Part shown: positions 1 through 64,000 of the stretch, piece by piece
Layout of the letters: the number at the start of each line of letters is the position of its first letter
Position numbering within the stretch: position 1 is the stretch's first letter
Assembly (NCBI GenBank): GCA_017510425.1
Contig: JAFWNJ010000014.1
Coordinates: 1-64,000 of the forward strand
From: Candidatus Saccharimonadota bacterium
Lineage (GTDB): Bacteria; Patescibacteriota; Saccharimonadia; Saccharimonadales; Saccharimonadaceae
DNA length: 64,000 nt
Direction: 5' to 3'
The notes under the pieces: model-generated
The model's database searches: none
Seen by the model: the letters and a program-made list of their open reading frames with translations, nothing else
Told to the model about the DNA's origin: nothing
Translations under genes and position numbers: made by a program

Positions 1-33
1 TCTCTCTAATAGTGTAAAATGTTTATGAGACAT
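1..33 (-). CDS. IS30-family transposase, N-terminal fragment (leaves the window)
   Basis: Only the first eleven codons lie in the window, read leftwards from an ATG at 33: MSHKHFTLLER. This matches the usual opening of IS30-type transposases (MS-x-x-H-x-T-L-x-E-R), which start an HTH DNA-binding region. A strong ribosome site (AGGAGGTGA, at about 38-46 on this strand) precedes the start by a few bases, unlike most genes here, which lack one. The element would extend left, with its right end somewhere around 34-110. The catalytic DDE domain and the left end are outside the window, so intactness cannot be judged. Confidence 0.6.
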   Translation of the reverse strand, partial: MSHKHFTLLER

Positions 34-149
34 AGCTCACCTCCTGTTTATTGGTTTGTAATTCAAATACCATTTTACAGGATGATACGGGTTATGTCTC
101 TTTTTTGTGAAAAGTCTTGGCTTTTAAGTTAGAATCTAAGTAAAACCTA

Positions 150-178
150 TTGACAATTAAAGTTTTTATGCATATAAT
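150..178 (+). promoter_or_regulatory. Consensus sigma-70-type promoter of the VaFE adhesin gene
   Basis: TTGACA (150-155), a 17-base spacer and TATAAT (173-178) form a perfect consensus promoter. The transcript would start near 185 and carry a leader of about 47 bases with a ribosome site AAGGAA at 220-225 before the ATG at 232. It is one of the strongest promoters seen here. Confidence 0.85.
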
Positions 179-231
179 AGATGACATAAAGGTCATTATC
201 ATTTTTAAATAAAAACAAAAAGGAAAACAAA

Positions 232-2997
232 ATGTTCAGACTATCATACGGAAAAAAGTTGTTTAGATTCTCTGCCGTAGGAATAATTGTCGCTGCGGTA
301 GTGGCATTGGCAGGAACCCTCGTTGCTCGTCAGGCCGAACAGGAGACAAGTGCCTCATCAGCATTGGGAAGCACAGCTACAATGAGTTTTGACCCAAATT
401 ACTTAATATATTATGGTACTGGGCCAACCAATACTGGACCGACAGCTGGTTCATACACACCAATTTTCTATGTCGGTGCTGGTTCTACAACCTACAGAGG
501 ATACTGTCTTCAGCCGCATGTGCGGCCAGTAGCTGGTCAGTATACAGTAATTGACGGAATGTATGGCAATTATCAAAACGCCATCAAGTTAATTATGTAT
601 ATAAACGAAGTGGATAATTATTATACACGCGCTGCAAGGGCTAGCTTATTCAATACTCCACTTGTCGCTAATGACAATGATAGGTATGCATGGACTCATG
701 CAATTATTAGCATGATGACGCCAATCAATGTTAATATTTATGGTACAGATTTTTACAATACCACATATGGTGGTTCGAACTGGGGGCTCTCCGCTTCCGA
801 AATCGCATACGCGGAAGGCGCAATCGCGCAGCTTCAAAATTACATTTCAAGCAATGCGATTGTTTGGCGCTTAGCGAGCCAAGCTAGCCTATACTATATT
901 GATGGCGGAGCCAACTCTGGGGCAGACGGATACCGACATCAAGACGTGGCTTGGATTGAAGTTCCTGAACAGGCGCATGGTAATATTCAAATTCAAAAAT
1001 GTGACTCTGACACTACCAGCCCTAATTGTTTAGTCAGCGGTCGGGACGTAAGCGGTATCAAATTCGCACTATATAATAATACTGGAAGCTGGATTTATCT
1101 AGAAGAATATGATGATTTTGTATCCGGCACTTGGAATCCAAACGCTAGCGATAATAGCGCTGCTCGCCTACGCTTCAATTCGCCAGATGGTCAGGCAGTC
1201 GAACTCGTAACTAATGCTAATGGTCAAATCACGATTACCGACCTAGTTCCGGGTAATTACATTCTAGTAGAGACCGAGACTAATAGTGAATACGAATTAA
1301 CTGCTTCGCCACAGAACGTGACAGTAACTGCTAATGGTACGACACAGGTAAGAGTGGAAAATGATCACATTGTTGAATACAGCATTTCTACTCAAGCTTA
1401 CGACGGCTCCGGCACCAATACGACAGATAAATATATCGAGGTAGGGAGCGCAGTAATCATTAAAGACAATGTTACTTACTGTGGAGATGCTAACTCAAGT
1501 TACCGAATTCAAGGCAAGGTGATGAATAAAAACACCGGAACTGCAATCACTAATCTGTCATCACCAATTGATGTCAGAACGGGCTCTAACGGGTGTGGCA
1601 CTAGCACAGTAACTTACACTGTAGATACAAGGCAGCTTGGTGGCGTGGATCTTGTAGTGTTTGAATATCTCACCGATGGCACGGATACTCTAGTGAGCCA
1701 CGAAGAGCTAAATGATCCTGACCAAACTGTCACGGTTATCAGTCTTGGTACTACAGCGGTAGATAATGCCGACAATGATAAATATGTTGATGCCATTTCA
1801 AACGCCGTCATCAAAGATACAGTCTCCTACTGCTTAAAAGCAGGCAAAACCTATACAATCAGAGGCGTATTGATGGAAAAAGACAATAGCTCGCCTAGTA
1901 TGATTGGCGGTAGCATTGTTGAAGGTTCAGTCACTATTACTCCTACAACCGCCTGTGGTACGACTACTATGACCTTCGGGTTTGATGCAAGAGAGTATGC
2001 TGGTGAAGAGGTTGTAGTATTTGAACGGGTCTATGAAGGAAATAATCTAATTATTGAACACGCCGACATTAATGATGGCGGCCAGACTATTGACGTAGTG
2101 AGTCTAGGCACCACCGCAGTGGATGCAGCTGATGACGATAAATATATCAATGATTCAGGGGAAGTCACCATCGTTGATTATGTAGATTACTGTTTGAAAG
2201 CCTTGCCACAGGATGCGACGACCGTCTATGAGCTATACGGTGTCTTGATGGACAAGAGTACTGGCGAACCATTATTAATAGACGGTGAAAAAGTTGAAAC
2301 CACTATAGAATTAAGGCCAGAGCAGAATTGTGGCAGAGCCGAAATGGAATTCACCTTTGATGCATCTGGACTTGGTGGCACCGACATAGTAGTATTTGAG
2401 ACTGTTTATTATGGTGATACAGAAATCGTTTCTCATGAAGACATTGATGACGAAGATCAATTAATAGAAGTGCTTAGTATCAAAACCGTCGCAATTGATA
2501 AGGCGGACGGTGATAAAACCATCATCGCTAACAAGGATGCAGCTATTAGTGATACGGTTAGCTACTGTCTCCGAGCCAATCGTGATTATGTCATAGCTAG
2601 TATGATTGTTGACCAGGAGACAGGCGAGTCAATTCTCTTTGACGACGAAGGTGACCCTATGATATTTGAGACTGAAATCACTCCAGAAACGGATTGTGGC
2701 GAAGTAGTGATTGACTACACCTTCGATGCGACTGGACTTGAAGAACATAAACTAGTAATAGTGGCGGCAGTATTCTATGACGACGAAGCAATTCTTGTCC
2801 ACGATGATTTAGACAACGAAGATCAGACTATCTCAGTAATTCCTCCTGAAATCCCAGACACTGGTTTCATTACCAAGAAGGTCCAGGGCGGCACAGAGCA
2901 GGGTAGCCCGATAGTCTTATCGGTGGCAGCCGCAAGTATCCTGATTGTAGGATTTGCTAGCGCCAGGGTAATCCGCAGGCGACGTATCCTACGCTAA
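232..2997 (+). CDS. VaFE-repeat, sortase-anchored surface adhesin with N-terminal thioester-like domain
   Basis: A 921-aa secreted surface protein. Visible in order: signal peptide with a hydrophobic stretch at about 14-32; a TQXA/thioester-like domain with YCLQP near residue 90; a Cna-B/SpaA-like prealbumin fold at about 250-380 (IQIQKCDSD to PGNYILVETE); four VaFE-type repeats of about 120 aa (about 383-873), each with a T-T/V-A-V/I-D-x-A-D start and a D-x-x-Q-T/L-I end, the residues that form intramolecular Thr-Gln ester bonds in this family; then IPDTG at about 874, a membrane helix and an RRRR tail, a sortase sorting signal. Each repeat also has a conserved Cys pair (YC ... CG). Likely an adhesin or stalk on the cell wall. 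No sortase gene lies in the window. It has its own strong promoter and ends at a terminator shared with convergent fusA. Confidence 0.85.
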   Translation: MFRLSYGKKLFRFSAVGIIVAAVVALAGTLVARQAEQETSASSALGSTATMSFDPNYLIYYGTGPTNTGPTAGSYTPIFYVGAGSTTYRGYCLQPHVRPVAGQYTVIDGMYGNYQNAIKLIMYINEVDNYYTRAARASLFNTPLVANDNDRYAWTHAIISMMTPINVNIYGTDFYNTTYGGSNWGLSASEIAYAEGAIAQLQNYISSNAIVWRLASQASLYYIDGGANSGADGYRHQDVAWIEVPEQAHGNIQIQKCDSDTTSPNCLVSGRDVSGIKFALYNNTGSWIYLEEYDDFVSGTWNPNASDNSAARLRFNSPDGQAVELVTNANGQITITDLVPGNYILVETETNSEYELTASPQNVTVTANGTTQVRVENDHIVEYSISTQAYDGSGTNTTDKYIEVGSAVIIKDNVTYCGDANSSYRIQGKVMNKNTGTAITNLSSPIDVRTGSNGCGTSTVTYTVDTRQLGGVDLVVFEYLTDGTDTLVSHEELNDPDQTVTVISLGTTAVDNADNDKYVDAISNAVIKDTVSYCLKAGKTYTIRGVLMEKDNSSPSMIGGSIVEGSVTITPTTACGTTTMTFGFDAREYAGEEVVVFERVYEGNNLIIEHADINDGGQTIDVVSLGTTAVDAADDDKYINDSGEVTIVDYVDYCLKALPQDATTVYELYGVLMDKSTGEPLLIDGEKVETTIELRPEQNCGRAEMEFTFDASGLGGTDIVVFETVYYGDTEIVSHEDIDDEDQLIEVLSIKTVAIDKADGDKTIIANKDAAISDTVSYCLRANRDYVIASMIVDQETGESILFDDEGDPMIFETEITPETDCGEVVIDYTFDATGLEEHKLVIVAAVFYDDEAILVHDDLDNEDQTISVIPPEIPDTGFITKKVQGGTEQGSPIVLSVAAASILIVGFASARVIRRRRILR

Positions 2998-3027
2998 AAC
3001 CAAACGGACAGGATAATACTATTGACC

Positions 3028-3061
3028 AAAAATATCCATCAGCACAACTGATGGATATTTT
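3028..3061. terminator. Bidirectional terminator between the VaFE gene and fusA
   Basis: Stem AATATCCATCAG / CTGATGGATATT with loop CACAA, flanked by an A-run on the left and a T-run on the right, so it can end transcription on both strands between the convergent genes. Confidence 0.85.
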
Positions 3062-3072
3062 GTATTATTAGA

Positions 3073-5172
3073 TTATTTAGAGTTTCGCTTCTCAATAATC
3101 TCAGCTGCTACGTTTGGTGGTACTTCCTCGTAGGCGTAGAGCTCCATCGAGCTTGCTGCGCGACCCTGGGTCATACCACGCAGGTCTCCAGTGTAGCCGA
3201 AGAGGTTAGCCAGCGGACAGAACGCCTTGATTAACTTGGCGCCACCATTTAGGTCTTCCATCTCGTCAATGCGACCACGGCGAGAGTTGATATCGCCAAT
3301 CACGTCACCCATGAAATCTTCCGGAGTGGTAATTTCCATCTTCATCACCGGTTCGAGTAGTACCGGGTTAGCTTTCTTGATACCTTCGCGTGTAGCTAGT
3401 GCACCTGCTAGGGTAAAGGCAAGTTCACTCGAGTCCACGTCGTGATAAGAACCATCATAGAGGGTGGCTTTCACGTCTACTACTGGGTAACCAGCAATCA
3501 CGCCGCCAGCCAGAGTGTCTTCCACGCCCTTCTGTACTGGTTTGCGGTATTCCTGAGGCACCACGCCACCTTTAATCTGGTCGATAAATTCGAAGCCCTT
3601 CCCTGGTTCATTCGGTTCAAACTTAATCCATACGTCACCATACTGACCACGACCACCAGATTGCTTGATGTGCTTACCCTGAGCCTCAGCGGTACCACGA
3701 ATGGTTTCACGGTAGGCTACTTGCGGTGCACCAGTATTGGCTTCCACGCCATGCTCGCGCTTCAAACGATCAATGATGATCTCCAGATGTAGCTCGCCCA
3801 TACCAGAAATGATGGTCTGGCCGGTTTCCTCGTCAGTATGGACACGGAAGGTTGGATCTTCCTCGGCTAGTTTCGATAGTCCGAGGCCCATTTTCTCTTG
3901 GTCGGCCTTAGTCTTTGGTTCCACTGCGATAGATACCGGAGGATCTGGGAAGTCGATAGATTCCAGCAAAATTGGATGTGCCGGCGAACAAATCGTCGTA
4001 CCGGTGGTACAGTTCTTCATACCCACAATCGCCGCGATATCGCCAGCCTTAATCTCAGTAATATCGTTCCTCTCGTTCGCATACATTCTAACTAGGCGCC
4101 CGATTCTTTCTTTGTCGCCAGTCGAAGCGTTGAGTACCGTATCGCCAGCCTTCAGTACACCAGCATAAACACGGATGAAGATTAACTTACCCACAAACGG
4201 GTCTGTCGCAATTTTAAATGCTAGCGCAGTGAGAGGCTCCGAATCATCAGCCTTACGTACAATCTGATCACCAGTCTTAGGATCTGTACCGACAGTCTGA
4301 CCTTGGTCACGGTCAAGCGGTGAAGGCAGATAATCGGTCATCAGGTCAAGTACCTTCTCCACAATCACGCCACGGCCATCACCACCAGTTACTAGGAAGA
4401 AATCACCGTCCAGTACGCGTTTACGCAAGGCAGCCTTCAGTTCATCAATCGTAATCGAATCTTCACCTTCGTTGAAATATTTGTCCATCAGGGCCTCATC
4501 GGCTTGGACTGCTTCTTCGATTAGCATCGAGCGAGCATTCTTAGCCTTCTCCATCATGTCGGCTGGAATCTCACCCACGGTCAGCTCATGATCAGTGTAA
4601 TCCTTATAGGTGTAGGCCTTCATGTCGACGAGGTCGACCACGCCGCAGATATCCTTCTCGAACCCAATCGGTAAATGAATTGCCACAGCATTTTTAGAAA
4701 GGCGCTTATGGATCGAATCGAGCGATTTGTAGAAATCGCCACCGATTTGGTTAATTTTGTTGACAAAACAAATGCGTGGAATACCGTATTTGGTCGCCTG
4801 GCGCCACACCGTCTCGGACTGCGCCTCGACCCCCATCTTACCGTCGAACACCACCACGGCACCATCAAGCACACGCAATGAACGCTCCACCTCGGCGGTG
4901 AAGTCGATATGCCCCGGGGTATCGATAATATTAATCTGATGATTTTTCCAATAAACCGTCACTGCAGCCGAAGTAATCGTAATACCACGTTCCTTTTCCT
5001 GCTCCATCCAGTCAGTCTCAGCACCACCCGTGCCGCCCTTGACTAGGTCGATCTTATGTTTAAGTCCGGTACGATATAGAATCGCTTCCGAAGTTGTTGT
5101 TTTGCCGGCATCGATGTGCGCAATAATACCAATATTGCGAAGGTCCGCCAGACTCTTAATTCCAGTAGCCAT
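3073..5172 (-). CDS. fusA: Translation elongation factor G
   Basis: A 699-aa GTPase of normal length that moves tRNA and mRNA through the ribosome. Motifs seen: P-loop AHIDAGKT at 18-25, DTPGH near 83, NKIN near 137 (NKxD-type), followed by domains II-V including the conserved GMGELHLEI segment. The start at 5172 has a good ribosome site (AAGGAG) a few bases upstream. It is a single-gene unit, convergent with the VaFE gene and divergent from the first FISUMP gene. In many bacteria fusA follows rpsL-rpsG; here it lies about 46 kb from them, so the str operon is broken up. Confidence 0.97.
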   Translation of the reverse strand: MATGIKSLADLRNIGIIAHIDAGKTTTSEAILYRTGLKHKIDLVKGGTGGAETDWMEQEKERGITITSAAVTVYWKNHQINIIDTPGHIDFTAEVERSLRVLDGAVVVFDGKMGVEAQSETVWRQATKYGIPRICFVNKINQIGGDFYKSLDSIHKRLSKNAVAIHLPIGFEKDICGVVDLVDMKAYTYKDYTDHELTVGEIPADMMEKAKNARSMLIEEAVQADEALMDKYFNEGEDSITIDELKAALRKRVLDGDFFLVTGGDGRGVIVEKVLDLMTDYLPSPLDRDQGQTVGTDPKTGDQIVRKADDSEPLTALAFKIATDPFVGKLIFIRVYAGVLKAGDTVLNASTGDKERIGRLVRMYANERNDITEIKAGDIAAIVGMKNCTTGTTICSPAHPILLESIDFPDPPVSIAVEPKTKADQEKMGLGLSKLAEEDPTFRVHTDEETGQTIISGMGELHLEIIIDRLKREHGVEANTGAPQVAYRETIRGTAEAQGKHIKQSGGRGQYGDVWIKFEPNEPGKGFEFIDQIKGGVVPQEYRKPVQKGVEDTLAGGVIAGYPVVDVKATLYDGSYHDVDSSELAFTLAGALATREGIKKANPVLLEPVMKMEITTPEDFMGDVIGDINSRRGRIDEMEDLNGGAKLIKAFCPLANLFGYTGDLRGMTQGRAASSMELYAYEEVPPNVAAEIIEKRNSK

Positions 5173-5355
5173 ACACTCCTTTGTATTAATTATAATTCCG
5201 TCGTTTTTAGCTCCACGCTCAAAAACAAGACATACTTTCCACTATTCTACCATAATAGTTTAAAAAATTGAAGCATTTTCTTGACTTTCCTGCGCGGAGG
5301 GGTGGAATTATGATAATGGTTATGTTAAAATGTATTCAGAAAGGTTTATACATAT

Positions 5356-6945
5356 ATGAAAATAAATAATGCTTTGATACTCGGAATACCACTTGCGGTT
5401 ACGATTATTTCTGGTGTGCTGCTTTCTTCTAGCTATGCTTCAGCCGACGATGTAGTGGATGAAGTCAGCATCACCGTTCCAGAGTCTTGTTCTTTAAGTG
5501 GCACCGGTATGGATACTCATAATGCCAATATCGCAAACGGGACCATTAATTCCGCCATTGGTGAAACTACTATCAAGGCCATGTGTAACGATAATGAAGG
5601 ATTCGCTATCTACGCTATCGGCTATACCAATGATGAAGATGGCAAGAATGTATTAACTAACTTTACTCTAGGCTCTACTTATGATATCACCACTGGCACT
5701 GCCACAAACAGTAATACATCAAATTGGGCGATGAAACTCACCGCCACCACTAGCCCTACCCCCACCTATCCCATCATCATCGCAGGCAGTACTGACGATA
5801 CCGATAGAGAACAGGGCGATCCAGACTACACTACTTTCCAGGAAGTCCCAGACGATTACACTCTAGTCGCTAAACGGAAATCCGGCACCGATATCGGCGC
5901 CTCCGCCGAAGGCGCTTCTCTCAAAACCACCTACCAAGTCTACATCTCCCCTACTCAACCAGCTGGAACTTACACGGGCCAAGTCAAATACACCATGGTC
6001 CATCCACATAGTGCTGCCGCACCAGTAAAACCAATTAGCATAGAAACCGCCATGAAGAATGCCAACAAACAAAAACTAAATGGCTACTACAAAATGCAAG
6101 ATGTAGATAATACCATCTGTAGCACCGTTAATGTCCTAGAAGCCGATAGTATAGCAGAACTCATTGATACGCGTGATAACCAAGTCTACAAAGTCGCTAA
6201 ACTAAAAGACGGTAAATGCTGGATGGTAGAAAACCTCAACATTGCTGGTGGCACCGCCCTTTCTAGCACCGACACCGATTTTGAAGCAAGTTATACCTTA
6301 CCTACCACTAACGGCTGGACTGTCGCCGATGGTAAATTAATCCTCCCCGCCTCCGCCATTAAAAACGAAAATGACAATAACCTCACCGATAGCACTCAGT
6401 TTAGCGTTTATGACTATGCTTATGTTTTTAATTCAGGCAATCTAGAAGACTGTGGTAGAAATAATCACATTCCATGTTATTCCTACTATTCATGGGATAC
6501 TGCCACAGTGGGCTCAGGGAGGTTAATTGAAGCCGATAATACAGATGCATCATATAGCATTTGTCCAAAGGGGTGGAAACTGCCATCTACTGGTGGCGAC
6601 TCTAATGATGAATGGAAGCGAGGTGATTTATATGTATTGGCTACCGCATACGGAATTGATTTGGAAGAGTATCCATGGTCGAGAGATACAGGAACACTAA
6701 TTAGTTGGGACGAACCTGCGATTCCACCAGATTTCCTAATATCCAATAGCTATATTTCAGGAGAATTCTACAGTGGAAATTTCTATTATGACACAGGGTA
6801 TTATTGGTCTTCAACGTCACATTCTTCTGACACTTCCTACAATCTCTATCTTGGATATAGTGGTTTCAGCGTAGATGGCTCCCCCAACAATTATTATCAA
6901 AATCGCAAAAACGGTTATTCCGTCCGCTGCCTCTTCGGCTCCTAG
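5356..6945 (+). CDS. FISUMP-domain secreted surface protein (copy 1)
   Basis: A 529-aa protein with an N-terminal signal peptide (hydrophobic about 7-28, ending SYASADD). Its first ~220 residues share an arrangement with the protein at 22602 (ADDVVD, SCSLSGTG, NEGFAIYAIGY, YTGQVKYTMVHP). The C-terminal ~250 residues are a FISUMP domain (Fibrobacter major paralogous domain, C-type-lectin/FGE-like): LKDGKCWMVENLN, SICPKGWKLPS, YYWSSTS and a final YSVRCLF. Likely exported, binding or adhesive. It has a leader and a weak ribosome site (GAAAGG). The product is inferred from family motifs; the ligand is unknown. Confidence 0.7.
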   Translation: MKINNALILGIPLAVTIISGVLLSSSYASADDVVDEVSITVPESCSLSGTGMDTHNANIANGTINSAIGETTIKAMCNDNEGFAIYAIGYTNDEDGKNVLTNFTLGSTYDITTGTATNSNTSNWAMKLTATTSPTPTYPIIIAGSTDDTDREQGDPDYTTFQEVPDDYTLVAKRKSGTDIGASAEGASLKTTYQVYISPTQPAGTYTGQVKYTMVHPHSAAAPVKPISIETAMKNANKQKLNGYYKMQDVDNTICSTVNVLEADSIAELIDTRDNQVYKVAKLKDGKCWMVENLNIAGGTALSSTDTDFEASYTLPTTNGWTVADGKLILPASAIKNENDNNLTDSTQFSVYDYAYVFNSGNLEDCGRNNHIPCYSYYSWDTATVGSGRLIEADNTDASYSICPKGWKLPSTGGDSNDEWKRGDLYVLATAYGIDLEEYPWSRDTGTLISWDEPAIPPDFLISNSYISGEFYSGNFYYDTGYYWSSTSHSSDTSYNLYLGYSGFSVDGSPNNYYQNRKNGYSVRCLFGS

Positions 6946-7100
6946 CCGAAACTTTATAATCCTTGCCAAACTTTATAAAGTTTCAATCGGAACAAACCAT
7001 TTAAGACTTGCACTTCCCCTTTTGATTTTTTCCGCTTAAGATACCATATAGATTTATGGTGAACCAGAATATCTTCTTGTCCGAAGCGTTCAGCTTAGTT
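6946..7100. other. Non-coding stretch after FISUMP copy 1 with a hairpin
   Basis: No gene is supported. Directly after the stop codon, GAAACTTTATA pairs with TATAAAGTTTC (about 6951-6985), with a second nested palindrome AAACTTTATAAAGTTT. There is no T-run, so this is a 3' end structure rather than a clear terminator. Confidence 0.4.
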
Positions 7101-7103
7101 ATC

Positions 7104-7206
7104 TTGCGTTTAATTCCAGAGTATAGTATAATATTCTTCATAAGAAGAGCCCTTCCAGGGAACTCTTCTGGGTTTAGTCTAACTAGCTTGACTAGTTAGA
7201 TTTTTT
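7104..7206 (+). ncRNA. Candidate small RNA with its own promoter, two hairpins and a terminator
   Basis: TTGCGT (7104-7109), a 17-base spacer and TATAAT (7127-7132) make a promoter that predicts a start near 7139. The ~68-base product would hold two hairpins: AGAAGAG/CTCTTCT (about 7143-7169, with a CCCT/AGGG inner pairing) and TCTAACTAG/CTAGTTAGA (7178-7200), the second followed directly by TTTTTT. No open reading frame of note lies inside. It sits in decayed DNA, so it could also be a leftover of a lost gene's 5' or 3' region. Confidence 0.45.
7178..7206 (+). terminator. Intrinsic terminator ending the small-RNA candidate
   Basis: Perfect 9-bp stem TCTAACTAG/CTAGTTAGA with a 5-base loop and T6. 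It could also serve read-through from the FISUMP gene upstream. Confidence 0.75.
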
Positions 7207-7511
7207 GCTTCGGCGATTCTTGCGTCTGTGAAAGATGATGCATAGCAGATTAATCTGTATGGTCATTTCATCTCCTTTCCAGTAATCTAATTGCCTGGAA
7301 CAATCGTTTAATGATTACTCGCACTATACAAACTCAATAGTTTATGGTCACTGACTAAAATAATCACTAAACTCCGAAGCCAACCCAAGATATCTAAACA
7401 CACCACAGAATAAAAAACAACCCTATCTATGGAAAAATATAGCTTAAGGATATTCACCCCTATAAACAATACTATCGTTCCTATGCTAATTGATAAATCA
7501 TGGGACTACAA

Positions 7512-7580
7512 AAATAATAATGGTTATGCACATGAGAATGAAGAATGAAATTATGCTAGGAATACCAATCGCGGATAATT
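7512..7580 (+). pseudogene. Remnant of the 5' end of a third FISUMP-type gene
   Basis: The text ATAATGGTTATG followed by ATG-AGA-ATG-AAG-AAT and GGAATACCAATCGCGG (ATG at 7532) mirrors the upstream region and first codons of the FISUMP gene at 5356 (ATAATGGTTATG, then MKINNALILGIPLAV). Similarity stops after about 14 codons, where the convergent endonuclease/exonuclease/phosphatase remnant begins. It appears to be a truncated duplicate rather than an active gene. Confidence 0.5.
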
Positions 7581-7585
7581 CCCTT

Positions 7586-8192
7586 CTAATTAACTTTTTT
7601 GACTGTAAAAACCATCGCCGAATGGTCAGACAACCCATCGGTGTTCTTTATATCTTCAAACTCCCAGTCAGCCTCAAGTAACATATGGTCAAAAGTCGCA
7701 TTCTCGCTCGGAAAAGAAATATAATCCTTATAATCAGTAGATTCCGAATACTTAGCATTCCAAATATCACTATGTTTCTTTAAACTCCAAGTGTGAATAT
7801 TATAATCCCCCACAATCACGTCTGGCGTAACATATTCTAATAGTTCCTGAAGTTGCAAGTATGCATTACCATTAGAAGCAAAATGCACGTTCGCAAGCGA
7901 AGGTCCAGATTCTAATCTGACCATCTGCACTAGGCACACACGATAATCCGGTCGTCCATCCTCGGCAATAGGGGCCGACTTCAAAATGATTGATGAGCTC
8001 TTCGTGATGGGCTCTTTAGATAGAATCGCCATTCCGTCGCTTGCATAATCTCCATCATGTTAGATTAATCCAGAATCCCATTTTTTCTTAAACTTCTCAC
8101 TGAATTTATCAAAAGTATATCTCTCGCACATCTGGACTAATACGAAAGGATAGGAGTTATCCATCATGCTGTCCACTCTATCTATACTTCAT
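7586..8192 (-). pseudogene. Endonuclease/exonuclease/phosphatase family protein, broken
   Basis: Reading leftwards, the frame encodes a C-terminal part of an EEP-fold phosphoesterase: NVHFASN, VIVGDYNIH (the GD[FY]N motif) and LSDHSAMVF (the SDH motif). An open stretch from the ATG at 8032 gives 148 aa, but the same frame continues upstream (NSYPFVLVQMCERYTF, KFSEKFKKKW) to about 8192, interrupted by one in-frame TAA at 8060-8062. The N-terminal metal-binding part is missing where gatB's 3' flank begins. Hence an in-frame stop plus a 5' truncation. EEP enzymes cleave nucleic acids or phosphoesters; this copy is probably inactive. Confidence 0.7.
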
Positions 8193-8223
8193 TCATTAGT
8201 TTGGTAACCCCCACCCTAGTGGC

Positions 8224-9723
8224 CTAAGCCAGTTTCTTCCGCAGAATCTCTTGCGCGCTCGAAGGGTTTGCCTTGCCATGTGACTCCTTCATCACCTGCC
8301 CTACCAAGAATCCTAGCACCTTTTCCTGCCCTGCTTTGAAATCAGCCTGCGCCTTTGCGGTTTCCGGTTTCGCAAGCACCGCATCCACAATCTTCTCCAA
8401 TGCCCCAAGGTCATTTTCCTGAATCAATCCTAACTCTTTTGCGATATTCTTCGCTCCCCTTCCCTTCATTTGTGGGTCAAACAGCCTCAAGAACACTTCC
8501 TTTGTCGCCGTTGAAGACAATTCCTTCTTCCCGTTCATCTCAGCGAGCTCTGCTAAATCTTTAGTTGAGGGAAGGTTATTAAGATATTCCGCAGACTTCT
8601 CTTCGGCTAATAGTACAGAAGTGAATAAGTTGGCAATTAGGAGCAAGGTTTTTCGGGGGCTTCCGGAGGTTACGACCGAGGATGAGGGCGCGAGCCCCGT
8701 AACGACGGGCGCGAGCGACCCGTCCCCCGAAGGACCTTGCTCTAATTGCCCCAGTTTCTCCATCAGCAGCGGATAGTCAAGCAGCACCTCGAGCGTGTCA
8801 TTTGGAATCACGCCTTTGAACATCTTGCGATAATCGGTCGGCATTAATGGCAATTTGGCCGATTCGGTCTCAATAAACTCGGCCGACAAGTTGATCGGCG
8901 GCAAATCCGGCTCCGGCATATAGCGATAATCCTTGGCCTCTTCCTTAGACCTCTGTCCTGTGGTCTCGCCCGTGGCATCGTTCCATCCCCGAGTTTCCTG
9001 TTTAACCTTCTCACCAGCCTCGAGCACCTTAGTTTGTCTTTTAATCTCATATTCCACCGCTCGCTCCACACTTCTGAAGGAATTCAGGTTCTTCACCTCT
9101 GTCCTCGTGCCGAGTTTTTTAGAGCCTTCGGGCGCTAGCGACGTGTTAATATCGAATCGCATATTGCCATTATATAAATCGCCATAAGTCACGCCGGCAA
9201 AACACATCAATCTCCATAGCTCTTTGCAATAATCGTGTGCATCCTTAGCTGAATGAATATCTGGGCATGAAACAATCTCAATCAAAGGTGTATCCACGCG
9301 ATTCAAATCCACCAACGAATAAGTATCAAAATGGGTCAATTTCCCTGCATCACCCTCCAGGTGTGCATGCTCAATCCGGACCTTAGTTCCAGATGGTAGC
9401 TCCACGTATCCAGCCCCAATAATCGGTTCGTAAAACTGTGTAATTTGATAACCCTTCGGCGAATCCGGGTAGAAATAATGCTTGCGGTCAAATCTCGAAT
9501 GCGCATTAATTTCACAATTCATTGCTCGTCCAGCTCGTATGGCCAGCCGAATCGCCTCACCATTTAGGCGCGGCAGCATCCCGGGCAGAGCATAATCTAC
9601 TGGCGACACACAAGAATTTGGTTCTTTCCCTCGAGCATCGTTATCGACTTCGGAAAACAACTTCGTCTTCGTACAAAGCTGCACGTGGCATTCAATTCCA
9701 ATCGTTGGTACGTATTTTTTCAT
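8224..9723 (-). CDS. gatB: Asp-tRNA(Asn)/Glu-tRNA(Gln) amidotransferase subunit B
   Basis: A 499-aa subunit of the GatCAB amidotransferase, which makes Gln-tRNA (and Asn-tRNA) from mischarged tRNA. The start (KYVPTIGIECHVQL), FSEVDNDARG, NSCVSPVDYALPGMLP and FDRKHYFYPDSPKGYQITQ are family signatures of the kinase-like cradle domain; the C-terminal YqeY/tail domain follows. The start overlaps the end of the upstream gene by 4 bases. Odd: about 30-40 residues near positions 325-360 (GPSGDGSLAPVV... to SGSPRK) have no family counterpart and are encoded by a palindromic element (8632-8750), in frame and without stops. Confidence 0.95.
   Translation of the reverse strand: MKKYVPTIGIECHVQLCTKTKLFSEVDNDARGKEPNSCVSPVDYALPGMLPRLNGEAIRLAIRAGRAMNCEINAHSRFDRKHYFYPDSPKGYQITQFYEPIIGAGYVELPSGTKVRIEHAHLEGDAGKLTHFDTYSLVDLNRVDTPLIEIVSCPDIHSAKDAHDYCKELWRLMCFAGVTYGDLYNGNMRFDINTSLAPEGSKKLGTRTEVKNLNSFRSVERAVEYEIKRQTKVLEAGEKVKQETRGWNDATGETTGQRSKEEAKDYRYMPEPDLPPINLSAEFIETESAKLPLMPTDYRKMFKGVIPNDTLEVLLDYPLLMEKLGQLEQGPSGDGSLAPVVTGLAPSSSVVTSGSPRKTLLLIANLFTSVLLAEEKSAEYLNNLPSTKDLAELAEMNGKKELSSTATKEVFLRLFDPQMKGRGAKNIAKELGLIQENDLGALEKIVDAVLAKPETAKAQADFKAGQEKVLGFLVGQVMKESHGKANPSSAQEILRKKLA
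8632..8750. repeat. Palindromic element copy 1, inserted in frame in gatB
   Basis: A 119-bp imperfect palindrome. Arms of about 27 bp: GGCAATTAG-G-AGCAAGGT then TTCGGGGG (8632-8659) against the reverse complement at 8724-8750 (CCCCCGAAGG, ACCTTGCT, CTAATTGCC). The GC-rich core carries two small hairpins with NACG loops: GGT-TACG-ACC and CCCGT-AACG-ACGGG. The core matches copies in gatA and uvrB; the arms do not. It resembles Rickettsia palindromic elements in logic (in-frame insertion in conserved genes) but I know of no such family in this lineage. Confidence 0.8.
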
Positions 9724-10139
9724 ATGGCTCCTAGATCTTTCAGTGCCTGTTTATACACCTGCACCGCATTATATACTTGCTTGTAACTTAGCTCCAAATC
9801 CGACTCATGCGCAATCGCATTGCGAAGCTTGTGTGCTCGCCACACCGCATTTAAATTGGTAAACCTTCCGCCAATTTTCTTTAGCCTATCACCCATCGTC
9901 TTCCCTGGCGCCCCCATTTCAATCATAGCCTTATCGAGCAATTTGTCGCAATTAATCACGCAGGTTACAAAACTCGCCGGATTATCTTGCTTCAGACTAT
10001 TCTCAATCTCTAAGAATCTCGCCTGGTATTGCTCGACATTAAAATGATGACCGTGCTTACCAGTCAAAAGAATCGCCACGAATACCAGCACCGCCACAAT
10101 TAAGATTGCAATTATAAATGTTACTACACCACCATCCAT
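9720..10139 (-). CDS. Membrane-anchored HEPN-like protein in the gatCAB operon
   Basis: A 139-aa protein with one N-terminal membrane helix (about 5-27) and a helical cytoplasmic part. The segment HKLRNAIAHES contains R-x4-H, the motif of HEPN domains (often RNases or tRNA-related factors), within a four-helix-like pattern. It lies between gatA and gatB, overlapping gatA by one base (TAATG) and gatB by four (ATGA), so it is translationally coupled to the amidotransferase subunits. This suggests a link to tRNA amidation or its control, but no function is known to me. HEPN assignment rests on a short motif and context. Confidence 0.6.
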   Translation of the reverse strand: MDGGVVTFIIAILIVAVLVFVAILLTGKHGHHFNVEQYQARFLEIENSLKQDNPASFVTCVINCDKLLDKAMIEMGAPGKTMGDRLKKIGGRFTNLNAVWRAHKLRNAIAHESDLELSYKQVYNAVQVYKQALKDLGAI

Positions 10140-11611
10140 TAGATTAGCTCCTTGCTAAACTCAATTAAACTTTTATCACTCCGCCTTGGTCCCACCAGTT
10201 GTAGACCAATCGGTAAACCATTTTTTGTCTTTCCAGCCGGTATTGCCAGACCCGGCACACCGGCAAGATTAAGTGATACACTCATTACATCTTCAAGATA
10301 CATCGCTACTGGATCATTTACCTTCTCACCTAGTTTGAAGGCTGGATTCGGCGACACTGGCATTAGGATAAAATCACATTTTAAGAACGCCTTTTCATAT
10401 TCTTTCACAATTAAGGTTCTGGCCTTGGCGGCTTTCAGAAAGTATGCATCGTAAAATCCAGAAGATAGCACGAAATTGCCAATCATAATCCGACGTTTGT
10501 TCTCTGGCATGAAGCCTTCCGAACGCGTATTAAAATATAGCGAGTTCAAATCACTAGACTTCTCAGACCTGAACCCATATCTAATCCCATCATAACGGGA
10601 TAAGTTCGAAGCCACCTCAGCCGGTACAATAATATAATACGCCGCCAGCGCATATTTCAGCGCCGGCATTTCAAGCTCTACAATTTCACATCTCTTCGAC
10701 TTCAGTAGTTCGCATTTATGACGTAGTGCTTCCCGAATCTCCGAATCAACTGATTCATTGTCAAAATCCTTTATAATGCCGATACGAGCGCAGGAATCAG
10801 ACAATTCGAGACCGTGCGCGACCAACGGGGAGCGCGTAGGAGCGACTGAGCCCCGTAACGACGGGCGCGAAGGAGTGTGTCGAGAATTATCTGATTCTGC
10901 GCTCGTCTCTTCATTATAATAATCCGGCAACGTCGTCATGTCCTTCGGATCTTGCCCCGAAGCAATCGACATCAATAAATCCATATCTTCTGGTGTTTTC
11001 GTAAAGAACCCAATACAATCCGTCGACGAAGCCATTGCCACTACCCCGTAACGCGACACGCACCCGAAAGTCGGCTTCAATCCGTACACGCCATTAAATG
11101 ATGCTGGCTGCCGGATGGAGCCTCCCGTATCAGAGCCAGTCGCAAACTCCACGATATCGAGCGCCACTGCCACAGCCGAACCACCCGATGACCCACCGGC
11201 CACTCTCTCCTTGTCAAACGCATTTAAAGTCGGTCCATAGTAGGAGTTCTCTGTCGACGAACCGTGTGCGAACGCATCCAAGTTGGTACGCCCAATCATG
11301 ATGGCGCCCTCTGCCTCAAGCTTCGCCACCGATGTCGCAGTTACTGGCGACACGAACCCTTCCAGGATGTGTGCTGAAGCTGTCGTCTCGCCCTCCGGAG
11401 ACAAGAAATTATCCTTCAAAGCATACGGCACCCCAGCTAACCTCCCCACCTTCTCACCCCGAGCAATCCGCGCATCAATCTCACGCGCCTTCTTCAGTGC
11501 GCCCTCTTCATTTAAAAACGTAAATATATTATAGTCCGCAAAATGCTTGGCCTTCTCCAAAGCATCCTTCACTAATCTCTCGGCGGTAACTTTTTTATTG
11601 GCGGTCTTCAT
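10139..11611 (-). CDS. gatA: Glu-tRNA(Gln)/Asp-tRNA(Asn) amidotransferase subunit A
   Basis: A 490-aa amidase-signature enzyme that releases ammonia from Gln or Asn for the GatB reaction. Catalytic elements: Lys in PYALKDNF (near residue 66) and the Ser-cisSer pair in GGSSGGSAVAVA with GSDTGGSIRQPASF (about 139-170). It overlaps gatC by four bases (ATGA). Odd: residues around 237-277 (ETSAESDNSRH to GLELSDSCAR) fall where other GatA proteins have a short loop before the IGIxKE/D segment, and are encoded by palindromic element copy 2. Otherwise of normal length and intact. Confidence 0.96.
   Translation of the reverse strand: MKTANKKVTAERLVKDALEKAKHFADYNIFTFLNEEGALKKAREIDARIARGEKVGRLAGVPYALKDNFLSPEGETTASAHILEGFVSPVTATSVAKLEAEGAIMIGRTNLDAFAHGSSTENSYYGPTLNAFDKERVAGGSSGGSAVAVALDIVEFATGSDTGGSIRQPASFNGVYGLKPTFGCVSRYGVVAMASSTDCIGFFTKTPEDMDLLMSIASGQDPKDMTTLPDYYNEETSAESDNSRHTPSRPSLRGSVAPTRSPLVAHGLELSDSCARIGIIKDFDNESVDSEIREALRHKCELLKSKRCEIVELEMPALKYALAAYYIIVPAEVASNLSRYDGIRYGFRSEKSSDLNSLYFNTRSEGFMPENKRRIMIGNFVLSSGFYDAYFLKAAKARTLIVKEYEKAFLKCDFILMPVSPNPAFKLGEKVNDPVAMYLEDVMSVSLNLAGVPGLAIPAGKTKNGLPIGLQLVGPRRSDKSLIEFSKELI
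10781..10909. repeat. Palindromic element copy 2, inserted in frame in gatA
   Basis: About 129 bp. Left arm 10781-10811 (GA-T-ACGAGCGCAG, AATCAG, AATT-CGA) pairs with 10881-10909, whose reverse complement reads GA-G-ACGAGCGCAG, AATCAG, AATTCTCGA; only a few mismatches or bulges over about 28 bp. The core includes GAGCCCCGTAACGACGGG (10848-10865), nearly identical to copy 1, and a second GC hairpin GCGC...GCGC (about 10817-10836). The shared core is translated in a different frame than in gatB, so DNA or RNA, not peptide, is conserved. Confidence 0.78.
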
Positions 11612-11895
11612 AATACTTTTGGTACCTTTATTTGATTATCTTTTTCATTTTTCGTGAGAGCTAGTAGTTCCTCTCGCGTAGCATCCTGCTCCACGATTTC
11701 GTCATCTCTCCAAACATTCTCCATCTCGAAGACCTGATAAGTCGGCTCCACATCAGAAGTATCCAAATCGTCAAGCTGTGAAATGTATTTAATAATATCT
11801 TGCAAATCTTTGCCAAGCGATGCCACTTCCGCATCGCTCAGAGAAAACTCTGATAATTCAGCCAAATGCAAAATATCCTCGCGTTTTATTTCCAT
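11608..11895 (-). CDS. gatC: Glu-tRNA(Gln)/Asp-tRNA(Asn) amidotransferase subunit C
   Basis: A 95-aa helical subunit that stabilises GatA on GatB. It begins with the family pattern IKREDILHLAELSEFSLSD and includes DLQDIIKYISQLDDLDTSDVEPTYQ, then the extended tail NVWRDDEI that threads between subunits. Of normal length. It starts 16 bases after murJ and overlaps gatA by four, so murJ-gatC-gatA-HEPN-gatB looks like one transcription unit. Confidence 0.95.
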   Translation of the reverse strand: MEIKREDILHLAELSEFSLSDAEVASLGKDLQDIIKYISQLDDLDTSDVEPTYQVFEMENVWRDDEIVEQDATREELLALTKNEKDNQIKVPKVL

Positions 11896-11911
11896 ATCTA
11901 TAATTATAACA

Positions 11912-13552
11912 CTATTTCACATTCTTAAATAGTTTTTTCTTGATAAAGCTAAAAACCGGTTTCGCTTCCTTAAGATCGAGAAAATAGCTCGCCACCAAAT
12001 ATGCCGCTAGGGAGACCGCCGAGATTAACAAAAACTTCGGGATTGTAATCACTAAAGAATTATCAGTTATCATTAGTGGGAAGAATTTTGTCATCGAGAA
12101 AGCCACACATCCCGTAATCAGTGCGGCAAACATCATCCTGAGAGAGCCGCGCCAGAAAGCTTTATCAAGCAGAGTGTTATTGGAGCGTTTATGCAGAATC
12201 CAAAGCAAGATAATAATTTCCAGTGTTGCACCAATTGACTGCGCAACACCCAGGCCATCCACCCCGAACCCAAGCGTGGTAAATAACACCATGAGACCAA
12301 TCGTGGCCCCGATTGCGATAATCGAAACCCTAAACGGTGTCCTCGTATCCTGATAAGCATAGAACCCGCGCGAGGCGATGTGAAAGATAGACTTCGCAAA
12401 AATCGCGAGACACAGCATACCAAGAATCGAAGCGATCGTTCCGTTACTATCATTGTTACCGATATTTGAAATGAAACTCGTGACATATCCACGCGCAAAG
12501 AAAGCAATGATAGATATCGGCAGCGCAATCCAAATAATCATTCTCAGCGCCTGCCTAAAAGTCGTATTAAATTTAGTCTTATCTCCGGTCCCCAGTTCCT
12601 CCGTAAGCTTCGGGAAGAAAGCCGTAGAAATCGCCACGCCAATCAAACTAATCGGTACCGCATGCAGTGTGGTAGCCTGATCGAACGAACGCACGGCACC
12701 GGCTCCCATCCGGGACGACAAGTTCATACTGACAAGAGAGTTGACATAATCCATTCCCTGATCCAGAGATCGTGGTGGCAGTAGTCTTAGGATGGTCCTA
12801 AACCCTTGGTTCCGCCAATAAATCTTGAAATCATAATCAAATCCCAGGCCAAATAGGCCAATCAGTGATACGATTAGCTGCATAATCGCTCCCAGAATCA
12901 CGCCAAGCGCCACCCCCATGATCCCCCCTTCGAATATTTGCACTCCGAATAGATTTATCCCACCAGTAAAACAGGTAATGCCAATAATAATGCCTATATT
13001 ATATATGGCGGGCGCAAAAGCATAAAATATGAACCGACCCACCGCCTGCTGCATCGAAGTTAGTACGGTCGCAATCGAGAAGAGGAACGGGTTAATCGCA
13101 ATCACGCGGGTCATGTTGATGGCGAGTACCATTCCCGACTCATCTAGTCCCGGCGATACCACGTACCGAATCAAAGGGTCGGCAAAAATCATTATTAATA
13201 TAGAAGCCACAAGCGTAAGCAGGGCCAGTAAATTGATTAAGCTTGAAGACATCTCCCATGCTGATTTTTTATTGCCTGTTGCCAGTCTTTGATTGAAAAC
13301 CGGAATAAATGACACTGCCAGTGCGCCGGAAGTCAGGATAAAGAACATAAAATCCGGAATCGTGAAAGCTGCCGTATAAGCATCAATTCCTGTTGGATAA
13401 GTACCTAAATAATATGAATTAAGTAATCGATCACGGAACAGCCCTAGCATTGCAGAAATCAAAGTCGAAGCCGCTAGAACTATCGCAGCAGATCTCACTG
13501 ACATCTTCATGTTTGCTAGTGTAACTACAGATTTAAACCTAAATTTTCGCAT
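11912..13552 (-). CDS. murJ: Lipid II flippase MurJ (MviN family)
   Basis: A polytopic inner-membrane protein (546 aa from the chosen start) with about 14 hydrophobic segments, which flips the peptidoglycan precursor lipid II outward. Family traits: AAIVLAASTLISAMLGLFRDRLL near the N-terminus, and the PDFMFFILTSGALAVSFIPVF segment. I choose ATG 13552 (MRKFRF) rather than a TTG at 13561, because a TATAAT box (13561-13566) lies only 8 bases upstream and would overlap the TTG start; the mRNA would be almost leaderless. First gene of the gat operon. Confidence 0.93.
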   Translation of the reverse strand: MRKFRFKSVVTLANMKMSVRSAAIVLAASTLISAMLGLFRDRLLNSYYLGTYPTGIDAYTAAFTIPDFMFFILTSGALAVSFIPVFNQRLATGNKKSAWEMSSSLINLLALLTLVASILIMIFADPLIRYVVSPGLDESGMVLAINMTRVIAINPFLFSIATVLTSMQQAVGRFIFYAFAPAIYNIGIIIGITCFTGGINLFGVQIFEGGIMGVALGVILGAIMQLIVSLIGLFGLGFDYDFKIYWRNQGFRTILRLLPPRSLDQGMDYVNSLVSMNLSSRMGAGAVRSFDQATTLHAVPISLIGVAISTAFFPKLTEELGTGDKTKFNTTFRQALRMIIWIALPISIIAFFARGYVTSFISNIGNNDSNGTIASILGMLCLAIFAKSIFHIASRGFYAYQDTRTPFRVSIIAIGATIGLMVLFTTLGFGVDGLGVAQSIGATLEIIILLWILHKRSNNTLLDKAFWRGSLRMMFAALITGCVAFSMTKFFPLMITDNSLVITIPKFLLISAVSLAAYLVASYFLDLKEAKPVFSFIKKKLFKNVK

Positions 13553-13595
13553 ATAATCCAATTATAGCACGGCTTTTGCAAAACAAGCATTTTGG

Positions 13596-13612
13596 GCATA
13601 CTTAAGTTAATA
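13596..13612 (+). repeat. 17-bp direct repeat, copy A
   Basis: GCATACTTAAGTTAATA, matching 16 of 17 bases at 16755-16771 in the same orientation. The two copies bracket the glycosyltransferase and the two FemAB-like genes. Confidence 0.5.
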
Positions 13613-13631
13613 GCATCGCATTTACAAAGTC

Positions 13632-14561
13632 TTATTTATGATAATAATTTAGCCTAACCTTAATTTTGGTTCTAAGATTTGCATTTTTCATAATCGGACT
13701 TTTGCGCCAGTTCGGAAAATATTTCTTTAACATCTTTCGTGAGCGTTCGAACCCAATTTTCCCTTCTGGAGACTTTGCAAAATCGTTCGCGGAATCTAGC
13801 AGTAGATTCCAGACAAAAAACCACTCCAGAGTATCATGATATTTTTTAATAGCGCCAGCTTTTTGAAAACGCTCATACACCCCTTCTAGCGCCGGGAAAA
13901 TATCTAGATAGTGCGGGTCCCAGTCTTTCTTATGTAACACCGAACCGGGCGTTTCATAATACTTATATAATGGCTCGTCGATAGAAGCACACTTGTCGGT
14001 GTGGAGTATTAGTGCCGGCATCATCTCCATATCTTCATGAATAATACCTTCCTTAAATGTAAAACCGTTTTGAGTATACCACTTACGTTTCAACATGACC
14101 TGCCACGGACCCAGTCCAGAACGAACGAAGCGTTCTTTGAATTTCTCATCATCCGCATCCAAGGCCCGCAAGTATTGAGCATGTCCATCTCGGTATATTT
14201 TGGTAGCCCCCATCATAATTAAATCGGCCCCAGTTTCTTTTGCAACTCTTAATAGCTTTACAGTCGCATCAGGCGATATTTCATCGTCCGCATCCACAAA
14301 CCAAATATAATTACCGCTAGCTTTTTCTACACCCATATTCCTTACGGCAGCAGCTCCCCATTTTGCGCAGTTGTAGGCCCGTACTAGCTGTGGGTATTTT
14401 TTGTAATAAGAATTAATAATCCTCGGCGAATCATCCGTCGAATTATTATTAACCACCAGAATTTCGGCTTTAATTTCCTCCACCGATTTGATAACCGAAT
14501 CTAAGCAGCGCCGTAAGTATTTTGCGGCATTATATACCGGAATAATGACTGAGATTTGCAT
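13632..14561 (-). CDS. Family 2 glycosyltransferase
   Basis: A 309-aa GT-A fold enzyme. The N-terminal ~110 residues carry the family signature: SVIIPVYNAAKYLRRCLDS, VNNNSTDDS and WFVDADDE (DXD-type metal site), with the acceptor part following. It likely transfers a sugar to a cell-surface glycan; donor and acceptor are unknown. It is divergent from the first FemAB-like gene. A TATAAT box (14568-14573 on the opposite strand) lies 6 bases from the ATG, so the message should be leaderless. It is near other wall genes. Confidence 0.85.
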   Translation of the reverse strand: MQISVIIPVYNAAKYLRRCLDSVIKSVEEIKAEILVVNNNSTDDSPRIINSYYKKYPQLVRAYNCAKWGAAAVRNMGVEKASGNYIWFVDADDEISPDATVKLLRVAKETGADLIMMGATKIYRDGHAQYLRALDADDEKFKERFVRSGLGPWQVMLKRKWYTQNGFTFKEGIIHEDMEMMPALILHTDKCASIDEPLYKYYETPGSVLHKKDWDPHYLDIFPALEGVYERFQKAGAIKKYHDTLEWFFVWNLLLDSANDFAKSPEGKIGFERSRKMLKKYFPNWRKSPIMKNANLRTKIKVRLNYYHK

Positions 14562-14611
14562 AGTACAATTATAGCATGGGCATTTAGTTCTATGCTATAA
14601 TGAAACAAGCT
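14562..14611. promoter_or_regulatory. Divergent promoter pair between glycosyltransferase and FemAB-like genes
   Basis: Two TATAAT boxes face away from each other: 14568-14573 (leftward, 6 bases from the GT start) and 14596-14601 (rightward, 10 bases from ATG 14612). The rightward box overlaps an alternative ATG at 14600, ruling that start out. Neither gene has a Shine-Dalgarno sequence. Confidence 0.65.
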
Positions 14612-15694
14612 ATGGAAAAACAATTTCGCATTATCACCGAATCTGAATTCGAAACCTTCACTAAGCTTTGCCCCTGCAAAAACTACATGCAAAGTCTAGA
14701 TATGTACAAGCGCTATCAAGCCATCGGGCGTGAATCATATTTGGTTGGTTTAGTGAAAAAAAATGAAGTCCTAGTGGCTGGTATTGCAAGCGTTATTTAC
14801 GAAAGATTTGGACACAAAATTTTCTCGTTCAGTCGCGGTCCAATCGCAGATTATGCTAAAGTCGATAACTTTACCCTGTTCTTGGATGAATGTAAGAAAT
14901 TTCTAAAAACCAAGCGCGGCATCGCTTTGCAGATTTCACCAAATTTATTAGTGCCAGTCGCGCCAAAGGATTTCGACATCATTCTGAAAAAACACGGTTT
15001 TAAGAGCCTAGGTGAATACGAGCAGGTGAAGTGGACATACGCCCTAGATTTTGCCAAAATTTCAAATCTTCCTCGGGTGTCAGCAATCGAACATAGAACA
15101 CCCGTGCTGGAGCCATCGCTCCCGGAAGAATCCGAGCACACTCTGCTACGCAGCTTCCGGCGCGACCATCGGTACACTATTAAATACGCTACTGAGCGCT
15201 ACAATCTGAAACTGCGCGAGCTGGACATTAATGAATATCCGATTTTGCTTAAGTTGATGGCGGAATCCGGCAAAGTTCATGGCTTCGTGCCAAGGGATCA
15301 GAAATTTTTCGAGCAATTAAAACAACACTTTGGTTCGGATGTTACAGCCGTCGTAGCAGAGCTACCCGACGGTACGCCAATCGCTGCAGCCTTTTTTATT
15401 CTCTATGGTAATGAAGTAATCTATCTTTCCAGTGGCTTTAGTCGCGAACATAAGAAATTGGGTGGACCACATCTCATTCAATGGGCGATGATTAAATATG
15501 CCTATGCCAATGGTTATCAGAAATACAACTTCTGGGGCACTAATCCCGATCCCGAGAATGGAGTGTTCAAATTCAAGCAAGGGTTTCACGGCGAGATTGA
15601 GGAATTTGTAGGTACCTACATAGCCCCACTTTCCACTATTGGTAAAGCATATATAAACAAACTTCATTACGCCAAACAGCGCGACTTACAGTAA
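14612..15694 (+). CDS. FemAB-like peptidoglycan-bridge aminoacyltransferase (copy 1)
   Basis: A 360-aa protein of the FemABX/GNAT-like fold, which in Gram-positives adds amino acids from aminoacyl-tRNA to lipid II to form interpeptide bridges. Typical segments: YMQSLDMYKRYQAIG, SFRRDHRYTIKYA, LMAESGKVHGF, AAAFFILYGNEVIYLSSG, KYNFWGTNPDPENGVFKFKQGF. The start is ATG 14612, not 14600, because 14600 is inside the TATAAT box. Residues about 150-175 (SNLPRVSAIEHRTP... to PEESEH) look like an extra segment next to the RRDHRYTI motif, and its DNA folds into hairpins (see findings). It is followed closely by a second copy with ribosome site AAGGAG. Confidence 0.85.
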   Translation: MEKQFRIITESEFETFTKLCPCKNYMQSLDMYKRYQAIGRESYLVGLVKKNEVLVAGIASVIYERFGHKIFSFSRGPIADYAKVDNFTLFLDECKKFLKTKRGIALQISPNLLVPVAPKDFDIILKKHGFKSLGEYEQVKWTYALDFAKISNLPRVSAIEHRTPVLEPSLPEESEHTLLRSFRRDHRYTIKYATERYNLKLRELDINEYPILLKLMAESGKVHGFVPRDQKFFEQLKQHFGSDVTAVVAELPDGTPIAAAFFILYGNEVIYLSSGFSREHKKLGGPHLIQWAMIKYAYANGYQKYNFWGTNPDPENGVFKFKQGFHGEIEEFVGTYIAPLSTIGKAYINKLHYAKQRDLQ

Positions 15695-15703
15695 GGAGAC
15701 ACG

Positions 15704-16750
15704 ATGAAATTCACTATTCTAGAACCAGATGAATTTACCAAATTCGAGCAGCAACATCCAGTTGGAAATTTTTTCCAATCAGTCGCGAGATCCGAGCTTC
15801 GTCGGAAAATGGGCTTTGATACTTACTTAGTTGGGGTAAAAGAAAAAGCAAAGGTACTAGCCGCCGCTCTACTAGTAGTGCATGACAATGAAGCCTGGAT
15901 TCAAATCGGGCCAATTCTGGACTATGATAATCAGGCATTATTGGACTTCTTCCTAGACGAAGTCAAGAAATTCGCCAAAGAGCACCAATTTGTCAAATTG
16001 GAAATTTTTCCGCCCATTGTACTTAGTACGCGAAATCAAGACGGGAGCGATATAGAGCGGTTTGACCGCACTTCAATCTTCGAAACTTTTAAAAAACACG
16101 GTTTCACGCACGAAGGGTTCACTACGGAAATTGAGAACAAAGCTAATCGCTGGATGTTTATTAAAGATTTGGCCGACATCAAGGATATTCGTTCCGCCGA
16201 ACTTACTATGAATAGTAGCACGCGCAAGAAGCTTCATAAGACTCGTCGCGAACTAGACGTTCATGTTCTTTCCGACAAAAAGGAATTGAAGGAGTGGATT
16301 CTCGCTTTAAGAGACAGTGACAATCGTAATGGCGTGCAGACTAGGCAAGTGAAATACTTCGAGGATCTATGGGATAGTTTCGGTGATAATGCTGTATTTG
16401 TGGAGGCTCGCCGTAAAGATAATGGCGAATTGGTATCGAGTGAAGTGGACGTTTTCCATCCTAATGAGATGGTTGCATTTATTGCGGGCACCGTCGAGAA
16501 AAACAAGCACTTTAATGGTTCCACAGCCATCAAAGGCTGGAATATTGAAGAATGCCTCCGTCGTGGCTATACTAGACTAAATTTATATGGCATGAAAGGC
16601 ATTTTTTCAGCTGACAATCCCCTGCTTTATTTTAAATCCGGCCTTGGTGGCTATACTGAGGAATATATTGGTGGTTTCCGTCTAATCCTCAACCGGCGTA
16701 AATTATTGCAAAATAAGATTCGTCGCCGCATTAAACGCATACATAAGTAG
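15704..16750 (+). CDS. FemAB-like peptidoglycan-bridge aminoacyltransferase (copy 2)
   Basis: A 348-aa paralogue of the upstream gene (KFEQQHPVGNFFQS, STRKKLHKTRREL, NGVQTRQVKYFEDL, HPNEMVAFIAGT, RLNLYGMKGIF, LLYFKSGLGGYTEEYIG). It ends in a basic tail (RRKLLQNKIRRRIKRI), typical of FemX/MurM-like proteins near the membrane. It lies 9 bases after copy 1 with an SD (AAGGAG) before ATG, so co-translated. Two consecutive Fem proteins suggest a two-step bridge. The amino acid added cannot be told from sequence. Confidence 0.85.
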   Translation: MKFTILEPDEFTKFEQQHPVGNFFQSVARSELRRKMGFDTYLVGVKEKAKVLAAALLVVHDNEAWIQIGPILDYDNQALLDFFLDEVKKFAKEHQFVKLEIFPPIVLSTRNQDGSDIERFDRTSIFETFKKHGFTHEGFTTEIENKANRWMFIKDLADIKDIRSAELTMNSSTRKKLHKTRRELDVHVLSDKKELKEWILALRDSDNRNGVQTRQVKYFEDLWDSFGDNAVFVEARRKDNGELVSSEVDVFHPNEMVAFIAGTVEKNKHFNGSTAIKGWNIEECLRRGYTRLNLYGMKGIFSADNPLLYFKSGLGGYTEEYIGGFRLILNRRKLLQNKIRRRIKRIHK

Positions 16751-16754
16751 TTGA

Positions 16755-16771
16755 GCATGCTTAAGTTAATA
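16755..16771 (+). repeat. 17-bp direct repeat, copy B
   Basis: GCATGCTTAAGTTAATA directly after the second FemAB-like gene; partner at 13596-13612 (16/17 identical). Confidence 0.5.
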
Positions 16772-16783
16772 CATTATTAATTG

Positions 16784-16813
16784 TTGCGATTTTAAACTTT
16801 ATCGTGTTATAAT
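16784..16813 (+). promoter_or_regulatory. Promoter of the class A PBP gene, leaderless arrangement
   Basis: TTGCGA (16784-16789), an 18-base spacer and TATAAT (16808-16813), with the ATG only 6 bases after the box. Transcription would begin at or next to the start codon; no ribosome site is present. Confidence 0.75.
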
Positions 16814-16819
16814 GTTTTT

Positions 16820-19552
16820 ATGAAAAAGAAATCATCTGGGATGATTTTGCCGAAGAAAAATGATAAATCTAAAAAGGCAAAGGCATCCAAAAAAACTGCG
16901 AAGAAAAACTTAAGTTTATACTCTAGTTTAAGTTATAAGCATCGAGCTAGGAAAGAAGCTAGCGATCGCCGTCGAGCTGAAGAATTGGCCAAGCTACCGA
17001 AAGAGCCAATCAGGCGCTTCTTTGCCAGACTTCACCCAAAGCGAGTTTTCAAATGGTGGTTTTCTTGGCGTGGGCAGAAGGCTATATTGAAATTCTTTGC
17101 GGCCTGTATTCTGATTGGGATTATATTTATTGGCGGCCTCTTCCTATATTATAAGAAGGATCTTGAAGAAATTCGTCTCGACGAAATGTCAATTTCAGAG
17201 ACAGTCAATACTTATCTGGATCGCAACGGTGTTCTATTATGGAAAGATACTGGCAATGAGGATTATCGTCTTGTAGTAAGCGGTGATGATATCTCTGAAT
17301 ACATGTACCAGGCTACCGTAGCGATTGAGGATAAGAATTTTTATAATCATCACGGAGTCGATTTTATAGCCTTAATTCGCGCCACACTTTCTACTTTAGG
17401 TGGTCGTGGTGTGCAGGGTGGTTCGACATTGACACAACAATTAATTAAGCAGGTTTACTTCTCCGATGAAGCCGCCAGCGCCGATCGTGGTGGCTTGCAG
17501 CGTAAGATTAAGGAGCTAATCCTATCAATCGAGCTAGAGAAGATGTACTCCAAGGACGAGATTCTCACCATGTACCTCAACCAGTCTCCTTACGGGGGTC
17601 GCCGTAACGGCGTAGAATCTGCTTCGAAAACTTACTTTGGTAAATCCGCTAAAGACCTGACTTTGCCAGAAGCAGCCTTGCTGGCGGCTATTCCAAATAA
17701 TCCGGCCGTTCTCAATCCATACAATGCCAATGGACACGAAATGTTAATCGAGCGCCAGCATAAAGTCCTTGATGATATGGTCTCAATGGGGTACATTACC
17801 AGCGAAGAAGCTGCCGCCGCTAAAGAGGTGGCCATTCTCGAGACCATTAGACCAGAAGCTAGTCAATATGCTGATATGCTTGCGCCACATTTCGTACTTG
17901 AAGTCAAAAAACAGCTTGAAAGCAAATACGGTATTTCCACTATGCGCGCAGGTGGTTGGACGATTAAGACAACACTTGATTATCGTGCCCAGCAAATCGC
18001 CGAGAATTCCGTTTCTGTAGTCGGTGGCGGACAAATCTACAAGAACGATAGTGATAATATTGCATTAGTGTCGCTCGATGTCGAGACATCGCAAGTCATA
18101 GCCATGGTAGGTTCAATCGATTTCAATAATCCTACTTACGGCGAATTAAATGTCACCACTGATTCCCTTATTGAGCCAGGTTCTTCGATTAAGCCGATTT
18201 TGGACTACACGCCGCTCTTTATGCAGCGTGAAGGTATCAATTATGGACCTGGGTCAGTTTTGAAAGATGAGAATATAGACAAAATATATTGTGCAGGTTA
18301 CTCAGGTACATGTGCGCTCCGCAATGCTTCGCGTACGTTTAATGGTAACGTCACGATTCGTTACTCTTTAGGCAATTCATTGAATATTCCTGCAGTTAAA
18401 GCCCTTTATATTAACGGTATAGATAACTCACTAGAAATTGCTCATGCTCTCGGCGACGTATCTTACTGTGCCAATCGTGACAACTATGGTCTCTCAATCG
18501 CCATTGGTTCAGGTTGTGGAGTCCGTATGGTGGAGCATGCTAATGCCTATGCCTCCCTGGCGCGCGGCGGCTCTTATAAAGATATCGCGTATATACTTGA
18601 AATTAAGAACTCTTCAGGCGAAGTCATAGAATCTTGGACTGATTCCGAAGCGAAGAGGGTGGTCGACGAACAAGTTGCGTACATGATTAGTAGTATTCTC
18701 AGCGACCGCACTGCACGCTACTGGAACAATGAAGGTTTCGTAGTTCCAGATGTCTGGACTGCTACTAAGACCGGTACCACCACTACTACCGATGCCTCAG
18801 AGACCAAGGATTCATTGATGGCCAGTTATTCTACGGCGATTTCTACTTTCGTTTGGAACGGTAATCATGACGGCTCTGGTGTATCATCTAATACTCACGA
18901 CGTAGCGCGCTTTGTAACCGGTGACTACATGGAGCGTGTCCACAAGGAGGTCTACGAGCCAGACGGCAAGTGGCATTATGGTGATCAGCCGGCAAAGCCG
19001 GAAGGCATCCAGACTCTCACCGTGAATGGCAAGACCGATATTTGGCCAAGCTGGTTCAATACCAACAAGAATTCTGGTATCGCAAAAGAGACCCTCACCT
19101 TCAACCGTTACAACCATATGTTGGCTTCCGAATGTACGCCAGAAGAATACAAGATTGAAGTCGAAGTCACCAAGGTCACAGATCCTATGACTGGTAACGA
19201 TGTCTACCATGTTCCAGAGCCATACGATCGTGAAGCAAGTGATCCATGTACTTACCGCTCGCCGAGTGTTTCTCTCTCCGTCAGTGGTCAGAGAATCGTC
19301 GCAGCCATTAGCTATGGTAGCGAGAATCTAAATCCAGCTAGCTTCAATCTTCAGGTCACCGCTAATGGTGAGACTAAGGATTATCCAGGCATTTCCATCG
19401 GCAGTGACGGAGTTATCAGCGGTTATACTCTAACCGGCTACGAGTCTCACATTAAACTATCAATCACCGACAACGCCGGATACACCGCCGTCGCTGACAT
19501 CACATTAACGCCTAAGCCAAAAGTCGACGTTCATAAGATTGATAAAGAATAG
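16820..19552 (+). CDS. Class A penicillin-binding protein (transglycosylase/transpeptidase)
   Basis: A 910-aa bifunctional wall synthase. A very basic cytoplasmic N-terminus (1-88), one membrane helix (about 90-113), the GT51 glycosyltransferase (AIEDKNFYNHHGVD with catalytic Glu near 168, GGSTLTQQLIKQ, MYLNQSPYGGRRNGVE), then the transpeptidase with SSIK near 455, SLN near 520 and KTGTT near 650. A C-terminal Ig-like extension of about 90 residues follows. It polymerises and crosslinks peptidoglycan outside the membrane. The C-terminal extension ends in a basic tail, possibly for wall binding. The neighbours (Fem proteins, GT2, MurJ) form a wall cluster. Confidence 0.93.
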   Translation: MKKKSSGMILPKKNDKSKKAKASKKTAKKNLSLYSSLSYKHRARKEASDRRRAEELAKLPKEPIRRFFARLHPKRVFKWWFSWRGQKAILKFFAACILIGIIFIGGLFLYYKKDLEEIRLDEMSISETVNTYLDRNGVLLWKDTGNEDYRLVVSGDDISEYMYQATVAIEDKNFYNHHGVDFIALIRATLSTLGGRGVQGGSTLTQQLIKQVYFSDEAASADRGGLQRKIKELILSIELEKMYSKDEILTMYLNQSPYGGRRNGVESASKTYFGKSAKDLTLPEAALLAAIPNNPAVLNPYNANGHEMLIERQHKVLDDMVSMGYITSEEAAAAKEVAILETIRPEASQYADMLAPHFVLEVKKQLESKYGISTMRAGGWTIKTTLDYRAQQIAENSVSVVGGGQIYKNDSDNIALVSLDVETSQVIAMVGSIDFNNPTYGELNVTTDSLIEPGSSIKPILDYTPLFMQREGINYGPGSVLKDENIDKIYCAGYSGTCALRNASRTFNGNVTIRYSLGNSLNIPAVKALYINGIDNSLEIAHALGDVSYCANRDNYGLSIAIGSGCGVRMVEHANAYASLARGGSYKDIAYILEIKNSSGEVIESWTDSEAKRVVDEQVAYMISSILSDRTARYWNNEGFVVPDVWTATKTGTTTTTDASETKDSLMASYSTAISTFVWNGNHDGSGVSSNTHDVARFVTGDYMERVHKEVYEPDGKWHYGDQPAKPEGIQTLTVNGKTDIWPSWFNTNKNSGIAKETLTFNRYNHMLASECTPEEYKIEVEVTKVTDPMTGNDVYHVPEPYDREASDPCTYRSPSVSLSVSGQRIVAAISYGSENLNPASFNLQVTANGETKDYPGISIGSDGVISGYTLTGYESHIKLSITDNAGYTAVADITLTPKPKVDVHKIDKE

Positions 19553-19572
19553 GTCGACACTGCTGTTATCCA

Positions 19573-19657
19573 TGGACGGGTGACAGGCATGGAGGGGGTC
19601 CCCCAAAACTGCATGTGTCAATTTTGGGGGAGGAAAATGCCTGGCAGGACCCGTCCA
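19573..19657. terminator. Large nested palindrome between convergent genes
   Basis: Three nested pairings: TGGACGGGT/ACCCGTCCA (outer), CAGGCAT/ATGCCTG (middle) and CCCCCAAAA/TTTTGGGGG (inner, loop of 13). It fills the gap between the PBP gene and the PIN-TRAM gene, reaching within 3 bases of the latter's stop. It lacks T-runs. It may block read-through on both strands or be another palindromic repeat; its sequence differs from the in-gene elements. Confidence 0.6.
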
Positions 19658-19660
19658 GGG

Positions 19661-20347
19661 TTACTTGCGTTTTGATATCTTAGCAAATATCATTTTGCCT
19701 GCCGACGTTTCGTGGAACCGCATAAACTCCACGGTGATTTCTCGTCCGACTTTATTAGCAGCCCCATCCACTACTACCATCACGCCGCTTGATAGGTGAC
19801 CAATTCCCTGTCCTCGCCCCGAGCCTTTTTCGGTGATTTTAAGTTTAATCTTCTCGCCGGGCAAGAACTCAGTGCGCACTGACAAAGCAAGGTCGCTAAT
19901 GTTGAGTGTAGCGATTTTCTCAGCTTCAGCCACTTTAATCAAGTTATAATCAATCGTCAGGATGGCGCCTTTATTTTCTTTAGCATATTTTAGTAATTGT
20001 TCGTCGACCTTCTTCATACCCTCACCGTCGTCGACTATCTCGGTATTCACCTCAATCACACGCTCCAATTCCGATACGTTATCAAGTCCCGCTCTGGCGC
20101 GACTTCTTTTCTCGTTATCTTTACCATCGGCCAGCAGTTGCAGTTCCCTTAGCACACTCTTTAGGATAATCAAATCTCCATCAATAAACCCAGTCCGTGC
20201 GACATTAAGAATCCTCCCGTCAATCAGGACAGATGTGTCGACATATATTCTTCTCAGGCCACTCCTACCTGGCCGAAAATTTCTCACAGTAAGGTAAGAT
20301 GTCTCCGTCAAAATCGCAAGGGTAGTAAGTAGAATCAATATTTCCAT
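19661..20347 (-). CDS. PIN-TRAM domain ribonuclease-like protein (YacL type)
   Basis: A 228-aa protein: an N-terminal hydrophobic stretch of about 20 residues, a PIN domain (VDTSVLIDGRI, VLRELQLLADGKDNEKRSRARAGLD, TIDYNLIKVA, with the acidic metal ligands) and a C-terminal TRAM domain (about 165-225; PGEKIKLKITEKG, GVMVVVDGA). Related Firmicute YacL proteins have four membrane helices before the PIN domain; here only one short hydrophobic segment remains. Probably a membrane-bound RNA-binding nuclease. A TATAAT box is 6 bases from the ATG: leaderless. Confidence 0.85.
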   Translation of the reverse strand: MEILILLTTLAILTETSYLTVRNFRPGRSGLRRIYVDTSVLIDGRILNVARTGFIDGDLIILKSVLRELQLLADGKDNEKRSRARAGLDNVSELERVIEVNTEIVDDGEGMKKVDEQLLKYAKENKGAILTIDYNLIKVAEAEKIATLNISDLALSVRTEFLPGEKIKLKITEKGSGRGQGIGHLSSGVMVVVDGAANKVGREITVEFMRFHETSAGKMIFAKISKRK

Positions 20348-20369
20348 GACCTTATTATATCATGCCAGG

Positions 20370-21542
20370 CTAAGCTATCAAATCCTCGCCATATTGCACC
20401 GCATGGAGGTGGTTTTGGTTTAAGGTGTCACGATATTTTGCGGATAAATCCTTCCGTCCCACTAATTCCGCGACATCAATTGCAATATCGTATCTCGATG
20501 CCGCATTCCGTCTTAACATCTCAAACGGCGTGGTGGTCGAACCCTCTTCATTGAAGCCATGTACTCTTAGTCGCCCGCGCATTGTGTAGTTTTCCAAAAT
20601 GTTTTCTAGTGTTTCCGGGTAGCCATGGAAGTTTGCAATAATGGGCTTATTAGTAGTGAATAGCTCTATAAATTTAGCTTTAGTTAGCTTATTGTCGGTA
20701 GTGCCAATTCCGCGGTAAGACAAGGCATTGATGTAGACAAATCTAATCCGGATTTTCGGCAAATCCTTCTTCAGAATCCGAATCGCTTCAATCATCTCGT
20801 GTGCAACGATGTCACCACAAGCCGTAAATACGATATTCGGCTCTTCATCTGAAACAAATTGATAAATACTAGCCCCACCATTTACAAATTCGAAATTAGC
20901 ATGATGTGAATCGATATACCGTGGCCGGTCATTCTTGTCGAATGTCGCGAGATTCACCACATCCATAGAATTAATCATAAAATTGTAAGTCTCTTCCGCC
21001 GCCACATCATCAATCGGGAAAAGACAGTTCGCCAGATTTGATGGCACCGATAGTAACTGCGAAATTAGTGCCGGCGATTGATGGGTGAAGCCATTATGAT
21101 CCTGGCGCCAGCAGGTCGAGGTAGATAGTAAATTCACTGACGGTATCGGCGCACGCCATTTGACAGCTTTTGATTGCTTGATAAATTTCATTTGCTGTAG
21201 TAGCTGCGAAGTAATTATAGGCAGGAATGCCTCGTAGCTCCCCATCATGGCTTTCTCACCGTTCGCCAGATGCCCAGTCATCACAGAGAAAAGCACATTC
21301 TCCGATAGCATTTCCACAATGCGCCCATTTGCTGACTCGGGCAAATCCCAGTCTTTTACCGGCAGCTCACCCCACGCCCGCTTTTCTACTTCAAAAATCT
21401 GATCAAACTTGTTCGAAGTCGTCTCGTCCGGTGAAAAGAAATAAAAGTGTGGATCCTTCTTAAACTCGGCTGTGAGTAGCTCGCCAATTTTCTTGGCTGA
21501 AGAATATTTTTCTATGCCGGGCTGGCTTACGCTTTCAATCAC
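20370..21542 (-). CDS. Phosphoketolase, C-terminal subunit (pyrimidine-binding and C-terminal domains)
   Basis: A 390-aa protein matching the second half of bacterial phosphoketolase (XFP): FSPDETTSNKF, WRQDHNGFTHQSPALI, IRFVYINALSYRGIG, NFHGYPETLENIL and RGRLRVHGFNEEGSTTTPFEMLRRN. With the upstream gene it should cleave xylulose-5-P (and perhaps fructose-6-P) to acetyl-phosphate and glyceraldehyde-3-P. It starts at GTG 21542, overlapping the upstream stop by 8 bases (GTGATTGA), with GGAGG at ideal spacing. Normal phosphoketolases are single chains of about 790-820 aa; the split lies in the linker between the two TPP half-sites. Confidence 0.88.
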   Translation of the reverse strand: MIESVSQPGIEKYSSAKKIGELLTAEFKKDPHFYFFSPDETTSNKFDQIFEVEKRAWGELPVKDWDLPESANGRIVEMLSENVLFSVMTGHLANGEKAMMGSYEAFLPIITSQLLQQMKFIKQSKAVKWRAPIPSVNLLSTSTCWRQDHNGFTHQSPALISQLLSVPSNLANCLFPIDDVAAEETYNFMINSMDVVNLATFDKNDRPRYIDSHHANFEFVNGGASIYQFVSDEEPNIVFTACGDIVAHEMIEAIRILKKDLPKIRIRFVYINALSYRGIGTTDNKLTKAKFIELFTTNKPIIANFHGYPETLENILENYTMRGRLRVHGFNEEGSTTTPFEMLRRNAASRYDIAIDVAELVGRKDLSAKYRDTLNQNHLHAVQYGEDLIA

Positions 21543-22533
21543 CTTCTTCCTCCATTCCTTCTTCTTCTAATTTGGTATCATTCACCGCTTCGTCTTCAGT
21601 ATTATTGACCGCATTATTAAATAACTCATCAAATAGTTCCGTCGCTCGGTAACTCCTTAACCATTCTTCTAGCTGTTTTAGTTCTCCTTCATCGGTCTTT
21701 GGATTCTTTAGTGGAATTTGATGTGCATTATGATAACGATTCGGCCCACCTTCGCCCTTTTCAGTCTTCATAACAAAGAAAGGTGCTTCTGCTTTCTTGC
21801 TTAATGCGAGCTGGAACTCCTCGACATCTTCGCCAACCCAGTACGGCATGAAACCGAATCCGCGCAGCATTTCGTTTAATTCTCTTTCCGATTTCCGAGC
21901 GTAGATAGATGGCGCCGAAATTTTATAGCCATTCAGGTGCAGGATTGGTAGAATCCTACCATTATTAGACCCAGTCAGCAGATTTCGCAAGTTTAAAGAA
22001 TCAATCCCAGTAGCAGTCTCCAGCTCTCCGTCGCCAATTAATACGGTAGTAGTTTTTTCCGGGTGGCCCAGACTCATACCGTAAGCATTAGCAAGCGCAT
22101 AGCCTAGTTCCCCGCCCTCCGTAATGACACCTGGCGTGAATGGACTCGCATGGCTCGGAAATCCATCCGGCCACGAGAAATTCCGGCATAGGTACTCTAG
22201 CCCCGCCTCGTCCACGGTTGCTTGTGGATCAACCTTAGCCAGTTCCCCATCTAGCCATAGATTTGCATTGAGTGCCGGGAACCCATGCCCAGGCCCTAGG
22301 ATGAAACTGAAATTTGGCTCGTCTTTATATCTCGCTTTGAGATTCGCATATGCCACGTTAATCCCATGACAAGTTCCCCAGTGTCCGAGCAGCCTCGGCT
22401 TGATATCGTCGAATGTCAACTCTCTTTTTAGTAAGAAATTGTCCTGCAGAAAAAGTTGCGCCACCACTAAATAATCACATAAACGTATGCGTTTCTTAAT
22501 TCCTTCAATCTCCGCAATACCCACCGTACTCAT
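21535..22533 (-). CDS. Phosphoketolase, N-terminal subunit (TPP pyrophosphate-binding domain)
   Basis: A 332-aa protein matching the first half of phosphoketolase: LGHWGTCHGINVAYA, FILGPGHGFPALNANLWLDG, GGELGYALANAYGM, the TPP/Mg motif GDGELETATG ... HLNGYKI, and MKTEKGEGG. It ends in an acidic tail (EDEAVNDTKLEEEGMEEEGD) instead of the usual linker. I place the start at ATG 22533 (MSTVGIAEIEG), 6 bases after a TATATT box; the longer frame up to 22581 would read through the promoter. It overlaps the C-terminal gene by 8 bases. Confidence 0.88.
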   Translation of the reverse strand: MSTVGIAEIEGIKKRIRLCDYLVVAQLFLQDNFLLKRELTFDDIKPRLLGHWGTCHGINVAYANLKARYKDEPNFSFILGPGHGFPALNANLWLDGELAKVDPQATVDEAGLEYLCRNFSWPDGFPSHASPFTPGVITEGGELGYALANAYGMSLGHPEKTTTVLIGDGELETATGIDSLNLRNLLTGSNNGRILPILHLNGYKISAPSIYARKSERELNEMLRGFGFMPYWVGEDVEEFQLALSKKAEAPFFVMKTEKGEGGPNRYHNAHQIPLKNPKTDEGELKQLEEWLRSYRATELFDELFNNAVNNTEDEAVNDTKLEEEGMEEEGD

Positions 22534-22601
22534 ACTGATAATATAGCATAAAAACAATGCAAAATAAAGGTGAAAAACCACAAACGTGATATAATAGAAC
22601 C

Positions 22602-24368
22602 ATGAAAAATGTCATGGCAAAGTTAGATTTAATGATTCCAGTAGGTATTATGGGCATTACTTTACTTACCGGAGCTACTTTAGTATCAAATATCGCTTCC
22701 GCCGATGACGTAGTAGACCAAGCTATTATCGGTGTCCCTATGTCCTGTACGATGTCTGGTACTGGGCAGGATTCCCATAATGCTAATATCAATAATGGTA
22801 CCTATATTCCTAATATTGGTACTACTACTATGCATGTATTCTGTAATGATAATGAAGGATTCGCTATATATGCAGCAGGATATACAGGAGATGAGATAGG
22901 TGGAACTGATAGCAATAAACTAGTCGGAACATCAGCTAGTGGTAATGCCGTAATAGAATCAGGATTAGCTACATCAGCAGGAAATCCTGATGTGTCTAAC
23001 TGGGCGATGAAACTAGCAATCACTCAAGATTCTGGTGATACTACAGGTACCAATGCTTTTACTATAGATTCCGCTCCTAATGTAGCACTTCCCAGTGAAG
23101 CTGAATCGGGAGCTACAGCTGCTTCATTCTCTGAGTATCATGTAGTACCAAATGAATACGTCAAAGTAGCCCATAAGGTTACTTCCACTGACATGACGGC
23201 AAATACTGGTGGAGCGAAGATTACTACCACCTATGCAGCTTACATCTCTAAGACCCAAGCTGCCGATACATATACGGGACAAGTAATCTATACACTGGTT
23301 CACCCATCTACAGAAGTACCAAAAGTGTCAGTTAAATGTAATCCAACTGGTACTACGATTGGTACTAATTCTAATACTGATATTGTATGTATGCAAGACT
23401 TTGCCTCATTATCATCTTCAGCTAAATTTACCATCATAAGTAATATGGTAGAAGGAACCCAATATACATTAACTGATAAACGTGATGAGAAAACCTATAC
23501 AATATCCAAACTAGCTGATGGTAAAGTCTGGATGACTCAGAACCTAGACCTAGACCTAGATGAAAACACCACTTATACTAATGAAGATACTGATCTTGGC
23601 TGGAACACATCCACTAATACTTACGACACAGCCAGCTGGTCGCCAATACGTTCTACTTACGAAACATCCGCTAATAACATTCATGCCTGGTGCCAGGGTG
23701 GAATGTGGAATACTGAGTATGGTTATTGCGAACAAAACAACACTCCGGAATCTTATGACCCAGGAAACCTTTACTGGAACACGACTACCAGCGACTGGAC
23801 AGATTGGAATGCATATTATGGTTCATGTGACTATTCTACCAGTACTCCATCATGTAACGAATCGCTGAATCCGCTTTCTACCTACACGAGCTCTACAGGT
23901 ACGGCACAATATCACTTAGGTAACTATTACAACTGGCCAGCTGCTATCGCTTCTAATGATGCTAGCGTATATGGGTATGATGATGAAGATCCGGATACTC
24001 CTCTTATCAACCCTGAGACTCATCAATCTATCTGCCCAGCTGGTTGGACATTGCCATATGCGAATCATAACAATAATACACATCAATCAGAGGGTGATTT
24101 CGTAGACTTGTGGACTGAATACGGTTGGGAAAATAACAATAGATTCAGTGACATTTCTACTGTCTGGTCAGCTCCGCTCTACTTCACCCCCGCCAGCGGC
24201 TTCAACGGTAACCTCGGGGATGTTGGGTACTACGGCGGCTTCTGGTCCTCAGTCGCATTCAATGGCAGCAGTGCCCACTTCGCCTATTTCTACGTGGATG
24301 GCAGCGCCAGCCTAGCAGACAGCAACGCACGCGGCAATAGTGTTTCCGTCCGATGTTTACTTCGTTAG
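22602..24368 (+). CDS. FISUMP-domain secreted surface protein (copy 2), possible hypervariable C-terminus
   Basis: A 588-aa exported protein with a signal peptide (about 10-32, ending NIASADD) and the same N-terminal module as the gene at 5356. The FISUMP part includes LADGKVWMTQNLDLDLD, SICPAGWTLPYANHNN, and a final GFWSSVAFNGSS ... VSVRCLLR. TATAAT (22590-22595) is 6 bases before the ATG: leaderless. Base use changes sharply near 24175: before it codons are AT-ending, after it almost every codon ends in C, with many NNC codons. This is the pattern of a diversity-generating retroelement target derived from AAC-rich template, an inference. Confidence 0.7.
   Translation: MKNVMAKLDLMIPVGIMGITLLTGATLVSNIASADDVVDQAIIGVPMSCTMSGTGQDSHNANINNGTYIPNIGTTTMHVFCNDNEGFAIYAAGYTGDEIGGTDSNKLVGTSASGNAVIESGLATSAGNPDVSNWAMKLAITQDSGDTTGTNAFTIDSAPNVALPSEAESGATAASFSEYHVVPNEYVKVAHKVTSTDMTANTGGAKITTTYAAYISKTQAADTYTGQVIYTLVHPSTEVPKVSVKCNPTGTTIGTNSNTDIVCMQDFASLSSSAKFTIISNMVEGTQYTLTDKRDEKTYTISKLADGKVWMTQNLDLDLDENTTYTNEDTDLGWNTSTNTYDTASWSPIRSTYETSANNIHAWCQGGMWNTEYGYCEQNNTPESYDPGNLYWNTTTSDWTDWNAYYGSCDYSTSTPSCNESLNPLSTYTSSTGTAQYHLGNYYNWPAAIASNDASVYGYDDEDPDTPLINPETHQSICPAGWTLPYANHNNNTHQSEGDFVDLWTEYGWENNNRFSDISTVWSAPLYFTPASGFNGNLGDVGYYGGFWSSVAFNGSSAHFAYFYVDGSASLADSNARGNSVSVRCLLR
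24175..24366 (+). other. Candidate variable region at the 3' end of FISUMP copy 2
   Basis: About 190 bases with strongly raised GC at third positions and runs of NNC codons (TAC TAC GGC GGC; AGC AGT GCC CAC; GGC AGC GCC AGC), ending with TCCGTCCG shared with FISUMP copy 1. C-type-lectin-fold C-termini are the classical targets of diversity-generating retroelements. No reverse transcriptase or template repeat was recognised in the window. Confidence 0.4.
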
Positions 24369-24437
24369 TTCCAGGTTTAGCCCCTCCAGCCTTTCCTGAA
24401 AAACAAATCACAAGCCTACTAGACTCTGCTGACGGTT

Positions 24438-26543
24438 TTATCGAGTAGCACCCTTTCCTTCCATAAACTCCTTAATCCTAGCAACTTCGTCCCGTAAAGC
24501 CGCTGCGCGTTCGAATTCCAAATTCGCCGCTGCAAGTTGCATTTCAGACGACAGTTGCTTAATTAATCCAGGCAGTTCATCTTTCGGGATACGTCGTACA
24601 TCGAGTTTATTCTCCTTTTCCTTCTCCGGAATAATCGCGCGAAGACCCATGGAAATTTCCTTCACTACCGAATGCGGTGTAATACCGTGCTTGGCGTTAT
24701 ACTCTTTCTGAATTTCGCGCCGCCGATTGGTTTCAGAAATCGCCTTCTCCATACTCTCGGTAATGAAGTTCGCGTACATGATTACCTTCCCTTCTTCATG
24801 TCGTGCCGCGCGACCTATCGTCTGAATTAGCGCCGATTCGGAACGCAAAAACCCTTCCTTGTCCGCATCTAGTATTGCAACTAGTGACACCTCAGGTAAA
24901 TCCAGTCCTTCACGTAGCAGATTAATTCCCACCAGCACATCGTATACTCCCGCCCTTAAGTCGCGCAGAATATCTCCTCGCTCCAGAGTATCAATGTCTG
25001 AATGAATGTAGGCCGTCTTTATGCCACGCTCTTTTAAATGATCGGACAAATCCTCCGCCATTCGCTTTGTCAGAGTCGTGATTAGTGTCCTTTGCCCCTT
25101 CGCGATTCTCTTGTCAATCTCCTCCATCAGGTCATCAATCTGCCCATCCGAACTTCTCACCTCGATTTCCGGATCCAGCAGCCCGGTCGGGCGAATCACT
25201 TGCTCGGCTGGTTTCGGCGAGACTTCAAGCTCATATTCTCCCGGTGTCGCCGAGACGTAAACCGCCTGATTGATATGTTTCTGAAATTCACCGTAAGTCA
25301 GTGGCCGATTATCTAGAGCTGACGGCAGCCTAAATCCATAATCCACCAAGGCTACCTTGCGCGCATGGTCGCCGTTATACATCCCTCGCACCTGTGGCAA
25401 AGTCATATGTGACTCATCCACTATCATCAAATAATCATCCGGGAAGAAATCCAGCAAGGTCGATGGCGGCTCTCCGGGTTGGCGACCATCAAGATGCCGA
25501 GAATAATTCTCGATCCCCTTTACGAACCCAGTTTCCTTCAACATCTCAAGATCATATTTCGTCCTCTGCGACAATCTCTGCGCTTCTAGATATTTCTGAT
25601 GTTTCTCAAAATATTTCATCCGGTCTTCATATTCCGCCCGAATTGTCACCAAGGCCTTCTCTAATTGGTCCACTGGTGTCGCATAATGAGTATTTGGAAA
25701 AATGTGAATGTGTTCTGGCTTCTCGCGCACTTCTAACGTTAAAGGATCCACAATCTTCACTTCCTCCAAAGTGTCAAACCCAAATTCAAACCGGTATGCG
25801 AATTCACCATTTGCCGGAAACAAATCAATCGTGTCTCCCATCACTCGGAAGTTACCGCGTTCAAACGCCAAATCATTCCGGTGATATTGCATCGCCACTA
25901 GGCGGCGAATGAAGTCGAGTTGCGAAACTGGCACTAGAGAGCTTGAGGGATCTCCGGAGGTCACGACCGAGGTGGAAGATGCGCCGCCTCCGTGACGACG
26001 GGCGGCGGCGACATCGTGCCCGAAAGCCTCTAGTGCCAGTTTCCATTCATTTCCATTTCGCCACATCGGTAGCGACATCGCCGTATAATACGCCGGCGAG
26101 CCGATACCGTAAATACACGACACGGATGCTACGACGATTACATCTCGTCGAGTTAATAGCGCTTCGGTCGCCCCGTGTCTCAGGCGGTCAATCTCGTCAT
26201 TAATTGCCGAATCTTTCTCAATATACGTGTCGGTCGAGGCAATATAAGCCTCCGGCTGATAGTAATCGAAATACGACACGAAATAATGCACCTCGTTCTC
26301 AGGAAAGAAATCTCTAAACTCCGAATAAAGCTGTGCCGCTAGAGTTTTATTATGTGCTAAGACTAAAGTTGGCCTCTGTGTCTTCTCGATAATATTCGCC
26401 ATCGTGAAAGTTTTTCCTGACCCGGTCACACCTAGCAGAGTTTGTTCATGGACACCACGATTAATTCCGTCCACGAGTTGCTTAATCGCGGATGGCTGGT
26501 CGCCAGTCGGCTGGAATTTTGAAACCAATTTAAATTTAGCCAT
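24438..26543 (-). CDS. uvrB: Excinuclease ABC subunit B
   Basis: A 701-aa helicase-like nucleotide excision repair protein. Motifs: [14 protein letters not shown] (Walker A, about 38-51), the beta-hairpin [34 protein letters not shown] (Walker B), [27 protein letters not shown] and a C-terminal UVR motif that contacts UvrC. Odd: about 40 residues ([20 protein letters not shown] to [11 protein letters not shown], about 168-207) are inserted just before [14 protein letters not shown] and coded by palindromic element copy 3. TATAAT is 7 bases before ATG: leaderless. Confidence 0.96.
25924..26043. repeat. Palindromic element copy 3, inserted in frame in uvrB
   Basis: About 120 bp. Arms: GAAACTGGCACTAGAG then A and GCTT (25924-25944) against the reverse complement at 26023-26043 (AAGC, CTCTAGTGCCAGTTTC): 20 paired bases with one bulge, then weaker pairing. 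The core has CCGGAGGTCACGACCGAGG (25953-25971; copy 1 has CCGGAGGTTACGACCGAGG) and CCGTGACGACGGGCGG (25990-26005). Loops are CACG and GACG. In-frame; the core is read in the same frame as in gatB (SVVTSG in both). Confidence 0.8.
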
Positions 26544-26594
26544 ATCTATTATTATAACATGCTCTATCTACTTAAAATATGCTACAATGAAAAT

Positions 26595-26939
26595 ATGAGA
26601 ATTCTAGAAAAACCCATCACTAGGCAGGAACTAATTAATTCCTCGACCAATTTTATCGACGAAAATACCATCAAATCTGCCGTTGACATTAAGCGTGAAA
26701 TTATGGCGGTTGATTCGCCCATGCATTATGATTGCGAACAGCTCTTGCTTGAAAATAGCTCAAACCAAGCGGATATCTGGGGTATCAACCTCTATTTGGA
26801 TGAGGAAAACATAGACAACATGGTCGAATTTGATTCCATGATTAATATCCGCCCCGCTCAGGATAATCGTTCCCGTTCCGTTGAAAATCCAGAAATTCAA
26901 GCCAAGATCAAATCAGTGGTTTCAAAATGGATAATATAA
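26595..26939 (+). CDS. DUF5674-family protein
   Basis: A 114-aa protein: EKPITRQEL, IKSAVDIKREIMAV, HYDCEQLLLENSSNQADIWGINLY fit the DUF5674 pattern as I recall it. Function unknown. The start is ATG 26595; TACAAT at 26583-26588 is 6 bases upstream, making the message leaderless and an ATG at 26559 impossible. It is divergent from uvrB and overlaps the next gene by 13 bases. Confidence 0.7.
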   Translation: MRILEKPITRQELINSSTNFIDENTIKSAVDIKREIMAVDSPMHYDCEQLLLENSSNQADIWGINLYLDEENIDNMVEFDSMINIRPAQDNRSRSVENPEIQAKIKSVVSKWII

Positions 26940-27274
26940 ATCGTATTCATAGTAAAGAGGCTTATCAAGACTGGCTCACGCGCCCGATTACTTTTCAAAT
27001 GAGTAATATCGGCAGTGAGGTATCTCGTTCGCTCAAATGGACAGCGAAAAACAATAAACCCCGTGCCGACAAAGCTATCGATCGCGCCCTAGAACTTTTT
27101 GATTTCACTATTGAATCTAATATTAAAAATCACGCCCGCCTCACTGAAATATTAAAAGCCCGCGATGAATTCTGTGATTATTTTTTCGGCGACAATACTT
27201 ACCACACCGACCCGAATAAGATGCAAAAGTACTACGACGGCTTTGCCATGATTGATGCATTGCGCCCAAAATAG
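26927..27274 (+). CDS. Conserved hypothetical helical protein
   Basis: A 115-aa soluble, mostly helical protein (VSRSLKWTAKNNKPRADKAIDRALELFDFTIE, LTEILKARDEFCDYFFGDN). I do not recognise a family. It overlaps the DUF5674 gene by 13 bases and is followed 17 bases later by the DUF167 gene, so the three are probably co-transcribed. Confidence 0.65.
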   Translation: MDNINRIHSKEAYQDWLTRPITFQMSNIGSEVSRSLKWTAKNNKPRADKAIDRALELFDFTIESNIKNHARLTEILKARDEFCDYFFGDNTYHTDPNKMQKYYDGFAMIDALRPK

Positions 27275-27291
27275 TATTATAGGAACATGAT

Positions 27292-27510
27292 ATGTCGAAA
27301 TACTTAGTCACCGTCAAGCCCGGTTCGTCCCAAGAAAAAATCATTCAAACCACCCCTGGCGAGCTTACCATCTATCTCCGCGCCAAGCCTCATGATGGCG
27401 AGGCCAACGAAGCTCTTGTTAAAATGCTGTCCAAGCATTTTAAGATTCCAAAAACTTCCATTCAAATTCTTCGCGGCCACAGGTCTCACACCAAAATTAT
27501 CGAACTATAA
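27292..27510 (+). CDS. DUF167 (YggU-type) protein
   Basis: A 72-aa protein with the DUF167 layout: VKPGSSQEKI, LTIYLRAKPHDGEANEALVKMLSKHFKIPKTSIQILRGHRSHTK. The family is small, widespread and of uncertain role; the conserved GEANxALxxxLA segment and RGxxSxxK pattern are present. Convergent with lysS, 5 bases apart. Confidence 0.85.
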   Translation: MSKYLVTVKPGSSQEKIIQTTPGELTIYLRAKPHDGEANEALVKMLSKHFKIPKTSIQILRGHRSHTKIIEL

Positions 27511-27515
27511 CCAAT

Positions 27516-28997
27516 TTAATCTTCTTTACTCTTCATAGTCGGGAACGGCACCGCCTCGCGGCCCGGTACTCCTTCGAGTAGCCAGAAATTGCGTTCCGAG
27601 TTACCCCAGCCACAAGCTGGCGGCATACCATATTCAAGCATTTCTACGAAGTCCATATCAAGCATCTGAGCTTCTTCATCACCCGCATCGCGAGCCGCTT
27701 GCTGCTCCCGGAATCTCGCCAGCTGATCCAACGGGTCATTTAATTCTGAGAATCCATTTCCCATTTCGGTCCCGGCAATCACTGGATGGAATCTTTCCGT
27801 CACTAGAGGATTCTCAACCGATTTCTTCGCCAGTGGCGACAAACTCAAAGGCTCCTCAATCACCCAGTATGGTCCCGCCGAAGTCTTACGAATTAGTTTC
27901 CACACATCGTCAATCAGATGTGGTGTCGTGGTATTCTCGAGCTTCTTCACGAAATCTTCGCGTTTCAAATCATCTGCGCCCCAATTCTCTAGCAAAATCT
28001 TAATCAGTTGTTCCCTATCCGGATTAAATACGTCCACATTGTATTTCTCGCGCAGCAAATCCGCGTATTTATAGCGTGGCCATTCGCAATCTAAATCAAT
28101 CTCGAATCCGCCTACGTTAAATTTCAAAGTCCCCCAAGTCTCCTTGCAAACATACTTAATCATTTCTTCATAGAACTTCATGCCGTCTTCGTAGTTCTCA
28201 TAAGCTGCATAAGCCTCAAAAGCGATATGTTCCGGCAAATGCTCATCATCTACGCCTTCATTGCGAAATCTCGGTCCAATATCATATACCTTCTCGAATC
28301 CACCACCAAGTAGCCGCTTCAGCGGCAATTCGTGTGAAATGCGTAAATAAAAATCCTCATCCAGCGCATTCATATGCGTCACGAATGGCTGCGCATCGGC
28401 GCCACCCGTCGTATGCTCGAGCACTGGAATATTAATCTCGATAAACCCATGCGAATTCATAAAATCGCGTGTTGCCTGCCAGAACTTAGACCTCCTCACT
28501 AGTCTCTCGCGCACTTCAGGATTCACGTTCATGTCAATATATCGGCGACGGTAACGCTCTTCCTTGTTGGTAAATTTCTCTGGTAATGGGCGTAGAGATT
28601 TAGTTAGTAGCCTCACATAATCCGAGAACACTGATATCTCACCTGTCTGAGATTTATCTACCTTGCCAGTGGCTTCAACAAAATCCCCAATATCTAGAAG
28701 CTTAGTGTCTTTCGCTCCAAGGAGTCCCGCCGGCGTCTCCTCGGACGAGGCTCTCATGAAAATCTGTACTTCACCAGTATAATCACGTAGTTTCAAAAAA
28801 ACCAACTTACCAAATGAGCGAATCGCTATAATTCGCCCAACTATGGTAACTTCTTGCCCTTGTTTTTCATCAAAATGATTAATAATGTCAGCAATTTTAG
28901 CCGTGCGGTGAGCCTTAGATGGATATGGCTCTATCCCGCGTTCTTTTAGCTCCGTTAACTTGCGGAGTCTTTCGTTTCTATAATCTTCAAGTAACAT
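27516..28997 (-). CDS. lysS: Lysyl-tRNA synthetase (class II)
   Basis: A 493-aa class II enzyme that charges tRNA-Lys. N-terminal OB fold for the anticodon (about 55-145; VTIVGRIIAIRSFGKLVFLKLRD), then motif 1 around FINEINIPVLEHTTGGADAQPF, motif 2 FRNEGVDDEHLPEH and motif 3-like GMPPACGWG...R. TATAAT 6 bases before ATG (29004-29009): leaderless. The small residues of the DUF167 gene end just past it, so the 3' gap is very short. Confidence 0.95.
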   Translation of the reverse strand: MLLEDYRNERLRKLTELKERGIEPYPSKAHRTAKIADIINHFDEKQGQEVTIVGRIIAIRSFGKLVFLKLRDYTGEVQIFMRASSEETPAGLLGAKDTKLLDIGDFVEATGKVDKSQTGEISVFSDYVRLLTKSLRPLPEKFTNKEERYRRRYIDMNVNPEVRERLVRRSKFWQATRDFMNSHGFIEINIPVLEHTTGGADAQPFVTHMNALDEDFYLRISHELPLKRLLGGGFEKVYDIGPRFRNEGVDDEHLPEHIAFEAYAAYENYEDGMKFYEEMIKYVCKETWGTLKFNVGGFEIDLDCEWPRYKYADLLREKYNVDVFNPDREQLIKILLENWGADDLKREDFVKKLENTTTPHLIDDVWKLIRKTSAGPYWVIEEPLSLSPLAKKSVENPLVTERFHPVIAGTEMGNGFSELNDPLDQLARFREQQAARDAGDEEAQMLDMDFVEMLEYGMPPACGWGNSERNFWLLEGVPGREAVPFPTMKSKED

Positions 28998-29014
28998 ATT
29001 TTTATTATATCATG

Positions 29015-29461
29015 TTACTGGATTTCAACAATCTTAACCTTTTTTCCGTTAAAATCAAACGATTCGCCGGCTTTTCGCCCGAGGAGAGCCTTCCCGATTG
29101 GTGATTCGTTTGAAATCTTGCCCTCAAGTGGATTAGCCTCAGTCGCACCAACTAAAGTGTAAGTTAGTTTACGTCCACCAAAATCCAGCGAGGCGGTTGC
29201 GCCGAGGTCAATCTTGCTTCTCTTGCCGCCGCGAATTACCTTGGCGTTTTTTAGAATTTCTTGAATTTCCAGGATTCTTCCCTCGGCTATCTTTTGCTCG
29301 TTCCGAGCCGAGCTATATTCCTCGTTCTCGGATAAATCTCCAAAAGCTCGCGCCGTAGCAATCCTCTCAGCAATCGCCGGGCGGTTTTTTATTAATTCAT
29401 CGAGCTCCCTTTCGAGCTCTTTCTTACCATCTGCGGTAAGGCTGATTGTTTTATTAATCAT
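29015..29461 (-). CDS. greA: Transcription elongation factor GreA
   Basis: A 148-aa factor that rescues backtracked RNA polymerase. The coiled-coil N-terminus (KKELERELDELIKNRPAIAERIATARAFGDLSENEEY, with the acidic D-L-S-E-N-x-E-Y tip) and the C-terminal FKBP-like part (NPLEGKISNESPIGKALLGRKAGE) are complete. It has a GGAG ribosome site and a leader, unlike its neighbours. It lies 17 bases upstream of lysS and may be co-transcribed with it. Confidence 0.95.
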   Translation of the reverse strand: MINKTISLTADGKKELERELDELIKNRPAIAERIATARAFGDLSENEEYSSARNEQKIAEGRILEIQEILKNAKVIRGGKRSKIDLGATASLDFGGRKLTYTLVGATEANPLEGKISNESPIGKALLGRKAGESFDFNGKKVKIVEIQ

Positions 29462-29537
29462 CTTTGCTCCATTTTACAAACAAACTATAGTTTATATGAA
29501 AAAAAGCATTGTGTCAACCGTCTTTTTGCTAAAAATG

Positions 29538-30767
29538 TTAGAATTTTTCGAATAGCTCATCCAAGCTGACTCGCCAGCTTTTACCGGTCTTCCTATCCGT
29601 GATTTCAGCCTCGTTGTCTGCCAGAGTTTTATCAGAGACGACCACTCTGAGCGGTATGCCCATTAGCTCGCTGTCGGCAAATTTCTCACCCGGTCGCTTG
29701 TCGCGGTCGTCAAACAGCACGGTATCTTCTCTGCCGGTATAGAATTTCTCTGCTTCCGATATTCCATTTTCGCCTATACCAATCAAATAATACTTAAATG
29801 GTGCCACCGTCTCCGGCCACACCAAGCCCTTTTCGTCGGCGAATTTCTCCACAATTACCCCCATCAATCTAGACACACCAATTCCATAGCACCCCATGTA
29901 GACGGTCTTCTGCTGATTACTCTCGTCAATATATTTTAACTCCAGTGGTTCGGTATATTTAAACTTTAGCTTGAAGATGTTTCCCACTTCGGCGCCAGTA
30001 GTCTCTTCGAATTTCTCGTCGGTCGCGTTCAGGTCATTCAATACTTCTGGGTTATAAACTTCCTTGTTTAGAACGATAGATTTGTCCTGGTTATAATATA
30101 TGGTATCCTCCCCTACCGGTAAGAACGTCTGAAATTCATGCGAATATTTCGAGAAGATACCACCACTGGCAAATGTCTCATAGGTGGAATCGCCCACTCC
30201 CATCCGCTCAAATATCCTCCCGTAGGCCAGCTCAACCTCATGGTAGAATCTATCCAAATCTTCCTGGGAAGTATGAAAACTATATAAATCTTTCATCAAG
30301 AACTCGCGCCCACGCAAAATCCCAGACTTAGCGCGGAGTTCGTTGCGGAATTTATTCTGAAATTGATATACATAGAGCGGCAAATCTTTATAGCTAGAAA
30401 TATAGCTCTTCATTAGATTTGTAACTGGTTCCTCGTGTGTCGGCGCAAGGCCGAGAATCCCGCCCGAAGCTAACTCTGTCTTGAACCAGATATCCACTTC
30501 CTGATCAGAAAACCGACCCGTCTTCTCCCACGGTTCGGGATTTTGCAGAGTCGCCATTAAAATCTCTTCGCAACCGATTTTATTTAATTCGTCCCGGATG
30601 ATGTTTTTGATGTTTTCTACAACCCGAAGGCCTAACGGCAAAAAATCATATACGCCAGCCATTTCCTTGTGGATGTATCCAGCCCTAATTAACAATGCGC
30701 CATTAACCGCTGTCTCGTCTTTAGGCGCTTCCCTTAAAGTCTTTAAAAATGATTTAGATAATCTCAT
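29538..30767 (-). CDS. proS: Prolyl-tRNA synthetase, short form without editing insertion
   Basis: A 409-aa class II enzyme. Present: GAYIHKEMAGVYDFLPLG-type N-terminus, motif 2 FRNELRAKSGILRGREFLMKD, LYSFHTS, motif 3 CYGIGVSRLMGVIVE, and a C-terminal anticodon domain. Typical bacterial ProRS is about 570 aa with a ~180-aa INS editing domain between motifs 2 and 3; here only a short link (about 175-250) is present, as in mitochondrial or alphaproteobacterial forms. So Ala-tRNA(Pro) editing would need a separate protein. A TATAAT box is 9 bases from the ATG. Confidence 0.93.
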   Translation of the reverse strand: MRLSKSFLKTLREAPKDETAVNGALLIRAGYIHKEMAGVYDFLPLGLRVVENIKNIIRDELNKIGCEEILMATLQNPEPWEKTGRFSDQEVDIWFKTELASGGILGLAPTHEEPVTNLMKSYISSYKDLPLYVYQFQNKFRNELRAKSGILRGREFLMKDLYSFHTSQEDLDRFYHEVELAYGRIFERMGVGDSTYETFASGGIFSKYSHEFQTFLPVGEDTIYYNQDKSIVLNKEVYNPEVLNDLNATDEKFEETTGAEVGNIFKLKFKYTEPLELKYIDESNQQKTVYMGCYGIGVSRLMGVIVEKFADEKGLVWPETVAPFKYYLIGIGENGISEAEKFYTGREDTVLFDDRDKRPGEKFADSELMGIPLRVVVSDKTLADNEAEITDRKTGKSWRVSLDELFEKF

Positions 30768-30792
30768 AACAGACTAATTATACCATATCTTA

Positions 30793-31560
30793 TTATTGGA
30801 TTCCAAGCACGTACAGAAGATAGAAAGCCACCCCGTTCTTAAGCATATGAAGTAAAATGCCAGAGTATATCGTCCCAGTGATTTCCCTCATGGCACATAG
30901 GACTATCGACATTGCAAATACATTAACTCCCACGTTCCATTGCATATGAATAATACCAAAACCAAGAGAAACTAGAAGATTTGAGATTATAATTGAGGCT
31001 ACCTTCGAATATTTTTTTAGAAGAGTATTCTTTATTCTGCTATATAGCCACCCACGGAAGATGATTTCTTCCACAATCGGTGCTACCACTACGATTATAA
31101 AGAAAGCAATCATGCGATCTAGTCCAGAGATATAAGTATTGAATCCAACATTCTGGACCTCCTCAGCATTAAACCATGGGAATAAACTAAATAGCGCCAC
31201 CAGTGCCGTCGCAAATAGTAAATAAACAATCATCCCTAGTGGGGCGAGGCCAATATCTGCCCAAGTCGGCCAACCTTTTATTCCGATTCCCGCTAGATAT
31301 GTCTTGGCACTAACGCTGTTTTTCGATTTCCTTGAACTTTTTTTGCTCGCCTTCTTTTTGTCGGTTATGAGTTTCGGAACCACTATAATTAATACCATGG
31401 CCAGTAGATACGAAAGCACCGAATAGATTGCAGTCGTCGCTGGCTGGACAAACGTTTCAGCCCCTACCATCCAAAGCATTATATACCCGACGACTAGCTG
31501 GGACACGATAATCGCCGCTCCTGCCCAGACCATATATAATAGTGCTTTTATAATTACCAT
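30793..31560 (-). CDS. CPBP-family intramembrane metalloprotease (CAAX-like)
   Basis: A 255-aa membrane protein with about six helices and the EExxxR motif EEIIFRGWLYSRI (near residue 163), plus FGIIHMQWN with a conserved His. This is the ABI/CPBP (Rce1-like) protease family; targets are unknown. It starts at the last base of rseP (1-base overlap, TAATG), so two intramembrane proteases are translationally coupled. Confidence 0.88.
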   Translation of the reverse strand: MVIIKALLYMVWAGAAIIVSQLVVGYIMLWMVGAETFVQPATTAIYSVLSYLLAMVLIIVVPKLITDKKKASKKSSRKSKNSVSAKTYLAGIGIKGWPTWADIGLAPLGMIVYLLFATALVALFSLFPWFNAEEVQNVGFNTYISGLDRMIAFFIIVVVAPIVEEIIFRGWLYSRIKNTLLKKYSKVASIIISNLLVSLGFGIIHMQWNVGVNVFAMSIVLCAMREITGTIYSGILLHMLKNGVAFYLLYVLGIQ

Positions 31561-32873
31561 TAGTTCGCAATCCTGATTATGTCCAGTATTGTCACGATGA
31601 AGATTAAGGCAAGTAGCACGATGAACGCCCTCGATACAATCTTTTCCTCGGTCTCTTTACTGAGTTCCTTCTTGCGAAGTTTATAGATTGCAATTAAAAG
31701 CCACCTGCCCCCATCAAGCGCCGGAATCGGTAGTACGTTCATGCAAGCTAGAGATACAGATATTAGTGCCGCTAGGAATGCCAGATTAGCTGGACCGGCC
31801 GCCGTAAAGGTCGGGAACAATACCCCGATGATACCGACTGGGCCGGATACAGAATCTCCCACCTCAGAAAGGTCCTCTTGTCCCTGCTCCCTCACGTCGG
31901 AATTAAAGCTAAATAATCTCGCAGTACCGGACACTAACTTGGAAAGCATAATACCAACGCCCTTAAATGTCTCTCCGGTTAGTTGTAACGTCAGTCCTGC
32001 TCCCACTACTGGTGCTGACCAGGTCGAATAAGATACGCCCTGGCTGGTCGCCATCGTAACGCCGAGTAGATATTCAGAGCCAGCCTTATTTAACGTCACC
32101 GGAATCTTAAGCTGAATCTCCTGCTTCTCGCCTGAACCGCACTCGCAGGGTTGTTCGGCGCAAGAAGACATGTCGCAAACCTTCTCCCATCGCTTAATGA
32201 TATATGTTACAGTCTCTCCTGCATGCTCCTCATTGTAATTAGTTATTTCGCTAGCATGTGTATAAGCATTGCCATCTACCGATAGAATATAATCATCTTT
32301 CTCTAACCCTGCCTGCATTGCTGGTGAACCCTCCGCCACACTGGCTATCTGAACTGGTACGGACTCAATCCTGGTGTCGTCCGGGACTGTAAATTGCCCT
32401 TCCAGGAACTCTGGCATCCCTACCCACGCAAGGATGGTAAAAATCACAAATGCTACCAACCAGTTCATTGCTACGCCGGCAAAAAGAATCTTAGTTTTCG
32501 CGAGAAAACTCGCCTTACCAAATGTACCGCTCCTCTTATCTGCAGCTGATTCCCCATCCATTTGACAGAATCCGCCAATCGGTAGCCAGTTTAAGCTAAA
32601 AATCATGCCGTTCTGGGCTAGGCTTTTATCCTTTATGTCCGAATAGACGACTTTGGACACCTTTTCCTTCTTCCATTCGCTGCGCGGAATCTTGATCCAT
32701 TTTTTAGTCTTGGCATCTTTACGCCAAGCAATCGCCCGCGGTGGGAACCCAATCCCAAACTCCAGTACGTTCACACCGTTTTTTCGGGCTGCTAGAAAAT
32801 GTCCGAACTCATGTGCTGTAACTAGAGCCATTAATACTAGTAATCCAACAATCACACCTAAAATTATATCCAT
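31560..32873 (-). CDS. rseP: Site-2 protease RseP-like zinc metalloprotease (M50)
   Basis: A 437-aa intramembrane protease. HEFGH (about 23-27) is the catalytic zinc motif; NWLVAFVIF and the C-terminal NVLPIPALDGGRWLL (LDG motif) complete the active site; a PDZ domain lies between (SPAMQAGLEKDDYILSVDG, about 180-280). Odd: the PDZ contains a Cys-rich insertion CDMSSCAEQPCECGSG (about 243-258). The start is ATG 32873 (MDIILG), 7 bases after TATAAT; ATG 32882 lies in the box. Cleaves membrane proteins in signalling or signal-peptide clearance. Confidence 0.9.
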   Translation of the reverse strand: MDIILGVIVGLLVLMALVTAHEFGHFLAARKNGVNVLEFGIGFPPRAIAWRKDAKTKKWIKIPRSEWKKEKVSKVVYSDIKDKSLAQNGMIFSLNWLPIGGFCQMDGESAADKRSGTFGKASFLAKTKILFAGVAMNWLVAFVIFTILAWVGMPEFLEGQFTVPDDTRIESVPVQIASVAEGSPAMQAGLEKDDYILSVDGNAYTHASEITNYNEEHAGETVTYIIKRWEKVCDMSSCAEQPCECGSGEKQEIQLKIPVTLNKAGSEYLLGVTMATSQGVSYSTWSAPVVGAGLTLQLTGETFKGVGIMLSKLVSGTARLFSFNSDVREQGQEDLSEVGDSVSGPVGIIGVLFPTFTAAGPANLAFLAALISVSLACMNVLPIPALDGGRWLLIAIYKLRKKELSKETEEKIVSRAFIVLLALIFIVTILDIIRIAN

Positions 32874-32902
32874 AAGAATCATTATATCACATTACTAATT
32901 GT

Positions 32903-33574
32903 TTATTTGCCAAATCTACGATTGCGCTTATCGAACTCCTCAACGATATCTTTAATATCTTCAGAACTCATATCTGGGAAGTATTTCTTTATAAACATAA
33001 ACTCTGCATAAGAAGCGCGCCAGAGCATAAAACCAGAGATTCTCTCCTCTCCAGATGTTCTTACTACCATATCAATATTCGGAACCTCTGGGTGATAGAG
33101 GTGTTTTCTAATCGTCTCGGGAGTGATTTCGCCGTCGGCTTCCATTGCGATATTGGCCGCATCGGCAATTTCCTGCTCGCCACCGTAATTGAAACAGAAA
33201 CCAACCGTAATACCATCACAATCCGCGGTCATCTTCTCCGCCTCCTCAATAGCACTGGCTAGCTTGGGCGAGATTCTGTTTTTCGAACCTAGGACTAGTA
33301 ACTTACCGTTTCTGGCTTTTAGTTTCTCGGCATATTTTGGAATTTTCGTTTCGGCCAGCTTCATCAGATAAGACACTTCCTTCTCGCTTCGGCCCCAGTT
33401 CTCGGTGCTAAAAACATAGAAAGTAATGTACTTAATTCCAGCCGCTTCGGCTCCGTCCACTAATTTCTCAATTGCTTTTAGACCGTTCCTGTGCCCTTCA
33501 ATGGAAGGTAGCGAATGTTCCTTTGCCCAACGCCTATTGCCGTCGGCGATGACTCCTAAATGTACTAAACTCAT
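32903..33574 (-). CDS. uppS: Undecaprenyl diphosphate synthase
   Basis: A 223-aa cis-prenyltransferase that makes the C55 lipid carrier for wall synthesis. GVIADGNRRWAKE at the N-terminus holds the catalytic Asp; later FCFNYGGEQEI, VVRTSGEERISGFMLWRASYAEFMF match the substrate-binding region. It overlaps frr by four bases (ATGA), an order (frr-uppS-rseP) common in bacteria. Confidence 0.95.
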   Translation of the reverse strand: MSLVHLGVIADGNRRWAKEHSLPSIEGHRNGLKAIEKLVDGAEAAGIKYITFYVFSTENWGRSEKEVSYLMKLAETKIPKYAEKLKARNGKLLVLGSKNRISPKLASAIEEAEKMTADCDGITVGFCFNYGGEQEIADAANIAMEADGEITPETIRKHLYHPEVPNIDMVVRTSGEERISGFMLWRASYAEFMFIKKYFPDMSSEDIKDIVEEFDKRNRRFGK

Positions 33575-34116
33575 ATCTTCATTATCTCGTCTGATTTATT
33601 TTTAAATTCTGATTCGACCTTATCGTTGAATTCTTTAGTCAGCTCATCAATCTCTCTCTCAGCTCGCTTCTTCACATCTTCGCTCAGCTCGGCTGCAATT
33701 TTGACTGCCTTGCGAGCATCTTCTCGTACGTTACGAATCGCCACTTTGGCATCTTCAACTTTTGATGAAGCCGCTTTGACAATTTCCTTGCGGCGCTCCT
33801 CGGTTAAAGCTGGAATCGGCACCCTAATTACGCGACCATCATCGGCTGGATTAAGTCCAAGTGACTGATCGGCGCGAATCGCCGCAGTGATGGCTTGGAT
33901 ATTGGACGGGTCGAAAGGAGTAATTACCAGAAGAGTTGCATCGGCGGCGGTAACATTTGCCACTTGATTTAGTGGCATGAACTGACCATAGACCTCGACC
34001 TTCACGCCAGATATCATATCAGGATGAGCTCTGCCGGTCCTGACCTTTTTCATCTCATCTTTAAATCGCGAAATAATGTCTTCCATTTTTTTACGATCTT
34101 CTTTGGTGTCAAACAT
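33571..34116 (-). CDS. frr: Ribosome recycling factor
   Basis: A 181-aa factor that splits post-termination ribosomes with EF-G. It shows KVRTGRAHPDMI, VEVYGQFMPLNQVANVTAADATLLVITPFD and the C-terminal helical DDVKKRAEREIDELT pattern. Has a promoter (TATAAT) plus leader and AAAGGAG ribosome site, first of frr-uppS. Confidence 0.95.
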   Translation of the reverse strand: MFDTKEDRKKMEDIISRFKDEMKKVRTGRAHPDMISGVKVEVYGQFMPLNQVANVTAADATLLVITPFDPSNIQAITAAIRADQSLGLNPADDGRVIRVPIPALTEERRKEIVKAASSKVEDAKVAIRNVREDARKAVKIAAELSEDVKKRAEREIDELTKEFNDKVESEFKNKSDEIMKI

Positions 34117-34160
34117 AATACTCCTTTATTAATAATTTCATTATATCATATATCGGCCAC

Positions 34161-34187
34161 AAAAAGACTCTCCCTGGGAGAGTCTTT
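34161..34187 (-). terminator. Terminator after rpmE
   Basis: Stem AAGACTCTCC/GGGAGAGTCTT followed on the minus strand by TTTTT, 6 bases past the rpmE stop. Confidence 0.85.
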
Positions 34188-34192
34188 CGCAA

Positions 34193-34546
34193 TTATCCTT
34201 CAGCTTTTGCTTCGATCGAATCGCTTATTTTCGATTTCTTCTCGGCTTCCTTTGCGGCCTTCTTTGATTTATTCTCGAGGGCAGCGCGCAGCTTCTTCGC
34301 CTTCTCAGCACGGGCCTTGAAGCGATCGACACGACCTTCTGTATCAATAATCTTCTCTTCACCAGTGAAGAAAGGATGCGATGCAGACGAAATCTGAATC
34401 TTTACTAATGGATATTCTTTGCCATCCGTCCACTTGATTGTTTCTTCGCTTTTCGCCGTGGACTTGCTCAAAAACGAATAGTTAGCCGCTTCATCAATGA
34501 AGACGACATCACGATAATCCTTAGGATGTAACTCTTTTTTACTCAT
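34193..34546 (-). CDS. rpmE: Ribosomal protein L31 (type B-like) with basic extension
   Basis: A 117-aa protein. The first ~75 residues match L31 (KKELHPKDYRDVVFIDEAANYSF, SSASHPFFTGEEKIIDTEGRVDRF); no zinc-binding Cys are present, as in the B type. A Lys/Ala/Glu-rich tail of about 40 residues follows. ATG 34546 is chosen: a TATAAT box about 10 bases upstream excludes the longer frame to 34600, whose extra residues are hydrophobic and read through the promoter. Confidence 0.88.
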   Translation of the reverse strand: MSKKELHPKDYRDVVFIDEAANYSFLSKSTAKSEETIKWTDGKEYPLVKIQISSASHPFFTGEEKIIDTEGRVDRFKARAEKAKKLRAALENKSKKAAKEAEKKSKISDSIEAKAEG

Positions 34547-34587
34547 AATTAGACAAATTATATCAGAGATTTCAAAAAAAGTAAAGA

Positions 34588-34611
34588 AGGGGTGGGTCAA
34601 AACCCACCCCT
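34588..34611. terminator. Terminator between clpP and rpmE
   Basis: Perfect 10-bp stem AGGGGTGGGT/ACCCACCCCT with loop CAAA, 11 bases past the clpP stop and T-rich beyond it on the minus strand. Confidence 0.75.
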
Positions 34612-34621
34612 CTTGGGTGAT

Positions 34622-35263
34622 CTACAAAATCGTATCGATGTCGCTGACAATTTCGTCAATAAAGCCGTATTTCTTGGCTACTTCCGGCAGCATATAGAAT
34701 TCCTTCTTTGCCACCAAGTCGTATTCTTTTTCAGTCATACAGCTGTGACTCAAGATGTGTTGTTTTACGATTCTTTCACTAAATTCCCGGTCGAAATCAA
34801 TCTTCTCTCCCATACTACTAGTCTTACCATAAGAAACACCAGACGATTCATGCATTAAAAATGTCATATACGGCAAAGAATAGCGCTTTTTACCAGTAAT
34901 ACCAATCAGAAAAGCCATGGAACACCACATGCCGATATTGACAGTATAAACTGGAGTCTTGCTTAGTGCTATGGTCGAGAGCAATGAAAATCCTTCGGAC
35001 ACCTCTCCACCTGGAGAGTTGATGTAAAGAACAATCGGTTTCCTTCGTTCGGGTGGGATAGATGTATCGCTTCTGTTGATGGCGAAAATCTGTCTTACTA
35101 GTTCAGATGTCGGTGACAACGTAGGATTAGACTCGTCGGAGCACTCCTCGATTGATTCGATTTCCCCACAGAGATACAATCTGCGATTCTTCTCATCTTC
35201 TCGATTCGATAACTCCCACAGCGCACAGTTGACATGTAGCTGATTGTCCGGTATAGAAATCAT
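34622..35263 (-). CDS. clpP: ATP-dependent Clp protease proteolytic subunit
   Basis: A 213-aa serine peptidase. YINSPGGEVSEG, the nucleophile region GMWCSMAF and FLMHESSG (catalytic His) are present. The N-terminus has an acidic loop (SIEECSDESNPTLSPTSE) longer than usual, and several Cys not typical of ClpP, so a divergent member. It would form a barrel with a Clp ATPase not in the window. A ribosome site GGGAGGTG precedes ATG. Confidence 0.85.
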   Translation of the reverse strand: MISIPDNQLHVNCALWELSNREDEKNRRLYLCGEIESIEECSDESNPTLSPTSELVRQIFAINRSDTSIPPERRKPIVLYINSPGGEVSEGFSLLSTIALSKTPVYTVNIGMWCSMAFLIGITGKKRYSLPYMTFLMHESSGVSYGKTSSMGEKIDFDREFSERIVKQHILSHSCMTEKEYDLVAKKEFYMLPEVAKKYGFIDEIVSDIDTIL

Positions 35264-35332
35264 TTTTCACACCTCCCTTCTCCTGTTAAAGTACTTTTTG
35301 TAAATCACCCAAGCGTATTTTAGCCTGCTCTC

Positions 35333-35361
35333 TTGTTTTTTTCAAGCATATCTGCTATAAT
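35333..35361 (+). promoter_or_regulatory. Promoter of rpsB-tsf
   Basis: TTGTTT (35333-35338), 17-base spacer, TATAAT (35356-35361). The start near 35368 gives a leader of about 91 bases before rpsB. Confidence 0.8.
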
Positions 35362-35367
35362 ACAGAT

Positions 35368-35458
35368 ATATACTATTTAACGAAACAGTTTTTGGGAGAT
35401 TTCCTGAGCGCGACAGGCGCCCGAGTATACCCAGAAACAAAGAGAAAGGAAATCATAT
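35368..35458 (+). ncRNA. Structured rpsB leader, putative S2 autoregulatory element
   Basis: The leader folds with GTTTTTGGG (35388-35396) paired to CCCAGAAAC (35430-35438), enclosing a CCTG/CAGG hairpin (about 35403-35417) and the GCGC-GACAG-GCGC pairing. Leaders before rpsB that bind S2 are known in many bacteria; here it is inferred from position and fold. The ribosome site AAAGGAAA follows. Confidence 0.5.
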
Positions 35459-36151
35459 ATGACAGTTAATGTCGATATGAAAGCTCTGCTAGAAGCTGGT
35501 GCACATTTTGGGCACAAAACTAGCCGTTGGCACCCTAAGATGGCGCCATATATTCACAGCAAACGCGGTGAAACCCACATTATTAATCTTGAAAAGACCG
35601 TTGATGGTCTTGAGACAGCTTTGCCAAAGCTTACCGAAATCATCAAGAATGGCAAGAAGGTTCTCTTCGTCGGCACCAAGAAGCAGGTTAAGGATCTCGT
35701 CAAGGAAGCTGCCGAAGCTGCCGAAATGCCGTACGTCACGGTCAGGTGGGTTGGTGGTACCCTAACTAACGTTGAGACCGTGAATCGCCAAATCAAGAAG
35801 CTTAAAGATTTGGAGCGCCGTATGGCATCGGGTGAACTCGAGAATCGCTACTCGAAGCTCGAAGTCCAGCGCTATCAGGAAGAAATCGATCTATTAAACG
35901 AACGCTACGGTGGTATTAAGGATATGACCGAGCAGCCTGCAGCTGTCATTGTAACTGATGCGATGGAGGACAAGAACGCAATCAAAGAAGCTAACGGTCT
36001 AAAAATCCCAGTCTTCGCGATTACTGACACCAATGTCGACCCCACCCCAATCAATTACGTCATTCCGGCCAATGATGATTCCATCAAGGCAGTTAAATTA
36101 ATCTTGGATTATTTCGTTGAAGCTATTAAGGAAGGTAAAAATAATAAATAG
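35459..36151 (+). CDS. rpsB: Ribosomal protein S2
   Basis: A 230-aa small-subunit protein. MKALLEAGAHFGHKTSRWHPKM, LFVGTKKQVKDLVKEAA, WVGGTLTN and PVFAITDTNVDPTPINYVIPANDD are standard S2 segments. Separate strong promoter, structured leader and SD; tsf follows 8 bases later. Confidence 0.97.
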   Translation: MTVNVDMKALLEAGAHFGHKTSRWHPKMAPYIHSKRGETHIINLEKTVDGLETALPKLTEIIKNGKKVLFVGTKKQVKDLVKEAAEAAEMPYVTVRWVGGTLTNVETVNRQIKKLKDLERRMASGELENRYSKLEVQRYQEEIDLLNERYGGIKDMTEQPAAVIVTDAMEDKNAIKEANGLKIPVFAITDTNVDPTPINYVIPANDDSIKAVKLILDYFVEAIKEGKNNK

Positions 36152-36159
36152 GAGGTAAT

Positions 36160-36756
36160 ATGGCAAAAGTAGAAATATCAATCGAGCAAATCAAGAAGCT
36201 CAAAGAGCTATCCGGCGCTGGATTGACCGATGCGAAGCAGGCACTTGTCGAGGCAGAAGGCGATTTCGACAAGGCGCTCGAGGCTATGCGAAAGAAGGGC
36301 TTAACCAAAGCCGAGAAGCGTGGTGACCGCGAGACTCGCGAGGGTCTAGTCGAAGCTTACATTCACGATGGCCGTCTAGGTGCAATTGTAGAGGTAAACT
36401 GTGAGACCTCATTCGTGGCTAAGACCGAAGAGTTTAAAACCCTCGCGCATCAAATCGCCATGCAGATTGCATCCATGAACCCACTTTACGTTTCCGAGGA
36501 TGATATTCCTGAGGACGTTCGTAAGGCCAAGATGAAAGAGCTCGAAGCTAACTTCAAGGGTCCAGAGAACATGAAAGAGAAGATTCTTGAAGGTCAAGCT
36601 AAGAAAGCTTTCTCTGATAAGGTACTAATGAATCAGCCATACATCTTGGACGACACCAAGACCGTAGAGCAGTTCATCAAAGAAGCCATTGCCAAGACCG
36701 GCGAGAATATTACCGTTCGTCAGTTTAAGCGCATTGAGCTTGGCGTAACAGAATAA
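36160..36756 (+). CDS. tsf: Elongation factor Ts
   Basis: A 198-aa nucleotide exchange factor for EF-Tu: KLKELSGAGLTDAKQALVEAEGD in the UBA domain, then the core VEVNCETSFVAKTEEFKTL (the TDFV-like contact) and a short C-terminus. It is short like mitochondrial/Thermus forms, with a single core subdomain. SD GGAGG just after rpsB. Confidence 0.96.
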   Translation: MAKVEISIEQIKKLKELSGAGLTDAKQALVEAEGDFDKALEAMRKKGLTKAEKRGDRETREGLVEAYIHDGRLGAIVEVNCETSFVAKTEEFKTLAHQIAMQIASMNPLYVSEDDIPEDVRKAKMKELEANFKGPENMKEKILEGQAKKAFSDKVLMNQPYILDDTKTVEQFIKEAIAKTGENITVRQFKRIELGVTE

Positions 36757-36768
36757 AAATCAAAATCA

Positions 36769-36803
36769 AATCGGGCGCCCTCGCAGTGGTGCGCCCGATT
36801 TTT
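36769..36803 (+). terminator. Terminator of rpsB-tsf
   Basis: 10-bp stem AATCGGGCGC/GCGCCCGATT with a 12-base loop, then TTT. Confidence 0.85.
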
Positions 36804-36821
36804 GTGTAGAGAAATTATTGT

Positions 36822-37727
36822 CTATTTCTTCCTTGAATCTCTTCTTGCAATAAATATCACGCCGCCGATCCCAGTCATTAGGAATATCAACATGCCAGTA
36901 ATGAGGAAATCAACTCTCGAGACGTTATTGTTACCAGATATTTTACCAGTATCAGGCACCGGGATTACTTCCTCGCCTTCAATATCTTTAGTCAGATACC
37001 TTACAGTTAACTCATCGCCATTAAGGTTATAGGCGGTAATTTTAATCGTGTAAGTCCCAGAAGGTAAATCATATTTATCAAAAGGCAATTCAACTTGTTT
37101 CTCTGGCGGTAGAGCCGTAATTGGTGAAAGCGGAGTAACTAAATTGCCATCTTCATCGAATACCTCAATCTTAAACTCACCGATTTTATCCTCATCCGAT
37201 CCTTCCTCGCTCTCGGTGTAGTCCAAATCAACATAAGCTTTACCAGTTTCTTCGTCATCATCTAGTTCTGCTACGAATGGAGCATAGCTAAACTGTATGA
37301 TGTCTTCATCGGGCCCAGAAGCACCATCACCAGTGGCTCGAAGGACGTAATCGCCATAGCCATATTGCGGCTGACTGAGGTCAAGGCTTAAAGGAAAAGA
37401 GCCGGCGGCATAGTCAACGTTTTCATCAATTAAATCAAAGGTCTGTTCTACCCCATTCAAATCCGTATAAACTAATACAACCCTAACATTCGCAACATTC
37501 CCGTACGAGATAGTTAAGTTCTTTTCTGGATTTATAGAAACTGTGCCTGACTCAACCCCATCGATACTAATCTCTGGATTGGTCCCGATCACACGTATGA
37601 CAATCGTATCTGTTACATTTGATAAAGCTGAAACTCCCGGATTTGGCAAAGCCACCGCAACCGCAGTCATCACGGCGACTGTGACCAATCCGAAAAAGCC
37701 CAGTAGTTTTTTATGTGTCTTTTTCAT
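36822..37727 (-). CDS. PDTG-anchored secreted surface protein
   Basis: A 301-aa protein: signal peptide (about 1-34), an extracellular region of Ig-like beta domains (two repeats of about 100 aa; GYGDYVLRATGDG and YDLPSGTYTIKITAYNLNG), then PVPDTG near 258, a membrane helix and RRDSRKK. The sorting signal matches that of the VaFE adhesin (IPDTG), so the organism's sortase likely prefers P-D-T-G. Function unknown; probably adhesion or wall spacing. It lies directly downstream of the DUF916-like gene, with which it may be co-transcribed (68 bases apart). Confidence 0.7.
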   Translation of the reverse strand: MKKTHKKLLGFFGLVTVAVMTAVAVALPNPGVSALSNVTDTIVIRVIGTNPEISIDGVESGTVSINPEKNLTISYGNVANVRVVLVYTDLNGVEQTFDLIDENVDYAAGSFPLSLDLSQPQYGYGDYVLRATGDGASGPDEDIIQFSYAPFVAELDDDEETGKAYVDLDYTESEEGSDEDKIGEFKIEVFDEDGNLVTPLSPITALPPEKQVELPFDKYDLPSGTYTIKITAYNLNGDELTVRYLTKDIEGEEVIPVPDTGKISGNNNVSRVDFLITGMLIFLMTGIGGVIFIARRDSRKK

Positions 37728-37795
37728 CTCTACACTCTTTTTTTATTTTTTTATTTTTATCTGCGAAGTGAGCTTTCGCTCTTAAAGCCCCAGCC

Positions 37796-38815
37796 CTAGA
37801 CCGACAATCTCGAGCGGCGCTCCTTGCGCTTCTTACCACGGATTATACACCATACAATAATAATTGTCAATAGGATTATGGTTATTATTATAGCTGGAAC
37901 AATATTTATTACGACAATCTGTTCTATCGTCTCGGTCTCTCCTGCTGCTTCCACAGTCCAAGTTACTTTGAAAATACCAAATCCAGGCGTTTCTTTCCAT
38001 TCATCGGTTACTACTAATTCGGACTCTGGTATTACGGAAACTCTACCGCCATTTGAAGGGGTTTCGTAGTGTCCGCCAAATAGTATTCCGTCCACTACTA
38101 GTTTTCCAGAAGCATTGAAATCTATATTGCCAGTGTTTTTTACTTTGGCTATACCGCTAATTGTGTTGCGGGTTATCTCGTTTTCAGTGATAGATTGCCG
38201 TATGGCCAAATCTCTTATCTCGGCCGAAATTATCGATTCGCTGTCGATCGAACGCCCATAGACTACCATACCTGGACTTGCTTCCGTCTTAATGCCATTT
38301 GCTGAGGTCACACCATTGGTGGTGCGTGCGAAAATCACGGCATATTGTCCACCGCTTGGGATGCTGCCTGGTGTCTCAATTCTATATTCAGCTGTATAGG
38401 AAGTATTAGGTGCAATTTTGGCATTAATGGTTTTCTTGTAGGTTCCGTCGGCATCTTTAAAGGTAATCCAACGCGAGAGCTGGGTGTAATTCGTCTCATT
38501 ACTAAAACCTAGTTGGTAGGTGTCATTCTGTTCAGAGTAAACATATGAGTACGGAGCGGCGAAGACTTCGATTTCTAGTTCCCTACCTCCGGTGTTATTG
38601 ACCGTAAAAGAATCATTATAGACTGAACTACCCGAGAGTTGATATGTCTTGCTGACTGGTGTCAAACTAATATTGGTGCCAGTTTGATCGGCACTTTCTT
38701 CCGCGCTTTGTTCAGGCTCGGTCTCATCTTCCGCATGAACTCCAGATTGAACAAAAAATACCGGACTCATTAGTAGTGCCACAATTACCGACAAATTAAT
38801 AATACCTTTTTTCAT
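37796..38815 (-). CDS. DUF916/WxL-interacting-like membrane-anchored surface protein
   Basis: A 339-aa protein: signal peptide (1-28, ending VHAEDE), an acidic stretch, a beta-rich domain (FTVNNTGGRELEIEVFAAPYSY; ITFKDADGTYKKTINAKIAPNTS; IPSGGQYAVIFART) resembling the DUF916 peptidoglycan-binding domain, a second beta domain and a C-terminal membrane helix (about 302-325) with a basic tail. The fold resembles WxL-interacting proteins of Firmicutes. It has no PDTG motif. Probably helps hold surface proteins at the wall. Confidence 0.6.
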   Translation of the reverse strand: MKKGIINLSVIVALLMSPVFFVQSGVHAEDETEPEQSAEESADQTGTNISLTPVSKTYQLSGSSVYNDSFTVNNTGGRELEIEVFAAPYSYVYSEQNDTYQLGFSNETNYTQLSRWITFKDADGTYKKTINAKIAPNTSYTAEYRIETPGSIPSGGQYAVIFARTTNGVTSANGIKTEASPGMVVYGRSIDSESIISAEIRDLAIRQSITENEITRNTISGIAKVKNTGNIDFNASGKLVVDGILFGGHYETPSNGGRVSVIPESELVVTDEWKETPGFGIFKVTWTVEAAGETETIEQIVVINIVPAIIITIILLTIIIVWCIIRGKKRKERRSRLSV

Positions 38816-38870
38816 TTACCTCCTTACTCTTTATGCTATTATATCACGCATGCTGGGATTTGGCTAGTGA

Positions 38871-38886
38871 TGTTCTTGCTGGTTTT
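38871..38886 (+). repeat. 16-bp direct repeat left of the IS481-like element
   Basis: TGTTCTTGCTGGTTTT, identical to 39976-39991. The two copies flank the element within 1-2 bases, as a target-site duplication would, although 16 bp is long for this family. Confidence 0.6.
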
Positions 38887-38887
38887 A

Positions 38888-39973
38888 TCAACCTCCCAAA
38901 CATCTTGGACACTTTTTATATAATAAATAAAGGATGTTAAAGATGAGGAATAGAGCTATGCAAGACAAGCAAAGACGCATATACGGCGCCAGGATTCGTT
39001 TGGGCTGGTTTATGGAAGCAAAAAGACTTGGTTCTGTGACTAAAGCCTGCAAATCGCTCGGCGTACCCAAAAGTACTTATTATTACTGGTTTAATAGATG
39101 GAAGAAAGGTCATAGAACATTGAAGAGTTTAATGGATGAACCAAAGACTCCCCATTCACATAAGAACGATCCAAATGAAGAAGTGGTAAGTTTAGTCGTA
39201 CAACTTAGACTAGGTATGATGTACGGAGAAAATCTAATCTCGGTTATTCTGCTTAGAGATTATGATATTAAGATATCGCCACATGGAGTACACAACATAC
39301 TCTCCCGTGCTGGATTACTAGAAAAACGCAAGAAAAAAGCCCGTAGGCAATACAGACTTAACGATTATCCATATAGGCCGGGTGAGCTAATGCAATTGGA
39401 TGTTAAACATTGGAAACACTCGGCCTATCAGTATGATATCATAGACTGCTGCACTAGAATAAAGTTTAAACTTATCTATGAAGATTATAATGTAAATACT
39501 ACCGTTAAATTCTTAGAAAAAGCCATTAGGTTTTATGCTCCAGCTTTTGATATTGAACTTATTCAAATGGACAATGGGACCGAATTTACCAACAACCAAA
39601 TTCATGTAGATAGAAAGAAAGAGCCACCACTCGCTTTACCAGAAAAATGGTTAATAACGCACAACATCGGGTTTAGACATATTCCGCCTAGCTCACCTCA
39701 TTTAAACGGTCGTATAGAGCGTCCCCATGGTGTAGATAAGTGGCGATATTCTAGAATGACTTCAGGAAGCCATAGGATAGAAGAATTAAAAAAATTCTGC
39801 GAAGAAGATTGCCTGGATTACAATACTTATAGGCCGCATTCAATGCTGAATTATTTAACACCAGTAGAATTCTTACAAAGTCTACCTGGATATGAGAATG
39901 CTTGTCCAGATTTTTCTGTGCTATACTAGAAACATTAACAACTAAAAGTTGTACAACTTGTTTGGGAGGTTAA
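38888..39973 (+). mobile_element. Complete IS481-like insertion sequence
   Basis: About 1.09 kb bounded by inverted repeats: TCAACCTCCCAAACA (38888-38902) and TGTTTGGGAGGTTAA (39959-39973), differing at one position, with similarity extending inward. It carries one transposase gene and has flanking 16-bp direct repeats, indicating a recent, possibly active insertion. Confidence 0.85.
38943..39929 (+). CDS. IS481-like DDE transposase
   Basis: A 328-aa integrase-fold transposase. N-terminal HTH (SVTKACKSLGVPKSTYYYWFNRW), then an rve core with D in MQLDVKHWKH, D in IQMDNGTEF and E in NGRIERPHG, and the family-typical YNTYRPHSMLNYLTPVEF at the end. ATG 38943 or ATG 38934 can be used; AAAGGA lies upstream, and TATAAT a further step back. 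All catalytic residues present, so apparently functional. Confidence 0.9.
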   Translation: MRNRAMQDKQRRIYGARIRLGWFMEAKRLGSVTKACKSLGVPKSTYYYWFNRWKKGHRTLKSLMDEPKTPHSHKNDPNEEVVSLVVQLRLGMMYGENLISVILLRDYDIKISPHGVHNILSRAGLLEKRKKKARRQYRLNDYPYRPGELMQLDVKHWKHSAYQYDIIDCCTRIKFKLIYEDYNVNTTVKFLEKAIRFYAPAFDIELIQMDNGTEFTNNQIHVDRKKEPPLALPEKWLITHNIGFRHIPPSSPHLNGRIERPHGVDKWRYSRMTSGSHRIEELKKFCEEDCLDYNTYRPHSMLNYLTPVEFLQSLPGYENACPDFSVLY

Positions 39974-39975
39974 CC

Positions 39976-39991
39976 TGTTCTTGCTGGTTTT
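39976..39991 (+). repeat. 16-bp direct repeat right of the IS481-like element
   Basis: TGTTCTTGCTGGTTTT, the partner of 38871-38886. Confidence 0.6.
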
Positions 39992-40080
39992 GTTACTGGG
40001 AGGAGGTTACCTTCTTAATGCTATGCTGTGAGTGTGATATTGACAAATGCAACATCAGAAATTCTGTTATAATAGAGTGA

Positions 40081-40482
40081 ATGAATAAGAGCGAGAAAAA
40101 ACAAGGCGTTTTTAAGCCAGTTGGTAGAAGGGTGTGGCCACACGAAGATCGCACTGCCAATATATTAGCATCGCACGGGCATTATGTTGAGTTTTTGCCG
40201 GAAAACAGAATAAGTTCCGCTGATATACTTTTTGACGGAGTATTATACGAAATGAAATCGCCAAGATCTTCTAATACTAATTCTATGGAGCAATTAATCA
40301 AAGATGCGCTATATAAAAAGCAATGTCCAAACATTGTATTCGATTCGCTTCGCCTAAAAGGTATCCGTGATGAAAAAGTCATTGAATTTTTAATTTCCCA
40401 AGTTAAAACCAGGAAAAAAATTAAGAATATGCTCTTTGTGAACAAGCGCCATGAGCTTATTGACATTTTTACCTTAATTTGA
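40081..40482 (+). CDS. Orphan PD-(D/E)XK nuclease similar to CdiA C-terminal tRNase toxins
   Basis: A 133-aa protein. HEDRTANILASHGHYVEFLPEN followed by SADILFDGVLYEMKSP (Asp ... Glu-x-Lys, a PD-(D/E)XK site) and SMEQLIKDALYK with a hydrophobic VIEFLI end match the pattern of contact-dependent-inhibition toxin tRNases. Here it stands alone without the carrier protein or a visible immunity gene. TATAAT (40068-40073) is 7 bases before ATG: leaderless. It adjoins the IS481-like element and may have arrived by transfer. It could be a toxin, a defence nuclease or a repair factor. Confidence 0.6.
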   Translation: MNKSEKKQGVFKPVGRRVWPHEDRTANILASHGHYVEFLPENRISSADILFDGVLYEMKSPRSSNTNSMEQLIKDALYKKQCPNIVFDSLRLKGIRDEKVIEFLISQVKTRKKIKNMLFVNKRHELIDIFTLI

Positions 40483-40497
40483 TAGAATAAAAGTATT

Positions 40498-40538
40498 GAA
40501 ACCCCGCACGACTCCGAAGGAATCTACCGCGGGGTTTC
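40498..40538 (+). terminator. Hairpin after the orphan nuclease gene
   Basis: 10-bp stem GAAACCCCGC/GCGGGGTTTC with a 21-base loop. No T-run on the plus strand, so it may act with another factor. Confidence 0.5.
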
Positions 40539-40600
40539 CTAGTTTCTGGTAATTATTTGCTGGTGTGCCTGACTAATCATTGCTCGCCAAAGGCGAGCAA

Positions 40601-40626
40601 GAAAAAAGGCCGAGATACCGGCTTTT
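40601..40626 (-). terminator. Terminator of tRNA-Leu
   Basis: On the minus strand, GCCGG/CCGGC-type stem (AAAAGCCGG ... CGGCC) is followed by TTTTTT, 13 bases beyond the tRNA's CCA end. Confidence 0.75.
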
Positions 40627-40638
40627 AACTTGAATTAA

Positions 40639-40729
40639 TGGTGCGCCTGACTAGACTCGAACTAGCACAGCCGTGAATATGGCCACTACCACCTCAAGGT
40701 AGCGTGTCTACCAATTCCACCACAGGCGC
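40639..40729 (-). tRNA. tRNA-Leu, anticodon GAG
   Basis: The minus strand gives a complete class II tRNA: acceptor GCGCCTG/CAGGCGC, D-arm with GTGGAATTGGTAGACAC, anticodon stem CTACC/GGTAG with loop TTGAGGT (anticodon GAG), a long variable arm, T-arm GCTAG-TTCGAGT-CTAGT and an encoded CCA. Reads CUC/CUU codons. Confidence 0.95.
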
Positions 40730-40757
40730 ATATTGTAATTATACCATATTATTACTG

Positions 40758-42494
40758 TTATGGGGTTTTATTTTTAGTGGCTGTATTTACTGCCCAGGTA
40801 TTAACATCGTTAAATCTATCCAGGGCTGTTACCAGTTTAAGGTCATTGCTAAAGGTGCGCACATTACGGTTATAATAATAGGCCAGATTAGGCTGATAAA
40901 TGCCAATTGCCGGCACATTGGAGACCCAATACTCGAGGAACCTTTCATACTTTTTAATCCTTAGAGATTCATCCAATGTTTCCCTACCGCCTAGCAGCAA
41001 GTCATCCACAAGTGCATTGCGATAATTCGAAAGATTTAGTCCGGATTGTGATACTTGCGACGAATGATAATACGGCAGAGGATCCGGATCCGCTCCCAGC
41101 TCGATTTCGTAAATCAGCAAATCATAGCTCCTTTTAGAGAGAACATTCGAGACGAATTCCTGGTTTTCTTCGTAGGTGGAGATATGAACATCATAGCCCA
41201 GCTCAGTCAGGGCGTTCCCGACTAGCTCAGATACCTTAGGTAGGAATCCGGAATTTACCGTCGCAATTTCTAGGAACTTCCTTTCGCCGCCATTTAACTC
41301 CGCCAGTTTCGATTTAGCTGCTTCCAGATTATATTCCGGCAAGGCCGGGTAGTTCTCTAACTTAAGCTGCGACTCTAGCAAAGGGTAACTTAGCGCAATA
41401 GTATTTGGAGCTTCGTTCCTGATCTCGGCCATATTAATACCCTGTCGGATTGCCTCTCTCACGGCTATATCCTTGACATTCTGACTCGTGGTATTAAAGA
41501 AGATAAATGCACCCGAATTTAAACTAGAATTCTTATGGTGAAACTGTGCAGAGGTAATTTTATCATCAACCGCCTCTGTTAGCTCCGCAGTTGCCGTTAC
41601 CGTACCTGCATTGATGGCGCTAATGATGCTCTCCTGATCAGTAAAAATATGAATAGCAAAACTACTCAACATAGTCTGTTTCCTATAATAATATGGATTA
41701 GACGATAGGTATATCACCTTCTCGTTGCTGGTTGAACTGGACTGCGCAGCATTGAAGAAAAATGGTCCCGAACCAGTCGGCGCATTGGAGAAGCTATCCT
41801 CGATTAACGTCTTAGGATCGGAATCCGACAGCAAATGCTCCGGCACCACTGGAATGACCAGCGCGGTCATGAAATCCGCATACGGAGTCGCCAAGGTAAA
41901 CACGATTTCGTTGTTCTCATTAGCTTCCACCTTAACATTAGCCAGATTCGCATCATAAATAGTATTTACCGCAGGATTCTTGATTAAATTTAACGTAAAC
42001 ATGACATCATCGGTGGTCAATGGTTCCCCGTCCGACCACTTTAGGTCGTCTCGGATTTTTACCGTCCAGATGCGCCCATTTTCGCTTGGTCTGATATATT
42101 CGGCCAGCTGTGGTGCCGGGTGGCCCGAGCGGTCAATCGCGGCTATGGTTGAAAACATCAGCCTACTCAGCACTCGCTCACTGTTGGTATTGGCAAATAA
42201 TGGGTTCATCGAATTTACTTCTCCTATGGTGGCCTCTATGTAAGTCCCGCCAGTAGACCAAGAATTCCCAGCATATGAATCCCCAAACCAAAAAGCTTGC
42301 GCAATCGCCAACATAATTAGAGCGACCACTAGTAGTCCCCATTCAAGAATTAAGAGTCTGATACTGGCAATATGAGAAAACCTTCCAATAATATTCTCGC
42401 GGATGTGTTCCTTACTCTCCGCACCAACCTGAACCGAAGCCTTTGAGAACTTCTTTAGGAATTTTTGCCCACGCTTTTTAAGAGATTTTTTCAT
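40758..42494 (-). CDS. Family 5 extracellular solute-binding protein (oligopeptide-type), membrane-anchored
   Basis: A 578-aa SBP_bac_5 protein of the OppA/DppA type. A membrane helix at about 45-66 anchors it (no lipobox Cys visible), after a basic cytoplasmic N-terminus. The body has EATIGEVNSMNPLFA, SRLMFSTI, WTVKIRDDLKWSDGEPLTTDDVMFT and the C-terminal YDLLIYEIELGADPDPLPYYHSSQ. It would bind peptides for an ABC importer; no permease or ATPase genes are near. It starts 1 base after secG, so secG and this gene are coupled, a possible link with secretion. Confidence 0.88.
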   Translation of the reverse strand: MKKSLKKRGQKFLKKFSKASVQVGAESKEHIRENIIGRFSHIASIRLLILEWGLLVVALIMLAIAQAFWFGDSYAGNSWSTGGTYIEATIGEVNSMNPLFANTNSERVLSRLMFSTIAAIDRSGHPAPQLAEYIRPSENGRIWTVKIRDDLKWSDGEPLTTDDVMFTLNLIKNPAVNTIYDANLANVKVEANENNEIVFTLATPYADFMTALVIPVVPEHLLSDSDPKTLIEDSFSNAPTGSGPFFFNAAQSSSTSNEKVIYLSSNPYYYRKQTMLSSFAIHIFTDQESIISAINAGTVTATAELTEAVDDKITSAQFHHKNSSLNSGAFIFFNTTSQNVKDIAVREAIRQGINMAEIRNEAPNTIALSYPLLESQLKLENYPALPEYNLEAAKSKLAELNGGERKFLEIATVNSGFLPKVSELVGNALTELGYDVHISTYEENQEFVSNVLSKRSYDLLIYEIELGADPDPLPYYHSSQVSQSGLNLSNYRNALVDDLLLGGRETLDESLRIKKYERFLEYWVSNVPAIGIYQPNLAYYYNRNVRTFSNDLKLVTALDRFNDVNTWAVNTATKNKTP

Positions 42495-42495
42495 A

Positions 42496-42723
42496 CTATG
42501 ATGGAATTAATAATAGTCCTAGAATCGATAAAACAAAAATCACGGCAAACACAATAGTGGTAATAAAGAGTGATTTTTCCAATCCACGGCGAGTAGTATA
42601 AAGCTCACCAGAGCTACCAAATCCAGCGCCGAGCGAGGCGCCGCGCTGTTGTAATAGGACTAAAAGAATGGTAAAAATGGCCGAAATAAATGTAACTACT
42701 TCCAGGAAATTGCCGATATTCAT
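42496..42723 (-). CDS. secG: Preprotein translocase subunit SecG
   Basis: A 75-aa protein with two membrane helices (about 8-25 and 52-72) and the conserved link QQRGASLGAGFGSSGELYTTRRGLEK. It assists the SecYE channel. Ribosome site AAAGGAG; follows uvrC by 21 bases. Confidence 0.92.
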   Translation of the reverse strand: MNIGNFLEVVTFISAIFTILLVLLQQRGASLGAGFGSSGELYTTRRGLEKSLFITTIVFAVIFVLSILGLLLIPS

Positions 42724-42744
42724 AAAATAACTCCTTTGACAAAA

Positions 42745-44004
42745 TCATTTTAGCATACTTTTACGTTTGAGTAAAGAATGGTAAGTGATTGCGAAGCGAT
42801 GTGCTTCCTCATCAATCCGGGCAATCAATTTCGCAATATGGGAATCCGAAGGTAACTCCACCGTCTCGGTGCGCCCCGGAATGACAATCTTAACCAAAGC
42901 ATTACGTGAATGGTCGCCGGACTTGTCGCGCCCGATGAGCTTAATGTCGTACGGCTCCACCAGTGGTAGCACTGCATTTACTTGTGTAACGCCGCCATCT
43001 AATATGATCAAATCAGGAAAGTTCCACTCTTTATGCTTCAGACGTCGCGTAATTACTTCGGTCATACTTTTCAAATCGTCATTTCTAGAGGTTCGTACCT
43101 TGAATTTCCGATATTCATTTCTCGCTGAAGCCCCATTGATAAACACCACCATGCTACCCACCGTGTTTTCGCCCGATTGGTGTGAAATGTCATAGCCTTC
43201 AATTCGTCGAGGAGGCTTCTCGAGGCCCAGCATGTTCTGTAACTGTTTCAGGGCCTGATCGGATGAAATATCCAGAAATTCCTTATCGGAAAAAACAATT
43301 TTCCTCTTCAGCTCTTTTAATCCCAGCAATTGGTCTCTGGCCTCAGCAGCCAGTTCATAATTCCCCTTCGCGGCTTCGCTCTTCATGGTCTGCTCGAGGT
43401 CATTTAGTAGCTTCTTGCGGTCACCCTCGATATATCTAATCAGATTTTTCAAATTTTTCTTGTAATTTTTCGGTGTGGTTTTTCCAATTTCAATACCCGG
43501 AGTCAGGCCAAGGTCGGTGTCTAAATCTTTATGTTCAGTATAGGGTTTTACGTAATATGGGAAGATTCGTCTCAGTATTCTCACGGCCTTCTCGACCGAA
43601 AGCTTACCGTAAAACGGCCCAATGTAGGTCGCCCTGTCGTCAACCGGGTTACGGGTAAATGATATATAGGGCACTTCTTCGTTCATCGTGATTCGGACAT
43701 AGGATACGGTCTTATCGTCCCTTAGTAAGATGTTCCATTTAGGCATGTATCGCTTTATCATTTCAGATTCTAAAAAAAGCGCATCCATTTCCGTATCAAC
43801 CACAATCCAATCCGTATCGGCGATTTCGCGCACCAAAGCCTCAGTCTTTGTATCCTTCTTAGATTTCTGGAAGTACTGTCGCACGCGGTTTTTCAAAACC
43901 GCCGCCTTCCCCACATAAATCACTTCGCCAGTAGAGTTTTTATGAAAATAAACCCCCGGACTGGCCGGGAGTTTCTTTAGTTTTTGTTTCAAAGCCTCGT
44001 TCAT
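42745..44004 (-). CDS. uvrC: Excinuclease ABC subunit C, short form
   Basis: A 419-aa endonuclease. N-terminal GIY-YIG part (SPGVYFHKNSTGEVIYVGKAAVLKNRVRQYF), UvrB-binding coiled coil (ANGNYELAAEARDQ area at about 215-230) and the RNase H-like domain with catalytic residues in RIEGYDISH, LIILDGG and EEAHRFAI. It ends right there: the usual C-terminal (HhH)2 DNA-binding part of ~180 residues is absent, so the 5' cut may depend on UvrB for DNA contact. TATAAT 6 bases from ATG: leaderless. Leads the uvrC-secG-SBP operon. Confidence 0.93.
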   Translation of the reverse strand: MNEALKQKLKKLPASPGVYFHKNSTGEVIYVGKAAVLKNRVRQYFQKSKKDTKTEALVREIADTDWIVVDTEMDALFLESEMIKRYMPKWNILLRDDKTVSYVRITMNEEVPYISFTRNPVDDRATYIGPFYGKLSVEKAVRILRRIFPYYVKPYTEHKDLDTDLGLTPGIEIGKTTPKNYKKNLKNLIRYIEGDRKKLLNDLEQTMKSEAAKGNYELAAEARDQLLGLKELKRKIVFSDKEFLDISSDQALKQLQNMLGLEKPPRRIEGYDISHQSGENTVGSMVVFINGASARNEYRKFKVRTSRNDDLKSMTEVITRRLKHKEWNFPDLIILDGGVTQVNAVLPLVEPYDIKLIGRDKSGDHSRNALVKIVIPGRTETVELPSDSHIAKLIARIDEEAHRFAITYHSLLKRKSMLK

Positions 44005-44041
44005 AACTTAATTATATCATACTTATGTATAATTGTCAAGC

Positions 44042-45232
44042 TTACCAATCTTCGTCCCAATCTACCTCATACCAATCCTCGTCCCAGTCGTCCCAATCAG
44101 TGTCGATTTCTACCAAATCCGAGTCCGTATCCGGCAGCATATAGAATCCAGACATCAACTGATTAATCACATCGGTAAAATCGGTGTATTCGACCGGCTC
44201 GGTCACGGTGACGTTGGTCGGATAGGAGAAGCCGAGATCGATAATCAAGGAAGCCGCTCCATCATTAAGATTAGATTCCATGTATAGGCGCGAGAAATCA
44301 TTCTGTCCATTTAACTCCACAAATACCTTCGGCATTTTATCTACAATGGTCTTAATATCTTCTTCGCTTACACTTACACTGTCCTCATATCCTAGGCAGG
44401 TATAAACTTTTCCGACCAAGTTGCTATTCGTAATTGAATTGACAAAACTAGTCAGATTTTTGCTATCAAGTCCCACTTGGTAGACTTGACTATGCTTGCT
44501 TGGGATAAAGACATTCTCGGTGGTTGACGTGATGAACGGATACTTGTTGTATAGTTCAGCTGCAGTATTGTTTGTCTTGCTTAGATCCGTCACCAGATCT
44601 GTTACACAACTAATGGGGCTTTCCTGCGTGGAACCACCGCTCATTGATTGAATCATCTCAGCCGAAACCCTTAGCCAGGTTCCGTCTATCGATTCCACTA
44701 CGTCAAGAGTGTCAGAGCTCGTCACGCCCGTGCCTAATAGTCCAGAATCCTCTAAAGCAGCAGTGGCTCCGTCAATTTTAAAATACACATTTCCATCGGC
44801 GGCGTAAATCTCATTGAATTTAACGGAGAAATCTTTATCTTCGGAAGTTGTAAAGGTTAGAACTGCCGAGGAAGTATTAATCATCGAACCGGTCACAATA
44901 TCGGAATCTAGATTGACATTGACTCGCTTAATTGGCGAACCCTCCTGATTAATCAGGATATTAAACTCCCCGTCAATCGCTACGTTTTTAGGTGTAGCAC
45001 CACTCATGATTCTCTGCATCGCAGTGGCCACTGGATTCTGATTTAGTAGGCCTGGCAGGAGTAACACTGCCGCTACGGCGCCACCAATTAGAGCCACAGC
45101 CCCAATTATAATCCCGACAATCAGACCAGTCTTTTTCTTCTTGATTGGCTCGGGTGTTGCTTGATTAGAACTCGGTGCCTGCTCTGGAGTTGGATTTAGA
45201 GGGCTCGGGGTTCCACCGGAATTTTCATTCAT
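44042..45232 (-). CDS. Membrane-anchored extracellular protein with acidic Trp-rich tail, unknown function
   Basis: A 396-aa protein: Pro/Asn-rich cytoplasmic N-terminus (1-30, TPEQAPSSNQATPEP), one helix (about 35-60), then an extracellular alpha/beta domain with about 300 residues and four Cys (CVTDL, TCLGYEDS). The last ~25 residues repeat D/E-W units (DWDDWDEDW, DWDEDW). I recognise no family. The N-terminus resembles Gram-positive membrane proteins that face the wall. A ribosome site AAAGGAG precedes ATG. Divergent from eno. Confidence 0.6.
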   Translation of the reverse strand: MNENSGGTPSPLNPTPEQAPSSNQATPEPIKKKKTGLIVGIIIGAVALIGGAVAAVLLLPGLLNQNPVATAMQRIMSGATPKNVAIDGEFNILINQEGSPIKRVNVNLDSDIVTGSMINTSSAVLTFTTSEDKDFSVKFNEIYAADGNVYFKIDGATAALEDSGLLGTGVTSSDTLDVVESIDGTWLRVSAEMIQSMSGGSTQESPISCVTDLVTDLSKTNNTAAELYNKYPFITSTTENVFIPSKHSQVYQVGLDSKNLTSFVNSITNSNLVGKVYTCLGYEDSVSVSEEDIKTIVDKMPKVFVELNGQNDFSRLYMESNLNDGAASLIIDLGFSYPTNVTVTEPVEYTDFTDVINQLMSGFYMLPDTDSDLVEIDTDWDDWDEDWYEVDWDEDW

Positions 45233-45274
45233 AAATAACTCCTTTAACTTGTTTATAAAACCATTTTACCATAA

Positions 45275-47276
<2,002 letters not shown>

Positions 47277-47319
47277 TTTTATCCTTTTAGCTATTATAAC
47301 CTATAATCTGTAAAAACTT

Positions 47320-48282
47320 TTAAATCTTCTGAATCGGCATCGGATGTAAAGGTTCATTACCACTTAGTAGTCCCCGACTTGCCCCTAGTTTCATCACTAC
47401 GGAAGTAGAATTCGCCGAAGCAAAGACTAGAGAGTTCCGGAATGAATGTCCGGCCGTAAAATGCGCCAAAAAACCAGACCCGAAAGCATCCCCTGCCCCG
47501 GTAGCATCTTTGATTTTCTGGTCTTCGTAAATCCCAAACCGGTAGGCCTCGGTGCCATTGCCAGCTATCCCGCCCATGGCCCCGGCTGTAATTATCGCGA
47601 TATTGACGTAGTTATTCAGGTGATAGAGCAGCTCTGTCAGCGTTACGCCCGGTACAATCTTCGCCGCTTCTTCTTTGTTGACGAGCAGGATGTCCACATA
47701 GTTAAGTAATTTAGCTAGCGCCTGCGATTCTTCTAATTCTCTCACTCCAGGGTTAAACATTATTTTTGCCCCCATCTCCTTAGCGTGGCGGAAGAATTTC
47801 TCCAAAGTATCCATGTCGCCACGTAGAGATGTGACATATAACCAATCCGGCTGAATCGAATCTAAATCAGCAGGCTCTAAATTGCCGAACTGTTCACTCG
47901 CACCACGATAGGTCAGGATGGTTCTTTCGCCACTCACGGAATCAAGCAGAACCACTGACGTACCGGTTGCTTTCCGTTCGAGGAATCTAACATAACTATT
48001 GTCCACTCCTTCTTGGTCGAGCTTCTTTAAAATCGCCATGCCGGCCGGATCACGCGAGACGTTGCCCATAAAAATCGCTTCGTGTCCATGCCGAGCGAAC
48101 GAAATCGATGAATTAATTCCCCCTCCGCCCACTTCGTAGGCTACTTTATCAATGTCAACCTTGGAACCCACCAACACCTTGCCAAAAATAGCCGTATCAC
48201 CAATGGCCGTCGGCCTCAAATCATCGTGGTCGATTAAATAGACATCCTGCAGGGCTGAGCCTAGTGATACGATTCGCGCCAT
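47320..48282 (-). CDS. PfkB-family sugar kinase
   Basis: A 320-aa ribokinase-like kinase. GGGGINSSISFARHGHEA near 51-70 and the ATP/anion-hole motif DATGAGDAFGSGFLAHF (near 250) are present. In an operon with rpe, rpiB and gap; the substrate is not evident, a pentose or fructose-phosphate being likely. Overlaps rpe by one base (TAATG-type). Confidence 0.88.
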   Translation of the reverse strand: MARIVSLGSALQDVYLIDHDDLRPTAIGDTAIFGKVLVGSKVDIDKVAYEVGGGGINSSISFARHGHEAIFMGNVSRDPAGMAILKKLDQEGVDNSYVRFLERKATGTSVVLLDSVSGERTILTYRGASEQFGNLEPADLDSIQPDWLYVTSLRGDMDTLEKFFRHAKEMGAKIMFNPGVRELEESQALAKLLNYVDILLVNKEEAAKIVPGVTLTELLYHLNNYVNIAIITAGAMGGIAGNGTEAYRFGIYEDQKIKDATGAGDAFGSGFLAHFTAGHSFRNSLVFASANSTSVVMKLGASRGLLSGNEPLHPMPIQKI

Positions 48283-48938
48283 TAAATCACCACTCCGTTC
48301 TTGTCAATTTCGGCCACCAGCTCCTGGAAAACTTGCGCTGGGTCAGTAGCCTGCGAGATTGCCGAGCCGACATTTATCACGTCCACATCGGCATGTGCAA
48401 TTGCTCGGATATTGGTCATATTGGCCCCACCGTCCCAACCAATCTCGAGTTCTGGTTTCATGTTGCGAACTAGTGGAATTTTCTCCATCTGCATTAAATC
48501 TGCCGGAGAACCCTGCACCCCGAGATGTCCAGCAAATATCAGTACGTGGTCAGCTGCATCAATATATGGCTTCACATTGCCAGGAAAAGTCGACGGCAAA
48601 AGTGCCACCCCAGTTCTAATTCCAGCATCCTTCAAAATTTGGAAACTTGGCAATAAATCTTCATTAGCCTCAGCGTGAAAAATACAAAGCGAAGGGTTAA
48701 GCTTTAAAATTGTATCTAGATATTCGGAAGGATTGGCAGCCATTAGATGGAGGTCCGCCTCCCAGTTCTTCGGCCACCAGATGTTCGTAATGTCAAGTGA
48801 CTGCGACGGTGCAAACGTTCCATCAGTTACATCAATCTGTACTCTACGAGTAAAAATATTAATACGCTCAACCTGCGCTCGATAATCTTGTTTATTATCA
48901 GTAAGTATTGTTGGAACAATAGATACCGTCCTAATCAT
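48282..48938 (-). CDS. rpe: Ribulose-phosphate 3-epimerase
   Basis: A 218-aa TIM-barrel enzyme: VQIDVTDGTFAPSQ, DLHLMAANPSEYL, IFHAEA, LEIGWDGGANMTN. It interconverts ribulose-5-P and xylulose-5-P, the phosphoketolase substrate. N-terminus somewhat divergent (SIVPTIL). Overlaps rpiB by 8 bases. Confidence 0.9.
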   Translation of the reverse strand: MIRTVSIVPTILTDNKQDYRAQVERINIFTRRVQIDVTDGTFAPSQSLDITNIWWPKNWEADLHLMAANPSEYLDTILKLNPSLCIFHAEANEDLLPSFQILKDAGIRTGVALLPSTFPGNVKPYIDAADHVLIFAGHLGVQGSPADLMQMEKIPLVRNMKPELEIGWDGGANMTNIRAIAHADVDVINVGSAISQATDPAQVFQELVAEIDKNGVVI

Positions 48939-49380
48939 AATCTTCCCTTTCGTCTAAGCGATTAATTCGTCTTACTCGACGTTCCAAACCAGTGAAATTT
49001 GTCTCTAAAAACACTTTCGTAATTTTCTGCATCGTGGCTTCGTCCATAAAATGCGCAGATAAGCAGAGCACATTGGCATCATCGTGTTCGCGGGCCAGGC
49101 TGGCCGACTCCTTACTATCGCAGTGGGCTGCACGAATGCCTTTGAAGCGATTTGCCTGCATGGTAACCCCGTGTGCTGAATCGCAGATTAAGATTCCCAT
49201 CGTGCCCAAATCCTCACGCACGTCCCGAGCTACTTTAATTGCCGGATCATTGAAATCATCACCTTCGACATATTCGTACGCACCATCATCAATCACATCG
49301 TAACCATTACTAAGCAGGTAATCTTTTAACTGATTTTTCCGCTCCAGTCCTCGGTAATCAGCTCCTAAATAGACCTTCAT
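48931..49380 (-). CDS. rpiB: Ribose-5-phosphate isomerase B (RpiB/LacAB family)
   Basis: A 149-aa isomerase: YLGADYRGLERKNQLKDYL, DDGAYEYVEGDDFNDPAIKVA, ILICDSAHGVTMQANRFKGIRAA, SKESASLAREHDDANVLCLSA. The usual catalytic Cys of GTGIG appears as CDSAHG. Coupled to gap by one-base overlap. Confidence 0.9.
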   Translation of the reverse strand: MKVYLGADYRGLERKNQLKDYLLSNGYDVIDDGAYEYVEGDDFNDPAIKVARDVREDLGTMGILICDSAHGVTMQANRFKGIRAAHCDSKESASLAREHDDANVLCLSAHFMDEATMQKITKVFLETNFTGLERRVRRINRLDEREDYD

Positions 49381-50384
49381 TAAACACCCTTCCCGAAATC
49401 AACTGCGAGTTCCACTAGTCGATTCGAATATCCCCATTCATTATCGTACCAAGCTACGACTTTAATCATATTACCACCCACTACGTCGAGCAATGGCAGG
49501 TCTACGATGCATGAATGTGGATCGCCGATGAAATCTGAAGAAACCAGCTCCTCCTCCGTCACGCCGATAATACCCTCATAATACGGCTCCTTGGCCGCTT
49601 TTTTAAATACTGCAGCCAGCTCTTCTTTAGTAGTGTCACGCTTTACAATTGCTGTAATATCGGAAAGCGAAACCACTGGTGTCGGTACGCGTACCGATAG
49701 CCCATTAAATCTATCCTTCAGACTCGGAATAGTCAGGGCGGCAGCTTTTGAAGCGCCAGTCGTAGTCGGAACAATATTCTCAGCAGCCGACCTTGCTTCG
49801 CGAAGATCCTTAGCGGGTGCATCGAGAATTCTCTGTGACCCAGTGTAGGAGTGCACGGTAGTCATCATAGCTTTATCAATTCCAAAGGTATTTTCAAGTA
49901 CCTTCATAATTGGGGCAATACAGTTGGTGGTACAAGAGGCGTTTGATAAAATCTTATCATCCTTGGTTACAACCTCTTCGTTTACGCCAAGCACCACAGT
50001 CTTAGCGCCCTCACCCTTGGCTGGGGCGGAAATTACGACTTTCTTAGCACCCGCATCAAGATGCGCCTTAGCATCCTCTGGCTTGGTGAAGAAACCAGTG
50101 CTTTCGATTACGACATCTACACCAAGCTTTTTCCATGGAAGCGCTCTAGGGTCTTTCTCTGCAAAAACCGGAATCTCCCGAGTATTAATCAAGATAGATT
50201 TGTCCGTAGAAGAAACCTTCTTGTCGTAAGTTCCGTATGAGGAATCATGCTTCAAAAGATGTGCCAACGTCTTAGCATCTGTGATATCATTAATCGCTAC
50301 GACCTGTACGTCGCGCCTCTCTAACAGTATCTTCAATGCATTACGGCCAATTCTGCCAAAACCGTTAATTGCAACTTTAATCAT
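49380..50384 (-). CDS. gap: Glyceraldehyde-3-phosphate dehydrogenase
   Basis: A 334-aa NAD-dependent glycolytic enzyme. INGFGRIGR at the N-terminus, SNASCTTNCIAP with catalytic Cys, TVHSYTGSQRILD with catalytic His, and WYDNEWGYSNR. First of gap-rpiB-rpe-pfkB, with promoter TATAAT and a ribosome site AGGAGG in the leader. It oxidises the triose phosphate made by the phosphoketolase route. Confidence 0.97.
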   Translation of the reverse strand: MIKVAINGFGRIGRNALKILLERRDVQVVAINDITDAKTLAHLLKHDSSYGTYDKKVSSTDKSILINTREIPVFAEKDPRALPWKKLGVDVVIESTGFFTKPEDAKAHLDAGAKKVVISAPAKGEGAKTVVLGVNEEVVTKDDKILSNASCTTNCIAPIMKVLENTFGIDKAMMTTVHSYTGSQRILDAPAKDLREARSAAENIVPTTTGASKAAALTIPSLKDRFNGLSVRVPTPVVSLSDITAIVKRDTTKEELAAVFKKAAKEPYYEGIIGVTEEELVSSDFIGDPHSCIVDLPLLDVVGGNMIKVVAWYDNEWGYSNRLVELAVDFGKGV

Positions 50385-50518
50385 TTTACCTCCTAAATCT
50401 ACTTATGGCTATTATACCACAAACTTTTTAATTCTGTAGAATTATGAAGTTCTAATTTGTCATAACCATCTTCTCTAGGTTGATATATTTAAAAAGTTGT
50501 GATACATCTTACGCCATT

Positions 50519-50953
50519 ATGGTTAATAAGAATACAGACGATTTAAAATCCGCCTTTGCTATCAGGCGTGATTATAAGGAATGGATGAAGATAAAAGCGG
50601 ATATACATAACGGCGGCAAATTCAGAACTTTTAGCGAAGGACAAGTTTGGTGGTGTGTATTAGGCGAAAATGTGGGTATTGAAATAAACGGCAAGGGTAG
50701 TTATTTCTTGAGACCGATTTTTGTGTTGAAGAAAAATGGAAGACTTGGCTTTATTGGGATACCATTAACCACAAAAGCACATAGTGGGTATGGCTATCTA
50801 AGTTTTGATTTCAAAGGCAAGACTACTTATGCAGTTTTTTCGCAGATAAAAACAATTAGCGTGTTTCGGCTACTTCGCAAAATGGGAGAGGTCGACGACT
50901 TGGATTTTGAGAAGATTCAAAAAGGTATAGGGGAGTTTTTGGGGTTTCTTTAA
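50519..50953 (+). CDS. PemK/MazF-like protein
   Basis: A 144-aa SH3-fold protein: SEGQVWWCVLGENVGIEINGKG, RPIFVLKKNGRLGFIGIPLTTK, AVFSQIKTISVFRLLRKMGEVDD, matching the MazF/PemK pattern of mRNA interferases. The start is ATG 50519 (TTGATA-17-TACATC lies just upstream), not 50480. No antitoxin gene is adjacent, so an orphan. Function in the cell unproven. Confidence 0.75.
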   Translation: MVNKNTDDLKSAFAIRRDYKEWMKIKADIHNGGKFRTFSEGQVWWCVLGENVGIEINGKGSYFLRPIFVLKKNGRLGFIGIPLTTKAHSGYGYLSFDFKGKTTYAVFSQIKTISVFRLLRKMGEVDDLDFEKIQKGIGEFLGFL

Positions 50954-51142
50954 AAAATTCCTCCAGCATTGCTACTGGAGTGGGGCGGGAAAATCCCGAT
51001 ACACTTTCATTATAACAAAAAACACGCAAAAATACAAGGGGTAACAGTTTATAGATGCTATATTGTGGGTATAATCCTGATTTATTAACTAATGGGAGCG
51101 AAGTAAATAGCTGTTTGTATGGATTTTTTGGGATAAGTATGA
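50954..51142. other. Non-coding region between the MazF-like gene and rpsL
   Basis: A hairpin CTCCAG/CTGGAG (50962-50981) near the MazF-like stop, then AT-rich DNA without a supported gene up to the extended -10 box of rpsL. Confidence 0.5.
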
Positions 51143-51148
51143 TATAAT
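51140..51148 (+). promoter_or_regulatory. Extended -10 promoter of rpsL-rpsG
   Basis: TGA-TATAAT (51140-51148) with no good -35 box; transcription from about 51155. Confidence 0.6.
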
Positions 51149-51154
51149 CTCAAC

Positions 51155-51308
51155 AAGAGTTTCAGCTGGTCTACAATTGCTGTGCGTAGACTGGCAGAGT
51201 GATGACCACTAGATATGGTGTTTTGAGGCCGTTTTTAGGTGCCGAAACGCTATATGTAGCGTAGGTATAGTCACTATATATTATATGTTAATCTAAAGAA
51301 GGAAGGTT
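51155..51308 (+). ncRNA. Structured leader of rpsL-rpsG
   Basis: About 155 bases. GCTGGTCTAC (51165-51174) pairs fully with GTAGACTGGC (51186-51195) including two wobble pairs; ACGCTA/TAGCGT (51247-51262) is a second perfect stem; a third, GTTT...AAAC with GGC/GCC, lies between. Such long leaders of ribosomal-protein operons often bind a product (S7 in E. coli, at another site). Not a family I recognise. Confidence 0.5.
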
Positions 51309-51311
51309 TTA

Positions 51312-51725
51312 ATGCCAACTATCAATCAGTTGATTCGTAAGCCTCGCAAAAAGGCTGCGAAGAAATCTAAGTCTCCTGCCCTTGGCTCCATTGTAAACAC
51401 CTTGAAGACCAGGCGAATTGAGACAGCTGCGCCTCTGAAGCGTGGTGTATGTATTAAAGTAACTACGAAGACCCCAAAGAAGCCGAACTCCGCTATGCGT
51501 AAGGTTGCCCGCGTGCGCCTTACTAATGGTCAGGAAGTTTGGGCCTACATTGGTGGCGAAGGTCATAATTTGCAGGAACACGCCGTCGTGTTAGTGCGTG
51601 GTGGCCGTGTGCCAGATCTTCCAGGTGTGCGTTACCACGTGGTACGCGGAACTTTGGATCTTCAAGGCGTGCAGGGCCGTAAGCAGGGTCGCTCCAAATA
51701 TGGTGCGAAGAAGGAGGATAAGTAA
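51312..51725 (+). CDS. rpsL: Ribosomal protein S12
   Basis: A 137-aa decoding-centre protein: [38 protein letters not shown] and [20 protein letters not shown]. The Lys (E. coli K87) in GGRVKDLPG is Pro here; changes at this residue alter streptomycin response in other bacteria. SD AAGGAAGG upstream. Confidence 0.97.
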
Positions 51726-51727
51726 TT

Positions 51728-52204
51728 ATGCCACGTAAAACTACTAAGGCCTTACAAAGAAAGGTCAATCCTGATCGCAAATATCAGTCAATTCTAGTCC
51801 AGAGATTAATTAATAAGTCAATGCTTGACGGCAAAAAGCAAGTAGCCGAACGCGCAGTTTATGCCGCTATTGAAGGCGCTGCCAAGAAATTGAAGTCTGA
51901 GAATCCAGTCGAGGTCCTAGAAAAAGCTATCGCAAACGTTAGTCCGGATTTCGAAGTTAAGTCTCGCCGTGTTGGTGGAGCTAATTACCAGATTCCATTC
52001 CCGATCGCAGGACATCGTCAATTGCACTTTGCTTTCTCATGGCTAGTCCAATCAGCCAGAGACCGCAAAGGAATGCCTTACGCTAAGCGACTGGAAGCCG
52101 AAATTGTAGATGCCTACAATGAAACCGGTGCAGCCTTCAAGAAGAAGGAAGATTGTCACCGCATGGCTGAAGCCAACCGTGCATTTGCACACTTTGCTCG
52201 CTAA
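51728..52204 (+). CDS. rpsG: Ribosomal protein S7
   Basis: A 158-aa protein: PDRKYQSILVQRLINKSMLDGKK, FEVKSRRVGGANYQIPF, AFSWLVQSARDRKGMPYAKRL, AEANRAFAHFAR. Begins 2 bases after rpsL. fusA and tuf do not follow. Confidence 0.97.
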   Translation: MPRKTTKALQRKVNPDRKYQSILVQRLINKSMLDGKKQVAERAVYAAIEGAAKKLKSENPVEVLEKAIANVSPDFEVKSRRVGGANYQIPFPIAGHRQLHFAFSWLVQSARDRKGMPYAKRLEAEIVDAYNETGAAFKKKEDCHRMAEANRAFAHFAR

Positions 52205-52208
52205 AGTT

Positions 52209-52293
52209 TTGGACTTTCTTTCAAGAAAGAAAGTCCAGCAAAAAAAGCAAGTTTGAAAAAGAAGACAGGCACATGTCCTGATCTTCTTTTTTT
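52209..52293. terminator. Double hairpin between rpsG and tig
   Basis: First hairpin GGACTTTCTTTC/GAAAGAAAGTCC (about 52211-52236), second GAAGACAGG/CCTGATCTTC (52261-52286) with T7 to the right and A-run to the left. It ends both convergent units. Confidence 0.8.
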
Positions 52294-52315
52294 ATCAAAT
52301 ATACTCTGTCACCTG

Positions 52316-53593
52316 TTATTTATTCGCATCGGCCAAGAAATCAATCGTTGCTTCAATGATAAGGCGATTCTTGATGTCCATCTTGACGTTAGGATTCTTG
52401 AGGTTCTTGAGCGCTTCTGGAGATTTCTTATAGACATCGCGTAGCTCTGCGATCTTTGCATTGACAGCTTCATCGGACACGGTGATGTGATTCTCTACCG
52501 CTAGAACCTGAAGCACCAGAGATGCCTTGACCCTCTCGGTCGCAATCTTGCGGGCTTCCTTTTCCCAGCTCTCCTCGGTCTCATTATTGGCCTTTAGAAA
52601 ATCTTCGAAACTCATTCCACGGCTCTGAGCATTCCTAGTCATGTCGTCGCGGATCATTCTTAGTTGATCATTTACTAGTATTTCAGGGGCGGATACCTTA
52701 GATTTTTCGACCAGAGCCTTAATTAGGTCATCTTTAAACTTATTTTCAATGCGGCTTTCGTTCTGCATTGCAATATTCTTCTCAATATCGGCTTTCAGGT
52801 CCTCAATTGTCTTGAACGGGCCGCATTTTTTGGCTAGTTCGTCATTTAGTTCAGGTAATGTTACCTCGTTAATCTGCTTCAATAATACTTCAAACACCAC
52901 CTTGGCACCGGCCAAATCCTTTGCCCCGTAGTCGGATGGGAAAGTTAAATTGAGGTCGAATTTATCACCCGGTTCATGCCCCACAATACCATCCTCAAAC
53001 CCAGGAATGAAGGTGTTCGAGCCTAGCACGAGCTTGTAGTCCTTCGCGGAACCACCATCGAACGCTTTGCCGTCCTTCTTGCCGGTAAAATCAATTATTA
53101 CCTCATCTGTGAGCTTAGCGGCGCGCTTGGTTACTTTTTTCTCGGCAAATGATTGTGCAATGTTATTAAGCACAGCATCGACATCCTTCTTATTTACCTT
53201 TACTTCGGGCTTCTTGACCCCGAGCTTCTTGAAATCTCCGAGCTTAACCTCAGGAATAATGTCAGCGGTCGCAGTATATTCGGCCATCTCTCCCGGCACA
53301 TACTTCGTCACGCTAATGCTAGGTAACACTAGGGGTGATTTCTCTTCCTTCTGGAAGGCCTCAATAGCGGTGGAGCGTACGGCAAAATCAATCGTCTCCG
53401 CATTCAAATCATTCTCAGGAATAAACTTCTTGGCAATCTCCATTGGGACCTTGCCCTTGCGGAAGCCTTCCACCTTCACTTCCTTAGCTAACTTCTCGAG
53501 GGCTTTCTCTTCGGCCTTCTTTAAATCATCCTTATCCAGCGTAACAGTTATCTCTACGCGTGAATCAGAAATCTTCTTAAACTTTGTCTTCAT
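52316..53593 (-). CDS. tig: Trigger factor
   Basis: A 425-aa ribosome-bound chaperone. N-terminal domain with the signature region VEGFRKGKVPMEIAKKF, PPIase (FKBP) domain at about 150-235 (VIIDFTGKKDGKAFDGGSAKDYKLVLGSNTFIPGFEDGIVGHEPGD), helical C-terminal arms. SD AGGAG precedes ATG. Located 21 bases after the flavoprotein gene. Confidence 0.95.
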   Translation of the reverse strand: MKTKFKKISDSRVEITVTLDKDDLKKAEEKALEKLAKEVKVEGFRKGKVPMEIAKKFIPENDLNAETIDFAVRSTAIEAFQKEEKSPLVLPSISVTKYVPGEMAEYTATADIIPEVKLGDFKKLGVKKPEVKVNKKDVDAVLNNIAQSFAEKKVTKRAAKLTDEVIIDFTGKKDGKAFDGGSAKDYKLVLGSNTFIPGFEDGIVGHEPGDKFDLNLTFPSDYGAKDLAGAKVVFEVLLKQINEVTLPELNDELAKKCGPFKTIEDLKADIEKNIAMQNESRIENKFKDDLIKALVEKSKVSAPEILVNDQLRMIRDDMTRNAQSRGMSFEDFLKANNETEESWEKEARKIATERVKASLVLQVLAVENHITVSDEAVNAKIAELRDVYKKSPEALKNLKNPNVKMDIKNRLIIEATIDFLADANK

Positions 53594-53614
53594 AAAAACT
53601 CCTATTTCACCAAA

Positions 53615-55201
53615 TTATAACATAATTCTTGGTGAATTGGTATCTCTTAAATGTGTCAGAGTGAACTTCGAAGATGCACCCAGCTTTATATCAGACCCCA
53701 GGATGTTGTTTTGATCAAAAATGCGCTTGATTTCTTCATACAGTGACTTCTCTGGCTCGTGCATTTCGGTATTAGTGACAATTGCTTTTAGTCTTCCCTC
53801 AGGCGTGCCACCAGTAAGCTTACCACCCTGTCTTTCTATAACATAAGCCCCTGCTCGTAGGAACGTGGCCAACTTTTTATTATAATCAGGATCTCCGAGG
53901 TTAAACTTGGGTCTTAAGTTGTAAATCGAGGTGTCATATGAACCATAAATCGCCAGGTCAAGTCCCAGCTTTTCGCGCAGAATATTTAAATCATTCATGA
54001 AGAATTCTAAATTCTCCTTCGGTAGGTAAAAATCAGTCAGGACTGGTACACGTTCACCATTGCGAGTGTTGCCAAGATAATTTGGCAGGGCATTCTGGAA
54101 TTCGTTTAGGGCTGGGAGATTATTTGGCGCCTCCAAAATAATCTTCGCATTATTTGATTTGTTATTACACAAAGACGAAAGCTTCTTCAGGCAGTAATTC
54201 TTCTTCTCGTCGAAACTCATAAACACCACAAACCCATCCTCCAGCTTCCGAATCACCCCGTCTAGATTTTTGCCAGACTCACGTGCTCCTTGCAGAATTT
54301 TCAGGTCGAAAACATTTAGCTCCCGCGGTTTTAGGCTCTTTACTTTCTTCATAAACTCGCAGGCCTGCCCCAAAGTCTTGAAGGTAGCTACGGCGCGAAC
54401 CGGCTTCTTGGAGATTGGTTCGGCTCTCAAGATTACTTCTGAAATAATCCCCAGCGTTCCCTGCGCCCCAAAGAATATCGGCGCCAGATTCATCGACTCG
54501 CCTTTATAGACGTCCTTAATTCTCGGGTAGCCGGATTTTTCATGTCCATTTTTCCGAATTGCGGCAATTAGGCTTTCGTTTTTCTTAACTAACTTCGCGA
54601 TTTTCTTATAAATCTCGCCCTCCAGTGATTTCTCTGCAGTTTTCTTGGCGGCGGCATATTTACGATACCGCATAGTCTGTAGTATCTCGCCGTTAGCCAG
54701 GACTACTTCGATTCTTTCTACGTATTTCGATATGCCGCCATACTTACCGGCATACGAATCCACCGGGCAATTTGAAATTAGCCCGCCGATCGTATCATTG
54801 TCGTGTCCGCCGATTGGTATACTGAGTCCGGAGACCGACAAGGCGGTATTGAGTTCCTTTAGTGTAATACCGGCCTGCACTCGCACCAATCTTTCACGCG
54901 AATCAATCTCGAGCATTTTATTGAGTTTTTCCGTGGATACCACGAGGCCATTACCCAGATCCGCTCCGCCTTCATCCAGGCCAGAGCCGCGCACATTGAT
55001 AGATACCGGAATATTTTTAGCTGCTATCTGGTTAAAAAACCGCACGAGCTTCCTAATATCTTCGGTCGATTCTGGAAAGGCGACGAATTTCGGCTTAATT
55101 TTCAGAGCCGAACCATCCGTAGAGTATGCTTCAAGTATCTCAGGTGTATCAAAAACATTTCCAATAATCAGCTGATTAAGATACTTTGTGATTTTACTCA
55201 T
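53615..55201 (-). CDS. FAD-binding oxidase (GlcD/D-lactate dehydrogenase-like)
   Basis: A 528-aa flavoprotein of the FAD_binding_4 type: VSINVRGSGLDEGGADLGNGLVVS, VQAGITLKELNTALSVSG, IGGHDNDTIGGLISNCPVDSYAGKYG and GAQGTLGIISEV, followed by a substrate-binding half. Likely oxidises a 2-hydroxy acid (lactate or glycolate), though the usual C-terminal substrate residues are not certain. Possible electron sink. TATAAT about 10 bases from ATG. In front of tig. Confidence 0.85.
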   Translation of the reverse strand: MSKITKYLNQLIIGNVFDTPEILEAYSTDGSALKIKPKFVAFPESTEDIRKLVRFFNQIAAKNIPVSINVRGSGLDEGGADLGNGLVVSTEKLNKMLEIDSRERLVRVQAGITLKELNTALSVSGLSIPIGGHDNDTIGGLISNCPVDSYAGKYGGISKYVERIEVVLANGEILQTMRYRKYAAAKKTAEKSLEGEIYKKIAKLVKKNESLIAAIRKNGHEKSGYPRIKDVYKGESMNLAPIFFGAQGTLGIISEVILRAEPISKKPVRAVATFKTLGQACEFMKKVKSLKPRELNVFDLKILQGARESGKNLDGVIRKLEDGFVVFMSFDEKKNYCLKKLSSLCNNKSNNAKIILEAPNNLPALNEFQNALPNYLGNTRNGERVPVLTDFYLPKENLEFFMNDLNILREKLGLDLAIYGSYDTSIYNLRPKFNLGDPDYNKKLATFLRAGAYVIERQGGKLTGGTPEGRLKAIVTNTEMHEPEKSLYEEIKRIFDQNNILGSDIKLGASSKFTLTHLRDTNSPRIML

Positions 55202-55258
55202 GCTGCTTATGATTATAACACAAAAAATGCCGAGCTTTTTAAAAGAAATTTTATCAAG

Positions 55259-55486
55259 TTAATGACTCGCGGATGGCTTTACGTCAGTGTTTGTATCTTT
55301 GGAGTCAGGTTTCTTAAAGATTAAATCAAGTTCAAGCATTTTACCACTAGGGCCAAATAGAGTTGGGATGAACCCTATATACGCATAGCCCTTTTTCTCA
55401 ACATATTCCTCGATAATCTCACGATGTTCTTTAATGTCAGCATTGATTAGCTTATTATTGGCATATTTAAGACGGACAAATTCCAT
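55259..55486 (-). CDS. Small conserved hypothetical protein
   Basis: A 75-aa acidic protein (EFVRLKYANNKLINADIKEHREIIEEYVEKKGYAYIGFIPTLFGPSGKMLELDLIF). It resembles the layout of DUF4177-like small proteins but I cannot assign it. AGGAGGTC precedes ATG, supporting translation. Confidence 0.6.
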   Translation of the reverse strand: MEFVRLKYANNKLINADIKEHREIIEEYVEKKGYAYIGFIPTLFGPSGKMLELDLIFKKPDSKDTNTDVKPSASH

Positions 55487-55514
55487 AGACCTCCTTTTGT
55501 GCTATTGTATCACA

Positions 55515-56192
55515 TTATAAATATTTCCACCCCAGTGAGCGGTAAAACTCCATTGCATCTGGCCAGCCAAAGAATTTCGATGCTAGTAAATTATATATTT
55601 CGTCAGCCAATACTAGTATAAATAATGAAACTGCAAGCGAAAGAAATGCTCGTTTCGACATTTTGCCCGACAGCCATATGATAAATGGTACCACTACGTA
55701 CATTAAGAATAGCGCCGAAAACCCAAATACTAACACCGAGCGCAGACACACAAACCCGCCAATGTTTCCGAAATTCCAAATCTCGGTATTATAATCCCAG
55801 TATCTCGTGCCATTTCCTATCGTATAGACTAGCCATCCACCTACGAATTCCAGTAGTCCGGTCACCACTACCGATAGTAAGAACACCGCCCACGGATACT
55901 TACGGATTTTCCAGCAGCTTGCTATGATTAATACCGCACCAATCGCGTAAATATTGATCCACGGTAAGAAATTCCCACCCTGCATATAGAACTCTCCCGT
56001 CCCACCATCGAAATAATAAAAGATATACTCATACACCCATCCAAAGAATCCAGCGAATACCACAAGAAGCATTAACAGCCCCGCCCACTGCCATTTTTCT
56101 AACGTCATTTCCCCTCTCATATATTCCTGCCAAAACAATTTCACGCTCACACTTTCTGCTCTCTTGGTTCCTGCCTTTGTTTTTCTTATCAT
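55515..56192 (-). CDS. Putative ABC-transporter-permease-like membrane protein (CmpB/DUF1113 type)
   Basis: A 225-aa membrane protein with about six helices; FFGWVYEYIFYYFDGG, FLPWINIYAIGAVLI, YWDYNTEIWNFGNIGGFVCLRSVLVFG resemble the ABC_trans_CmpB family (PF06541), whose role is unknown despite the name. Starts 1 base after the stop of the upstream gene. Confidence 0.7.
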   Translation of the reverse strand: MIRKTKAGTKRAESVSVKLFWQEYMRGEMTLEKWQWAGLLMLLVVFAGFFGWVYEYIFYYFDGGTGEFYMQGGNFLPWINIYAIGAVLIIASCWKIRKYPWAVFLLSVVVTGLLEFVGGWLVYTIGNGTRYWDYNTEIWNFGNIGGFVCLRSVLVFGFSALFLMYVVVPFIIWLSGKMSKRAFLSLAVSLFILVLADEIYNLLASKFFGWPDAMEFYRSLGWKYL

Positions 56193-56193
56193 T

Positions 56194-57099
56194 TTAATTC
56201 CCCAGTGCTTTAATTTTCTTAAAATTCACTTTTTCTACCGCTTCGCGCAGAGCTTTCTCTGAACCATAATGTGTCCGTCTCTCCGGCGCATCGGATAGCA
56301 TATGCTGCGCGTATGGGAAGCTTACTGCTCTTTCTAGTACGCCGCCGAGCTTGCCTGTACCACATAATACCTCCGCTTTACGTACTTTACTCATCGGGAT
56401 TTCTAGTGCCTGTTTCATTTCTTCCGGGAAGAAGGTCAGCGAGAATAAGTCTGCATCTTCTTCTCCCGCCAGTCGTCCATATGCAATCGAAGTATTACCC
56501 TCGATCCACAGTCTCGCATCTAGCTTTCGCATTCTTGCATCTGTTAGATTCATTTCGCACCGTGCATATTTCTTCCGACTATCGTCCATCATATCGCACA
56601 CGAAATCCCCCTCGCAGGTCGTCGTCATCACCGCTCGTCTCGCATCCGGCGACTTCAGCCCATGCTTCGCATCGTACGAAATCGTATCACTGATATAATC
56701 ACAAATAATCCATGACAGTAGTCCCGTTTCTGCATTCTCGGCCACCAAATAAAACTCAGTTCTCGCACCCCAGAACACACTCGAATGCACCCGAAACATC
56801 GTCACGATCCCATAATATTTCGGTGTATCACCATCAAAAATTGCCGATTTTGCCGGCCTGAACCCTACCGGTAGGAACTGTTGCATCTTCTCCGGCTCGG
56901 TAATTTCGTAAAACATAAATGAACAATATGGTTCTACTACGAAAGGCATTTTGTCAGCTTTCTTCGTTGCGCTCGATACGATTTTCCTTTGTAAGAAAAC
57001 CGGTAACTTTCGTAGTTTCGTCTGCAGGTAGGTCACCTTTCCGACCTCCATCGGGTCGACCAACCGCTCCACGCCTTTGGCATATTCTAAAATATTCAT
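56194..57099 (-). CDS. Conserved hypothetical protein, possibly acetoacetate-decarboxylase-like fold
   Basis: A 301-aa soluble protein. FVVEPYCSFMFYEITEPEKMQQFLPVGFRPAKSAIF, YYGIVTMFRVHSSVFWGARTEFYLVAEN resemble the beta-barrel core of acetoacetate-decarboxylase-like proteins, but no catalytic Lys-Lys pair is clear. Start ATG 57099 (MNILEYAKG); TATAAT 6 bases upstream and a GTG at 57120 within the promoter is rejected. Heads an operon with the membrane protein. Confidence 0.55.
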   Translation of the reverse strand: MNILEYAKGVERLVDPMEVGKVTYLQTKLRKLPVFLQRKIVSSATKKADKMPFVVEPYCSFMFYEITEPEKMQQFLPVGFRPAKSAIFDGDTPKYYGIVTMFRVHSSVFWGARTEFYLVAENAETGLLSWIICDYISDTISYDAKHGLKSPDARRAVMTTTCEGDFVCDMMDDSRKKYARCEMNLTDARMRKLDARLWIEGNTSIAYGRLAGEEDADLFSLTFFPEEMKQALEIPMSKVRKAEVLCGTGKLGGVLERAVSFPYAQHMLSDAPERRTHYGSEKALREAVEKVNFKKIKALGN

Positions 57100-57171
57100 A
57101 AGCTTATTATAACACCACAAATATAGCTAATAAAGGTCTTGTGATTTGAAATAGTAATCAGCGGCTGAACC

Positions 57172-57200
57172 TTGACTTTTATTTTTATTTCCCATACAAT
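57172..57200 (+). promoter_or_regulatory. Promoter of the unknown gene pair 57234-58334
   Basis: TTGACT (57172-57177), 17 bases, TACAAT (57195-57200), then a leader with GAGGG before ATG 57234. Confidence 0.75.
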
Positions 57201-57233
57201 GAAATTAGACAATAAGTAAAGAGGGATAATTAT

Positions 57234-57464
57234 ATGAAAACAATCATATTCAACGAATCAACCAGAGATTTTGTGCTTTCCCTTTTTGACAAAAGTATTG
57301 ACAATGAGGGGTATATTATTGAGAAGAAGACTAAGACCAGAGTCCTAACACCTAGTGGTGACGAGGTCCTCGCTAAAGATTTTGCAGGCTTCACGCCTGG
57401 CTCAGAGATTGTCCTTACTCAAGATCTTCCCTCCCTGCTTCAGTACGCCAATAACGAGGTTTAG
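57234..57464 (+). CDS. Small hypothetical protein, first gene of an unknown pair
   Basis: A 76-aa protein (MKTIIFNESTRDFV; VLTPSGDEVLAKDFAGFTPGSEIVLTQDLPSLL). Acidic, mixed alpha/beta; a small regulator, adapter or antitoxin-like size. The next gene starts 3 bases after its stop, so they act as a unit. No family recognised. Confidence 0.6.
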   Translation: MKTIIFNESTRDFVLSLFDKSIDNEGYIIEKKTKTRVLTPSGDEVLAKDFAGFTPGSEIVLTQDLPSLLQYANNEV

Positions 57465-57467
57465 TTT

Positions 57468-58334
57468 GTGAAAATACTGGATAAGCTGAAAAGCTTTTTT
57501 GGTGGCAGCGATTCGAAAGCCCTTATAGACATTCGTCCAGATGTTGACGTTAATTCTACTAGGACTAATACCTCCGGCACTGGTCAGACTGGCAAGATTA
57601 AGAACCGTGGCACGGTCCAAATCGACAATAGTACTAACTATAACATCACAATTAACCTTCCTCCCGATGGCAAAGTGCCAGAACAAGTAACCGAGTATCT
57701 CAAGGAGCAGTTTAATAAAGGCAATCTCCAGTTTCTTTTCCAGTCCTCCAATAATGAGATTGAAGATTACAATGAGTTTGAGAAAAACCCGAAGCAGTCT
57801 AGCACTATAGATTTTTTCAAAGATAAAATTTCCTCCGAAGATCTCCAGTGCTTAAAAACTGGATTATATGTCAAGAAACTTATGCGGGCCGATGTGGGGC
57901 GCGCTATCCAGATTCGGGATCGTGCTACCATCCGCGGAAAACGCGCCCGTAATGTGATCAGTATTGCTTCGGCGGGGTATTTCGAGACTTTTCTCCGGCC
58001 GATTTTTGAGAACAAACCCATCGAAGAAGCCAGGCAAGAATACGAAGAAATTGTTGAATCCTTGCCTGAATACATTTTTGTATACGGCGGCATGACAGAG
58101 CAAAGAATCGTCTCGGAGATTGACAGTAGAATCACGCAAAAAGAAAGATATCATCTCCAGTTGGAACGCCTAGTCGTCATTGGTCTCGATTCCTGTGTTG
58201 ATAAAATCATGACAATCTATCAGAAAACCACCGACAAATATCCAGAATACGATATTTCGCTGGAAATAAAAGAAGACAATGAACTAAAACAGGCGAAACT
58301 AACGATTGATTTTCCTGTTATTTCTTCCTTCTAA
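57468..58334 (+). CDS. Hypothetical protein, second gene of an unknown pair
   Basis: A 288-aa protein starting at GTG 57468. Layout: amphipathic N-terminus (KILDKLKSFFGG), a Thr/Asn/Gly-rich beta segment (about 25-70; NTSGTGQTGKIKNRGTVQIDNSTNYNITINLPP), a helical middle (about 70-250) with many Lys/Arg (MRADVGRAIQIRDRATIRGKRARN), and a C-terminal beta strand. Not membrane. No known motif. A toxin or defence effector with a small partner is one possibility; not shown. Confidence 0.55.
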   Translation: MKILDKLKSFFGGSDSKALIDIRPDVDVNSTRTNTSGTGQTGKIKNRGTVQIDNSTNYNITINLPPDGKVPEQVTEYLKEQFNKGNLQFLFQSSNNEIEDYNEFEKNPKQSSTIDFFKDKISSEDLQCLKTGLYVKKLMRADVGRAIQIRDRATIRGKRARNVISIASAGYFETFLRPIFENKPIEEARQEYEEIVESLPEYIFVYGGMTEQRIVSEIDSRITQKERYHLQLERLVVIGLDSCVDKIMTIYQKTTDKYPEYDISLEIKEDNELKQAKLTIDFPVISSF

Positions 58335-58366
58335 ATAGACTTCCGAGGTGTTTTAGGTAGCTAATA

Positions 58367-58612
58367 TCACTTTTTACTTGATATCTCTTGTAATTCGAAA
58401 CGATATTTTTGCTTGGCATCCGGGTATTTTGCCTTGTCCACTGGACTTAGGAACATTTCAAGTGGCCTAGCATAAAGCTCCCCCTCGCCATAAAGCGCTC
58501 GGTATAAAACCAAGGTTTCCCCAGTCTCCGAATGCTCTGCTAATCCCTCGACTAAGTAAGAATCGCCTTTAAAATGACGGTAGACTCTGTGGATTTTGAT
58601 TTCTCTTTCCAT
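58367..58612 (-). CDS. DUF1653 family protein
   Basis: An 81-aa protein with the DUF1653 pattern: [48 protein letters not shown]. Function unknown. Begins 4 bases after the GH25 gene ends, so co-transcribed. Confidence 0.88.
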
Positions 58613-58616
58613 GATG

Positions 58617-59405
58617 TTATTTGTCTTCCTTTGGCTGTTCAGCTCCAGTAGCCTTGATTATTAAATCTTCCAAGTTCTTGTCGGAATTAAGCACATTTAA
58701 ATCGATGTATTTTTCGTCGCCGTTATAGCCGTCTAGTTCGCCGCGATCTTTATACTGCCAAATCGTCCAATCCCCACCAAATTCCAAGAATACCGGATAA
58801 TACACATTGCGTACCCAGAGCGGGTAATCTTTGAAATCCTCGCGCAGATACTTATCGTAGACATCTTTCTGGGCGTAAATCATGGGCTTTACTTTATACT
58901 TGTCTTCCAGCACTGCCAGGAAGATTCTTAATTGCTTCGTGACATCGTCTTTCTCGGGCGGATTATCTTTAAATTTACCATAAATCTCCACATCCACTGC
59001 CGGGATTAGCCTTCCTTCAAGTGAGCCTACGGTGGCAATGTAGTTATCCGCCTGAGTCTCGCCGCCACTCTCAAAGGAGAAGAAGTGATAGGCGCCTGCT
59101 TTCATCTCGGTCTTGGCGATATTGGACCAGTTTGCGGCAAAAGTCTTATCCACGTGGTTACTCCCCTCGGTTGCCTTCATGTAAACAAAACGAATCCCTT
59201 GATTAGCCAGAACCTTCATATCCACCTCGCCCTGGTAGCTCGAAATATCCACACCCCTTAATCCATTCCCGATGAACCATTCATTAATGAAGAGCTTGCG
59301 TTCCTTCACTAAAGTATAACCAAGAAAGATACCGCCGCCAACTAGTGCTAGCAGCACTAAATCCAGGATTAATGTCTTCAGTTTGATAAATCCCAGCTTA
59401 TTCAT
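58617..59405 (-). CDS. GH25 lysozyme (muramidase), membrane-anchored
   Basis: A 262-aa protein: one N-terminal helix (about 10-30), then a glycoside hydrolase family 25 domain with [47 protein letters not shown] (Asp/Glu of the active site), [13 protein letters not shown] and WTIWQYKD. It cleaves peptidoglycan at the outer face, for wall turnover or for attacking the host wall. TATAAT 6 bases before ATG: leaderless. Confidence 0.9.
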
Positions 59406-59496
59406 AACCCCATTATATCAAAAATACCCCAAAAAGGCGAATGTATGTGAGCAGGTGGATGAGGTGTTTGATCTCAAAAAGGTGAAGAAATAGAGC

Positions 59497-60156
59497 TTAG
59501 TTTTGTGCTTGGTCTAGTAGTGGGCATTGTCTGATTAGCTTTTCGATGGTATCTTTTTGGAGATTCCAATAAGCATCCCAACTGTCCTCTTCGGTTAGTT
59601 CAGAATCATACCGCCAGGTACCATTGACTAAAACTTTTATGACTGGCGCAAGGCAAAAGCCCGGTACCTTCTTAGGCGAGATTTCCTCCACGATTTTAAG
59701 TTTATCTGTATCAGCGGTCGCAAGACCAGATACGACTTTGATTTGATCGTTCTCGTGCCAAGCGAGAGCAAAGCCCCATTCGAATCGAATTGGAATTTCC
59801 CCACCATATTTATGGGCGACTTCCGAGAAGGCCTTTTCCCCATTTTCGTCAGTATATTTCCCCATTTTTCTTGCCACAAATGATTTGTTATGGTTTTTGG
59901 GATCATCTTCTTCATCTACGCCAATCAAAAAAGTCGTGTCATCACGAGCCAGAACTGGTAGTTCTTTGTATTGCTTGGCATAACCGAGAGCTTTTTCAGC
60001 AGAGATTTCTTCGGCCGTAAGCTTGGTTTCTTCTGGCTCAGATAAATGCAGTCCAAGGTCAGAGAAAGACAAGCCTTCATAACCCAATTTGGCTAGTATC
60101 TTTTTGAGGGTCATTATTTTGCCAGGATTGGTAGTAGCAATTAATATTTGGTTCAT
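59497..60156 (-). CDS. HAM1/RdgB-like non-canonical purine NTP pyrophosphatase, divergent
   Basis: A 219-aa protein. ILIATTNPGKIMTLKKIL is the nucleotide-binding start; LARDDTTFLIG replaces the usual ADDSGL site; RFEWGFALAWHEN and the C-terminal half differ from RdgB. Likely an ITPase-like enzyme of house-cleaning type, with lower certainty of substrate. TATAAT 6 bases before ATG. Confidence 0.72.
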   Translation of the reverse strand: MNQILIATTNPGKIMTLKKILAKLGYEGLSFSDLGLHLSEPEETKLTAEEISAEKALGYAKQYKELPVLARDDTTFLIGVDEEDDPKNHNKSFVARKMGKYTDENGEKAFSEVAHKYGGEIPIRFEWGFALAWHENDQIKVVSGLATADTDKLKIVEEISPKKVPGFCLAPVIKVLVNGTWRYDSELTEEDSWDAYWNLQKDTIEKLIRQCPLLDQAQN

Positions 60157-60211
60157 GAGATTATTATAGCATTTTTGATATAATGATAGTAATAACTATT
60201 TAAGGAGGAAA

Positions 60212-60484
60212 ATGGAAGAAGCTAAAGTTGAAGGAAAGATTTGCCAAAGCTGCGCAATGCCGCTAACTTCGGAGGACATGTTTGGCACGAATGCGGATGG
60301 AAGTGCTTGTGAAGACTATTGCAAATGGTGCTACGACAAGGGCGAATTTATTGAGAACTGCACGATGGAAGAGTTTATCGATAAGTGTTCTCAATTTGGC
60401 GAGCAGGCGGGGATGACGAATGAACAGATGAAAGAATATTGCACAAAAGTTTTCCCGACGCTAAAGAGATGGAAGAAGGCCTAG
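60212..60484 (+). CDS. Small zinc-ribbon protein
   Basis: A 90-aa protein with CQSCAMPL, GSACEDYCKWCYDKGEF (zinc-binding Cys pairs) and a helical C-terminus (EEFIDKCSQFGEQAGMTNEQM). It fits the putative zinc-ribbon family (PF12674). Has a promoter TATAAT with a 30-base leader and AAGGAGG ribosome site. Confidence 0.8.
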   Translation: MEEAKVEGKICQSCAMPLTSEDMFGTNADGSACEDYCKWCYDKGEFIENCTMEEFIDKCSQFGEQAGMTNEQMKEYCTKVFPTLKRWKKA

Positions 60485-60759
60485 AGCAAAACGATTACGC
60501 TTCGAATCGGCAGTTAAGGGGGTTGATATTTGAGTAGGGGCATGATAGGGTAGATTCGGGTCGGCCTTGGCGGGAAGTGGGGTTTGGCTATCCACGGCGG
60601 GAGCCTGCATAGGTTCGTGCGGGTGTGGAGCTTCACTGATCGGCTATTCTAGGTATGCTAGAAGCTCGGAAAGGATTCTGAAGATGGCGATACATTTTTC
60701 AATATGGAGAATTAATATCAGCGTAACTTTATCTGTGAGGAGAAGAAGCCACAGCAAAA

Positions 60760-60786
60760 GATTAAGTCGCTAAAAGCGACTTAATC
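60760..60786. terminator. Perfect hairpin in the non-coding region
   Basis: GATTAAGTCGCT/AGCGACTTAATC, loop AAA. It lacks a strong T-run; orientation undecided. Confidence 0.5.
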
Positions 60787-60885
60787 CAACAAACCCATGA
60801 GCCTAGTTCCTAGAGCTAGGTTCTAGACCCTTATGTTTTTATTGTAGCATTGTTATCATTTGTGTCAAGAGCTCCGCTCGGCAAT

Positions 60886-60906
60886 AAAAAGTCGCCCTGC
60901 GGGCGA
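60886..60906 (-). terminator. Leftward terminator, probably for the DNA methyltransferase transcript
   Basis: TCGCCC-GCA-GGGCGA on the minus strand followed by C and TTTTT (60886-60890 on the plus strand is AAAAA). Confidence 0.65.
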
Positions 60907-60986
60907 AAAATTTCAAGATTTTGCAGTTTTGGTGCGTTTATATGACACCGCTAGAAACCATTTCGCTGTAGAGTCTGAAAATGACT

Positions 60987-61028
60987 AGATATTTCGCAAA
61001 CTGCCCCCGCCCAGCCTGCGAAATATCT
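60987..61028. repeat. Hairpin 1 with CCCCCGCC loop
   Basis: 12-bp perfect stem AGATATTTCGCA/TGCGAAATATCT; inside, CTG and CAG pair around CCCCCGCC. Confidence 0.65.
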
Positions 61029-61039
61029 GAATAATAATC

Positions 61040-61081
61040 AGAGAATTGGCAGGCTTCCCCCGCCAAGCCCGCCAATTCTCT
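61040..61081. repeat. Hairpin 2 with CCCCCGCC loop
   Basis: 11-bp perfect stem AGAGAATTGGC/GCCAATTCTCT; inside, GGCTT and AAGCC pair around the same CCCCCGCC. The stem differs from hairpin 1 while the loop is the same. Confidence 0.65.
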
Positions 61082-61166
61082 AGAAGCACAAGCGAACAGT
61101 TACGCATCGGCAAAACACCACTATCAGTGCTACCGGAAAACACAATTGAGCGCTTTTTGATGGTTC

Positions 61167-61913
61167 TTAAAACAACCTATTCTTTTTTTCCAATTTAACC
61201 GCATCAATTCTATCTGATAATACTTTGTAATAGTGGCTATCTAGTTCAAAGCCCGTATAATTGCGTTTAGTATTAATAGATGCAACAGCTGTTGTACCTG
61301 AGCCCATAAATGGATCTAAAACCAAATCACCTTCATTACTATGAATCTTTATTAACTTTTCAATTAGCTTGATTGGCTTTTGTGTTGGATGGAACCGTTT
61401 AAATGCGCCACCGCTTTCCGATGCACAACGAATAACTGGGCTTTGATACGGATCATCCTGTCGATTAAAAACCCATTTTGCGTGTTTTTTCTTTACAAAC
61501 CAAATCATCAACTCTAGTGACGGAATATATCTACGCTCTCTATTTCTTGGCATAGGGTTTGTCTTTTCCCATACAATAACATCTTTAAATTCAAAACCCG
61601 CTGTTGTTGCTATGTTAATAACATCAGATACTTTCTTGAAATCATTAAAGACAATAAGCGAACCGCCATCCTTCAACAGTTTAAAAGAAGCGTGTATCCA
61701 ATCAGTGTTATCAAATTCTTCATCCCAACTTCCAAAACTAGTACCAGTTCTAGCGTTTTTTCGATCTTTCATAGTATGGAAATTAGATTCACGCGAAATA
61801 ACATATGGTGGATCGGCTATTATTAAATCAACAGAAACATTATGCGCTATTAAATCGTTCATACCACTAACACAATCCTGATTTTTTATTTTATTTAAAT
61901 AGTATTCCTCCAT
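61167..61913 (-). CDS. DNA methyltransferase, beta-class (N6-adenine or N4-cytosine)
   Basis: A 248-aa N6_N4_Mtase. Motif IV ADPPYVISRES comes first (about 34-44), the SAM motif DPFMGSGTTAVAS near 201 follows, giving beta-class order; HPTQKPIKLIEKL in between is typical. TATAAT 8 bases before ATG. It is part of a restriction-modification locus with the divergent endonuclease-like gene and the Dam-like gene; recognition site unknown. Confidence 0.92.
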   Translation of the reverse strand: MEEYYLNKIKNQDCVSGMNDLIAHNVSVDLIIADPPYVISRESNFHTMKDRKNARTGTSFGSWDEEFDNTDWIHASFKLLKDGGSLIVFNDFKKVSDVINIATTAGFEFKDVIVWEKTNPMPRNRERRYIPSLELMIWFVKKKHAKWVFNRQDDPYQSPVIRCASESGGAFKRFHPTQKPIKLIEKLIKIHSNEGDLVLDPFMGSGTTAVASINTKRNYTGFELDSHYYKVLSDRIDAVKLEKKNRLF

Positions 61914-61984
61914 ATGCTTTTATTATACTACATTTATTCCCTAAAACATAGAATTAACTGTCTTAAGATGATATAATATAGAGT

Positions 61985-63394
61985 ATGACAGATAATATTG
62001 CAGGTGGAAAAAATTTATGGATCTTAACGGAGGAGCATCCTAAAAATGAAGTAATAGAGCAAATTTTGATGGAGTTTGCGGGAGCGAGTGGCTATTCGGC
62101 GATTGTAGACAGAATCAGAGTGTTACCAATACTTAAAAATGGACTATTTAGTTTTATCTATGAGGTAACTGGCTTTAATTGTAGCAAAATAAAACATATT
62201 TACATAAAGTCAGTAAGCGGATATTCGAGTTTTGTAGATTTTTTGTTATTCCATCAAGATGAAGAGCCAAACCCAAAAACTGATATTCCGAGTTATGCGA
62301 TAGAAGAGACAAAGACGGACGATAGTGAGAGTAGAAACACTGGCGTATATCAAAGATGCTCGAAGTTTGTATACATTAGTAAATACTATCCAAATATTCG
62401 CAGAATAATGCTTTACAATCTAGGTATTAGCCAAAAAGAAGAACCAACCGAAACATATATTTTCGGCACAAGAATGCTTATAACCATCGGCGTACGAATT
62501 ATGGGCAAAGTATTAAATGATAAGGTATTTAAACCCTTCGCTTCGATTGACGAATTGATTGCCTTCAAAAACTCTATGAGGAGACCGCCAGCTGGCAATG
62601 TCCCAATAGAGATAGTAAAAGGTCAAAATACGATTTTTATTTCTGGTCGGCTAGTAAAATCGGGTAGTCTTTCACACGACCCAAATATTGGAGCATTATC
62701 TATCATCTCTGCAACATTGAGAAAACTTGGCTGGGAAGGTAGGATAATGATTACTAAACATGGGCTAGAGCAAAAGCATCTTAAACCTGGAAACAAATTT
62801 ATACAAATTGCGAATATGCTACATTTGGAGCTTGAGGGACTGGAAATACCTATTGCAAAAAATCATGAAGATTATTGGTATTATGATAGAAATGGCGAAA
62901 AACTAGGAACGATTTTTGTCCATGTTGTTGTCGAAAGTTTTACAAACGGATATTCAATTTATGAAAACCATGCAGGTTGTGAAAGAGGATATTTTATCTC
63001 TTCTTCTGGAGAAAAGATTACAATCGAAAAATACTCCGATAGAGATTTATATAAAATGGGAGATAAAACAAAAAGGATTTCAATTCCAGACCTTGTTTTA
63101 CTTGATTTTGATAGGAGAGAAATAATAAACATTGAAGGAAAAAAATATGAAAATAAACAGAAAGGAATAGAAGAGTTAGGAAACTACGACGATATAGAAA
63201 ACTCGTATATACGAAAATACTATCCTGGATATAAAATCACAAGGACGGTAGTGCTATATGGTAGTAAAGAAGAAAAAATAATAGAATTAGAAGTTTGTTT
63301 TTTGTTAAACGAAGACGGGAAAATGATACTTGGTATTAGAGCACCGCAATTAATAAAAGATGCTCTGGAAAGACTAATAGATTATTGGAGATGA
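61985..63394 (+). CDS. Putative type II restriction endonuclease of the R-M locus
   Basis: A 469-aa protein flanked by two DNA methyltransferase genes. Two candidate PD-(D/E)XK-like sites are visible: FVDFLLF ... IEETKTDDSESRNTGVYQRCSKF (about 83-122) and SIPDLVLLDF ... INIEGKKYENKQKGIEEL (about 366-396). No ATPase motifs, so likely type II-like. TATAAT 7 bases before ATG: leaderless; it overlaps the downstream methyltransferase by 4 bases (ATGA). The nuclease role is inferred from context and motifs; I do not recognise a specific enzyme family. Confidence 0.6.
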   Translation: MTDNIAGGKNLWILTEEHPKNEVIEQILMEFAGASGYSAIVDRIRVLPILKNGLFSFIYEVTGFNCSKIKHIYIKSVSGYSSFVDFLLFHQDEEPNPKTDIPSYAIEETKTDDSESRNTGVYQRCSKFVYISKYYPNIRRIMLYNLGISQKEEPTETYIFGTRMLITIGVRIMGKVLNDKVFKPFASIDELIAFKNSMRRPPAGNVPIEIVKGQNTIFISGRLVKSGSLSHDPNIGALSIISATLRKLGWEGRIMITKHGLEQKHLKPGNKFIQIANMLHLELEGLEIPIAKNHEDYWYYDRNGEKLGTIFVHVVVESFTNGYSIYENHAGCERGYFISSSGEKITIEKYSDRDLYKMGDKTKRISIPDLVLLDFDRREIINIEGKKYENKQKGIEELGNYDDIENSYIRKYYPGYKITRTVVLYGSKEEKIIELEVCFLLNEDGKMILGIRAPQLIKDALERLIDYWR

Positions 63395-64000
63395 AAATGG
63401 ATTTCATAAAATCTCCGTTAAATTATACAGGTGGAAAATTTGCAATTCTTCCACAATTATTTCCATTATTTCCAAAAACCATAAATACATTTTTAGATAT
63501 GTTTGCTGGTGGCGCAAATGTCGGCATCAATGCAAACGCTAATGAAATAGTTTTAAACGATAACTTGGTATTTCTTATGGACATTTACTCCGATCTGCAA
63601 TCGAAAGAAGCCGATGGGATATTTGAAGAAATAGAAGAAATAATAAAAAAATATAAATTATCATTAACTAATCGTGATGGATATAACAAGTTAAGGAATG
63701 ATTATAATAAAGACAAAACTCCGATTCTTCTACTAGTTTTATCTTTTTATTCTTTTAACCATCAGATAAGGTTTAACAACCAACATGAATTCAATACGCC
63801 ATTTGGGCTCAACAGAAGCCGATACAACAAAAGAATCAAGGATAATCTTAAAGGGTTTATGGGAGCGCTCAAAAATAAAAACATAATTATCAGCAAAAAA
63901 GAATTTAACAAGTATGATGTATCAGTGCTAGGAGAAGGTGATTTTGTTTATTGTGATCCACCGTATCTAATCACTACGGGTACTTATAATGACGGGAAGC
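63391..64000 (+). CDS. DNA adenine methylase, Dam/D12 class (truncated by the window edge)
   Basis: 203 codons are visible. SPLNYTGGKFAILPQLFPLFP is the alpha-class SAM-binding start, FLDMFAGGANVG follows, NTPFGLNRSRYN is typical of D12 enzymes, and VYCDPPYLIT is catalytic motif IV near 190. The gene continues beyond 64000. ATG 63391 overlaps the endonuclease-like stop; ATG 63397 is an alternative start. With the beta-class enzyme it forms a two-methyltransferase system, as in DpnII-type loci. Confidence 0.9.
   Translation, partial: MKMDFIKSPLNYTGGKFAILPQLFPLFPKTINTFLDMFAGGANVGINANANEIVLNDNLVFLMDIYSDLQSKEADGIFEEIEEIIKKYKLSLTNRDGYNKLRNDYNKDKTPILLLVLSFYSFNHQIRFNNQHEFNTPFGLNRSRYNKRIKDNLKGFMGALKNKNIIISKKEFNKYDVSVLGEGDFVYCDPPYLITTGTYNDGK

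What the first reader, a model, noticed from the sequence alone, without database searches (positions are those of the whole stretch)
24175..24366. Possible diversity-generating-retroelement variable region in a FISUMP surface protein
The last ~190 bases of the second FISUMP gene switch abruptly to NNC codons and high GC, while the rest is AT-ending. DGRs mutate template adenines, turning AAC codons into NNC, and their targets are C-type-lectin-like C-termini such as this. DGRs are known to be frequent in CPR genomes.
Basis: partly seen in the sequence, partly recalled or inferred. Interest (0 to 1): 0.6.

Follow-up and report, generated by a model that had tools for sequence, protein, structure and literature searches.

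The report
Orphan DGR variable region in Saccharibacterium
The odd end of this surface-protein gene was written by a mutation machine (a diversity-generating retroelement) that scrambles protein tips; a sister species still carries that machine beside the same gene, but here its matching template and enzyme are missing, so the gene looks like a leftover, frozen variant.

Summary
In detail: third-position C rises from 18% to 62% in the last 63 codons of the FISUMP gene, change point 24177. The diversity-generating retroelement (DGR) reading is right for origin. In a same-genus Saccharibacteria genome (G089) the closest homologue (80% aa) sits beside an accessory gene, a DGR-type reverse transcriptase (RT) and a template repeat (TR); that TR differs from its own variable region (VR) only at adenines (27/53 A, 0/139 other). 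The window VR (24177-24368) differs from this TR at 25/50 adenines but 5/78 other bases in codon positions 1+2 (p=2e-8); the upstream gene shows no such bias (p=0.6). A 3' homing-type element is kept in VR form (24383-24395). No matching TR exists in the own assembly; uvrB follows directly; the only RT belongs to a different DGR on contig C15. Verdict: a genuine DGR variable region, now orphaned and probably frozen. Main rival: a cassette missing from the 94%-complete assembly. Leftover targets are known from Treponema denticola, so this is a new member of a known kind. Unusual: about 20 footprint-bearing tails in one genome with one RT, and a TR antisense to the RT throughout the genus.

The parts
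22602..24368 (+). FISUMP-type surface protein gene (588 aa), the DGR target gene
   Evidence: TIGR02145; 80% aa to the DGR target gene of G089; predicted C-type-lectin-like C-terminal domain.
24177..24368 (+). Variable region (VR): NNC-rich, high-GC C-terminal 63 codons plus stop
   Evidence: Change point at 24177. Against the G089 template repeat (L102:946-1137): 25/53 adenine sites and 22/139 other sites changed, 17 of the 22 in third codon positions; codon positions 1+2: 25/50 v 5/78, p=1.8e-8. 22 AAY codons in the TR, 17 changed, all 22 keep C/T in position 3.
24369..24396 (+). 3' continuation of TR/VR homology past the stop codon, with the IMH-like element CCTCCAGCCTTTC at 24383-24395 in its VR form (...GCCTTTC; TRs have ...GACTTTC)
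   Evidence: related DGR loci of this type share this element at the 3' end of TR/VR homology, with one fixed TR/VR difference that the window carries in VR state.
24438..26543 (-). uvrB, directly downstream: no accessory gene, RT or TR follows the VR here
   Evidence: a homologue next to uvrB in L155 also lacks a cassette, and L138 has the gene next to phosphoketolase.
26559..27274 (+). Two small genes (126 and 115 aa) whose homologues lie directly upstream of the DGR target gene in G089
   Evidence: L134 order g126, g115, FISUMP, accessory, RT; L146 order uvrB, g126, g115, FISUMP, lysS.

Best explanation
Window 24177-24368 (plus the 3' element to 24396) is the variable region of a DGR target gene. 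In an ancestor, a DGR reverse transcriptase copied a template repeat rich in AAC/AAT codons into cDNA, misincorporated opposite adenines, and the cDNA replaced the 3' end of this gene, giving NNC codons at the tip of a C-type-lectin-like, probably cell-surface, binding domain. The cassette that did this (accessory gene, RT, antisense TR, as still present next to the homologue in G089) is not next to the gene and has no counterpart in the assembly. The gene is therefore most likely an orphan: one variant fixed and now drifting mainly at silent sites, not one being diversified. Shown: VR origin, 3' element, absence of cognate TR/RT in the assembly. Inferred: surface display, ligand binding, and that diversification has stopped.
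For: Change point at 24177 equals the TR/VR boundary. G089 holds the homologue (80% aa) with accessory ORF (weak Avd match, E=0.024), RT with GNLTSQ and YVDD motifs and TR; its TR/VR pair differs at 27/53 A and 0/139 other sites. Window VR v that TR: positions 1+2 A 25/50, non-A 5/78, OR 14.6, p=1.8e-8; same test upstream OR 0.89, p=0.62. VR-form 3' element kept. No TR in own assembly by BLAST with the VR, adenine-tolerant pattern, BLAST with the G089 TR, which finds only VR tails, or an Asn-run pattern, whose only exact match is the C15 TR. One RT in the assembly, on C15, with its own TR1 (18 substitutions, all at A). The three VRs of this type in the genome differ from each other at 25-30 of 139 non-A sites, so one hidden TR cannot be rewriting all of them. 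17 of 30 same-genus genomes with strong FISUMP relatives have no RT match.
Against: The assembly is a 30-contig draft of 94% completeness; a short contig with the cassette could be missing. The TR used is from another species, so the window's own template was never seen. The window VR keeps an intact frame and its 3' element, so it may still be a usable target. Sites in the tests are treated as independent.
Confidence: 0.7

Rival explanations
1. Active target: the same variable region is still diversified, by a DGR cassette of the G089 type that is present in the organism but missing from the draft assembly, or present in other cells of the population.
For: 94% complete, 30 contigs. Frame and 3' VR element intact. 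Three VRs of this type are kept in the genome. In Thiohalocapsa PB-PSB1 some VRs without a template in the assembly were diversified by cells holding intact variants (PMC10907252).
Against: No RT fragment or TR besides those on C15. The three VRs of this type differ at 25-30 of 139 non-A sites, while actively rewritten VRs match their TR there (0/139 in G089, 0/129 for VR1).
Confidence: 0.22
2. The C15 DGR of the same genome (TR1 and its RT) acts on this gene in trans.
For: TR1-type VRs exist on other contigs (C10, C3, C18: 5-7 of 129 non-A mismatches), so the C15 system has acted, or acts, on remote genes.
Against: The closest TR to the window VR is the G089 TR, not TR1; the adenine-tolerant scan of loci finds no TR1 match to the window VR; the 3' element differs.
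Confidence: 0.03
3. Not DGR-made: the tail is a GC-rich module acquired by recombination or shaped by ordinary diversifying selection on a ligand-binding face.
For: FISUMP 3' modules do recombine: L136 and L163 share a 3' stretch that is 99% identical while their 5' parts are 56% identical.
Against: Adenine specificity against a real template, absent upstream, third positions of all 22 template AAY codons kept C/T, and the VR-state 3' element beyond the coding region are not expected from selection alone. Recombination may have moved the module, but the module itself is DGR-made.
Confidence: 0.05

Closest known systems
Leftover DGR target genes in Treponema denticola strains lacking RT and TR (PMC4891356)
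   Same: A target gene whose VR differs from another strain's TR mostly at adenines (e.g. 19 of 21 changes) in a genome without the matching cassette.
   Different: Here the TR comes from another species of the genus, the target is a FISUMP protein of a Saccharibacterium, and the same genome still has a DGR of another type.
DGR target proteins with Fib_succ_major / DUF1566 domains in human microbiomes (PMC4159848)
   Same: The same domain family as a DGR target, C-terminal VR; DUF1566 is likened there to the TvpA variable-protein fold.
   Different: Those were found as parts of DGR systems; the host group here is Saccharibacteria and the cassette is absent.
DGR clade 2 of Patescibacteria/CPR (Roux et al. 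2021, PMC8144416)
   Same: Cell-encoded DGRs in CPR bacteria, a group enriched in DGRs.
   Different: That survey states it could not detect remote targets away from the RT. Whether the RTs here fall in clade 2 was not tested.
Inverted DGRs of Shewanella/Vibrio/Photobacterium (DiGReF, PMC3521204)
   Same: RT and TR on opposite strands.
   Different: There TR, VR and target share one strand; here RT and adjacent target usually share a strand and the TR alone is antisense, 3' of the RT.

Membership tests
DGR variable region | Differences from a template repeat confined to (or strongly enriched at) template adenines | tested here: met
   Against the TR of the same-genus homologue: positions 1+2 A 25/50, non-A 5/78, p=1.8e-8; upstream control p=0.62. 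Enriched, not exclusive, as expected for a template from another species.
DGR variable region | VR at the 3' end of a gene with a C-type-lectin-like or other diversity-tolerating domain | tested here: met
   VR is the last 63 codons. Model pLDDT 86, pTM 0.89. Best VIA-align rows: Lcl C-terminal domain (Z 6.8, rmsd 2.7, 106 aligned), Bd2740 C-terminal domain (Z 5.9), OvoA (Z 5.4), fimbrial protein 4eps (Z 5.3), then C-type lectins. Z below 8 is moderate, and Foldseek alone had no significant match.
DGR variable region | IMH-type element at the 3' end, near-identical to IMH* of the TR | tested here: met
   CCTCCAGCCTTTC at 24383-24395 in VR state; TRs of this type read GACTTTC. Its function was not tested.
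Complete DGR at this locus | RT gene with the cassette | tested here: not met
   uvrB follows directly; the only RT of the assembly is on C15.
Complete DGR at this locus | Template repeat in the genome matching the VR at all non-adenine bases | tested here: not met
   limited to a 94% complete draft.
Complete DGR at this locus | Hairpin/cruciform just 3' of the VR | tested here: not met
   No strong hairpin after the window VR (-8.0 kcal/mol), nor after the G089 VR (-3.7); the C15 VR has one of -63 kcal/mol.
Active DGR target | Population or read-level variation at adenine positions | not testable with these tools
   No reads or sister strains of the species were available.
FISUMP (TIGR02145 / PF09603) | Score over the curated cut-off | tested here: inconclusive
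   TIGR02145 41.2 v cut-off 41.65; no Pfam match at E<=1 on the whole protein; PF09603 9.9 bits in the genome scan. Other FISUMP genes of the genome exceed the cut-off.

The most novel reading that the evidence does not exclude
These Saccharibacteria keep an archive: about twenty FISUMP genes with DGR-written tips from several DGR lineages, most without a matching template, which together with recombination of 3' modules form a standing repertoire of fixed binding variants, refreshed by a DGR layout in which the template lies antisense to the RT throughout the genus.
Probability: 0.3. Interest if true: 0.6.

Novelty: new member of a known kind. Interest (0 to 1): 0.45.

Why it matters
It shows that in these small, probably host-dependent bacteria a DGR's product can outlive the DGR: the footprint alone, with no RT nearby, identifies a past hypermutation target. 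RT-anchored surveys miss such genes (stated in PMC8144416), so the number of DGR-shaped surface proteins in CPR bacteria is probably underestimated. If the many frozen tails in one 840-kb genome are used, they would be a fixed repertoire of binding surfaces, which can be tested by expression and binding assays.

Tried and rejected
Looked for a TR in the held loci with an adenine-tolerant scan of the window VR: none until the G089 locus was fetched. The adenine-tolerant pattern over the genome found only the VR itself. PF07460 was searched by mistake as a DGR-related family and turned out to be NUMOD3, irrelevant. TR1 of C15 as template of the window VR: rejected. A hairpin after the window VR: none of note. 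Solved structures by sequence: none; Foldseek without VIA gave no significant match. No held paper names FISUMP together with DGRs, but Fib_succ_major does appear. Wu 2018 and Paul 2017 on DGR architecture are not held, so whether the antisense-TR layout of this genus has been described could not be checked.

Full report
WHAT WAS CHECKED. The window lies in G000 (840,325 bases, 30 contigs, 94.15% complete, 5.37% contamination), contig C24. Its same-genus relatives match GenBank MAGs titled Candidatus Saccharibacteria, many from goat, sheep, cattle, yak and water-buffalo gut.

OBSERVATION. The FISUMP gene is 22602-24368 (+), 588 codons. In the last 63 codons third-position C is 62% against 18% before, p=2e-12, and GC is 57.7% against at most 47.1% in any body stretch of equal length. 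The likelihood change point is codon 525 = window 24177.

OWN GENOME. PF00078 finds one RT, on C15; a search with that RT protein also finds only itself in this genome. Around it (locus L037) lie, in order on the minus strand, a 1245-aa FISUMP-type target, a 341-aa accessory ORF with an HTH_3 match, the 389-aa RT (GNLTSQ and YVDD motifs, as in DGR RTs), and then a template repeat TR1 on the opposite strand. TR1 and VR1 differ at 18 positions, all template adenines (9 A>G, 7 A>T, 2 A>C); the only two other differences in the counted stretch lie at its ends. So a complete DGR exists in this genome, but TR1 does not match the window VR.

THE DECISIVE COMPARISON. A genus-wide search with the window protein (99 genomes) gives as best match an 80% identical protein at G089:C21:3320-5011, and the RT search gives an RT at G089:C21:1205-2302 next to it. 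The locus (L102, also CAMOIR010000021.1 = L134) reads target gene, 293-aa accessory ORF (weak Avd match, E=0.024), 379-aa RT, TR on the opposite strand. G089 TR (L102:946-1137) against G089 VR: 27/53 adenine and 0/139 other sites differ. The window VR against the G089 TR: 25/53 adenine and 22/139 other sites, 17 of the 22 in third codon positions. In codon positions 1+2 the contrast is 25/50 v 5/78 (OR 14.6, p=1.8e-8), while the same test on the gene body upstream gives OR 0.89, p=0.62. Of 22 AAY codons in the TR, 17 encode another residue in the window, and all 22 keep C or T in position 3. This is adenine mutagenesis followed by silent drift. The two other close VRs of this genome, at C4:93-343 and C24:96266-96457, show the same.

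3' ELEMENT. In DGR loci of this type the TR/VR homology continues past the stop codon and ends at a shared element, CC(T/C)(T/C)C(A/C)G-A-CTTTC in the TR and ...G-C/T-CTTTC in the VR. It was read for L102, L103 (the same locus as L160), L104, L150, L159 and L170. The window has CCTCCAGCCTTTC at 24383-24395, the VR form. This resembles IMH/IMH* of BPP-1 (PMC3240598; PMC12875486); its role here is inferred.

NO COGNATE CASSETTE. The VR is followed at once by uvrB (24438-26543). No TR was found by BLAST with the VR, by adenine-tolerant pattern, by BLAST with the G089 TR, which finds only VR tails in G000, or by an Asn-run pattern, which finds the C15 TR and one two-mismatch place not examined further. 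A homologue lies next to uvrB in L155 (no cassette) and next to phosphoketolase in L138 (contig ends), while in G089 a homologue with cassette follows the small genes g126/g115, whose homologues lie in the window at 26559-27274. The three VRs of this type in G000 differ from each other at 25-30 of 139 non-adenine sites, so they are not all being rewritten from one unseen template.

FOLD. AlphaFold2 on residues 279-588 with an alignment of 34 sequences gives pLDDT 86, pTM 0.89. VIA-align's best rows are Legionella Lcl C-terminal domain (Z 6.8, rmsd 2.7, 106 aligned), Bdellovibrio Bd2740 C-terminal domain (Z 5.9), OvoA (Z 5.4), fimbrial protein 4eps (Z 5.3), then C-type lectins. That is consistent with a C-type-lectin-like domain but moderate; Foldseek itself had nothing significant.

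BREADTH. Of 28 FISUMP tails in G000 compared with 30 TRs of the genus, 20 show adenine excess at codon positions 1+2 at p<=0.02 (uncorrected), with best TRs from several lineages; only the C15 TR is present in the genome. Four tails fit TR1 (VR1 with 0, the others with 5-7 of 129 non-A mismatches). In the genus, 17 of 30 genomes with a strong relative of the window protein have no RT match at E<=1e-20. Each p-value treats sites as independent and the best TR was picked per tail, so single weak cases should not be trusted.

KNOWN OR NEW. Leftover target genes without RT/TR, with adenine-biased VRs, are described in Treponema denticola (PMC4891356). Fib_succ_major domains as DGR targets are described (PMC4159848). 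Inverted DGRs are described with TR, VR and target together opposite the RT (PMC3521204). Here the TR is antisense to the RT in all 30 loci where a TR could be placed; whether this was described for CPR bacteria could not be checked.

VERDICT. VR origin: about 0.95. Orphan and frozen: about 0.7. Still active through a cassette missing from the assembly: about 0.22.

Noticed in passing
L037:9863-16282 (G000 contig C15): A complete, apparently recent DGR: FISUMP target with VR1, HTH-bearing accessory ORF, RT, antisense TR1; 18 of 18 internal differences at template adenines, and a very stable hairpin (-63 kcal/mol) just 3' of VR1.
   Followed up: yes
L073-L106, L113-L114, L037: In all 30 same-genus DGR loci where a TR could be placed, the TR lies 3' of the RT on the opposite strand (antisense to the RT), whereas the adjacent VR is usually on the RT strand.
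   Followed up: partly
L001-L036 (FISUMP genes of G000): About 20 of 28 FISUMP tails in one 840-kb genome carry an adenine footprint against TRs of several lineages, though only one RT and one TR are in the assembly.
   Followed up: partly
L136:840-2549 and L163:6001-7674: Two FISUMP genes from different MAGs share a 3' stretch including the VR that is about 99% identical while their 5' parts are 56% identical: mosaic genes, 3' modules moved by recombination.
   Followed up: partly
L037:11275-12300 and L102:2316-3197: DGR accessory ORFs are much longer than the Avd model (341 and 293 aa against 104 positions); one has an N-terminal HTH, the other a weak C-terminal Avd match, suggesting Avd-like domains fused to other domains.
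   Followed up: no
window 6415-6933: The first FISUMP gene of the window has no detectable adenine footprint in its tail (p=0.73 against its best TR).
   Followed up: partly
window 20370-28997: The phosphoketolase, uvrB, g126, g115, lysS neighbourhood is conserved in the genus and carries FISUMP genes at two alternative sites, with or without DGR cassette (L134, L138, L146, L155).
   Followed up: partly
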